Shown: positions 1 to 37,878 of the stretch, piece after piece
How the letters are laid out: every line of letters starts with the position of its first letter
Position numbering within the stretch: the stretch's first letter is position 1
Origin: Acidobacteriota bacterium
Lineage (GTDB): Bacteria > Acidobacteriota > Terriglobia > Terriglobales > Acidobacteriaceae
Length of the DNA stretch: 37,878 nucleotides
Reading direction: 5' to 3'
NCBI GenBank assembly: GCA_003225055.1
Contig: QIAU01000170.1
Span: 1 to 37,878, forward strand
The notes under the pieces: generated by a model
Told to the model about the DNA's origin: nothing
Database searches by the model: none
What the model saw: only the letters and a program-made list of their open reading frames with translations
Program-made: the position numbers and the translations under genes

Positions 1-1068
1 AATTCCGATCCAGCGCCAGCGGCCTTGCGCCCAGGTTCCGAGGGCGGGGAACGCTAGCGACGCGGCAGCCACGTGGCCCTGCCAGCGGTCGAGGTCGGCA
101 AGTAGTGCTTTGGCCGAGCCGTAGCGCAGGTTGGCGTCGCGTTCCAGACACTTGCTGACGAGATTGCTCAGCGACATGGGAAGGGTGCTGTCGAGGTCGG
201 TGAGAGGCGTAGCGCGTTCCTGCGTGCGTTTGAGCAGGCTGGCGAGTGCGCTGTCCGCCTTGTAGGGCGCCTTGCCGGTGAGCAGCTCGTAGAAAATGAG
301 TCCGACAGTGTAAAGGTCGGAGCGCTGGTCGAGTTGGCTGCCTAGGGCTTGCTCCGGCGACATGTATTCCATAGTGCCGATGAGCGCACCGGTCTGGGTC
401 ATACCTTCGCCTTCCAGTGTGCGGGCCAACCCAAAATCCATGACGATGACGCGTCCCGACTTGTCGCACATGATGTTCTGCGGCTTCAGGTCGCGATGTA
501 TGACGCCTTCGGTGTGGGCAGCCTCCAACGCATGGCAGACCTGCTGCATGATCTCCACAGCCTCGGCGGGCGGGAGTTTGCCGCGTTCGCTAAGCAGGCT
601 GCGCAGGTCCTGGCCTTCGACGAACTCCATGGTGATGAACTTCACGCTGTCGGCTTCACCCAAGTCGTAGATGCGGATGACGTTGCGATGGGTGACCTGG
701 CGAGCCAGGATCAATTCCTGCTTAAAACGCTGGATGATGGCGGGATTGCTGGCAAGCTCGGGACGAATGACTTTGAGCGCGACAATACGATCCACTTCAC
801 GGTCGGTGGCCTTGTAAACCGCTCCCATGCCACCTTCGCCAAGCACGTCGAGGATTTCGTAGCGGCCGCCCAGCAGGTAGCCAGGCTCAAGCACCGGCCC
901 AGTACTTAGCCCGGAATAGGAGGAAGAAGCGTGTCCGGTGGAGGCGTGCCCTTCACCCGCGGGAACAGGTGTGAGCGTCTGAGCGACGGCGCCCGCTGGT
1001 GGGGGACTGCTGCTCCCGGGGACTAGAGTATCGTCAGTATCCCGGGTTGGTTTCCGATCCTTTTCCAC
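1..1068 (-). CDS. Ser/Thr protein kinase (Pkn/STPK type), 3' end outside the window
   Basis: I translated the minus strand from 1068 to the window edge and it stays open throughout. It reads as a Hanks-type kinase: glycine loop GEGGMGAVYK, ATP lysine in VALKVI, catalytic loop HRDLKPQN, DFG inside MDFGLAR, and the activation-segment motif MSPEQ. About 50 Gly/Pro/Ser-rich residues precede the kinase fold. The end visible here is W-rich (WAQGRWRW) and may lead into a membrane segment, as in many bacterial STPKs that carry an external sensor. Such kinases phosphorylate Ser/Thr on regulatory proteins at the membrane. The start is uncertain: two adjacent GTG codons (1071 and 1068) follow an in-frame TAA and have only a weak AGAG upstream. 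The C-terminal sensor part is not visible, so the signal is unknown. Confidence 0.9.
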   Translation of the reverse strand, partial: MEKDRKPTRDTDDTLVPGSSSPPPAGAVAQTLTPVPAGEGHASTGHASSSYSGLSTGPVLEPGYLLGGRYEILDVLGEGGMGAVYKATDREVDRIVALKVIRPELASNPAIIQRFKQELILARQVTHRNVIRIYDLGEADSVKFITMEFVEGQDLRSLLSERGKLPPAEAVEIMQQVCHALEAAHTEGVIHRDLKPQNIMCDKSGRVIVMDFGLARTLEGEGMTQTGALIGTMEYMSPEQALGSQLDQRSDLYTVGLIFYELLTGKAPYKADSALASLLKRTQERATPLTDLDSTLPMSLSNLVSKCLERDANLRYGSAKALLADLDRWQGHVAAASLAFPALGTWAQGRWRWIGI

Positions 1069-1229
1069 CACAAACTCTAAGCACGATGAAAAAAATTGAC
1101 ACGCGAGTTGCGGGCGTGTTTAGCCTGCGCCCAAGTGAGTCAAGTATATACCTACCGCCTCTGCCTACCCTGACTTGGCCTCCGGCCGAGATCCCTCCAA
1201 TCCTCAGAAGCGTGGGGGGTAGTCCCAAA

Positions 1230-1580
1230 CTACACAAATTCTGCGGCAGAAAACATGTCGGTGTGGAGATAGCCGCTGAGACTGTAGGTGACCTCAAGCT
1301 TTGTGTCGCCGCTGGCCATCGATAGCATGATCTTCATGCTTCCGGTCGCGGCAATGGATTGCAGCGGGCCCAGGCCGCCGGCGATTGCCAACAATTTCCC
1401 AGGCACTACCATCACGATTTCCATATGCCGCACTCCGCCTTCATCCGGCAACTTCTCGCACCGGCAGCCCTAGACTATAGACTAGGTGAATCCATCGGCC
1501 GCAGAGTCGGCGATTTCGCGGGTGGCGTAGTTTTGAAACAACGCGACCACCCAGAGGGCGAGCAGGATAGCGAGCTTCAT
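1230..1580 (-). pseudogene. Decayed SRPBCC (START-like) protein gene with internal deletion
   Basis: An ATG at 1580 with GGAGGAT upstream begins a short frame (MKLAILLALWVVALF, signal-like) that reads IADSAADGFT and then hits TAG at 1482-1484. After a scar holding a tandem TAGACTA-TAGACTA (1471-1484), a second frame resumes with GGCxCEKLPDEGG and runs through PGKLLAIAGGLGPLQ and KLEVTY. These blocks match in order the N-terminus, middle and C-terminal half of secreted SRPBCC/AHSA1-like proteins, but roughly 60-70 expected residues between them are missing. The C-terminus also diverges after SGY and stops at 1230. I infer a dead gene produced by deletion. The family assignment is from remembered family patterns and was not searched. 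Confidence 0.6.
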
Positions 1581-1891
1581 GGGAGATCCTCCGCAGCCGA
1601 TGCAATGTCCGATAATAGGTATTATGTTAAGTGCGGACGATCGACCAGGCAGCTTCCCACGCCGGTCCCCGAGGCGGCGCTTGCGACCCTGCCGAGCCAG
1701 GTTAGGTCTGTCCCCACGACGGCGAGCGATTGCTCGCGCCTGAATCCCGATTCTGCCCCAGCTGCTGTTAGTCGGCCCGCATAGGGCCCATGCGGCTTGG
1801 TGTATTGGCGTCGGTCGAGCTGATCGCGCTAGGTGATGTCAAGTACGTTGCTATTGCATCACTTTTGATGTCTTGATGATGAGGTAAGGAG
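1581..1891. other. Gene-free stretch with a small palindrome
   Basis: No convincing gene is visible. The only structure I see is an inverted repeat ATAAT-aggt-ATTAT at 1612-1625, flanked by GTCCG (1607-1611) and CGGAC (near 1635). It lies about 35 bases upstream of the decayed SRPBCC gene start, where an ArsR-type operator would sit. The rest has mixed composition and many short stops in all frames. Confidence 0.35.
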
Positions 1892-2197
1892 CTATTTGCG
1901 CAATGCCGCAACTAAATCTTCCCGGAAGTGCTGCAGAACCTGCAGCCTGTCCGGTGTGGCCTCGAGGATCTCATCTTTCGCCTGGAAGACTCGGCGGCCC
2001 TCTTTCTCGACCAGCACGCCCATCACTTCCCCCATGCGCCAGCCCGGGCTGCCAAGAAGCTGGAGGCCCTCGGTACCAGGGACCAGCAGCGCTACGCAGT
2101 GGTCGCGGACTACGCCAATGCACTTGGGAAAGCGTTCGAAGGTTTCCAGTTCAAAGCCGGCAAGGTAGATGCGCTGGAGCTGCTCGGCGGGATCCAT
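1892..2197 (-). CDS. Hypothetical protein, about 101 aa
   Basis: Function not recognised. The protein is compact, mixed alpha/beta in appearance, with no signal peptide or membrane segment; the C-terminal third (EATPDRLQVLQHFREDLVAALRK) is helical. Codon use looks native. It follows the bifunctional nuclease gene on the same strand and is probably co-transcribed. The first ATG is at 2197, with GGGAG about 11 bases upstream. The same reading frame is open further upstream to the TGA of the nuclease gene (FKNLGESGVGHR before the ATG), with no ATG, GTG or TTG in that stretch, only an ATT six bases after the stop start of TGA. The true N-terminus may therefore be longer if a rare start codon is used. 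Confidence 0.65.
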   Translation of the reverse strand: MDPAEQLQRIYLAGFELETFERFPKCIGVVRDHCVALLVPGTEGLQLLGSPGWRMGEVMGVLVEKEGRRVFQAKDEILEATPDRLQVLQHFREDLVAALRK

Positions 2198-2251
2198 ACG
2201 ATGGCCGACTCCCGATTCACCAAGGTTTTTGAACTGGCGATCGGTAATTCT

Positions 2252-2737
2252 TCACATTTTGTATCGACCTAGGTCATCGTCCCCCAGGTTCTCCAGCCAC
2301 TTGCGCAGCTCTTCGCTGGTGACGCGGTCCGAGACGTTGGAGGCCAGCTTGGAATTCTTCAGGACCTCATCTTCGACAAAGATGGGACAATCCACCCGCA
2401 GAGCGAGCGCGAGCGCGTCGGAGGGGCGCGAGTCGATACTGATGGCTTGTCCTCCGCGGTCCAGCCAAATCACGGCGTAGAAAGTATCTTCCCGGAGCTC
2501 GGTCACGACCACCTTGTGCACCTGGGTATCGAGCCCGGTGAGGACGTTCTTGATCAGGTCGTGGGTCATGGGACGCGGGGTGGTGACCTTCTCAATCTCC
2601 AGGGCGATGGCGTTGGCCTCGTAGACGCCAACCCAGATGGGCAGGACGGTGTCGCTGCCCACGTCCTTGAGGATCACGATGGGCATGTTGGTGACGGGAT
2701 CCATCATCAGCCCGCGAATTTTCATTTCCACTTCCAT
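2252..2737 (-). CDS. Bifunctional nuclease family protein (BFN, DUF151)
   Basis: About 161 residues. It begins MEVEMKIRGLMMDP and continues with PIVILKD, LPIWVGVYEANAIALE, and SRPSDALALALR, the typical blocks of the BFN/DUF151 domain found alone in many bacteria. Family members are reported to have DNase and RNase activity, but their physiological role in bacteria is poorly defined. The ATG at 2737 is chosen because GGAGGAC lies six bases upstream; the frame is open further upstream but overlaps the miaB 3' end. The gene lies 71 bases downstream of miaB on the same strand and is probably in one transcription unit with it. The C-terminal tail (LGDDDLGRYKM) is acidic. Confidence 0.85.
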   Translation of the reverse strand: MEVEMKIRGLMMDPVTNMPIVILKDVGSDTVLPIWVGVYEANAIALEIEKVTTPRPMTHDLIKNVLTGLDTQVHKVVVTELREDTFYAVIWLDRGGQAISIDSRPSDALALALRVDCPIFVEDEVLKNSKLASNVSDRVTSEELRKWLENLGDDDLGRYKM

Positions 2738-2808
2738 CGTGTCCTCCGGGAGATTTTGGGTTGCGTATTGCCAGGGGAGAAGGCTGCCACGGACAATTGG
2801 AAAATTCC

Positions 2809-4137
2809 TTATATCACCATTTCCCCCACCAGGCTGTTGGGAAAACTGCCTGTTACCGTGATCGCCCGGTAGCTGCCGGGAACCGGTTGTCGAGCCTCCG
2901 ACGCGGTGAAGTTCAGGACTTTGTTGTCGGACGTCCGCCCGATCCACTGTCCCCGCGCCTCGTTCTTCCCTTCCACCATCACTTCCATCACTTCTCCGAC
3001 GTGGCGCTGATAGCGGCGCCTCTGGATTTCGCGCTGTTTCTCCTGCAAGACTGCCAGGCGCCTGGATTTTTCCCCGTCCGGGATGGCATCGGGGTATTTG
3101 AGAGCCGGAGTGTTCGGGCGCGGCGAGTATTTGAACGAGAACACGCCATCGTATTCGACCTCGTCCAGTAACCAGAGGGTTTCCTCAAAGTCAGTCTCGG
3201 TCTCTCCGGGGAAGCCCACAATGATATCCGTAGTAATGCTGATTTCCCGCTGGGCAGCCTTCATCCACACCACCCGCTCCAGGTACTCGTCGCGCGTGTA
3301 GAGACGCTGCATGGCGTAAAGAACACGCGTCGAACCGCTCTGCACCGGCAGGTGGACGTGGTTGCAGAGGGACGCCTCGGACTCGATGGCTTCGACAATG
3401 TCGCGGCCGAAGTCGCGCGGATGGGAACTGGTAAAGCGCACGCGCTTGATGCCGGGAAGCGCGCCCACCGCGCTCAACAGTTCGGCAAAACTCTTTTTCC
3501 CTAGCGGATCCTGATAGGAGTTCACGTTCTGACCGAGCAGTTGGATTTCCGTATAGCCAAGCTCCGCCATGCGGCGGGCTTCGGCGAGCACCGACTCGGA
3601 GGTGCGGCTGCGCTCCTTGCCCCGCGTGAAGGGAACTACGCAATAGGCGCAGAACTTGTCGCAGCCTTCAATAATCGTGATGTAGCCGCGGTGCGGGTTG
3701 GTGCGGGCGGTAAACTCGGTTTCGAAGCACTCATCGGTCTGACGGTCGTCCAGTCCGGTTACACGGCTCTTCCCTGCCTCGATCTGTACCAGCATCTCGG
3801 GCAAGTTTCGGTACGAGGCGGAGCCGCAGACGATCGAAACATGCGGGGCGCGCTCGAAAATCTTCTCGCCTTCCTGCTGGGCCACGCAGCCCAGCACTGC
3901 AAACTTCTTGCCTTCTGCTTGCAGCTTCTTGTAGTCGGCGAGGCGATGAAAAACCTTCTGCTCGGCCTTATCCCGAATGGAGCAGGTGTTGTACAGGATC
4001 AGGCCCGCTTCCTCCACCGTCGCAACCTGGCGGTAGCCTTGCGAGATGAGCGTGCCAATGACCTTTTCCGAATCATGGACGTTCATCTGGCAGCCGAAAG
4101 TTTCCAGGTAGAAGGTTTTGTCGGAGCCCCCAGCCAT
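2809..4137 (-). CDS. miaB: tRNA-2-methylthio-N6-dimethylallyladenosine synthase MiaB
   Basis: The protein is about 442 residues, the normal length for the family. The N-terminal MTTase domain supplies three cysteines for one 4Fe-4S cluster (about C16 in GCQMN, C52 in NTCS, C84 in LGCVAQ). The radical-SAM CxxxCxxC is at about 159-166 (GCDKFCAYCVVPF). A C-terminal TRAM domain follows (VMVEGK to AITVTG). The enzyme methylthiolates i6A at position 37 of tRNAs that read UNN codons, using SAM and a sacrificed sulfur. The GCDKFCAYCVVPFTRG block favours MiaB over RimO or MtaB. An ATG at 4137 (MAGGSDKTF) is taken as the start; a TTG three codons upstream is possible and no clear ribosome site is visible. 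Confidence 0.95.
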   Translation of the reverse strand: MAGGSDKTFYLETFGCQMNVHDSEKVIGTLISQGYRQVATVEEAGLILYNTCSIRDKAEQKVFHRLADYKKLQAEGKKFAVLGCVAQQEGEKIFERAPHVSIVCGSASYRNLPEMLVQIEAGKSRVTGLDDRQTDECFETEFTARTNPHRGYITIIEGCDKFCAYCVVPFTRGKERSRTSESVLAEARRMAELGYTEIQLLGQNVNSYQDPLGKKSFAELLSAVGALPGIKRVRFTSSHPRDFGRDIVEAIESEASLCNHVHLPVQSGSTRVLYAMQRLYTRDEYLERVVWMKAAQREISITTDIIVGFPGETETDFEETLWLLDEVEYDGVFSFKYSPRPNTPALKYPDAIPDGEKSRRLAVLQEKQREIQRRRYQRHVGEVMEVMVEGKNEARGQWIGRTSDNKVLNFTASEARQPVPGSYRAITVTGSFPNSLVGEMVI

Positions 4138-4172
4138 ATAGGGCAAGTATAACCCGGGTGGAAACCGAACGG

Positions 4173-4209
4173 GCCGGGTAGAGACGGGGCACGCCCGCCT
4201 CTACCCGGC
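4173..4209. repeat. REP-like long palindrome upstream of miaB
   Basis: Perfect 11-bp arms GCCGGGTAGAG (4173-4183) and CTCTACCCGGC (4199-4209) enclose a GC-rich loop that can pair further (ACGGGG/CGCCCG). Palindromes with a GTAGAGAC-type core are dispersed intergenic repeats in acidobacterial and other soil genomes, as I remember them. Only one copy is in this window. It lies 36 bases upstream of the miaB start and could also act as a terminator hairpin. Confidence 0.6.
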
Positions 4210-4404
4210 ATGCTTGCTCACTCTCGCGAGTCGATGGTGGCCTGTTTCTCCACCCCATGCCGGCATCCAGCCGCGCCCTCCTGTCCCCGCTTGGCCGTGA
4301 TCCTCCGCCACCCGGGGCTGGCCTCTCAAAATCCGCGGTGCCGAATCGCGACTAGCCTTCCCCCCTGCCGGGGGTGCAATTCTCCCCGCACCGTCGTGCG
4401 TGGC

Positions 4405-4784
4405 TCATCGGAATCCTCCTCGGGTCATTTCACTTTTCACTTTGTTTCTTGGTAAGTCCTTGGCGTGCTCGGCCAACGCCTTCAGGCTGGCCAGATTACG
4501 ACGCCAGAAGATGCGGTAAGACTCGAGCCAGTGATCGACGGCTTGCAAGGGGTTCCGGGGTGAACTGGTAGACGCGATGTCGTCCCGGTTTTCGCTCCTC
4601 GACCAAATGGGCCCGGCGCAGCAGCCGCCGGTGCCTGGAGATAGCCGGGCGTGAAACGGGAAACCATTGTGGCGATCTGTCCGGCGGGCTGACGGCCGCG
4701 CCGCAGCATATCCAACACGGCGCGGCGGGTAGGATCGGCCAACGCTTGGAAAGTGGATTCGCTCCGAATACGTAACCGAACGGT
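4405..4784 (-). pseudogene. ArsR-family transcriptional repressor, frameshifted twice
   Basis: Three frames read in order give a complete ArsR winged-helix protein: TFQALADPTRRAVLDMLRRG and QPAGQIA; then FPVSRPAISRH, LLRRAHLVEERKPGRHRVYQ; then LQAVDHWLESYRIFWRR and LASLKALAEHAKDL up to TGA at 4405. The first shift is near 4665-4670 (ACAATGG) and the second near 4547-4554 (AACCCCTT); each fits one extra base. No ATG, GTG or TTG start is visible upstream in frame, only an ATT. Members of this subfamily usually pair with an SRPBCC gene; here the RBS GAGGAGG and an ATG at 4408 follow, but that frame stops after 18 codons. Either decay or two sequencing indels explains this. Confidence 0.75.
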
Positions 4785-4785
4785 T
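4774..4785. promoter_or_regulatory. Palindrome AACCG-AA-CGGTT, possible ArsR operator
   Basis: A perfect 12-base palindrome AACCGAACGGTT overlaps the 5' end of the decayed arsR frame. Autoregulated ArsR proteins bind such short imperfect palindromes over their own promoter, so it is a candidate operator; it may equally be a chance palindrome. Confidence 0.3.
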
Positions 4786-4809
4786 TCGCGTGGCTAAATG
4801 TCGGTGTCA

Positions 4810-4832
4810 GGAAATTTCTTGGCGAAATTTCC
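4810..4832. repeat. Perfect 9-bp inverted repeat GGAAATTTC / GAAATTTCC
   Basis: Arms at 4810-4818 and 4824-4832 with a 5-base loop TTGGC. Each arm contains the near-palindrome GAAATTTC, so the element is a double dyad. It lies between pdxT and the arsR remnant. There is no T-tract on either strand, which argues for a protein-binding site rather than an intrinsic terminator. Confidence 0.45.
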
Positions 4833-4888
4833 GGGCCAGCAAGAAATGTGCTTTACCCAAGGTGAGCGGGGGTGACGCCCGCCAGCCA

Positions 4889-4905
4889 GCCGGCAAGATG
4901 CCGGC
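4889..4905 (-). terminator. Hairpin just after the pdxT stop
   Basis: GCCGGCA (4889-4895), loop AGA, TGCCGGC (4899-4905): a stable 7-bp GC stem one base beyond the pdxT stop codon. No U-run follows, so it may be a stabilising 3' hairpin or a dispersed palindrome rather than a classical terminator. Confidence 0.4.
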
Positions 4906-4906
4906 G

Positions 4907-5470
4907 TTAGTTGTGTCCGTTGCCAATCAGTTTCAGGAATTCCTGATGCATGCGGGTGTCGTCTGAGAGTTCGGGGTGGAAGGTTGCGGCCATGGTCTTG
5001 CCCTGGCGCACGGCCACCGGATCCTTCCCTTCTGTGGCCAGGACCTCTAAGCCCGGGCCCACGCGCTCAATTTTTGGCGCGCGGATAAAAACCATCTCGA
5101 GCGGAGCGCTGCCTAGCCGTCCTTCGCGAATCGAGCTGTCTATCTGGCGTCCGTAGGCATTGCGGCGGATGCGGATATCCAGAGCGCCCAGGCCGGGCTG
5201 CTCGGGGTTGGTGATTTCCTTGGCCAAAAGGATTGCGCCGGCACAGGTGCCGAAGGCGGGCTTCCTCCGAACAAATTGCTTGAGCTTCTCGACGCCGCGC
5301 TCGCCAAGGATTCGCAGAATGGCGCCCGATTCGCCTCCCGGTAGGACCAGACCAGCGATTTCGTCCAGTTGTTCGGGTTTGCGCACCAAGACGACTTCGG
5401 CGCCTAGTTCTTCCAGGCGCTTGCGGTGAGCGTCGAAATCGCCCTGGACGGCCAGCACCCCAACCTTCAT
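4907..5470 (-). CDS. pdxT: Pyridoxal 5'-phosphate synthase glutaminase subunit PdxT
   Basis: 187 residues, the usual size. A class I glutamine amidotransferase: GGES at 45-48, nucleophile C76 in GTCAG, and the His-Glu pair in FHPE (H165, E167). It hydrolyses glutamine and passes ammonia to PdxS in the 12+12 PLP synthase complex in the cytoplasm. The ATG at 5470 has AAGGTG six bases upstream. It follows pdxS by 73 bases on the same strand, so the two form an operon in the order pdxS-pdxT. Its C-terminus is complete (KLIGNGHN). Confidence 0.96.
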   Translation of the reverse strand: MKVGVLAVQGDFDAHRKRLEELGAEVVLVRKPEQLDEIAGLVLPGGESGAILRILGERGVEKLKQFVRRKPAFGTCAGAILLAKEITNPEQPGLGALDIRIRRNAYGRQIDSSIREGRLGSAPLEMVFIRAPKIERVGPGLEVLATEGKDPVAVRQGKTMAATFHPELSDDTRMHQEFLKLIGNGHN

Positions 5471-5543
5471 TTGCGCACCTTGAGAAAAGCAACTCTAGCC
5501 AGCAGCCCTTGGCGCTTCCCCTGGCTAAGCGCGGTCTGGCTTG

Positions 5544-6458
5544 CTACCAGCCCCGGGTTTGCAGCATCTGGGCTTCGTCCATGGCTCCAACGGCCAGGCC
5601 TTTCATGGCGCTGGGCACGTCAGAGCTGACTTCAAGTAATACTTTAGGGTCCTGGTAATGCGTGGTGGCGCGCACGATGGCACGCGCACGCCGCTCGGCA
5701 TCGGCCGGATCGGCAAAGCTGGTCGAGTCCTTCATAAAAATGCCGGAGCCAACGAACACCGACTCTGCGCCTAGCTGCATAACCAGCGACGCATCCGCCG
5801 GAGTGGCAATGCCGCCGGCGGAGAAATTCGGCACCGGCAACTTCCCTGCCTTGGCGACCAGGCGCACCAGTTCATAGGGCGCTTGCAGGTTCTTGGCACG
5901 GGCATAGAGCTCTTCTTCCCCGAGAACGGTGAGTTCACGGATCTGGGAGATGATTTGTCGCATGTGTTTGACGGCATGCACGACGTCGCCGGTGCCAGCT
6001 TCGCCCTTGGTACGAATCATGGCCGCACCTTCCGCGATGCGGCGCAAAGCTTCGCCCAGATTACGGGCCCCGCAGACGAACGGGACGGTGAAGGCATGCT
6101 TATCGACGTGATGGGCCTCGTCGGCGGGAGTAAGGACTTCGGATTCGTCGATGTAGTCGACGCCCAGCTCCTCGAGGATTTGCGCCTCGGCAAAGTGGCC
6201 GATGCGGCACTTGGCCATCACCGGAATCGAGACCGCGTCCATGATCTCGCGAATCTTTTTGGGCGAGGCCATGCGGGCGACGCCACCTTCGGCGCGGATC
6301 TGCGCCGGCACCCGCTCCAGCGCCATGACGGCTACGGCTCCCGCCTGTTCGGCGATGGTCGCCTGCTCGGCGTTGGTGACGTCCATGATCACGCCGCCCT
6401 TCAACATCTCGGCCAGGCCGATCTTCAGACGCAAACCATTTCCCTTGTCCTGAGACAT
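5544..6458 (-). CDS. pdxS: Pyridoxal 5'-phosphate synthase lyase subunit PdxS
   Basis: 304 residues, matching the family. The TIM-barrel enzyme makes PLP from ribose 5-phosphate, glyceraldehyde 3-phosphate and ammonia. Key residues are visible: D26 in VIMDV, K83 in VMAKCRIGH (ribose-phosphate Schiff base), and K151 in [10 protein letters not shown]. The phosphate-binding loops ([31 protein letters not shown]) are intact. The ATG at 6458 has AAGGAGT seven bases upstream. It is the promoter-proximal gene of the pdxST operon and is transcribed away from a MocR-type regulator, the classical arrangement for PdxR control. Confidence 0.97.
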
Positions 6459-6537
6459 GCTGGCACTCCTTAGTTCGCGCCCGGGGGCGCGCCCCGCTTT
6501 TCCGACTAAATTCCCTGCTCTTAAGTTAGGTTCCTTA

Positions 6538-6581
6538 TTGGTATTGTTGCAAGAGCCATTTAGGATATTCTTGCCATACCA
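6538..6581. promoter_or_regulatory. Divergent pdxR/pdxS control region with inverted repeat
   Basis: For the regulator gene, TTGGTA (6538-6543), a 17-base gap and TAGGAT (6561-6566) fit a sigma-70 promoter ending shortly before the ATG at 6590. The half-sites TGGTAT (6539-6544) and ATACCA (6576-6581) are exact inverted copies; one covers the -35 box and the other the start region. On the other strand TTGCAA (6553 to 6548) could be a -35 for pdxS. I infer an operator for the MocR protein; no ribosome site precedes the 6590 ATG. Confidence 0.45.
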
Positions 6582-6589
6582 CTTTTATT

Positions 6590-8074
6590 ATGCCAAAACA
6601 AGCCGCTACCCTGCCCTTGAGTCTGGCCGCGCCCCGGGCCGATCGCAATCTATATCGCTGGCTTTATGAAGAACTGAGATCAGCCATTCTTGCCGGACGC
6701 CTGCGGCCCGGTTCGCGGCTTCCGGCCACGCGCGACCTGGCAGAGACCTACCGTATTTCGCGTCCCACCGTGGTTACCGCTTTTGAGCAACTGAAGTCGG
6801 AAGGCTATGTGGAGGGCCGAGCCGGGTCGGGGACCTATGTCAGCCAGGTGCTCCCCGATCACCTGCTCGAAGTAGGACGGGTGCGGCAGGAAAAGAAATT
6901 GCCTCACCGCCCGGTGCCGCTATCTTCCTATGCCCGACGGCTGCAGCCTTTTCTTCCCCCCAGCAGTACCCGACCGATTCGCGCCTTTCGCGCCAACTTG
7001 GCGGCCCTGGACCTGTTTCCCACCACGCTGTGGGCGCAGGTGGCGGCACGGCGGCTGCGACGCGTATCGACTCACCTGCTGGCCGGCGGGGAAGCCTTGG
7101 GATACCGTCCCTTGCGCGAAGCGGTGGCCGAGTACCTGAACACTTCGCGCGGAGTGAAGTGCTCGGCGGAGCAAGTCCTGATCGTCTCCGGTGCGCAGGA
7201 AGCTTTAGATCGCACCGCGCGAGTTCTGCTGAATCCTGGCGAGCCGGTATGGATGGAGGAACCCGGCTATCCCGGGGCGGCGGTTGTCTTTCACGCCGCG
7301 GGCGCGAAGATCTGTCCGGTGCCCGTCGATGAAGAAGGTTTGGACTGGGAACGCGGGTTGCGCCGGCATTCACGAGCCCGCCTGGTCTACGTAACGCCCG
7401 CCCACCAGTTCCCTCTCGGGGTCACCATGAGCCTGCGACGCCGGCTGGCACTGCTGGAATGGGCGCGGCGGTCGGGAACGCTGATTTTCGAGGATGACTA
7501 CGACAGCGAGTATCGCTACTCGGCGCGGCCGATTCCCGCTCTCCAGGGATTGGACCCATCCGGCGTGGTGATTTTTGCAGGCAGCTTCAGCGCTGTGCTC
7601 TTTCCTGCCCTGCGGCTCGGATACCTGGTGGTTCCCGCCGAGATGGTGGATGTGTTCGCCGCCGCCGAGTCAGTGAGCACGCATCATCCTCCGCTGTTGG
7701 AACAAGCTGTGCTTTGCGATTTCATCAGCGAAGGACATTTTGCCCGGCACATTCGCCGCATGCGCGAGTTGTATGCGGAGCGCCTGGCGGTGCTGCTCGA
7801 CGGTGCACGAGAAAAACTGTCGGGGCTGCTGGAGATTTCCCACGTCGAGGCTGGTCTCGAGACGGTGGGCTGGTTGCAGGACAGCATCAGCGAGGAGCGC
7901 GCCGCGAGGGCGGCTGCCGAGAGAGACGTCGAAGTGGCGCCCCTCAGCCGTTATGCGTCAGGGCGGGCGCGAAAAAATGCCCTCGTTCTCGGGTTTGCCG
8001 CGGTCGATGCGAAGGAAATTCGACGCGGAGTGGGGGAGCTGGCGACGATACTGGAAGCTATGAGACGGACCTAG
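6590..8074 (+). CDS. pdxR: MocR-family regulator (PdxR-like), GntR wHTH fused to aminotransferase-like domain
   Basis: 494 residues. Residues 18-85 are a GntR winged helix (LPATRDLAETYRISRPTV, GYVEGRAGSGTYV). Residues 125 to the end form a fold-type I aminotransferase-like domain with VSGAQEALD, EEPGYPG, VTPAHQFPLGVTM and EDDYDSEYRY. PdxR proteins bind PLP and control pdxST; this gene is divergent from pdxST, which supports the role. At the place where MocR proteins read SK-x-LFPALRLGY, this one reads GSFSAVLFPALRLGYLVVP: the expected PLP Schiff-base lysine is Ala335 (codon GCT, 7592-7594). The rest of the pocket looks conserved. Internal-aldimine formation is therefore unlikely; it may bind PLP non-covalently or act as a constitutive regulator. 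The pdxR name rests on context. Confidence 0.88.
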   Translation: MPKQAATLPLSLAAPRADRNLYRWLYEELRSAILAGRLRPGSRLPATRDLAETYRISRPTVVTAFEQLKSEGYVEGRAGSGTYVSQVLPDHLLEVGRVRQEKKLPHRPVPLSSYARRLQPFLPPSSTRPIRAFRANLAALDLFPTTLWAQVAARRLRRVSTHLLAGGEALGYRPLREAVAEYLNTSRGVKCSAEQVLIVSGAQEALDRTARVLLNPGEPVWMEEPGYPGAAVVFHAAGAKICPVPVDEEGLDWERGLRRHSRARLVYVTPAHQFPLGVTMSLRRRLALLEWARRSGTLIFEDDYDSEYRYSARPIPALQGLDPSGVVIFAGSFSAVLFPALRLGYLVVPAEMVDVFAAAESVSTHHPPLLEQAVLCDFISEGHFARHIRRMRELYAERLAVLLDGAREKLSGLLEISHVEAGLETVGWLQDSISEERAARAAAERDVEVAPLSRYASGRARKNALVLGFAAVDAKEIRRGVGELATILEAMRRT

Positions 8075-8110
8075 ACGAGGGCGGCTGTCCCGACGCGGGC
8101 AAGCCAGGTC

Positions 8111-8581
8111 TTAGCGGTCGACAAATCTGCGAAACATTCGGTCGGGATCGATGGCGATGAAGGTTCCGCGGCCGCGGGCCAGCACTTCTCCCGTCCGATT
8201 TAGGATTTCAGCCAGGTTGATGTGGCGGCGGCCCCTGACTCCGACTTCCCGAGATTCGACGCGCAGAGGTTGGTTGAGGGGCACGGGTCTCAGCTAATCC
8301 ACCGTGATCCGGGAAGTCAGCGCGACGACGTGGCGGAGTTTGTTCACCTTGCCCATGGCTTCGTCGAGGATAGTGGCAATGATTCCGCCATGGGTGTGAC
8401 CCGGCGGTCCCGTGTAGCGCTTACCTAGGCGGAAACGACAGACAAAGCAATCTTGCTCTTCGTCGTAGGCAAACTTCAGACGCATGCCCTCCGGGTTATG
8501 CTTGCCGCAGGCGAAGCAGTAGTTCTTCGGCACGCGGATCGACCGAGTGTTGTGACCCGGGCCCGGGGCTTTCTTGGGCAT
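8111..8581 (-). pseudogene. PaaI-type hotdog thioesterase interrupted by one in-frame TAG
   Basis: Start ATG at 8581. It reads CFACGKHNPEGMRLKF, then GHTHGGIIATILDEAMG (the HGG catalytic region of PaaI/Them4-like acyl-CoA thioesterases), then LTSRITVD and TAG at 8294-8296. The same frame continues without interruption: LRPVPLNQPLRVESREV, RRHINLAEI, ARGRGTFIAID, ending at TAA 8111-8113. Full length would be about 156 residues, normal for the family. Hotdog proteins usually have Tyr at the TAG position (TVDYLRP), one base away from TAG. TAG serves as a normal stop in neighbours such as coxC, so recoding is not suggested. It is a fresh nonsense mutation or a sequence error. Confidence 0.8.
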
Positions 8582-8635
8582 AAGCGGATGATTCTAATTC
8601 ACCGCCGAGAGCGCAGAGAGCGCGGAGAAACCAAA

Positions 8636-9208
8636 CTAGGATTTTTTCGCTACCAGTTCGGCGATGCCACGTTGGCGGATGGTTTCCCGGTAGAACAGAA
8701 TCTCGAGGGCGGAGAAAGCCTCGAGCAGTTCATTCGGTTTGAGCAGGTGCAGGGGATGGCTGGGGCCTCCCCCGAACTTGCCCTGCTGGCGCGTATAAGT
8801 CTTGTAGAGCAGCAGACCGCCGGGACGCAAGGTGCGAACGAAGTCAGGAAAGATCGTACGCTCCAGATAGAAGAACACCAGGACCAGGTCGTAGTGGTTT
8901 TGGGGAAAGGAAAACTTCTTCAAATCCTCCACCCCGAATCGAATATGGGCCGCCGATCGCCCGGCGTTCTGCTTGGCCTGCGCAACTCCAACCTCGGAGA
9001 TATCTACCAGATCAACTTTCCAATTGCGCTCGGCCAGCCACCGGCCGTGGCGGCCGACGCCTCCGGCGACGTCAAGCGCAATACCACCATGCGGAAAGAG
9101 CGGCTGGATAAATTCCTCGTAGCTTGTCACCAGCAAGGGATCGGGCTCGAGCGAGCTGGGGGAGCGCTCGCGGTAGCGTTGGTTCCAGCTGGCGCGCTCG
9201 TCGGGCAT
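8636..9208 (-). CDS. SAM-dependent class I methyltransferase
   Basis: About 190 residues. A Rossmann-like methyltransferase: motif I ALDVAGGVGRHGRWLAE (about residues 44-60), the acidic residue after strand 2 (KVDLVDIS), motif near YDLVLVFFYLER, and RTLRPGGLLLYKTYT. Substrate unknown; the proteins most similar in style are small stand-alone methyltransferases, some linked to metal or tellurite resistance. The ATG at 9208 (MPDERASWNQRY) is chosen because the recognisable family N-terminus begins there; the frame is open to 9415 but that part is Arg/Ser-rich and unlike protein. The ribosome site is weak. It is divergent from the cytochrome oxidase operon. Confidence 0.85.
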   Translation of the reverse strand: MPDERASWNQRYRERSPSSLEPDPLLVTSYEEFIQPLFPHGGIALDVAGGVGRHGRWLAERNWKVDLVDISEVGVAQAKQNAGRSAAHIRFGVEDLKKFSFPQNHYDLVLVFFYLERTIFPDFVRTLRPGGLLLYKTYTRQQGKFGGGPSHPLHLLKPNELLEAFSALEILFYRETIRQRGIAELVAKKS

Positions 9209-9402
9209 CCGGACATTGTCTTCGGCGACGCGCCGGAGCACAAATCGAGTTCCCCGCCAGACACGCCCGATTCTTCGCCGACTCGTGTCCGCCGAGATGA
9301 CGCCATCAACCGTGGTGGCGTCTCCCCTCCTGCGCCCCGCTTGGGAGCGCGTTGAATTCCACCACTGGCTCGCTGCCCTCCCCGCGATATCACCTCGCCG
9401 GG

Positions 9403-9431
9403 TTGCACAGGTCACGTTGCCCTGTGATAGA
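9403..9431 (+). promoter_or_regulatory. Possible sigma-70 promoter of the cytochrome oxidase operon
   Basis: TTGCAC (9403-9408), 17 bases, then an extended -10 TGT-GATAGA (9423-9431). It lies about 90 bases upstream of the coxB start inside a gene-free stretch (9209-9520) where I see nothing else. The -10 match is only partial. Confidence 0.35.
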
Positions 9432-9520
9432 CTTCGGGGCCAGCCGCAGCTTCCTTCAAAAAAAGCTCAGGAATAGCAGCGGATGTGGGGCGAATCATCA
9501 CGAAAAGGGGAGGCTAGTGG

Positions 9521-10327
9521 ATGGGCCTCGCGCTTCTCTCGATTATCTGGTTGATCACATTCGTCAGCACTTACTTCTTCGCGGCCAAGACCTGGTGGTT
9601 ACCGAAAGGCGTAACAGTCGCCGCTCCCCTCATCGATCACCAGTTCAGCTTCACCTACATCGTGATGGGCCTGGTCTTCGTCGCCGCGCAATCGGGACTC
9701 GGGTACCTGGTCTGGAAATATCGCGATCGGGGCCAGGCGCGGCCGGTTAGCTATTCCCACGGCAACACCAAGCTGGAAGTGCTGTGGACGGCGCTGACGG
9801 CAATTCTCTTCATTGGCCTGAACCTGATGGGCAGCCCGATCTGGGCGGCAGAACGTTTCGAGCCCGCCCAAGCCGGTGCCGTGCCCGTGGAAGTCACCGG
9901 CATGCAGTTTGCCTGGTACTTCCGCTATCCCGGCGCGGACGGCAAATATGGGGCGACTAAACCTGATTTGATCGACCCATCCTCCGGCAACGAAGCCGCG
10001 ATTGGCCTCGACCCGGAAGACGCAGCTGCCAAAGATGACGTGGTCACAGGAACGATGTTCCTGCCGGTAAACCGCCAAGACGATCTCAGTCTGCGAGCCG
10101 TAGACGTCATCCACAGCTTCTTCGTTCCCTCTTTTCGCTTCAAGCAGGATGCGGTCCCGGGATTAATCATTCAGATGCACTTCACCCCCACAGAAGTCGG
10201 CGATTACGAGATCGCGTGCGCCGAATTATGCGGATTAGGGCATTACAAGATGCACGGCATGGTGAAAGTTGTCAGCCAGGCGGATTTTGACAAGTGGCTT
10301 GCCGAGCGGGAGGCGGCGAAGCAATAA
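9521..10327 (+). CDS. coxB: Cytochrome c oxidase subunit II (CuA subunit)
   Basis: 268 residues. It has a short N-terminal hydrophobic segment, two membrane helices (about 42-64 and 85-107) and a periplasmic cupredoxin domain. CuA ligands are all present: H198 in DVIHSFFVP, then C233, E235, C237, H241 and M244 in CAELCGLGHYKMHG. The aromatic patch MQFAWYFRYPG receives electrons from cytochrome c. The insertion of about 30 residues after the aromatic patch (PDLIDPSSGNEAA onward) is longer than in mitochondrial-type subunit II. No fused cytochrome c domain is present. ATG 9521 has AGGGGAGG upstream. It is first in the cox operon, two bases before coxA. Confidence 0.96.
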   Translation: MGLALLSIIWLITFVSTYFFAAKTWWLPKGVTVAAPLIDHQFSFTYIVMGLVFVAAQSGLGYLVWKYRDRGQARPVSYSHGNTKLEVLWTALTAILFIGLNLMGSPIWAAERFEPAQAGAVPVEVTGMQFAWYFRYPGADGKYGATKPDLIDPSSGNEAAIGLDPEDAAAKDDVVTGTMFLPVNRQDDLSLRAVDVIHSFFVPSFRFKQDAVPGLIIQMHFTPTEVGDYEIACAELCGLGHYKMHGMVKVVSQADFDKWLAEREAAKQ

Positions 10328-10329
10328 CC

Positions 10330-12063
10330 ATGGCTAGCACCGACCTTGTACACGCGCACGCCGCCCCCCAGGGCTTTATCCGGAAATACATTTTCAGCCT
10401 GGACCACAAGGTAATCGGCCTTCAGTACTACTTTCTGGCGTTGATCGCGGTGTTCACCGGCATGTTTCTGTCCTTGCTGATGCGCATCCACCTGATCTGG
10501 CCGACCGCGCAGTTGCCGCTCGTCGGCGAGATCAAGCCGGAAACCTATCTCGGTCTGCTCACCATGCACGGCACCATCATGGTGTTCTTCGTGCTCACCA
10601 CCGCGCCGCAGAGCGGTTTCGGAAATTACTTTCTGCCGATTCAGATCGGCGCGCCCGACATGGCGTTTCCCGTCCTGAACATGCTGTCGTTCTGGACGAC
10701 TTTTGTGGCATTTGTGGTCCTGATTTCCGCCTTCTTCGTGGGCGGCGGTGCTCCCCTGCACGGCTGGACAGGATACGCACCGCTGAGCGCGCTTCCCAAT
10801 GCCGGACCGGGTCAGCAATTGGGCGCAGACTTGTGGATTACAAGCATCGCCATCTTCTGCGTCGCTTCCTTGATGGGCGCGCTGAACTTTATTACAACCA
10901 CCCTGGACCTGCGCGCCAAAGGCATGACTCTGATGCGCATGCCGCTGACCGTCTGGGCATGGTTCATCACCGCGATTCTCGGCCTGCTGGCCTTTGGAGT
11001 GCTGCTCTCGGCCGGGATTCTGCTGCTGCTTGACCGCAACCTGGGTACCAGCTTTTACGTACCTCTGGTGGTCGTAAACGGCCAGGTCATGGGTCACAGG
11101 GGCGGCTCCCCTCTGCTCTGGCAGCATCTGTTCTGGTTTTTTGGTCACCCCGAAGTCTATATCGCCATCTTACCGGGCATGGGCGTGGCCTCCCAGTTGA
11201 TCTCCACTTTTTCGCGCAAGCCGATTTTCGGCTATCGCGCGATGGTCTACGCCCTGATGGCCATCGGCTTCATGGGATTCATGGTTTGGGGCCACCACAT
11301 GTTCATGAGCGGCATGAGTCCCTACTCGGCGTTCGCCTTTTCGCTCATGACCATGGCGATCGGTGTTCCCTCGGCGATCAAGACATTCAACTGGTTGGGA
11401 ACGATTTGGGGCGGAAAAGTTCGCCTCTACTCGCCCATGCTGTTTGCCATCGGTTTCGTTTCCTTGTTTGTCTCCGGCGGACTGAGCGGACCCTTCCTGG
11501 CGCAGCCGGTGCTCGACATCCCGCTGCACGACACTTATTTCGTAGTAGGGCACTTCCACCTGATCATGGGCGTGGCCGCCATCTTCGGCATCTTTGCTGC
11601 GACCTATTATTGGTTCCCGAAGATGTTCGGAAGAAAGATGAATGAGACTCTAGCCAAGGTCCACTTCTTCGTCACGCTGCTGGGCACGTATGCGATCTTT
11701 ATGCCCATGCACTACCTCGGCATGGCCGGGCAGACGCGGCGTTATTCCCAGTTCACGGAAGTCGCTTACCAGACCAAGCTGATTCCTTTGCAGACGTTCA
11801 TGACCTACGCGGCGTTCGTCACCATCGCCGTGCAGTTGGTTTTTCTGTTCAACCTGTTTTGGAGCATGAAGAAGGGTGAGAAGGCCAGCGACAATCCCTG
11901 GGAGGCCACCACGCTGGAGTGGACTACCGCGACCCCTCCTCCGCATGACAATTTTGGCGGACGCACGCCGGTTGTGAACCACGGTCCGTACGAATACAGC
12001 GTTCCCGGGGCGGCTCGGGATTACACCATGCAGACCGATCCGGCTACGGCGCCTGTCGATTGA
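10330..12063 (+). CDS. coxA: Cytochrome c oxidase subunit I (heme-copper oxidase, A family)
   Basis: 577 residues with about 12 membrane helices. Ligands are visible: H80 (low-spin heme a, TMHGTIM), H273 with E275 and cross-linked Y277 (FFGHPEVY), H322-H323 (WGHHMF, CuB), and H408 and H410 (VVGHFH, heme a3 and heme a). E275 in HPEVY and the Asp in GAPDMAFP fit a D-channel, so this is a type A proton-pumping oxidase in the inner membrane. The start MASTDLVH at 10330 is preferred over an in-frame upstream codon that would overlap coxB. It follows coxB by two bases (translational coupling). Confidence 0.97.
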   Translation: MASTDLVHAHAAPQGFIRKYIFSLDHKVIGLQYYFLALIAVFTGMFLSLLMRIHLIWPTAQLPLVGEIKPETYLGLLTMHGTIMVFFVLTTAPQSGFGNYFLPIQIGAPDMAFPVLNMLSFWTTFVAFVVLISAFFVGGGAPLHGWTGYAPLSALPNAGPGQQLGADLWITSIAIFCVASLMGALNFITTTLDLRAKGMTLMRMPLTVWAWFITAILGLLAFGVLLSAGILLLLDRNLGTSFYVPLVVVNGQVMGHRGGSPLLWQHLFWFFGHPEVYIAILPGMGVASQLISTFSRKPIFGYRAMVYALMAIGFMGFMVWGHHMFMSGMSPYSAFAFSLMTMAIGVPSAIKTFNWLGTIWGGKVRLYSPMLFAIGFVSLFVSGGLSGPFLAQPVLDIPLHDTYFVVGHFHLIMGVAAIFGIFAATYYWFPKMFGRKMNETLAKVHFFVTLLGTYAIFMPMHYLGMAGQTRRYSQFTEVAYQTKLIPLQTFMTYAAFVTIAVQLVFLFNLFWSMKKGEKASDNPWEATTLEWTTATPPPHDNFGGRTPVVNHGPYEYSVPGAARDYTMQTDPATAPVD

Positions 12064-12110
12064 AGAGCACGCGGGCGCTCGCGCCACACCGAAATTGGGA
12101 GTATGGAATC

Positions 12111-12845
12111 TTGAGTTCGACGGTTACCAGCGATCCTAGGACTTTTCACCGGGGCGGCCGCGAACTTCCGCCTATTCAAGGCGGTGGCGACGACGGGCGC
12201 GGGGGTGGAGGGTCGCCGGATTACGGGCAGCGTTTGCGCCGGGCACGGCTGGGTCTGGCCGTCGGCATCACGCCGGTGATCATGCTGTTCGTCTCGTTCA
12301 CCAGCGCCTACATCATCCGGCAGGGGCTGCCTACTCTGGACGACGAGACCAACCGGTACATCCACGATTGGCTGCCGGTAAACCTGCCCTGGGTTCTGTT
12401 GCTGGTGAACACGCTTGTGCTGGTGATCAGCAGCATCACCATGGAATGCGCACGCCGTCACATTACGCGCGAGGCGGCCTTGGCGCCGGTCAGGTCCATT
12501 CCCGGAATTTCGCTGGGCGAGGAAAAGAGCTTCCCCTGGCTCGGCCTGACGGTCGTGCTCGGCCTGGGATTTCTTTTCGGGCAATTTATGGCGTGGAAGG
12601 AACTCGCGGATCGCGGGTTCTTGCTTGCGACCAGCCCCAGCAGTTCGTTTGTCTACCTCCTGACCGGAATGCACGCCATTCACCTGGTTGGAGGTGTGGT
12701 GGCACTCGTGTATGCGGCCGCCACCGCCCTCGTGCGCAGGCCGGTGGAAGCCCGACGCATCGTGGTGGACATTACCGCCTGGTATTGGCACTTCATGGCG
12801 CTGTTGTGGATCTACGTCTTCGCATTGCTTGAACTCGCTCGATAG
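12111..12845 (+). CDS. coxC: Cytochrome c oxidase subunit III, first copy
   Basis: About 244 residues. The first 45 are Gly/Arg-rich and probably cytoplasmic; then five hydrophobic helices follow. Subunit III signatures: WLGLTVVLGLGFLFGQFMAW, YLLTGMHAIHLVGG, and the final TAWYWHFMALLWIYVF. I choose TTG at 12111 because GGGAG lies nine bases before it; an upstream TTG at 12060 overlaps the end of coxA. Subunit III stabilises the core and helps sustain proton uptake. A second, divergent subunit III gene follows directly, so the two may be used together or in alternative complexes. Confidence 0.88.
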   Translation: MSSTVTSDPRTFHRGGRELPPIQGGGDDGRGGGGSPDYGQRLRRARLGLAVGITPVIMLFVSFTSAYIIRQGLPTLDDETNRYIHDWLPVNLPWVLLLVNTLVLVISSITMECARRHITREAALAPVRSIPGISLGEEKSFPWLGLTVVLGLGFLFGQFMAWKELADRGFLLATSPSSSFVYLLTGMHAIHLVGGVVALVYAAATALVRRPVEARRIVVDITAWYWHFMALLWIYVFALLELAR

Positions 12846-12866
12846 CTAAGCAGGAGACCTGAGACG

Positions 12867-13667
12867 ATGGCTGATGTCGCAGTCGAGCAGCACGGGGTAG
12901 CGGCAGCTTACGAACCGTCGCTGTTTGGCACCTACTCGAAAAAGATTGGGATGTGGTTGTTCCTGCTCTCCGATTCGCTCACCTTCGGAGCGCTGCTTTA
13001 CGCCTACAGCTACGGACGTATCTCGACCCCCAACTGGCCGACGCCATTTCATTCCGAGAGCATTCGAAACGCCACGCTGATGACCGCATTTCTTCTGACC
13101 AGTTCCCTCACCATGGTGCTGGCGGTGCGGGCGTCGGTATTCGGCAAGGGGAAGGCGGTGCGAGGCTGGTTGCTCGCGACCATGGCTTGCGGCACGGCAT
13201 TCGTCATCCTGCACGGCCACGAGTGGAGCAACCTGATCGCCGAAGGTCTCACGCTGCCGGTCTTCCCGGCCGTTCCCGGACACGAGGCCAGCAAGGAATT
13301 TGCCAATGTAAGCAGGACGGTGCCCCAGTTTCCGGCGACCTTCTTCGGGCTGACCGGCATGCACATGCTGCACGTCACGCTGGGGGTCATCTATCTGGGC
13401 ATCGTTGCCTTGCGCAAGAAGTTCATTCCGATTCTGCTCGGACTCTGGCTGGTAGCCTGGCTGGCAACGCCTTCTTACAGCCCGTTCCACTACGGCGCGC
13501 ATGTATTGCTGCTGGCGGCCATCGCGGCCAGCGTGATCGTGTTCTTGAAGCCGAAGGTCTATGACTCGTCCGATGTCGAGGTGGCCGGGCTTTACTGGCA
13601 CTTCGTAGACCTGGTTTGGATGTTCATCTTCCCGCTGGTTTACTTGATGTCGACCCGAATTCTCTAG
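12867..13667 (+). CDS. Cytochrome c oxidase subunit III, second copy
   Basis: 266 residues, about seven helices, closer to canonical CoxC in length. Blocks: KIGMWLFLLSDSLTFGALL, GHEWSNLI, PATFFGLTGMHMLHVTLGVIY, and GLYWHFVDLVWMFIFPLVYL. The ATG at 12867 has AGGAG ten bases upstream. It lies 21 bases after the first subunit III gene and 15 before subunit IV. The two subunit III proteins share only the family motifs, so this is an old duplication or two functional classes rather than a recent repeat. Confidence 0.92.
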   Translation: MADVAVEQHGVAAAYEPSLFGTYSKKIGMWLFLLSDSLTFGALLYAYSYGRISTPNWPTPFHSESIRNATLMTAFLLTSSLTMVLAVRASVFGKGKAVRGWLLATMACGTAFVILHGHEWSNLIAEGLTLPVFPAVPGHEASKEFANVSRTVPQFPATFFGLTGMHMLHVTLGVIYLGIVALRKKFIPILLGLWLVAWLATPSYSPFHYGAHVLLLAAIAASVIVFLKPKVYDSSDVEVAGLYWHFVDLVWMFIFPLVYLMSTRIL

Positions 13668-13682
13668 GAGCCTGAGACGACC

Positions 13683-14018
13683 ATGGACGCTGTGCAGGTC
13701 GCAATTGCCGAACAAGTGGCGGAACAGCACCGGCATCACGGCAAGGCGCAGTTTTTCTGGGTTTGGGGGGCGCTGCTCGCGATCACAGGCATTGAAGTCT
13801 TCCTCGGCTACCAGAACATGGAACCGGTGCGGATGCTGACCATCCTCATGGGACTGTCGCTGATCAAGGCCGGACTCATCATCGGCTATTTCATGCACCT
13901 CAAGTTCGAAGTTTCCCGCATGAAATGGCTGACCATGTGCTCGCTGGTTTTCTGCTTGGCCATGATGTGCATCTTCTTCCCTGACGCATTCCGAATTCTT
14001 CACCTGGGAGTGAAGTGA
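13683..14018 (+). CDS. Cytochrome c oxidase subunit IV (prokaryotic type)
   Basis: 111 residues with three membrane helices (about 24-43, 51-71, 80-100), including KAGLIIGYFMHLKFE, the signature of prokaryotic subunit IV (CoxD/CyoD-like). The His-rich N-terminus (EQHRHHGK) is common in these proteins. It likely assists assembly of the CuB site. ATG 13683 has GGAG upstream (with a short gap). Its stop overlaps the next gene start by four bases (GTGA). Confidence 0.88.
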   Translation: MDAVQVAIAEQVAEQHRHHGKAQFFWVWGALLAITGIEVFLGYQNMEPVRMLTILMGLSLIKAGLIIGYFMHLKFEVSRMKWLTMCSLVFCLAMMCIFFPDAFRILHLGVK

Positions 14019-14251
14019 AACTTCGACTAGCCACGCTCGTAGGGTTCCTGGTGCTGTGGGCCGGGCCTGCTTTCGGCCAGGGTTGCGCCATGTGTTACTC
14101 GACCGCCGCAGCCGCCAGCAAGGATGGCCAGAGGGCCATCAATCGCGCCGTGGTGGTGCTGCTCATTCCTCCCGCCGGTTTTATGACCCTGGGTATCGGG
14201 ATGGCGATGCGCTACGGCAAGCGACGGGACGAAGAAGCCGACCGGTCCTGA
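14015..14251 (+). CDS. Small exported/membrane protein with CAMC motif, cox-linked
   Basis: 78 residues. The first 22 form a signal peptide (LATLVGFLVLWAGPAFGQ), followed by GCAMCYSTAAAASKDGQ and one membrane helix (VVVLLIPPAGFMTLGIGMAM) with a charged tail. GTG 14015 overlaps the subunit IV stop and has GGGAG upstream. The position at the end of the cox operon and the CxxC (C-A-M-C) facing the periplasm suggest a role in copper handling or assembly of the oxidase. That role is inference; I know no named family. Predicted topology: N-out after cleavage, C-terminal tail in the cytoplasm. Confidence 0.78.
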   Translation: MKLRLATLVGFLVLWAGPAFGQGCAMCYSTAAAASKDGQRAINRAVVVLLIPPAGFMTLGIGMAMRYGKRRDEEADRS

Positions 14252-14286
14252 ACTTTTAGGTTCGACCCACGACAATGAGGTGAGGC

Positions 14287-14919
14287 TTGGGCGAAGCCGC
14301 CGCCATCGGCTTGCGGGCGCACTCCGGATGGGCCGCTTTGGTCGCGATAGCGGGGCCGTCTCGCTCGCCTTCCGTGGTTGAGCGACGCATTATCCAGCTG
14401 GCTGATCCCACCATGGCCGGTTCCAAGCAGCCCTACCACGCCGCCGAGCCCCTGAAATTGGAAGACGCCGAGAAGCTGGTGGCGAGGTGCCTGGAGCGCA
14501 CCTACCGTTTGGCGCAAGACGCTCTCGGCCGAACGGTGGATGCTTTGCAAAAAAAAGGCCACCCCGTGAACGCCTGCGGTCTGGTGCTCGCCTCGGGGCG
14601 TGCTCTTCCCTCTTTAGCGGGCATTCTGGCCTCCCATGCCATGATCCATGCCGCCGAAGGCGAACTCTTTCGCCAGGCGCTCGCCCAGGCTGGCGAGCAA
14701 TGCGGCTTGCTGGTGCTGGGAGTAAAGGAACGCGAACTGTTCAGCCGCGCCGAACGGGATCTCGATTTCTTGACGGCCGCGATCGAGCAGCAGCTCCGAA
14801 AGCTGGGACGATCGATCGGACCGCCCTGGCGTCAGGACGAGAAATATGCGGCGCTAGTGGGGTGGCTGGCCCTGGCCAATGCGTCCCGGAAGAGCAAATC
14901 CATGTCGCGACATGCCTAG
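14287..14919 (+). CDS. Hypothetical protein, about 210 aa
   Basis: Function not recognised. Soluble, mostly helical; no signal peptide or membrane segment. Central block CGLVLASGRALPSLAGILASHAMIHAAEGELFR and later CGLLVLGVKEREL look like a conserved alpha/beta core, and the C-terminus ends WLALANASRKSKS. Start TTG at 14287 is supported by GAGGTGAG five bases upstream; an internal ATG at 14413 (MAGSKQPYH) is the alternative and would drop 42 less structured residues. It follows the cox operon by 35 bases on the same strand, so it may be read through from it. Confidence 0.7.
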   Translation: MGEAAAIGLRAHSGWAALVAIAGPSRSPSVVERRIIQLADPTMAGSKQPYHAAEPLKLEDAEKLVARCLERTYRLAQDALGRTVDALQKKGHPVNACGLVLASGRALPSLAGILASHAMIHAAEGELFRQALAQAGEQCGLLVLGVKERELFSRAERDLDFLTAAIEQQLRKLGRSIGPPWRQDEKYAALVGWLALANASRKSKSMSRHA

Positions 14920-14940
14920 GTTTCGTTGTTGTCCATTCAG

Positions 14941-14983
14941 CGGAATGGTCATTCCGAGCGGCCTGTTTTTGCCGCGAGGAACC
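14941..14983. repeat. REP-like palindrome of the CATTCCGAGCG type
   Basis: CGGAATG (14941-14947), loop GT, CATTCCG (14950-14956), then AGCGGC-ctgttttt-GCCGC and GAGGAACC. The pattern GGTCATTCCGAGCG followed by CGAGGAA is a dispersed intergenic repeat that I remember from acidobacterial and other soil genomes. It follows the hypothetical gene by 21 bases and can fold, so it may also end transcription. Confidence 0.5.
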
Positions 14984-15113
14984 GGCAGCTGGTCAAAGCA
15001 GAAATTGAGATCCCGCGCTGCGCCGTTGTTGTTATAGACGGGAGGATGGGCGCAGAAACCGTCCTGGTCATTTCTCAATCGCTGACCTCGCTGATCTGGA
15101 TTGCAGGATCTCG

Positions 15114-15143
15114 TTGAGAGGTTCTAGTCCTCCCCTTTATAAT
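15114..15143 (+). promoter_or_regulatory. Strong sigma-70 promoter for uvrA
   Basis: TTGAGA (15114-15119), 18-base spacer, perfect TATAAT (15138-15143). Transcription would start near 15150, giving a leader of about 87 bases before the uvrA ATG. I saw no LexA-type box next to it. Confidence 0.65.
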
Positions 15144-15236
15144 GGAAGATACCGCAGTGTTCCCGACGATATCCGCTGGAGGGAGCCCGAGTCTCCTGTT
15201 CCCTGTCTTGCTCCGGCGGCTGCGGTAACTCCGAAG

Positions 15237-18155
15237 ATGTCCACCGAATCCATTGTTGTTCGCGGCGCGCGCGTCCATAACCTGAAGAACATCGATTTCG
15301 AGATCCCTCACAACACCCTGACGGTGGTGACCGGAGTGTCAGGATCGGGCAAGTCGTCGCTCGCCTTCGACACGATCTATGCGGAAGGGCAGCGCCGCTA
15401 TGTGGAGTCGCTGTCGGCGTACGCGCGCCAGTTTTTGGAGCGGATCGAAAAGCCGGATGCGGATAGGATCGACGGAATCGCTCCCGCGGTCGCGATCCGG
15501 CAGAAGAATACCACGCGGAACCCGCGCTCGACCGTGGCGACCGCCACCGAGATCTACGACTACTTGCGTCTGTTGTTTGCTCGCGTGGGCCGGACGTACT
15601 GCGTCAGATGCGGGAAGGAAGTTAAGAAGGACACGGTCGACGAAGTTGCCGACGCCGTGCTCGCCATGGGTGAAGGCACGCGGCTGAATGTGCTGTTCCC
15701 GCTCAGAGTAGCCGGAGCGCCTTCTGAGGAGACCGAGAAAAAGAAAGCCCGGGCTGCAAAGAAGAAAGAGGAAAGCCTCGATTCCGATCTCCTGAAAGCG
15801 CGGCTCTTCGATCTCCGCAAGCGGGGCTTCAACCGGCTCTACCAGAAAAGACAGATTTTTGAGTTCTCGACGCCCGAGTCGTTACTTGACATCGACTTCT
15901 CCCAGCCTGTGTTCCTGTTGAGCGATCGAATCCGAGTCTCAGCCGATGTTCGTTCACGCATCGTGGATGCGATTGAGAGCTGCTATCGCGAATCCGGCGA
16001 GGTGGTCTTCGAGACGGCCCCCCGCGAGGACGAAGCCGGCCCACAGATCCGTTTCGCGAATCGCTTCGAGTGCAAGCACTGCAGCATCCGCTACCAAGAG
16101 CCCGAGCCGCGGCTGTTCTCGTTCAATAGTCCGTATGGCGCGTGCCCGCGTTGCCAGGGTTTCGGCAACACCATTGACTTCGATCTCGACCTGGTCATTC
16201 CCGACAAGACCAAGACTCTGGCTGAGGGTGCTATCGAGCCCTGGACCAAGCCGAAGTACCGTCCTCTCAACACCGAGCTGAAGCGCTTTGCTAAGCAGGT
16301 GGAAATTCCGCTCGACGCGCCCTGGGCAGCACTCGATCCGGAGCACCAGCGGATGATTATCGGCGGCGAAGGCCGCTTTCCGGGGGTGCGCGGATTCTTT
16401 AATCACCTGGAGCGCAAGAAGTACAAGCTGCATGTGCGCGTCTTCCTAAGCCGGTACCGCGGGTACTCCCTCTGCTCGACCTGCGGAGGAGCGCGGCTGC
16501 GGGTGGAAGCTCGCCAGGTGAAGATCAACGGCCACAATATCTGTGAAGTTTGCAGCCTGACCGTGGAACAGGCCTCGCAGTTTTTCTCCGAAGTAACACT
16601 GACGACGCAGGAAGCCGGCATTGCCGAAAAGCTGCTGGAGGAAATCGAGGAACGACTGAAGTTCTTGAACGAAGTCGGGCTGGAGTACCTGACACTCAAC
16701 CGCTTGTCGTCAACTCTGTCGGGCGGTGAGGCGCAACGAATCCAACTCGCAACTTCTCTGGGGTCGCGCCTGGTGGGAACGTTGTACGTGCTCGATGAGC
16801 CATCCATTGGCCTGCACAGCCGCGATACGCACCGGCTGATCAAGATCCTTCATGACTTGCGCGATCTGGGGAACACGATTCTCGTCGTGGAACATGATCC
16901 TGACATTATGAAGGCTTCCGATCGCATCCTCGATCTCGGTCCCGGCGCGGGCGAGAGCGGCGGCAACGTCATCGCTACGGGAAACTATGAGCAGATAATC
17001 AAGAATCCCGCGTCGCTGACCGGACGCTATCTTTCCGAGGACCTGCGGATTCAGCTGCCCAATGCGCGGCGAAAGCCCAGCCCGCACGAGATCAGAATCA
17101 AAGGGGCGCGAGAGCACAATCTCAAGAACCTCGATTTGACCATCCCGCTGAACATGATCGTGGCCATCACCGGCGTTTCCGGATCGGGCAAATCGACCTT
17201 ACTGCACGACGTTCTCTATCCGGCGTTGGCGACGGCCAAGAAACAGACCAATGGGACGCTCCCGGCGCCGGCGAATTGGACGAAGCTTGAAGGCGCTGAG
17301 TTCGTTGACGAAGTGATCCTGGTTGACCAGTCGCCGATCGGGAGAACGCCGCGCTCGAATCCGGTTACCTACATCAAGGCCTTCGACGGCGTCCGCGACT
17401 TGTTCGCTTCCCTGCCCGAGGCGCAAAAGCGAGGTTTCACGGCCGGGCATTTTTCCTTCAACATTCCCGGCGGACGCTGCGAAACTTGCCAGGGTGACGG
17501 TACGGTGACGGTCGAGATGCAGTTCCTCGCCGACGTGGAACTCATCTGCGAAGAATGCAAAGGCACGCGCTACAAGCTCGAGGTGCTCGAGGTTCGTTAT
17601 CGTGGCAAGAACATCCAAGAGGTGTTGAACCTCACCGTCAAAGAAGCGCTGCAGTTTTTCGCCAACGCCCCCAAAATCACCGAGAAGTTGCGGGTTCTCG
17701 AGGAGGTCGGGCTAGGTTACCTGCGATTGGGGCAATCGGCCACCACGCTGTCGGGCGGCGAAGCGCAGCGCATGAAGCTGGCGGCGCATCTGCCGGGGGC
17801 TCGCCAGATGATGCGGCCGGCGACGGGAGAGGAAGCCAGGCATCGCCATCGCATACTTTACATCTTCGACGAGCCAACCACCGGGCTTCACTTCGACGAT
17901 GTCAGCAAATTGCTGGCCGCGTTCCGCCGTCTGATTGACGCGGGCGGATCGATCCTGGTGATCGAGCACAACCTGGAGGTCATTAAGACGGCCGACTGGG
18001 TGATTGATCTCGGCCCGGAAGGTGGCGAACGCGGCGGCTATGTCGTGGGCGCTGGCCCGCCGGAAGCAATTGCCAAGATTCCGGCGTCCTACACCGGAAA
18101 ATATCTGGCGCGCATCTTGAACGGTAATGGCTCGCGCTCGAATGGCAGGAAATAG
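15237..18155 (+). CDS. uvrA: Excinuclease ABC subunit A (UvrA)
   Basis: 972 residues, slightly over the usual 940. Two ABC modules: Walker A GVSGSGKSS (about 33-41) and GVSGSGKST (about 645), signatures LSGGEAQR twice, Walker B VLDEPSIGLH and IFDEPTTGLH. Zinc-finger cysteines are seen in CVRCG/CKHC-CPRC, in CSTCGG and in CETCQG-CEECKG. UvrA dimers scan DNA for bulky damage and load UvrB in nucleotide-excision repair. An extra Lys/Glu-rich insertion (EETEKKKARAAKKKEE, near residue 165) lies in the first signature-domain region. ATG 15237 is chosen because MSTESIVVRGARVHNLKNI is the family N-terminus; upstream in-frame TTG lies inside the promoter. The 3' end overlaps the next gene by 29 bases. 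Confidence 0.96.
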   Translation: MSTESIVVRGARVHNLKNIDFEIPHNTLTVVTGVSGSGKSSLAFDTIYAEGQRRYVESLSAYARQFLERIEKPDADRIDGIAPAVAIRQKNTTRNPRSTVATATEIYDYLRLLFARVGRTYCVRCGKEVKKDTVDEVADAVLAMGEGTRLNVLFPLRVAGAPSEETEKKKARAAKKKEESLDSDLLKARLFDLRKRGFNRLYQKRQIFEFSTPESLLDIDFSQPVFLLSDRIRVSADVRSRIVDAIESCYRESGEVVFETAPREDEAGPQIRFANRFECKHCSIRYQEPEPRLFSFNSPYGACPRCQGFGNTIDFDLDLVIPDKTKTLAEGAIEPWTKPKYRPLNTELKRFAKQVEIPLDAPWAALDPEHQRMIIGGEGRFPGVRGFFNHLERKKYKLHVRVFLSRYRGYSLCSTCGGARLRVEARQVKINGHNICEVCSLTVEQASQFFSEVTLTTQEAGIAEKLLEEIEERLKFLNEVGLEYLTLNRLSSTLSGGEAQRIQLATSLGSRLVGTLYVLDEPSIGLHSRDTHRLIKILHDLRDLGNTILVVEHDPDIMKASDRILDLGPGAGESGGNVIATGNYEQIIKNPASLTGRYLSEDLRIQLPNARRKPSPHEIRIKGAREHNLKNLDLTIPLNMIVAITGVSGSGKSTLLHDVLYPALATAKKQTNGTLPAPANWTKLEGAEFVDEVILVDQSPIGRTPRSNPVTYIKAFDGVRDLFASLPEAQKRGFTAGHFSFNIPGGRCETCQGDGTVTVEMQFLADVELICEECKGTRYKLEVLEVRYRGKNIQEVLNLTVKEALQFFANAPKITEKLRVLEEVGLGYLRLGQSATTLSGGEAQRMKLAAHLPGARQMMRPATGEEARHRHRILYIFDEPTTGLHFDDVSKLLAAFRRLIDAGGSILVIEHNLEVIKTADWVIDLGPEGGERGGYVVGAGPPEAIAKIPASYTGKYLARILNGNGSRSNGRK

Positions 18156-19458
18156 TCGACTCCTAACGGTGCTGGCGACCGGGCTGCTCGTCCTCAACGC
18201 TCAAGCGGCGCAGACCACGCATACTACCGTACGGCATCAGAAGATTGCGGTCGAAGACCCTTCGTTTCCTCCGGAACTAAAACAGGCTGAAGCGGCCATT
18301 CAAAAAAGAGACTATGCCACCGCCGAGCCGTTGTTGAGAAAGGTCACCGAACGCAATCCTTCCAACTACCAAGCATGGTTCGATCTCGGCTTTGTATACA
18401 ACGCCCAGGGCCAGGTTGAGCAATCGGTCGCCGCCTACCGCAAGTCGGTCGCCGCCAAACCCGACGTTTTCGAGTCCAACCTCAATCTCGGGCTCATGCT
18501 GGTTAAGAGCAATCAGCCCGACTCCGAGAAATTTCTGCGGGCCGCTACCGCTCTCACGCCGACCGACCGCGTGCAAGAGGGCCAGGAACGCGCCTGGCTT
18601 TCTCTGGGACACGTCCTGGAAGCAAGCAAGCCAACTGAAGCGCTGGCCGCGTATCGCCGGGCTGCGGAACTTCAGCCCAGAGATCCCGAGCCTCATCTTT
18701 CTGCCGCTTCCCTGCTGGAAAAGGAAAACCAGTTTGCCGAGGCGGAGCACCAATATCGGCAGGTTCTCACCGTCGATCCGAAATCAGCCGACGCACTGAT
18801 TGGAATCTCCAACATCTACATGCGAGGCGCTCGTCTCCTCGACGCTGCGGATACCTTGCGACAACTAGTGGCGGTGCGCCCGGACTATGCGCCAGGTCAT
18901 TTCCAGTTGGGCCGGGTGCTGGCCGCGGACCAGAAGTACGCTGATGCGGCGGCCGAGCTCGAGGCCGGACGGAAGCTCGCCCCCGATGACACGCCGGCAC
19001 AAAAGGATCTGGCCGACGTCTACCTAGCCTTGGGAAAATACGACCGGGCCTTGCCCCTGTACCAGACGCTATTAGCCGGTTCACCCGACGATCCCGTGCT
19101 GCACCAGAGTCTGGGCCGCGCTTACATGAAAAAACGCGATTTTCCCGCGGCGGAGAAGGAGTTTCTTACCGCCCTCGAGCTGAAGCCTGATTTCGGAGAC
19201 GCGTATTGGGATCTGGCTAATGCCGCGAGCGAAAACAAGAATTATCAGCGGACTATTCAGGCCTTGGATTTGCGTCGAAAGTTTCTGCCGGAAAACCCGG
19301 GGAGTTATTTTCTGCGCGCCACCGCCTACGATCACCTGCGGGTCTACAAAGAGGCGGCGGTGAATTATCATCGCTTCCTGGAGACCGCGAACGGCCAGTT
19401 TCCGGACCAACAATGGCAGGCACGGCATCGACTGATCGCGATCGAACCAAAGAAATAA
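18127..19458 (+). CDS. Exported TPR-repeat protein
   Basis: 443 residues. An N-terminal signal sequence (LLTVLATGLLVLNAQA) is followed by about nine TPR units, recognisable by the W-LG-x-A, Y-AP-A-x2-F spacing (for example YQAWFDLGFVYNAQGQ, DALIGISNIYMRGARL, PVLHQSLGRAYMKKRD). TPR proteins act as protein-interaction scaffolds; location is periplasmic or membrane-anchored. The partner is unknown. The start at 18127 overlaps uvrA by 29 bases; ATG 18142 (MAGNSRLL) is equally possible. The next gene follows after three bases, so the three exported proteins here form one operon, possibly read from uvrA. Confidence 0.85.
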   Translation: MARARMAGNSRLLTVLATGLLVLNAQAAQTTHTTVRHQKIAVEDPSFPPELKQAEAAIQKRDYATAEPLLRKVTERNPSNYQAWFDLGFVYNAQGQVEQSVAAYRKSVAAKPDVFESNLNLGLMLVKSNQPDSEKFLRAATALTPTDRVQEGQERAWLSLGHVLEASKPTEALAAYRRAAELQPRDPEPHLSAASLLEKENQFAEAEHQYRQVLTVDPKSADALIGISNIYMRGARLLDAADTLRQLVAVRPDYAPGHFQLGRVLAADQKYADAAAELEAGRKLAPDDTPAQKDLADVYLALGKYDRALPLYQTLLAGSPDDPVLHQSLGRAYMKKRDFPAAEKEFLTALELKPDFGDAYWDLANAASENKNYQRTIQALDLRRKFLPENPGSYFLRATAYDHLRVYKEAAVNYHRFLETANGQFPDQQWQARHRLIAIEPKK

Positions 19459-19461
19459 GAC

Positions 19462-19899
19462 ATGCGAACCTGGGTCATAATCTCGTTAGTTGTCCTGGCT
19501 TGGTCCTCAGTGGTTTTGGCCAAAAAGGATGAGACCGTCGAGCAATTGAAAGCCCGGGTCGACGCCGCCAAGCCGGCCGAACGCATTGAGCTTTGCCTGA
19601 AGATCGCGGAACGACAATTGGATGCCGCAGACAAGCTTTACACGAGCGGCAAGGTCGATGTGGCGAGGGCGGATATTCAGGAGGTTGTCACCTACTCCGA
19701 GCAAGCCCGCGACACGGCAACCAGCTCCGGCAAGAAGCTTAAGAATGCGGAGATTTCCGTCCGCAAGATGGCCAACCGGCTGCGCGATATGAAACACACG
19801 TTGAATTTTGAAGATCAGGGGCCTGTACAAGAGGCTATCGACCACCTGGAACGGGTACGTACCGATTTGCTCGCCACAATGTTCGGGAGCAGCAAATGA
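19462..19899 (+). CDS. Small exported helical protein, function unknown
   Basis: 145 residues: signal peptide MRTWVIISLVVLAWSSVVLA, then a mature part that is nearly all helix with heptad-like Leu/Ala/Lys spacing (RIELCLKIAERQLDAADKLY, KLKNAEISVRKMANRLRDM). It probably forms helical hairpins or a coiled coil. It starts three bases after the TPR gene stop and overlaps the next gene by four bases (ATGA), which supports joint translation. Not recognised as a named family. Confidence 0.75.
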   Translation: MRTWVIISLVVLAWSSVVLAKKDETVEQLKARVDAAKPAERIELCLKIAERQLDAADKLYTSGKVDVARADIQEVVTYSEQARDTATSSGKKLKNAEISVRKMANRLRDMKHTLNFEDQGPVQEAIDHLERVRTDLLATMFGSSK

Positions 19900-20435
19900 G
19901 GAAAAAGCGTCTACTCACGGTGATACTGCTGGCCGGGTTGGTTTTCAAGGCTGATGCTCAACGCCATGCTGACCTGACTGCGGCCGAAATCGACCAGCTC
20001 CGCGACACCGCCATGGAGCCCGATCAGCGCCTCAAGCTTTTCCTTAAGTTTGCACATGAACGCTTAGATCAGCTGCAACTTGTACGCACCGATCCGAAAA
20101 TAAGTGTGGCTGAGCGTCCGGCGGAAACGCACAAGCGGCTGCAGGATTTCCTGGATGTCTACGACGAGTTGGACGACAACATCGACATGTACATGGATCG
20201 CAAGAGCGATATTCGCAAGCCGCTGAAGGCCATCATTGAGGCCGACGCGGAGTTTCAGGCCAAGTTGAAGACGTTCCGCGAGGGGCTCACGGCTGCCAAG
20301 GAAGATACGAAGTTGTACGGGTTTGTGCTGACGAACGCCATCGACGCGGTCGGTAGCGGCGCCACCGACCACCGCAAACTGCTCGACGAGCAGGAGGAGA
20401 TGGCCAAGCACAAAAAGAAGAAAAAAAACGATTAA
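19896..20435 (+). CDS. Exported helical protein with poly-lysine tail
   Basis: 179 residues: signal peptide RLLTVILLAGLVFKADAQ, a helical body (LRDTAMEPDQRLKLFLKFAHERLDQ, HKRLQDFLDVYDELDDNIDMY), and a C-terminus HKKKKKND. Its body resembles that of the preceding gene in length, composition and the x-RL-LxLKxA-ER-LD motif, so the pair may be diverged paralogs. The tail could bind nucleic acid or acidic surfaces. ATGA overlap with the upstream gene. Confidence 0.75.
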   Translation: MRKKRLLTVILLAGLVFKADAQRHADLTAAEIDQLRDTAMEPDQRLKLFLKFAHERLDQLQLVRTDPKISVAERPAETHKRLQDFLDVYDELDDNIDMYMDRKSDIRKPLKAIIEADAEFQAKLKTFREGLTAAKEDTKLYGFVLTNAIDAVGSGATDHRKLLDEQEEMAKHKKKKKND

Positions 20436-20499
20436 CCGCCGCGCACGCACAGGAGGCAGAGAGAATTTGCCTGGCTCTCGGCGAAGGCGGCGATCTCTG

Positions 20500-20515
20500 C
20501 CCTGAAAGGGTTTTT
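20500..20515 (+). terminator. Weak intrinsic terminator
   Basis: CCCT (20500-20503), short loop, AGGG (20507-20510), then TTTTT (20511-20515). The stem is only four pairs, so termination would be partial. It sits after the exported-protein trio and before the metalloprotease. Confidence 0.35.
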
Positions 20516-20543
20516 CTGCTAACCTAGGCCTAGCTGGGCCACC

Positions 20544-21230
20544 GTGAGAGACCTGTTAGTTCCCATTTTCCAGGAAAGCTATCGCGAGTTGAGGCCGCGC
20601 GCGCCGGTGCCGGAGTTTGTGGTCGAATTCTTCGCCTTCGCGAACGTCAACAACACCATCCGGCTGCGCGACGGTAGGCTGCTGGTGCGGCTTTCCGACC
20701 TGCTGGAGGGCGCTCCGGAGAGCGTGTTGCGCGCGATCGCTCATATTCTGCTGGCCAAGATGTACCGGAAACCGATAGAACGCTCCTACGCCAGCCGCTA
20801 TCGGAAATACGTTTCCAGCCATGAGATCGCGGGCAGGACCGACCTGGTGAGGCAAATCCGCGGCCGCAAGCGTATCGAGTCGGCGCGCGGTCGAGCCTAC
20901 GATCTGGACAAGATTTTCGAGCAACTAAATGAGCGGTTTTTCTTCCGCCTGTTGGCCCGGCCGCGAATGACCTGGAGCCAGAATCACGCCCGCAATAGCC
21001 TGGCTCACTATGACCCGGCCCATAACGCGATTGTGGTCAGCCGCGTTTTTGACCACCCCCGGGTGCCGCGGCATGTGGTGGAGTACATCGTTTATCATGA
21101 GATGCTGCACCTGAAGCATCCGGTCAAGCTGCGCGGCAGCCGCCGCTGCGTGCATTCGCCGGCCTTCCAGGCGGAAGAGAAGCTGTTCCCTCACTTGGTG
21201 GAGGCGAAGGAGTTCCTGAAAAGCCTTTGA
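20544..21230 (+). CDS. SprT/WLM-like zinc metallopeptidase
   Basis: 228 residues. The zincin motif is YHEMLHLKHP (H185, E186, H189), with a third ligand candidate in CVHSPAF (H204), the HExxH...H pattern of SprT/YgjP-like and M48-like peptidases. No signal peptide or membrane helix, so it is cytoplasmic. The Arg/Lys-rich middle (RKYVSSHEIAGRTDLVRQIRGRKR) could contact DNA or RNA, as in SprT relatives; this is speculation. GTG 20544 is the start, with only a weak ribosome site. Function in this organism is unknown. Confidence 0.75.
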   Translation: MRDLLVPIFQESYRELRPRAPVPEFVVEFFAFANVNNTIRLRDGRLLVRLSDLLEGAPESVLRAIAHILLAKMYRKPIERSYASRYRKYVSSHEIAGRTDLVRQIRGRKRIESARGRAYDLDKIFEQLNERFFFRLLARPRMTWSQNHARNSLAHYDPAHNAIVVSRVFDHPRVPRHVVEYIVYHEMLHLKHPVKLRGSRRCVHSPAFQAEEKLFPHLVEAKEFLKSL

Positions 21231-21325
21231 GATCTTTCGGATGGGGCGTGGCGGGACCAATATCGCACCTCGGCGTGATTTAGCGCGTTGACCATGAGCG
21301 TGGCAGAAGACTATCCTATTTAGTT

Positions 21326-21344
21326 GAAATTGAAATTCATTTTC
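21326..21344 (+). promoter_or_regulatory. Fur-box-like operator upstream of the iron locus
   Basis: The 19-base site GAAATTGAAATTCATTTTC matches the Fur consensus GATAATGATAATCATTATC at 14 of 19 positions and keeps its dyad. It lies 38 bases upstream of the FTR1 gene, in an A/T-rich patch that stands out from the GC-rich surroundings. Confidence 0.6.
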
Positions 21345-21381
21345 AAAATCATCGTCGTCCGGCGGCAGGACTGCCTACATC

Positions 21382-22632
21382 ATGCTTGAAGCCTTCGTTA
21401 TCACGCTGCGGGAAGGGGTGGAAGCCGCCCTGATCGTTGGCATTACTCTGGCTTATCTGGCCAAGATTGGCCGGCCCGAACTGCGCAAATCGGTGTACGC
21501 CGCCCTGGGCGCTGCTTTCCTGGGGAGCATTGGGGTCGCCATCCTATTGTCCCGCACTAACTTCAACCAGGACATTTTCGAAGGCTGGGTCATGCTGGCG
21601 GCGGCCTTTTTTGTCGTCACCATGGTCATCTTCATGATGAGGACGGGGCGAAAGCTCAAGGGCGAAATCGAAGGCAAGGTCGGATTGCTGGCCGGCGAAG
21701 GCTCCTGGTTCGGGCTGTTTGCTTTCGTTTTCCTGATGGTGTTGCGCGAAGGCGTGGAGACGGTGCTGATGCTGGGTGCCGTATCACTGAACACCAACGA
21801 ACTGCTGAACTTTATCGGTACGGTGCTGGGGGTGGCCGCGGCGGTGTTGTTCGGAGTGATGTTCGTCAAGGGCAGCGTACGAATCAATCTGCAAAAATTC
21901 TTCCGTGTGACCACGGTCATCCTGTTTTTCGTTGCTGCCCAACTGATCATCTCCGGATTGCATGAACTCTCCGAGAATGGTGTGCTCCGCTCTTCCAAGC
22001 GCGAGATGGCGATCATCGGGCCGATTGTGCGCAACGATCTGTTTTTCTTTGTGACGATCCTGGCACTGGCGGCTTTGATGGTGTTGTTCGAGGCCAAGCG
22101 GAGGGAGCCGAAGTCCACGCCCACCTCTCCGGCTGAGCGGCGCAAAGCGATTTGGAGCGCGCGTCGCGAGCAGTTCTGGATGGCTTCCGTGTACGCCACT
22201 TCATTCATCTTCATTATGCTGGTGACGGCCGAATTCATTTATACCAAGAGCGTGAGCGCGCTCTCGCCGGCTACGGAAGTTGCTTTTGTCGATGGCAAGG
22301 CGACGATCCCCTTCGAGCTGGTCTCCGACGGCGACCTGCACCGCTTCTCGGCCAGGGAGAACGGGACCGAGATCCGCTTCTGGCTGTACCGGAAGCCTGA
22401 CGGCCAGATTGCCACCGTGTACGATGCTTGCCAGATCTGCGGCGCGGTTGGATTCTACAAAACCGCCAGCGGTGTGGTGTGCAAAAACTGCGCCGCGCCC
22501 ATCAACCCGCCGTCGGTGGGCATGGCCGGAGGCTGCAATCCTATTCCCCTGAAGGCCACGGTGACCTCCGCTGCGGTCATCATCACGGAGGCGGACGTGG
22601 CGGCTGGTACACGCTACTTCCAACCGCAATAG
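21382..22632 (+). CDS. FTR1 iron permease fused to a DUF2318-like Cys-rich domain
   Basis: 416 residues. Residues 1-230 are an FTR1/EfeU permease with about seven helices and the two iron-binding REGxE motifs (R10-E14 in LREGVEAAL, R122-E126 in LREGVETVL). A further helix (about 265-287) leads to a domain outside the membrane with C350-x2-C353, C367-x2-C370 and C385 (DACQICGAVGF, VCKNCAAPI), which fits the DUF2318 family. In Campylobacter P19-type loci FTR1 and DUF2318 are separate genes. The protein likely moves Fe(III)/Fe(II) across the inner membrane, with the Cys domain handling metal or electrons. Fur-like operator upstream; the permease gene follows after three bases. Confidence 0.88.
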   Translation: MLEAFVITLREGVEAALIVGITLAYLAKIGRPELRKSVYAALGAAFLGSIGVAILLSRTNFNQDIFEGWVMLAAAFFVVTMVIFMMRTGRKLKGEIEGKVGLLAGEGSWFGLFAFVFLMVLREGVETVLMLGAVSLNTNELLNFIGTVLGVAAAVLFGVMFVKGSVRINLQKFFRVTTVILFFVAAQLIISGLHELSENGVLRSSKREMAIIGPIVRNDLFFFVTILALAALMVLFEAKRREPKSTPTSPAERRKAIWSARREQFWMASVYATSFIFIMLVTAEFIYTKSVSALSPATEVAFVDGKATIPFELVSDGDLHRFSARENGTEIRFWLYRKPDGQIATVYDACQICGAVGFYKTASGVVCKNCAAPINPPSVGMAGGCNPIPLKATVTSAAVIITEADVAAGTRYFQPQ

Positions 22633-22635
22633 GTC

Positions 22636-23901
22636 ATGTTCCTGCGTCTGGTCTATGAATCGTTCCGGCGACAAAAGCGGCGCAAGGTGCTGGCCGGCGT
22701 CGCCATAACCTTGGGCGTGGCTGTGGCCACCGCGATGATCGCTGTCGCCACCGACATCGGGGACAAGATCAATCGTGAGCTGCGCAGCTACGGTGCCAAC
22801 CTCGTAGTCACGCCGCAGGAAGACACACTGGATGTTGAGATCGGGGGCGTCAACCTGAAGCCGCCGAGCGACGGCGCTTTTCTGAACGAAGCCGACTTGC
22901 CAAAAATCCGCGGTACTTTCTGGGCGCACAACATCACCGGCTTTGCGCCCATGCTGCCAGTTACAACTAAGGTAAACAGTTCCACGCACGGGCGTGACGT
23001 CACCCTGCTCGGGACCTATTTTTCAAAAGAATTGAAGCTAGGCAAAGAGGATTTCGTCACCGGCGTCCGCGCCACCAATCCCTGGTGGAAGGTCCAGGGG
23101 GGATGGCCGGATGACAATTCTTTGGAGGTACTGGTCGGTGAGCGTCTAGCCTCCAGCCTTCAACTTCAGCCGGGAGATCAGATCGCGCTTGCCGGCCAGA
23201 GTCACCGGGTCGGCGGAATTCTTTCTACCGGCGGCGCCGAAGATGACGAGGTGGTTGCCCCTCTGGGAGTGGCCCAGCAGATCCTGGGCAAGCCGGGGTC
23301 GGTTCGCCGCATCTATGTCAGCGCGCTTACCAAACCGGAAGATGCCCTGGCACGACGCGATCCCAAGACCATGAATCCGGAGACCTACGATCGCTGGTAC
23401 TGCTCGCCTTACGTCGAGTCCATCGCCTATCAGCTCGAGGAAGCGATTCCGCATTCTCATGCCCAGCAGATTCGACAGGTCGCCCAGAACGAAGGTACGG
23501 TACTCTCACGCATCCAGGGGCTGATGCTGCTGGTCACCTTGGCCGCGTTGTTTGCGTCGGCTCTCGCGGTCTCGGCGGCGATGGCGACCGCAATTTTTGA
23601 ACGGCGTGGAGAAGTCGGGCTGATGAAGGCTTTGGGCGGCGGGAGTGCCTCGATCGCCGCGCTGTTCTTCACCGAAGCGGTTTTTCTCGCGGCGCTGGGC
23701 GGCACTGCCGGCTATTTTGTCGGAGTCGCGTTGGCACACCAAATCGGCCAGACCATTTTCAATTCGAAGATCACCATTCAGCCCGTGCTCTTCCCTATCA
23801 TCCTTGCGATTGCAGTGGCGGTGACGTTTCTCGGAAGTGCAGCAGCCATTCGGCGTGCGGTGTTATTGGATCCCGTGTTTGCATTGCGAGGCGAGGCATG
23901 A
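22636..23901 (+). CDS. ABC permease, FtsX/MacB-like (iron locus, first)
   Basis: 421 residues. One N-terminal helix (about 20-38), a large extracytoplasmic domain, then three C-terminal helices with the FtsX-type EVGLMKALGGGSASIAALFFTEAVFL. This is the type VII (MacB-like) topology used for mechanotransmission rather than classical import. In P19/FetMP-type loci two such permeases accompany FTR1 and DUF2318 genes. ATG 22636 lies three bases after FTR1; the stop overlaps the next gene by four bases. Confidence 0.86.
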   Translation: MFLRLVYESFRRQKRRKVLAGVAITLGVAVATAMIAVATDIGDKINRELRSYGANLVVTPQEDTLDVEIGGVNLKPPSDGAFLNEADLPKIRGTFWAHNITGFAPMLPVTTKVNSSTHGRDVTLLGTYFSKELKLGKEDFVTGVRATNPWWKVQGGWPDDNSLEVLVGERLASSLQLQPGDQIALAGQSHRVGGILSTGGAEDDEVVAPLGVAQQILGKPGSVRRIYVSALTKPEDALARRDPKTMNPETYDRWYCSPYVESIAYQLEEAIPHSHAQQIRQVAQNEGTVLSRIQGLMLLVTLAALFASALAVSAAMATAIFERRGEVGLMKALGGGSASIAALFFTEAVFLAALGGTAGYFVGVALAHQIGQTIFNSKITIQPVLFPIILAIAVAVTFLGSAAAIRRAVLLDPVFALRGEA

Positions 23902-25052
23902 GTTCCCTGCCGCATCAGCCCAGTCACGTGGCCAGCCGGCGGAGCGGGGGGCCTCATACCTCGATGTTTCTCCGCATGTTGGTGCGAGCGGCCGTGTTGC
24001 GGCGTGGTCGAGCCGCCTCGGCGCTGCTGGCCATGGTGGTGGCGGCAGCGGTCGCGACAGCCATGTTGAATCTCTATGCGGACGTCGAGGCCAAGTTGCG
24101 CAAAGAATTCCGCAGCTACGGCGCCAACGTGGTTGTCATGGGCAAGGATGGCACGGCGCTTCCCTCTGACGCTCTGTCCAGGGTTCGATCAACCCTGGGC
24201 GGCGAGACCATCGCAGTGCCGTTTGCGTACATCGTGGCGCGTACCCGTGATGGGCAGTCGGTCGTAGTTGCGGGTACCGATCTGGGGTTGGTGCGCCAGC
24301 TGAACCGTTGGTGGTCGGTGACGGCGTGGCCTTCAGAAAATGGTGCGGCGCTGGTCGGTACGCGCGCCGCTACCCTGGTAAGTCGTGCCGGCAAGCCATT
24401 CGACCTCAGCTTCCAGGGACGCACGATCCACCTGACGACCGGAGGAATTCTTCAGACCGGTGCCGCCGAAGATAGCCGCATTTATCTGAACCTGCCTGCA
24501 TTCGAGGCCTGGACCGGGGTCGAGCCCTCGACGATTGAGATCGCGGTCAACGGATCTACGCAAGAGATCAACGCCACCATCCCGCGGCTGGCCCGGCAAC
24601 TCTCCGCGGCTCAAGTTCGTCCGCTGCGGCAGATCGTGGAGGCCGAGGCTCGCGTGCTCGGCAAAACCCGGGCCGCGCTGCTGGCGGCGGCGGCTCTGAT
24701 CATTCTTACCTCCGCGCTATGCTTGCTCGCAACCTTGACGGGGTGGGTATTTGACCGGCGCCGTGATTTTGCGATTATGAAGGCTCTGGGGGCTTCTGAG
24801 AGGCTGCTGAACGGATTCTTTGCCGCCGAGGCGGCTGCCTTGGGAGTAATTGGAGCGCTCGTGGGATTTGTAATCGGGATTGGGCTTGCCGCCTGGATTG
24901 GGCGCGTCAACTTTCATGCTTCTGTAGGGCCGCGAGTCAGTGTGTTGCCGGTGGTGCTGGCGGGAAGCGTGGCGGTGGCGCTGCTGTCGGCTACCTTGCC
25001 GATCTCTCTTTTGCGGCGGGTGGAGCCTGCTATTATTTTGAGGGGTGAGTGA
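23898..25052 (+). CDS. ABC permease, FtsX/MacB-like (iron locus, second)
   Basis: 384 residues with the same topology: helix near 45-60, periplasmic domain, three C-terminal helices (DFAIMKALGASERLLNGFFAAEAAALG). Residues near LRKEFRSYGANVVVMGKDG line up with LNRELRSYGANLVVTPQED-like text of the first permease, so the two are old paralogs and probably form a heterodimer. The first 25 residues are polar; an internal ATG (MFLRMLVRAAVLRRG) is an alternative start closer to the family N-terminus. Confidence 0.85.
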   Translation: MSSLPHQPSHVASRRSGGPHTSMFLRMLVRAAVLRRGRAASALLAMVVAAAVATAMLNLYADVEAKLRKEFRSYGANVVVMGKDGTALPSDALSRVRSTLGGETIAVPFAYIVARTRDGQSVVVAGTDLGLVRQLNRWWSVTAWPSENGAALVGTRAATLVSRAGKPFDLSFQGRTIHLTTGGILQTGAAEDSRIYLNLPAFEAWTGVEPSTIEIAVNGSTQEINATIPRLARQLSAAQVRPLRQIVEAEARVLGKTRAALLAAAALIILTSALCLLATLTGWVFDRRRDFAIMKALGASERLLNGFFAAEAAALGVIGALVGFVIGIGLAAWIGRVNFHASVGPRVSVLPVVLAGSVAVALLSATLPISLLRRVEPAIILRGE

Positions 25053-25053
25053 G

Positions 25054-26283
25054 ATGATTCGGATCACGGATGTCACCAAGGCGTATCCGGCGAAGGCCGA
25101 GGAGAACGGTGGCGTCATTCGTGCGCTCAACCACATCTCGCTCCAGGTTGATCCCGGTGAGTGGCTGGCCATTATGGGCCCCTCGGGCTCGGGAAAATCG
25201 ACCCTGATCAACCTGATTGGCTGCCTGGATCGACCGACTTCGGGGGACATCTTGCTCGCCGGCGAGAATGTCGGCGGCATGTCGGCGTCCGAGCTTAACC
25301 GCGTGCGCGCCGAGAAGATCGGGTTTGTGTTCCAGCAGTTTCATTTGGTTCCGTATCTCAGCGCGCTGGAGAACGTCATGCTGGCGCAATATTTCCACAG
25401 CATGACGGACGAGCAGGAAGCGCGGGAAGCCCTGGAGCGCGTCGGACTGAAAGAGCGGGCCAATCACGTGCCCGCGCATCTGTCCGGAGGCGAGCAGCAG
25501 CGGGTGTGCATCGCGCGGGCTTTGATCAACGATCCAAAAATAATCCTGGCCGACGAGCCTACCGGCAATCTCGACGCGCAGAATGAAGAAATCGTATTGC
25601 GCCTGCTGCGCGAGTTACACCAGCAGGGACGAACCATCGTGATGGTCACTCACGACCCGGTAGTTGCGCGCCTGGCCGATCGCCGGATTGAGCTGCACCA
25701 CGGCCGCATTGCCGCCCAGGAACTCTTCTCCATGGCCGACGAGGAGCAATTCGACGAAGTACTGGAAGAACTTTGGGTTCTGGCCGAGCACGCAGAAATT
25801 GCTGAGGTCGGGCGCATGGAGGTGCATGGCGCGCTGCCGGTCAGTATCGCCATCGACAAAATGATGGAGCTGGGTTTGGTTTCCGCCAACCCGCACCCTC
25901 CCGAGGTGCACGAGCACAAGCCGTTCATCAACCCCTGCCACGATGCGCTGAAGCCAGCGGGAGTATCGACCGGGGACGGCAGCATGGTCGTCGAACTCAC
26001 CGAGCGTGGGCGGAAGAAGGCGGCAGACATCATTCGCCGGCACCGGCTGGCGGAGCGGCTGTTTACCGACAGCCTGGCCTTGGACAGTGAAACGGAAATC
26101 GAGCAGCAGGCTTGTAAGTTCGAGCACATTCTCTCGCCTGAAGCGACCGAGAAAATATGTACCTTCCTTGGGCATCCGCGAACTTGCCCCCACGGAGCGC
26201 CTATCCCACCCGGCGCGTGTTGCGAGAAACCCGGACCGATGGCGGCGATCGAAGTCAGACAGGCTGACGCGACCGGGCGCTGA
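25054..26283 (+). CDS. ABC ATPase fused to a DtxR/IdeR-like metal-sensing module
   Basis: 409 residues. Residues 1-225 form a MacB/LolD-type ATPase: Walker A GPSGSGKST (42-50), Q-loop QQFHLVP, signature LSGGEQQR (143-150), Walker B IILADEP, H-loop TH200. Residues 230-385 resemble DtxR: a winged-helix-like part (LPVSIAIDKMMELGLV, VVELTERGRKKA) and the metal-binding dimerisation part IIRRHRLAERLF and ACKFEHILSPEATEKI, ending GHPRTCPHGAPIP. DtxR metal ligands are matched by H330, E334, C354, E357 and H358; the site of DtxR H98 is Glu350. A 30-residue His/Cys-containing insert (281-310) replaces the tip of the wing. ATG 25054 is used; GTG 25045 is possible. It drives the two permeases and may sense iron. 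Confidence 0.85.
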   Translation: MIRITDVTKAYPAKAEENGGVIRALNHISLQVDPGEWLAIMGPSGSGKSTLINLIGCLDRPTSGDILLAGENVGGMSASELNRVRAEKIGFVFQQFHLVPYLSALENVMLAQYFHSMTDEQEAREALERVGLKERANHVPAHLSGGEQQRVCIARALINDPKIILADEPTGNLDAQNEEIVLRLLRELHQQGRTIVMVTHDPVVARLADRRIELHHGRIAAQELFSMADEEQFDEVLEELWVLAEHAEIAEVGRMEVHGALPVSIAIDKMMELGLVSANPHPPEVHEHKPFINPCHDALKPAGVSTGDGSMVVELTERGRKKAADIIRRHRLAERLFTDSLALDSETEIEQQACKFEHILSPEATEKICTFLGHPRTCPHGAPIPPGACCEKPGPMAAIEVRQADATGR

Positions 26284-26376
26284 ATCCTGACTAGCCATTT
26301 ACAAGTCGTCATCCAAGCAGACCTCAATCTGCCAAGCATCTCGCGTGTGGCTGCTGGTAGTAGACGCCCGATCCTT

Positions 26377-26406
26377 GGCCAAGCTCACGCTGGCCAAGCT
26401 CACGCT
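26377..26406. repeat. Tandem duplication of 15 bp
   Basis: Two exact adjacent copies of GGCCAAGCTCACGCT. They lie between the convergent ATPase-DtxR gene and the TPR-like gene, about 23 bases past the latter's stop. Looks like a replication-slippage product. Confidence 0.75.
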
Positions 26407-26428
26407 CAGGATGGACGACATGTGAATT

Positions 26429-27277
26429 TCATCTTCCGGAATCGAGGCGCGCAATTTCGCGGGCGAAGAGCGGATTTTCCGGGAAATCCCGGCGCAGAGA
26501 GACAAGCAGTTCGCGGGCCCGTGCTGGGTCCTTGTCGCGCACATAGGCAATAGCCAGCAGAATTCTCGCGAAGGGGGCCAGGTAATGGCCGCGCTCGGCC
26601 GTGAGCTGCAACTCGGCGATTCCCGCCTGCTTATCGCCTTTGACCCCACCCAGCCGTAAAATCCACCGCATGGGCGCAGCCATGCTTCCTATGAGGTACC
26701 GGCTGATGCCGCCGGCGAGATGGGCATCGTAACAATCAGGATCGACCTTCAGCAGCTGATCGGCCCAGGCGGTCGCCTGGCGCGTCAAATGCAGCGAGGC
26801 CCGGTTGCGTTTTTCGATGAGCGCGGCGTAGTCGGCCTTCAGTCCTGAAGAAAGGGTCAGCGCAAACAAAGCATCAAGGTCTTTCGGATTCTGCGCAAGA
26901 CGGCTGCGTGCCAGGCTCTCGGCTCGCTGCAAAACGGCGTCGAAACGGGCACGCACGGCCGGATCCGGAGAGATCTTCTTGCGGGCTTCGAACCCCGAAT
27001 CATTCTCATAGAATTGCGCATCCAGAACACCCAAACGATGAAACTCGGAGAATAGAAATCCTGCGGCTTCCGATGCGGGACCCAGCGGATCGTCGCTGTG
27101 CTGCTGCTCCCAGGAAGAAAACTCGCGCTGAGCGTGACTGAAATCGAGGTTGTAGAGAAGGCGGTAGCCGACATCCAGCTGCGGATCGACATCCAGAGCA
27201 ACAGCAGGCATCAGCAAACCCAGGATCACGAGGGCAATCGAAACTATCCGAAGGTTGCTACCACGGGTCAGGACCAT
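26429..27277 (-). CDS. Exported TPR-like protein
   Basis: 282 residues: signal peptide (IVSIALVILGLLMPAVA) and a helical solenoid with TPR-like units (YRLLYNLDFSHAQREFSSWEQQH, APFARILLAIAYVRDKDPARARELLVSL). No enzymatic motif. It belongs to a type of secreted or periplasmic scaffold protein frequent in this phylum. ATG 27277 is used although no clear ribosome site is seen. It is divergent from the glucoamylase gene, 149 bases apart. Confidence 0.78.
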   Translation of the reverse strand: MVLTRGSNLRIVSIALVILGLLMPAVALDVDPQLDVGYRLLYNLDFSHAQREFSSWEQQHSDDPLGPASEAAGFLFSEFHRLGVLDAQFYENDSGFEARKKISPDPAVRARFDAVLQRAESLARSRLAQNPKDLDALFALTLSSGLKADYAALIEKRNRASLHLTRQATAWADQLLKVDPDCYDAHLAGGISRYLIGSMAAPMRWILRLGGVKGDKQAGIAELQLTAERGHYLAPFARILLAIAYVRDKDPARARELLVSLRRDFPENPLFAREIARLDSGR

Positions 27278-27371
27278 AACGGTTTAACTTCTGGTATTCT
27301 GCCGTTCCCCGACTGACGGAATGAGAAAAGGCGGTGCTGGCTTTAAGCTTAGATGCAAATGCCGGGATCTT

Positions 27372-27400
27372 TTGCAAAACTCATGTCAAAGAATTGTAAA
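27372..27400 (+). promoter_or_regulatory. Sigma-70-like promoter for the glucoamylase gene
   Basis: TTGCAA (27372-27377), 17 bases, TGTAAA (27395-27400), about 27 bases before the GTG start. Confidence 0.45.
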
Positions 27401-27426
27401 GAACTGTCAGACGAAGGCCGGTTCCT

Positions 27427-29829
27427 GTGAGTGATTCCGCGACCCGTTTTGCTCCGGGTTGGCCGGGAATCGAGCCGCGCTGGACGTCCAGCGCCAAGTC
27501 GGGAGTGGGGACAGCGCTCAACCTGCACAGCCGGGTGTGGTTCACAATCAGCCACGGCATCCTCAATGAAATTTATTTTCCCCGGGTGGATCAGGCATGC
27601 ACCCGCGACCAAGGCTTGCTCGTAACCGACGGAAACAGCTTCTTCTCAGAAGAAAAACGGCATGCCTCGTTCCGCGTCAGCCAGTTGGCGGATGGTGTTG
27701 CTGCATACCGCCTGGTCAATAGCGACAACCAGGGACGCTACCGGATCGAAAAGCAAGTGTTGTCCGATCCGTTTCGGAATGTCGTTTTACAAAAGATTTG
27801 TTTCGAGCCCCTGCAAGGCGCGCTAGGCGACTATCACCTCTATGCACTGCTCTCGCCGCATCTGGCCAATTTCGGGAATGGCAATACGGGGTGGGTGGGC
27901 GACTACAAGGGGTTTCCCATGCTGTTCGCCGAGCGCGATGGCTACGCGCTCGCCTTCGCCTGCTCGGTTCCTTGGAAGAAGATGTCAGTGGGCTTCGTGG
28001 GTTTCTCCGATGGATGGCAGGACCTCTCCAGAAATTTCCAGATGACCTGGGACTACACACGCGCGGAGAACGGCAATATTGCACTTACTGGAGAGATCGA
28101 CTTGCCAGCAGGCCAGCCTGATTTCCTGCTCGGAATCGGTTTGGGCGGGATCTGGTCGGAAGCAGGCCAGCAAGCCCTTTCCAGCATGCTGGATGGATTC
28201 GACTGCGCCCGGACGGAATATCTGCGCCGCTGGGAAAACTGGCAGAGCAGGCTCGAGCCGCTCGATCCAAAGCCCGGGGGGCGATCTGTTTACCGAACCA
28301 GTACCGCCGTGCTGCGCACGCATGAATCGAAATCGGTGCTGGGCGGAATTATTGCCAGTCTGTCCATACCTTGGGGTTTTAACAAAGGAGATGAAGATCT
28401 CGGCGGATATCACCTGGTCTGGCCGCGTGACTTGGTCGAAATCGCAGGCGGGTTGTTGGCGGCGGGAGCAGCCGATGACGCGATGCGGGTGTTGCGCTAT
28501 CTCGAAGTCACGCAGGAAGCGGAGGGCAATTGGGCGCAAAACATGTGGCTGGACGGGCGGCCGTACTGGCATGGAGTGCAGATGGATGAGACCGCTCTCC
28601 CAATCTTGCTGGTGGACCTGTTGCGGCGCGAGACATCATCTGCGCTGGGTGACATCGCGCGCTGGTGGCCCATGGTACGGCGGGCGGCGAGTTTCCTGTT
28701 GCGCAACGGCCCGGTCACGCCGCAGGACCGTTGGGAAGAAGATGCGGGATTCTCCCCTTTCACCCTGGCGGCCGAGATCGCCGCGCTCTTGGCCGCTGCC
28801 GACCTAGCCGATCTTGTCGGGCAGGGCTCGATGGCAACCTACCTCCGCGAAACGGCAGATTGCTGGAATGATAGTGTCGAGCGCTGGACCTACGCTGTGG
28901 GCAATGATGTGTGCAAGCAGTTGGGCGTGGATGGCTACTACGTTCGCATTGCGCCGCCGGAAGTCGAGTGTGCTCCCTCGCCCCTGCTCGGTTTTGTGCC
29001 CATCAAAAATCGGCCACCGGGTATGAACCAGGAACCGGCGTCACACTTGATCAGTCCCGACTCGCTGGCGCTGGTGCGCTTCGGGCTGCGTGCCCCCGAT
29101 GACCCGCGCATCCTCAATACGATTCGGGTGATCGATGCCCTCTTACGGGTAAGGCTTCCCCAGGGTCCGTGCTGGTATCGCTATAACGGAGATGGCTACG
29201 GCGAGCATGCCGACGGATCTCCTTTTGATGGCACCGGAATCGGGCGTCCCTGGCCCCTCCTGGCAGGTGAGCGTGGCCACTATGAATTGGCGGCAGGCGC
29301 AAAGGATATGGCCGAAGTTCTGTTGCAGGTGATGGAGAATTCGACAGATGAGAGTGGGCTGATCTCCGAGCAAGTTTGGGACGCCGACGATCTTCCCGCG
29401 CTCGAATTGTTTCGAGGAAAGTCCACGGGCGCGGCGCGGCCCCTGGTCTGGGCGCACGCTGAATACATCAAGCTGCTCCGGTCTGTGCGCGACGGCCGGA
29501 TCTTCGATCAGCCACCCCAGACCGTCGAGCGCTACATCATCGACAAGACGAAGGGCGACTACTTTGGCTGGCGCTTCAATAACAAGTGCCGCACAATCCC
29601 GCGTGGAAAGCAGCTGCGCATCATCCTGCTGAGTCCGGGAATGGTGCACTGGAGCGACGACGGCTGGCAGACAACTCACGACAGTTATAGCCGCGATAGC
29701 GGACTGGGCGTCCATGCCGTGGATTTGCCTACCCGCAACCTGGTGACCGGACACGAGGTCGTGTTCACGCTTTATTGGCCGGACGAACAACGGTGGGAAG
29801 GCAAAGATTACGCAATCACTATCGAATAG
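27427..29829 (+). CDS. GH15 glucoamylase / glucodextranase-like glycoside hydrolase
   Basis: 800 residues. An N-terminal beta domain (about 1-270) is followed by the (alpha/alpha)6 barrel of GH15. Catalytic acid region: DRWEEDAGFSP (E437/E438); catalytic base: ISEQVWD (E648). Substrate pocket text includes YHLVWPRDLVE and GDGYGEHADGSPFDG, typical of bacterial glucoamylases, which release beta-D-glucose from non-reducing ends of alpha-glucans. The C-terminal 100 residues (DYFGWRFNNKC to TLYW) form another beta domain. No signal peptide, so it is probably intracellular and acts on glycogen or maltodextrin. GTG 27427 is the start. Confidence 0.92.
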   Translation: MSDSATRFAPGWPGIEPRWTSSAKSGVGTALNLHSRVWFTISHGILNEIYFPRVDQACTRDQGLLVTDGNSFFSEEKRHASFRVSQLADGVAAYRLVNSDNQGRYRIEKQVLSDPFRNVVLQKICFEPLQGALGDYHLYALLSPHLANFGNGNTGWVGDYKGFPMLFAERDGYALAFACSVPWKKMSVGFVGFSDGWQDLSRNFQMTWDYTRAENGNIALTGEIDLPAGQPDFLLGIGLGGIWSEAGQQALSSMLDGFDCARTEYLRRWENWQSRLEPLDPKPGGRSVYRTSTAVLRTHESKSVLGGIIASLSIPWGFNKGDEDLGGYHLVWPRDLVEIAGGLLAAGAADDAMRVLRYLEVTQEAEGNWAQNMWLDGRPYWHGVQMDETALPILLVDLLRRETSSALGDIARWWPMVRRAASFLLRNGPVTPQDRWEEDAGFSPFTLAAEIAALLAAADLADLVGQGSMATYLRETADCWNDSVERWTYAVGNDVCKQLGVDGYYVRIAPPEVECAPSPLLGFVPIKNRPPGMNQEPASHLISPDSLALVRFGLRAPDDPRILNTIRVIDALLRVRLPQGPCWYRYNGDGYGEHADGSPFDGTGIGRPWPLLAGERGHYELAAGAKDMAEVLLQVMENSTDESGLISEQVWDADDLPALELFRGKSTGAARPLVWAHAEYIKLLRSVRDGRIFDQPPQTVERYIIDKTKGDYFGWRFNNKCRTIPRGKQLRIILLSPGMVHWSDDGWQTTHDSYSRDSGLGVHAVDLPTRNLVTGHEVVFTLYWPDEQRWEGKDYAITIE

Positions 29830-29924
29830 GGGCAGAAGAGGCGCTCGCGGCGTCGCTTGGAAAGTCGCGACCTGGCAAGCCCCGTCTCCAGGAAAAAGTT
29901 GGCCGGGCGGCTGTCCCTACGCAT

Positions 29925-30272
29925 TTAGGAATACGGCGCTGGCAGATGCTTTCCCTGCCGGTGTTTTCGCATTTCGCTCTGTTGATGCGTGAGGATGCGC
30001 ACCCGAGACCGGGGCTTCGCGGTGCAGAGCAGCACAAATCCAGCATCGCGATCTTCGCGGTAATAACTCACCGAATCCGATTGATCAACATCCCCGCCGT
30101 TTAGCAGACGTCCTGCGCACGTGAGACATCGTCCCTGGTGGCAGAGTGCGGGCAGGGGAATCCCGGCAGCCTGGGCGGCATCCCAGATGTGCTGGTTCGA
30201 ACCGACCGAGATGGTGTGTTCGCCCTGCGGCGTCACCAGCGTCACCTCGAACGTCGTGGAATCGGCGCTCAC
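29925..30272 (-). CDS. Plant-type [2Fe-2S] ferredoxin
   Basis: 115 residues. Cluster ligands C44, C49, C52 (CHQGRCLTCAG) and C83 (LLCTAKP) fit the CX4CX2C...C pattern. The C-terminal 20 residues (EMRKHRQGKHLP) are an unusual basic His-rich tail. It probably donates electrons in the cytoplasm; the partner is unknown. GTG 30272 is the start, without a clear ribosome site. It lies downstream of the Dps-like gene on the same strand but behind a strong hairpin. Electron donation for iron release from the ferritin-like protein is a possibility, not shown. Confidence 0.88.
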   Translation of the reverse strand: MSADSTTFEVTLVTPQGEHTISVGSNQHIWDAAQAAGIPLPALCHQGRCLTCAGRLLNGGDVDQSDSVSYYREDRDAGFVLLCTAKPRSRVRILTHQQSEMRKHRQGKHLPAPYS

Positions 30273-30299
30273 GGTTTCTATTCTATGGAAGCATGGAGA

Positions 30300-30328
30300 A
30301 TCCTGCCTGGCACGGCGCCAGGCAGGAT
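30300..30328 (-). terminator. Strong hairpin after the Dps-like gene
   Basis: A perfect 12-bp stem ATCCTGCCTGGC / GCCAGGCAGGAT with a 5-base loop, 9 bases past the stop. There is no U-tract, so it is either a terminator of the GC-hairpin type or an mRNA-stabilising element between the Dps-like and ferredoxin genes. Confidence 0.6.
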
Positions 30329-30337
30329 GAGGCCCGA

Positions 30338-30949
30338 TTACGGGTTGTAGAAGCTGGCATTCTTGCTGTAAGGAGCGTGTCCGGGCTCGCCGCGGCGGAA
30401 GTGTCCCGACGGAATCACCTTGCCGTCGCGTTCTCTCGCCAGCAACTCGATGAACCAGGCTTCATGCTCGATTTCTTCATTGAGAATGCGCGAGGCCAGG
30501 TCATAGGTGCGTGGATCTTTGCCGAAGGTCATGTCGCAGACAGCACTCCAGCTGCGAATGGCGCATCGTTCCGACTCCATCAAAAGGGTGAGAATATTGA
30601 CCACGGTCGGCGGATCGGGGAGCTTGGCGGCCGCGCAGCCCGCCTGGTCGTGGAAGGCTTTCAAGTCGTTGGGCAATTCACCCCCTAGCTCATAAATGCG
30701 CGGAACAATCAGTTCCCAGTGGGCGCGATCTTCCAGGCGCGCGTCTTCACAAATCTCTTTGTAGTCCTCGTAACCTGCCAGGTGCATGCGCAGGATGGTG
30801 TAGTAGTAGTAGGTGCTGGCGAATTCGGCGGCGGCATTGGCGATGAGCATGTTGATAAGTTTGTCGACGTCGACGCCCCGGGCGCGGATCACTTCCACGC
30901 CGACTCGCTTGCTGACGTCCCCGTATTTGACAACTTCCTCTTTCGGCAT
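30338..30949 (-). CDS. Dps-like ferritin family protein (DPSL / thioferritin type)
   Basis: 203 residues. A four-helix ferritin-like fold with carboxylate and His ligands in helices: AAEFAS (E42), [10 protein letters not shown] (E73, H77), LMESERCA (E125 and neighbours), NEEIEHEAW (E159, H162). Two cysteines (C105 in DQAGC, C129 in ERCA) near the ferroxidase centre mark the Dps-like class rather than classical Dps. Such proteins oxidise Fe(II) with peroxide and store iron, which protects DNA. ATG 30949 has AAGGAGGT six bases upstream, the best ribosome site in the window. It is divergent from oxyR, with a candidate OxyR site between them. Confidence 0.88.
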
Positions 30950-31002
30950 ACGACCTCCTTCTTATGGCAGCGAGTCTAGCGCGCCCCCGACCCATAGGTC
31001 TA

Positions 31003-31039
31003 AGATATAGTCTCTATCGTTGTCATAGGTTCTGCCTCT
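31003..31039. promoter_or_regulatory. Candidate OxyR-binding site between the Dps-like gene and oxyR
   Basis: The OxyR consensus ATAG-N7-CTAT-N7-ATAG-N7-CTAT is matched as AGAT (31003), CTAT (31014-31017), ATAG (31025-31028), CTCT (31036-31039): 13 of 16 bases with exact spacing and a perfect core. A nearby copy of CATAGGT (30993-30999) repeats the CATAGGT at 31024. The left edge abuts a possible -35 (TTAGAC) for the Dps-like gene, while the right edge is 28 bases from the oxyR ATG, so it could activate dps and repress oxyR. Confidence 0.6.
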
Positions 31040-31067
31040 GGCAAGCCCGTTCGCTGTCCTGAACAAA

Positions 31068-31970
31068 ATGCAACTTCACCAATTGCGCTATTTCTGCGCT
31101 GTCGCGAATGCGGGGAGTTTTACTCGGGCGGCGGAGCGCGAACACGTCGCGCAGCCTTCCCTGTCGCAGCAGGTTCGCAAGCTGGAAGATGAATTGGGGG
31201 CGCGCTTGTTTGACCGACTGGGGCGGAGAGTTCGGCTCACTTCTTTTGGCCACACGTTCTTGTTGCGCGCCGAAGCCATTCTGCGGGAAGTGAGCATCGC
31301 GAAACGTGAGATCGAAGAGATGTCAGCCATGGAACGCGGGCGGATTGTGGTGGGAGCGATTCCCACCGTCGCGCCATACTTTCTTCCTCAACGGCTGGCC
31401 AGTTTTGCAGCCGAGTTCCCCGGCGTGCATGTGAGCGTGCTCGAGGACACTACTCCGGTACTGCTGGAGCGTTTGCAAGAGGCTGCCATCGACATGGCCT
31501 TGATGGCGTTGCCGGTCCCGCGCGATCAGTTCGTCTGCCAGGAATTATTACGTGAACCGCTCTACCTGGTGGTCCCACGCGGACACCGGCTGGCGGGCAG
31601 CTCCAAAGTGCGTTTGAAGCAGGTCGAAAATGATTCCTTCTTGCTACTCAAGGAGGGACATTGCTTTCGTGAGAACACCTTGTCGGCATGTAGTCGCGCC
31701 AAAGTACAGCCCAACGTGGTTTTTGAAAGCGGACAGTTTGCCACGATCTTAGCCATGGTCGCTGCCAATACGGGCGTGTCCGTCGTACCCGAGATGGCGC
31801 TGGAGAAGCGCGACGGCTGTTGCTTTATTCCCATCGCCGATGAGGGCGCTTACCGGCGGGTGGGAGTGGTCCAGTTAAAACAGCACTTTCGCAGTCGTTC
31901 TCAACGCGCGTTCCTCAGGCACTTGCAACAAACGACGAGAGACCAGGAAGGACATCTCGAGATTGCCTGA
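31068..31970 (+). CDS. oxyR: Hydrogen-peroxide sensor OxyR (LysR family)
   Basis: 300 residues. N-terminal LysR helix-turn-helix (SFTRAAEREHVAQPSLSQQVRKLE) and a periplasmic-binding-type sensor domain. The redox cysteines are C199 (KEGHCFRE) and C208 (LSACSRA), the same numbers and 9-residue spacing as in E. coli OxyR, so this is a true peroxide sensor and not just a LysR. It senses H2O2 in the cytoplasm by forming the C199-C208 disulfide and activates protective genes. Start ATG 31068; ribosome site weak. The divergent Dps-like gene is the obvious target. Confidence 0.92.
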   Translation: MQLHQLRYFCAVANAGSFTRAAEREHVAQPSLSQQVRKLEDELGARLFDRLGRRVRLTSFGHTFLLRAEAILREVSIAKREIEEMSAMERGRIVVGAIPTVAPYFLPQRLASFAAEFPGVHVSVLEDTTPVLLERLQEAAIDMALMALPVPRDQFVCQELLREPLYLVVPRGHRLAGSSKVRLKQVENDSFLLLKEGHCFRENTLSACSRAKVQPNVVFESGQFATILAMVAANTGVSVVPEMALEKRDGCCFIPIADEGAYRRVGVVQLKQHFRSRSQRAFLRHLQQTTRDQEGHLEIA

Positions 31971-32026
31971 GGCCTGCGGCTGAATCCCTAAACGAAGTGG
32001 GGATGACAATAATCTCTCCGCGCCGC

Positions 32027-34747
32027 CTACAGCTCAATTTTCCTCAACCGCAGCGAGTTCGTAATCACCGACACCGAACTGAAGCTCATCGCCGCCGCCG
32101 CGATAATTGGGCTAAGCAGAATCCCGAAAAACGGATAAAGCACCCCCGCCGCAATCGGCACCCCGACCGAGTTATAGAGAAAAGCGAAAAATAGATTCTG
32201 CCGGATATTGCGCATGGTCGACTGGCTCAACTTGCGCGCCCGCACGATCCCCATCAGATCGCCTTTCACCAGTGTGATCCCGCCGGTCTCCATCGCCACG
32301 TCCGTTCCGGTGCCCATGGCAATCCCGACATCCGCCTGCGCCAGCGCCGGTGCGTCGTTGACGCCATCGCCGGCGACTGCTACAACACGGCCTTCCTTCC
32401 TCAGCCTCGCTACCACCTCGGCTTTTTTCTCAGGAAGGACCTCCGCTTCCAACTCATCAATACCCAGGCGGTGAGCAACTGCTTCGGCGGTAGCCCGATT
32501 GTCGCCTGTGAGCATGACCACGCGAATGCCCTGCGCCTTTAGCTGGCGGATTGCCTCTGCCGTGGACCTCTTGATCGGATCGGCGACTCCCAGCACCCCC
32601 GCTGGCGCGCCATCCAAACCCACCAAGATCGCCGTTTGCCCCGCGTTGCGCAGGCTTTCGGCGCGGGATTGGACTTCCGCTGGCGCGATGCCCAAATCGC
32701 GCAAGAAGCTTTCATTCCCGGCGGCCACAGCTCTCCCCTCCACTCGTCCGGCCACGCCCTTACCCGGCACATAGTGGAAATCTCGAATTTCTCCCAGCTT
32801 ACTTCCCTGCTCTCTCGCCGACGCAACCACGGCGGAGCCGAGAGGATGCTCGCTTGCCTGTTCCACGCTGGCTACGAGGCGGACCAGTTGCGATTGCTCG
32901 ACGGCGCCGCGGGAAACGACCGACACGACCTTCGGTTTGCCTTCGGTGAGGGTTCCAGTTTTATCGACCACCAGCGTATTGACCTTTTCTAATACCTCAA
33001 GCGCTTCCGCGTTCCGGATGAGCACGCCTGCCCTAGCGCCGCGTCCTGTGCCAACCATGATCGCCACCGGTGTAGCTAATCCCAGAGCGCACGGGCAAGC
33101 AATAATCAACACCGCCACCGCATTTACCAGCGCATGCGCAAAGCGCGGCTGTGGTCCGAGCAGCATCCACACTACAAAAGTGACCACCGCGATGATGATC
33201 ACCGCCGGCACGAACCAGGCGGCCACGCGATCGGCCACCCGCTGAATCGGAGCCCGGCTGCGCTGCGCCTGGCTCACCAACCGCACGATCTGCGCCAGCA
33301 GTGTCTCGCTGCCCACGTGGTCGGCGCGCACGATGAGAGACCCAGTGCCGTTGACCGTCCCGGCAATCACCCGCGCGCCTGCTTCCTTCGCCGCGGGGAA
33401 CGATTCCCCGCTGATCATAGACTCGTCTACGCTGCCGGTTCCTTCCAGGACGACGCCATCCACGGGAATCTTTTCGCCCGGCCGCACGCGCAACCGATCC
33501 CCTGGCTTCACCTGCTCGAGGGGCACGTCCTCTTCCCTGCCATCGCGCAGCAGCCTCGCAGTTTTGGGAGTCAGATCGAGCAGCGCCCGAATGGCGGTTC
33601 CGGTCCGGCTCCGCGCCCGCAATTCCAAAACCTGCCCCAGCAGAACCAGTGTCGTGATGGCCGCGGCGGCCTCAAAGTAAACTTCGGGTTTGCCGCCCAT
33701 CCCGCGGAACGACCCGGGAAAGATTGCTGGGAACAAGGTAGCCACCAGGCTGTACGCATACGCCACGCCCGTGCCCATGGCGATGAGCGTGAACATATTG
33801 GTGGAGCGCTTGACGACCGAAGCCCACCCGCGCTGAAAGAACGGCGCACCTCCCCAGAGCACGACGGGAGTGGCCAGGATGAGTTCGAACCAAGGCAGCC
33901 AATTAGCGCTGTGCAACCGCTTTCCGTCGACTGTTAGTTCACCCATGAACGGATGTGCCCAGAGCATGCCGCCCATCGCGATTCCAAGCAGCGGGACGGT
34001 CAGCACCAGGCTGATCCAAAAACGCCGGCTCATGCCGCGAAGTTCAGGATTCTCTTCTTCATCCGGCGCGGTGACCGTGCGCGCCTCGAGCGCCATCCCG
34101 CAAATCGGGCAGCTTCCCGGTCCGGGCCGCACGATCTCGGGGTGCATCGGGCAGGTGTATTCAATCCTGGTCGCGGCTACGGGAATTTCCGGTTCCAGCG
34201 CCATCCCGCATTTCGGACACGCGCCCGGACCGCTCTGCCGCACTTCAGGGCACATAGCACAGACATATGTGCGCCGATCAACGGCCTTTGGTTTGGCACC
34301 CCCGATCGGCACCACCGGCGCCCCGCTATGAGTCTTTGGTGAAAGTGAAGTGTACCGCGCGGGACTCGCCCGGAATTTTTCCACGCAGTGAGCTGAGCAG
34401 AAGTAATAGGTTTTGCCGGCATGCTCAGCCTTGTACTTTGCGGTGGCCGGATCGACATCCATCCCACACACCAGATCTTTGACCTTGACACCAAGTGGGG
34501 CGCAGACGCCCTCGCCCGCGCCTTTCGTAGGTGCTTTTCCCGGCGTGCCGAGCGTTACCAGCCCGGCAGATTTCGGCTTCGCCAGATACTTTTCCGGCTC
34601 CGCTTGGAACCTCTCCGCGCAGTGCCCACCGCAGAAGTAGTAGGTCTTCCCGGCATGCTCGACACGATGTTTAGCCGTAGCCGGGTTCACATTCATGCCA
34701 CACACGGGGTCTTTGACCAGCCTGGACGATGGAGCAGGATTACCCAT
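32027..34747 (-). CDS. copA: Cu(I)-exporting P-type ATPase with two YHS and two Cys-rich N-terminal domains
   Basis: 906 residues. N-terminal YHS domains at about 11-55 (KDPVCGMNV...[12 protein letters not shown]) and 89-134 (KDLVCGMDV...[12 protein letters not shown]), then two heavy-metal-binding Cys motifs at about 160-185 (YVCAMCPEV...[10 protein letters not shown]) and 196-221 (YTCPMHPEI...[10 protein letters not shown]). Then the P1B ATPase core: CPC551-553 in TM6, DKTGT (D595), the SEHPLG His-Pro motif, [10 protein letters not shown], and [18 protein letters not shown] plus these TM7-8 residues indicates Cu(I)/Ag(I) export. There is no HMA domain. ATG 34747 has GGAGG just upstream. It is divergent from a small gene at 34878. 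Confidence 0.93.
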
Positions 34748-34776
34748 GATCCTCCCTGCCGAATCCGTGAGAGTGT

Positions 34777-34802
34777 TGCTGGCTGGAAGCCAGAAGCCAG
34801 CA
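34777..34802. promoter_or_regulatory. Inverted repeat in the copA upstream region
   Basis: TGCTGGCT (34777-34784) and AGCCAGCA (34795-34802) are exact inverse copies with a 10-base spacer that itself contains GGAAGCC. It sits in the 130-base gap between copA and the divergent small gene, 30 bases from the copA start, where a copper-responsive regulator could bind. Confidence 0.4.
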
Positions 34803-34877
34803 GCTAGCTAGAAGCTTAATATTAGATTCTCCGCTCCCCGCCGGCGATTGTTGTATCTTGTGGGCAGAGGAAAGTAG

Positions 34878-35108
34878 ATGACTCAACTGGAAGTTCGCTT
34901 CCGCTACGGCGCCACCCCGGGGGAATCCGAGTTGCGCGCCATCGACACCCTGCGCGATGTTTATGGCATCCGCCACATCACGTTTGACGAGAAGGATTGC
35001 ATCGTGCGGGTCGAGTTCGACGCATCCCGGCTGAAAGAACCAGCCGTGGCTGCCCTGCTGCGCCACGCCGGCATCGATCTACGAGAGAGACTAGTCGCTG
35101 CCTCATGA
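34878..35108 (+). CDS. Small protein, ferredoxin-like (HMA-like) fold without CxxC
   Basis: 76 residues with a predicted beta-alpha-beta pattern: EVRFRY, TPGESELRAIDTLRDVYGI, RHITFDEKDCIVRVEFD, PAVAALLRHAGIDL. The layout resembles a heavy-metal-associated domain (the order is right and the size fits), but the metal-binding CxxC loop is absent; it has one cysteine (C41). ATG 34878 with AGAGGAAAG upstream. Divergent from copA and sharing its control region, so it may take part in copper response. No named family recognised. Confidence 0.68.
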   Translation: MTQLEVRFRYGATPGESELRAIDTLRDVYGIRHITFDEKDCIVRVEFDASRLKEPAVAALLRHAGIDLRERLVAAS

Positions 35109-35945
35109 GCCGTGAGAAGGGGGTTCTGCGGCCCGCCACTGGCAGCCTTACGAAATCCTAAAATCCGTCTGACCATCGAATCCGAAAGAAATTTGGATAG
35201 ACTGAGCTTTGGCCTTAAAGTCTTTCTTGCGGGAAGTTCGACCTGAGACCTGCAGAGTGGCAACGGAAAGTCTGGAAGGTAAAGCAAAGGGGCGCCCAAG
35301 AAAACCTCTGGCCGAAGTTTATTCTCAAGAGCGCCCCGTTGCGCGCCACTTCGTCTGCCTTCCCCTGTTGCACCTGTCATACCATCTCTAACCTCTTGAA
35401 AATAGGCGGCGCAGCAACAAAAATGACGGGTAGGAATTTCTTTCCTGCAAGCAAGAATTACTTTGAGCCAGAAATTTTGACGAACTCATCGAACGTTGCT
35501 AAGCGGGCGCCCGAGAAAAACTATCGCCGGCAGCATGGAGATTTCCACAGCCTGCCGGCGCCAGTTTGAGCTGCTACTTCCAGCCCGAACTCGAATTAGA
35601 TGATCTCCTCTGACGCGAGTTGTCCTTGCCGGCACGTTCTCCAGCCATGGAAAATTATAAACCCTCATGCTTAGATTGAGAGCTCTACGCAACAGTTTAA
35701 GGAAACATACCGTTTCCGAAAACACTGCCGGATGGCAGGCGCAAGACACCGTTAGTTATGGTGCGCCCTACAGGATGATTTTAGGCGCTTGGCGGCTCCC
35801 TCGGTGCTCCTTGTTTCCCGTCTCAATCTCTGCAGCGCGAGCCAGCGCAGAGAGAGAAGCTTAAGAGTCGTACAGTGAGTACATACTTGAATGCGGGCAA
35901 CTCCCCTGCGAAGGGTAGCGAAGCGGCCATGTTGCACTCGTCTTG
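35109..35945. other. Accessory non-coding stretch with a diverged repeat pair
   Basis: I see no intact gene in about 840 bases; AT content is higher than in neighbours. Two 25-base segments match at 21 positions: 35290-35314 and 35505-35529 (both begin GGGCGCCC and share AGAAAA). In + frames both would encode GRPRK followed by PLA or TIA, with a silent Pro difference, so they may be relics of coding sequences. The first also pairs with GCGCCCC at 35331-35337 as a long hairpin. No tRNA or insertion sequence is visible. Confidence 0.45.
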
Positions 35946-35987
35946 GTAGACCGTTCCCAGCTTGCGCAGCAGTCGTTGACGGTCTAC
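35946..35987. repeat. Perfect 9-bp inverted repeat before the integrase fragment
   Basis: GTAGACCGT (35946-35954) and ACGGTCTAC (35979-35987), separated by 24 bases, located 31 bases upstream of the integrase start. Such arms fit a recombinase arm/core site or a regulatory dyad controlling the integrase. Confidence 0.5.
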
Positions 35988-36018
35988 GGCGCGGAGCCGC
36001 CAATGGGGAGGAATGACA

Positions 36019-36369
36019 ATGAACCGACTCCAGCGGCGTGCGAGGTATCAGTACGGCTCGCTGATACTGGAGACACGCCAGCGAGCTCCATCCATATGGG
36101 TGTACCGCTTCTATGAGAACGTCCGCAACAAGAGGACACGGAGCAAGGTCATCGTTGACACAGAAGTCCAGCTTCGGGGACCGGCCCATGCCGAGCGCAA
36201 GTGCCAACATCTTTGGGTTGTCGGCGAACGCGACGGCGCCGCGATTCCATCGCAGCCGACGATTGGAAGCTTAATCGACCTAGGCGCACTCCGAAAGCTG
36301 CATCCTCCTGTTGTGGGTCGCCGCTTGGGGGCAGCCTCGGACGGTAGGAGCGGGCAATCGCCTCGGTGA
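36019..36369 (+). pseudogene. N-terminal fragment of a tyrosine recombinase/phage integrase
   Basis: About 116 residues. The N-terminus reads RRARYQYGSLILETRQR and WVYRFYENVRNKRTRSKVIVD, the Arg-rich first strands of integrase arm-binding domains in this phylum, followed by AERKCQHLW and TIGSLID, which correspond to the start of the SAM-like core-binding domain. After that the text is Gly/Arg/Ser-rich and stops at 36369; the catalytic R...HxxR...Y domain is missing. ATG 36019 has GGGGAGG at good spacing. It indicates an old mobile element that has lost its recombinase. Confidence 0.65.
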
Positions 36370-36468
36370 AATCCATCGCTTTGCCCATTTTTTCCGGCGT
36401 TGCCAACTAAATTGAACTCCGCTAAATTCGGGTATGGCAGCGAGTTAACATAATTCCTTTTGACGCCC

Positions 36469-37038
36469 ATGAGCGGGACCGGGCAAGGTCGACCGTACCA
36501 CGAGGAGTCGTGGAAAAAAGCCAAGAAGATCTGCCAACTCAATGCTCGGCAGGTCGAGATGGCGCGCGCCCTCGGCATGAATCCGAAGAAACTCCCCAGC
36601 CTACGTCCCGGCCCGCAGCAGCGCTGGAAGCTCCCGGTGGGCGAGTTCATCGAAGCGTGCTACTGGGAGCGGTTCGGGGGCGGTCCCCTCGACCGTCACC
36701 CGCACAAACCGGAGCCGGGGTCGCCGAAGCTTCTGACCCCGCAACGGGACGTGGACGCGCTGAAAGACGTCGGGGATGCGGCGTGGCAGGTGGGGGATCT
36801 GGTCTGCTACCTCATGAATCTCGCCGACGATCTGAACGCGTGGCTCGAGCAGGGCATGGTCGCCCAGGAGGTGCTGCCCCAGGTGATCCAGGAACTGCGG
36901 GAGATCGCGGAGGCGCTTGAGACTGGAGCGCCGGTGTGGCCGATTCCGGAGATTCCGCAACCACCCCGCCGCGCGCCCTACCCGTTGTCGCAGCGAGGGG
37001 ACCGGAAGCGCCGGTCCGACGACGACATCCCGTTTTGA
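36469..37038 (+). CDS. Hypothetical protein with an SSB-like C-terminal tail (DDDIPF)
   Basis: About 189 residues. No named family recognised. N-terminal part (KKAKKICQLNARQVEMARALGMNPKKL, FIEACYWERFG) looks like a small helical DNA- or protein-binding domain of a type I associate with plasmid or integrated elements; the middle (VGDAAWQVGDLVCYLMNLADDL) is helical; the last 50 are Pro/Arg-rich and basic, ending RRSDDDIPF. This last hexapeptide is the conserved acidic tip of bacterial single-stranded DNA-binding protein, which recruits RecO, PriA, RecQ and ExoI. There is no OB fold visible. ATG 36469 is used; TTG 36460 is possible. It follows the integrase fragment by 99 bases. Confidence 0.7.
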   Translation: MSGTGQGRPYHEESWKKAKKICQLNARQVEMARALGMNPKKLPSLRPGPQQRWKLPVGEFIEACYWERFGGGPLDRHPHKPEPGSPKLLTPQRDVDALKDVGDAAWQVGDLVCYLMNLADDLNAWLEQGMVAQEVLPQVIQELREIAEALETGAPVWPIPEIPQPPRRAPYPLSQRGDRKRRSDDDIPF

Positions 37039-37215
37039 TCTTTTGATCTAGCACTGATCTACGTGGACAGAGTTGCGTTTCGGAACACCGAAGCTGAGCG
37101 CCAGAGGTCCCTTGCGCGATCTTCCACACTGTCAAAGCAAACCAGGTAGTTGCGAAAATCGTCCCGATGGCCCGCCAACTGCCTGCACCCAACTTTGCCT
37201 TTGGGAAACGGATTG

Positions 37216-37341
37216 AGGCGCGCTTTACTCGACCCCATGACATTGCTCTGGTGGCTTTCTGACGATCCAGCGTTAACGCGAACTGCGCGAAAGATCATAG
37301 CAAGCGGTTCGATCGAGAGGCTCGCGCGATTTTGGCATTAA
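37216..37341 (+). pseudogene. Truncated PIN-domain toxin (VapC-like) fragment
   Basis: The frame reads RRALLDPMTLLWWLSDDPAL and TARKIIASG, which is the N-terminal third of VapC-type PIN toxins of the LLDTHTLLWWL class; the usual TH is PM here. It turns to unrelated text and stops at 37341, so only about 40 residues remain and the other catalytic acids are absent. No antitoxin gene precedes it. Confidence 0.6.
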
Positions 37342-37396
37342 AACCACTCGAGCATCTGATCCATATGCCCGAGCGGAGCGAGCTCCAGTGCCGGGC

Positions 37397-37789
37397 TTAT
37401 AGGAGTTCGATTTGCGCGTGGTGGCCGGCGGCTGAACTCACCCTGCCGTCGCGGGTGATCAAAGGAGCGTTAAGAAGTTCAGCCAGAGCTGTATAGGCTC
37501 CATCATAGGCGGTGAGATTGTGGCGCAGCCGCCAGATTCTGGGTAGTAACCACCAGTGTGGATAACGGGTAAATCGCGCGTCCATCAGATCCTGCAAAGC
37601 TGCTTCGGCCCGCCCTGCGGAAAGGCTTCCTTCTCGGACGAAACGGCGCAATACCTGCGCTACCTCCAGGTCCAGCAGATGAGGTATATGAACGCTTTCG
37701 GATCGAGAATAGATTCGCCGGTCGATCTGGATTCCGGCTGGTGTGTGCAAGAGCCAATCGATTGCCGCTGAGGCGTCGAGAACGATCAA
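37397..37789 (-). CDS. vapC: VapC family PIN-domain ribonuclease toxin
   Basis: 130 residues, a full PIN domain: D5 (VLDASAAIDWLL), E42 (LLDLEVAQVLRRF), D96 (LTAYDGAYTALAE) and D114 (LITRDGRVS) form the metal-binding acidic set. VapC toxins cleave tRNA or rRNA in the cytoplasm and are held inactive by VapB. Start TTG 37789 overlaps the stop of the upstream antitoxin frame by four bases (TTGA), the usual coupling in vapBC operons. Confidence 0.88.
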   Translation of the reverse strand: MIVLDASAAIDWLLHTPAGIQIDRRIYSRSESVHIPHLLDLEVAQVLRRFVREGSLSAGRAEAALQDLMDARFTRYPHWWLLPRIWRLRHNLTAYDGAYTALAELLNAPLITRDGRVSSAAGHHAQIELL

Positions 37790-37878
37790 CGAGCCTCACG
37801 CTCTGCGCGAACTGCGGCGGCTGTATCCAGGCGCGTCCGTACTGGTTCACGCTGTTTCAGACGTTCGCGCAACTCTGC
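37786..37878 (-). CDS. vapB: VapB-type antitoxin, 5' part outside the window
   Basis: Only the last 30 codons are inside the window: AELRERLKQREPVRTRLDTA followed by AAVRAEREAR and TGA. The basic, helical, Arg/Glu-rich tail is typical of antitoxins that wrap around the PIN toxin. The overlap with vapC supports the assignment; the DNA-binding N-terminal domain is not visible, so its fold class is unknown. Confidence 0.65.
   Translation of the reverse strand, partial: AELRERLKQREPVRTRLDTAAAVRAEREAR

Follow-up and report, generated by a model that had tools for sequence, protein, structure and literature searches.

A gene in the window (the whole 37,878-nucleotide stretch of acidobacterial DNA analysed here) encodes a protein that carries the C-terminal tip of the single-stranded DNA-binding protein SSB on a body that is not an SSB, and in the gene's family this tip is under purifying selection while the adjoining linker drifts. 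In bacterial genome maintenance, the SSB C-terminal tip (SSB-Ct) is a central docking signal. If a family of proteins other than SSB keeps such a tip under selection, the SSB hub would be accessible by molecular mimicry in cells. On the simplest reading of the sequences, the protein offers the same ligand as SSB-Ct from a different body, and it probably plugs into the DNA-repair network of its host. Among the matches listed in open-licence PubMed Central, no such family was reported in titles and abstract openings, which is not proof of absence in print.

The coordinates of the gene, its parts and its surroundings are collected in Table 1. A TTG at 36460 is a possible alternative start. The translated protein ends RKRRSDDDIPF immediately before the stop codon. 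As modelled by AlphaFold2 from 10 sequences, it is predicted to consist of helices only, with no strands (mean pLDDT 65): helices at residues 8–21, 26–34, 39–45 and 57–69 are followed by a hairpin of residues 95–128 and 136–152 and by a disordered end. The N-terminal domain follows the pattern W..A.K.C.L..RQ..MAR.LGMNP.KL...WK.PV..FIE..Y.KRFG in alignments. Modelled alone (26 sequences, a fragment starting at residue 6), it reached a pLDDT of 73.5, with helices at 5–16, 21–30 and 52–64 in fragment numbering.

Table 1. Features of the SSB-tail-mimic gene and its surroundings in the window.
Feature	Positions	Strand	Basis
SSB-tail-mimic gene, 189 aa	36469..37038	+	ATG 36469; translation and full-length homologs
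Conserved N-terminal domain, residues 12–72	36502..36684	+	Alignments, AlphaFold2, pN/pS 0.21
Predicted helical hairpin, residues 95–152	36751..36924	+	AlphaFold2; pN/pS 0.50 (residues 106–152)
Variable Pro/Arg-rich linker, residues 153–181	36925..37011	+	pN/pS 0.89; pLDDT <50 at residues 174–189
SSB-Ct-like tip DDDIPF and stop	37018..37038	+	IPF and stop in 13/13 intact copies; residues 182–189 pN/pS 0.21; pattern test
Leader, rearranged in window copy	36430..36468	+	17-copy leader alignment; alignment with L086 and L002
PIN-domain (VapC-like) gene, downstream	37397..37789	-	Pfam PIN E 1e-10

The original prediction, made from the sequence of the window, had described a DDDIPF end behind a flexible Pro/Arg-rich linker in a protein with no visible OB fold. 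The first part is confirmed by the translation and by the predicted disorder of residues 174–189, and the second is borne out by the model and by profile searches. No Pfam match to the SSB profile was found in the window protein at E values up to 10; a PF00436 search does detect SSBs in the same genome. On the profile and the predicted all-helical fold, the latter given moderate weight in view of its mean pLDDT, a degenerate SSB was rejected. Nor did the window protein match any Pfam family above cut-off, or any family in PHROGs, NCBIfam or PADLOC, the last returning 0 families for 11 family members at E values up to 1. A Pfam match to RecJ_C_Deinoc at residues 105–146 lies below cut-off (E 0.041) and is not used as evidence; the RecJ C-terminal domain is described as binding SSB-Ct in Deinococcus (PMC4846377). 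Foldseek gave nothing at E ≤0.001 for the whole model or the N-terminal domain. With VIA-align, Z reached 6.8 for the hairpin (coiled coils and helical bundles) and 2.3 for the N-terminal domain, below the tool's telling level. Sequence matches in the PDB to 'Cake' and TbDC65 were short and weak and were set aside.

All 13 intact full-length copies of the gene end in IPF and a stop codon after acidic residues (window, L060, L002, L003, L059, L004, L005, L010, L011, L012, L065, L066 and L067); places or genomes that recur under further handles (such as L013, L024, L062, L063, L064, L075, L143 and L144) were counted once, and the fragments L152, L153 and L156 and the N-terminal-domain genes of L159 and L160 stand outside the tip tally. 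Position –6 is Asp in 12 copies and Glu in one, and position –5 is Asp in nine and Glu in four; position –4 is Glu in 10 copies and Asp, His and Lys in one each, so that it is acidic in 11 of the 13. Across nine full-length homologs for which it was measured, identity to the window protein is 49–83%. The original prediction had looked to the conservation of the DDDIPF end among homologs, and had named homologs without an acidic-IPF tail as evidence against it; every intact full-length homolog keeps the tail, while there are N-terminal-domain-only proteins that lack it.

A codon analysis of 10 of the 13 intact copies (45 pairs) gave a pN/pS of 0.21 for the tail (residues 182–189), equal to that of the N-terminal domain (residues 12–72). 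The corresponding values are 1.08 for the first linker (residues 73–105), 0.50 for the middle (residues 106–152) and a near-neutral 0.89 for the second linker (residues 153–181). Since pS in the tail is high (0.62), it is the protein that is conserved there, not the DNA. When six columns were drawn at random from residues 153–183, their mean entropy was as low as that of the tip in 3 of 100,000 draws.

In the genomes searched, the motif is also close to specific for SSBs and this family. In the own genome of the window (7.41 Mb), [DE][DE]xIPF-stop occurs at two sites, the window gene and the main SSB (tail TDEDIPF), and a reversed control pattern occurs at one. The second SSB of the genome ends DDSEIPF and falls outside the pattern. 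Across 23 genomes, 14 of which were picked because they hold the family or the related protein L021, 38 sites were found in 21 genomes, 36 with a true stop codon and two with TGG; the reversed pattern gave two matches in the same 23. The true-stop sites comprise 18 SSBs (assigned by reading the translation or, where the locus was not printed, by position behind a PF00436 match), 17 members of the tail-mimic family (assigned by translation or by position, and taking in L021 and the three decayed copies L006, L076 and L068) and one other frame of 60 codons. The pattern misses some SSBs, and two of the 23 genomes have no site at all. A chance match was rejected on these counts against the reversed control and on the column draws. 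The tip is likewise not simply copied from the SSB of the present host: in genome G282 one SSB ends DDDLPF and the family member DDEIPF. Besides its two SSB genes, which look intact, the own genome holds an SSB-like match split over two frames at G000:C184, about 5997–6292 (L045, L046), apparently a remnant.

The family is rare and patchily distributed. The own genome, in 301 contigs, holds one copy of the gene. Full-length relatives occur in MAGs of Acidobacteriota; the placing of all family-bearing genomes in this phylum draws on the named MAGs and on 'same phylum' labels. In a sample of the phylum, 11 of 396 genomes gave any match, and full-length copies were present in four besides the own genome; the remaining matches are N-terminal-domain-only proteins, L021 and L019, the last a false match inside an unrelated long frame, which was dropped. 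Matches were found in 14 of 193 genomes of a class sample around a Luteitalea MAG, in 11 of 399 genomes of the own class, and in 5 of 162 genomes of the class to which the genome of L021 belongs, where L021 alone has the tip. Because these counts include N-terminal-domain-only proteins and decayed copies, the full-length family is rarer still. IMG/VR yielded no confirmed relative of the full-length family with the patterns used for that form, and phage and viral records gave relatives of the N-terminal domain only; a phage origin was rejected on these two results.

Six further copies (L006, L007, L008, L020/L076, L068 and L070) are frameshifted or deleted and were kept out of the 13-copy tip count. 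The pattern [DE][DE]xIPF-stop can still be read in L006, L008, L076 and L068, and was seen in neither L007 nor L070. These decayed copies fit intermittent selection on the gene. The window copy itself has an intact reading frame and an unusual front end. In a leader alignment of 17 copies, most relatives have a start of the type M-A-(K/N/S) behind a GAGG Shine-Dalgarno sequence; the window copy has neither the Shine-Dalgarno sequence nor the usual start, and its ATG falls in what is leader in the relatives. It differs from its closest homolog, L060, by 33 nonsynonymous and 15 synonymous changes (pN 0.077, pS 0.11), and the overall pN/pS of about 0.7 hints at relaxed selection. Expression of the window copy may be weak, or its decay may have begun.

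The N-terminal domain, of about 60 residues, is more widespread than the full-length protein. Short proteins that join it to other ends were found in Acidobacteriota, in Thermoplasmatota (2 of 145 genomes), on two Paraburkholderia plasmids and a Megaera plasmid, and in three phage or viral contigs. In the two Paraburkholderia plasmids (L027 and L159), the short gene is absent from the PLSDB gene table, and the two have a similar cluster with tyrosine recombinase, SET-domain and PDDEXK genes. Frames of 546–570 codons with a weak N-terminal domain, an unknown body and a Cys motif near the end were noted in L037 (the same as L084) and L083; the L083 frame has no Pfam match. In a non-random sample of 39 domain proteins read to the end, the tip is present in 16 (L021, L147, L150 and 13 of the window type) and absent from 23, among them a viral protein, L040, that ends GDPF.

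Besides the window type, the tip thus occurs in two architectures, one seen in L021 and the other in L147 and L150. L021 (L025:9913–10320) is a protein of 135 residues with three successive tip-like repeats, DDDSIPA, DDESIPV and DDDSIPF, and only the last has a free C-terminal Phe. L147 and L150, from genomes of the own class, end DEDIPF and DDDVPF behind a nucleotidyltransferase-like region, for which Pfam Polbeta gave a match below cut-off in L147 (E 0.0092) and none in L150. L151, also from the own class, combines the N-terminal domain with the same kind of region and ends ETPY. Viral contigs held no example of this nucleotidyltransferase form, and phages gave a match to the N-terminal domain only. 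Three of six plasmid records with nucleotidyltransferase-like relatives were read, and these proteins have neither the N-terminal domain nor the tip (ends ITTA, TVDED and TVEED).

A tree of the domain was built from 36 of the 39 proteins (without L015, L081 and L148) over 62 columns; many of its forks are unresolved and one row is inexact by one residue. Tail-bearing proteins fall in two separated parts of this tree. Four label changes are needed to account for them, two of which are forced by well-supported branches. Both two gains of the tip and a single gain followed by losses are possible on this tree.

The surroundings of window-type copies, both intact and decayed, were compared in 18 contexts (the window, L086 to L099, L012, L023 and L024), some of which come from the same genome; L006 lies in L094, which matches L002, and L003 and L022 lie in L095 and L098, respectively. 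Neighbours differ among these contexts, and no constant neighbour or operon partner was found in them. Defence-type genes occur in 7 of the 18, a figure that is a lead only, because part of the ORFs was scanned and no random loci served as control. Beside the closest homolog of the window protein lies a full Wadjet type II set, JetABCD (L086:4167–12556), with a tyrosine integrase at 472–1614 of the same context. L088 holds Wadjet I (JetD by Pfam), L092 an HsdM_N gene and L090 a TOTE-type primase/helicase. In five genomes an SNF2-family helicase adjoins the gene (L087:2768–5605, L088:1021–4125, L091:4551–7130, L092:8118–9530 and L099:7026–8276), these proteins being 79–90% identical to that of L091 and partial in L092 and L099; the ZorD and DpdE labels that PADLOC gives to this protein cover its helicase part only and are no basis for assigning it to Zorya or Dpd. 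The window copy and L087 have PIN genes nearby, as does the L086 copy within 11 kb; the one in the window is an accessory neighbour outside the system. The other contexts, as scanned, held unrelated genes, for 2OG oxygenase, DUF6880, MacB/FtsX, AAA_14/DUF4143, SEC-C, a sulphur transporter and an outer-membrane protein.

The flanks of the gene are mosaic: the upstream side of L087 recurs in L088 and L091, and its downstream side in L022 and L089, which suggests an exchange of modules. About 100 bp of leader is common to most of the 17 copies, and downstream of the stop codon likeness is confined to closely related loci. With the leader shared and the downstream side not, no mobile unit with conserved ends was seen. 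The gene had been placed originally in an accessory region next to an integrase fragment. The accessory setting stands, since the gene is rare, has no constant neighbour and in some contexts is surrounded by defence or integrase genes. The integrase fragment (36013–36369) found no such support: in limited tests its Pfam match, MC6, was below cut-off, it was unlike the L086 integrase and it found no match in the plasmid collection.

Judged from sequence, the protein is most readily understood as an accessory adaptor whose mimicry of the SSB C-terminus would let it dock on SSB-partner enzymes, a reading to which we give moderate confidence. The folded N-terminal domain, possibly DNA-binding, and the helical hairpin would provide a target of its own or self-association, and the disordered linker would present the C-terminal [DE][DE]xIPF tip. 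The tip would then fill the pocket in which genome-maintenance enzymes such as RecJ, RecO, PriA, RecQ, primase and the like hold SSB, so that such enzymes might be recruited to the target of the protein, perhaps in anti-phage or anti-plasmid conflict. SSB-Ct is described as being recognised through the side chain and carboxylate of its C-terminal Phe, together with acidic side chains (PMC3594151). A crystal structure of RecJ with SSB-Ct is reported to show how a partner pocket reads the peptide (PMC4846377), and RecO is listed among more than 17 SSB partners (PMC7913777). We infer that the tip binds SSB partners. Conservation of the N-terminal domain equals that of the tip, and the two are found together repeatedly; for these reasons we favour recruitment over plain competition. 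The original suggestion that the protein could hijack SSB partners is plausible. Against the adaptor stand the 23 tipless N-terminal-domain proteins, including L151, the want of a conserved partner gene together with the inconstant defence context, the possibly weak expression of the window copy and its hint of relaxed selection, the lack of a significant fold match for the N-terminal domain, and the two forced label changes on the domain tree, which fall short of repeated gain of the tip.

A wider version of this proposal is tentative, and we hold it to be less probable than not. The proteins would be conflict-system adaptors, in which a widespread N-terminal domain and an SSB-Ct mimic, found in two parts of the tree, are joined through interchangeable middles (hairpin, acidic-IP repeats or nucleotidyltransferase-like region) and commandeer the host's SSB-partner network by short-linear-motif mimicry. 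Host nucleases such as RecJ might, for example, be brought onto invading DNA, or the fork might be guarded.

The protein could instead act as a competitive inhibitor, its tip saturating SSB-binding pockets and blocking repair or replication enzymes in an anti-host or anti-defence role, with no recruitment. The repeated-tip variant L021 speaks for such a function, but the free Phe is confined to its last repeat; moreover, a single tail would be weak against abundant SSB tails, and the constraint on the N-terminal domain, which equals that on the tip, suggests a role beyond tail delivery. We consider inhibition unlikely.

Less likely again is a helix-turn-helix (HTH)-like regulator of a mobile element, in which the tip would play a minor accessory part or serve as a degradation signal with a mere resemblance to SSB-Ct. 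In PHROGs, the N-terminal domain weakly resembles a phage repressor family (E 0.0035 at best, for 2 of 9 members; CII-like families at 0.11–0.15), which is consistent with a regulator, as are non-significant fold matches of this domain in the PDB (E 3 or worse) to Aca1, KorA, the NatRT complex and the DNA-bound N-domain of AcrIIA15, all of which we take to hold HTH domains. The N-terminal domain is perhaps HTH-like and DNA-binding, though DNA binding is a guess, because no fold match is significant. A minor role for the tip sits poorly with a constraint that equals that of the domain and with its near-exclusive occurrence in SSBs and this family in the searched genomes.

It is also improbable, and distinctly so, that the target of the tip is SSB's OB fold, which the tail of SSB can also bind (PMC12143593), making the protein a client of SSB foci and not of SSB partners. 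Free SSB tail peptide is reported to bind tail-less SSB with a Kd of 2.1 uM and to be enriched in SSB condensates; the same source describes SSB's own tails as competing efficiently for the OB-fold site (PMC12143593), and proteins of the window family carry one tip each. That the window copy is a remnant with an incidental tip is very improbable: its altered start and the six decayed copies would suit decay, but the tip is kept in 13 intact copies with synonymous change inside it and the window frame is intact, and for the family this reading is already contradicted.

The adaptor proposed here can be set beside several known systems. Bacterial SSB (PF00436) and the family are alike in a disordered linker and a terminal [DE][DE]xIPF whose C-terminal Phe is free, and two members, L004 and L066, carry FDDxIPF, which resembles the MDFDDDIPF of E. 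coli SSB. Unlike SSB, the family has no predicted OB fold and no SSB profile match, and it has a helical N-terminal domain and hairpin; it is also a rare, accessory family, and SSB a general one. The tip NDYPPF of the phage HK620 SSB, reported to bind the recombination protein Sak4 (PMC5928155), is of the SSB type like that of the family, but the HK620 protein is described as a true SSB that coats ssDNA (PMC5928155), and the tail-mimic protein is not an SSB. Nucleotidyltransferase-like hypothetical proteins of Microvirga and Sinorhizobium (L161–L163) share the region that lies behind the N-terminal domain in L147, L150 and L151; neither the N-terminal domain nor the tip is present in these plasmid relatives, whereas L147 and L150 have both. 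Finally, Hna is reported to be a helicase-nuclease activated by phage SSB (PMC13381803). The tail-mimic protein, in contrast, has no recognised enzymatic domain, but Hna marks SSB as a point of phage–host conflict, and some genes of the family lie beside defence genes.
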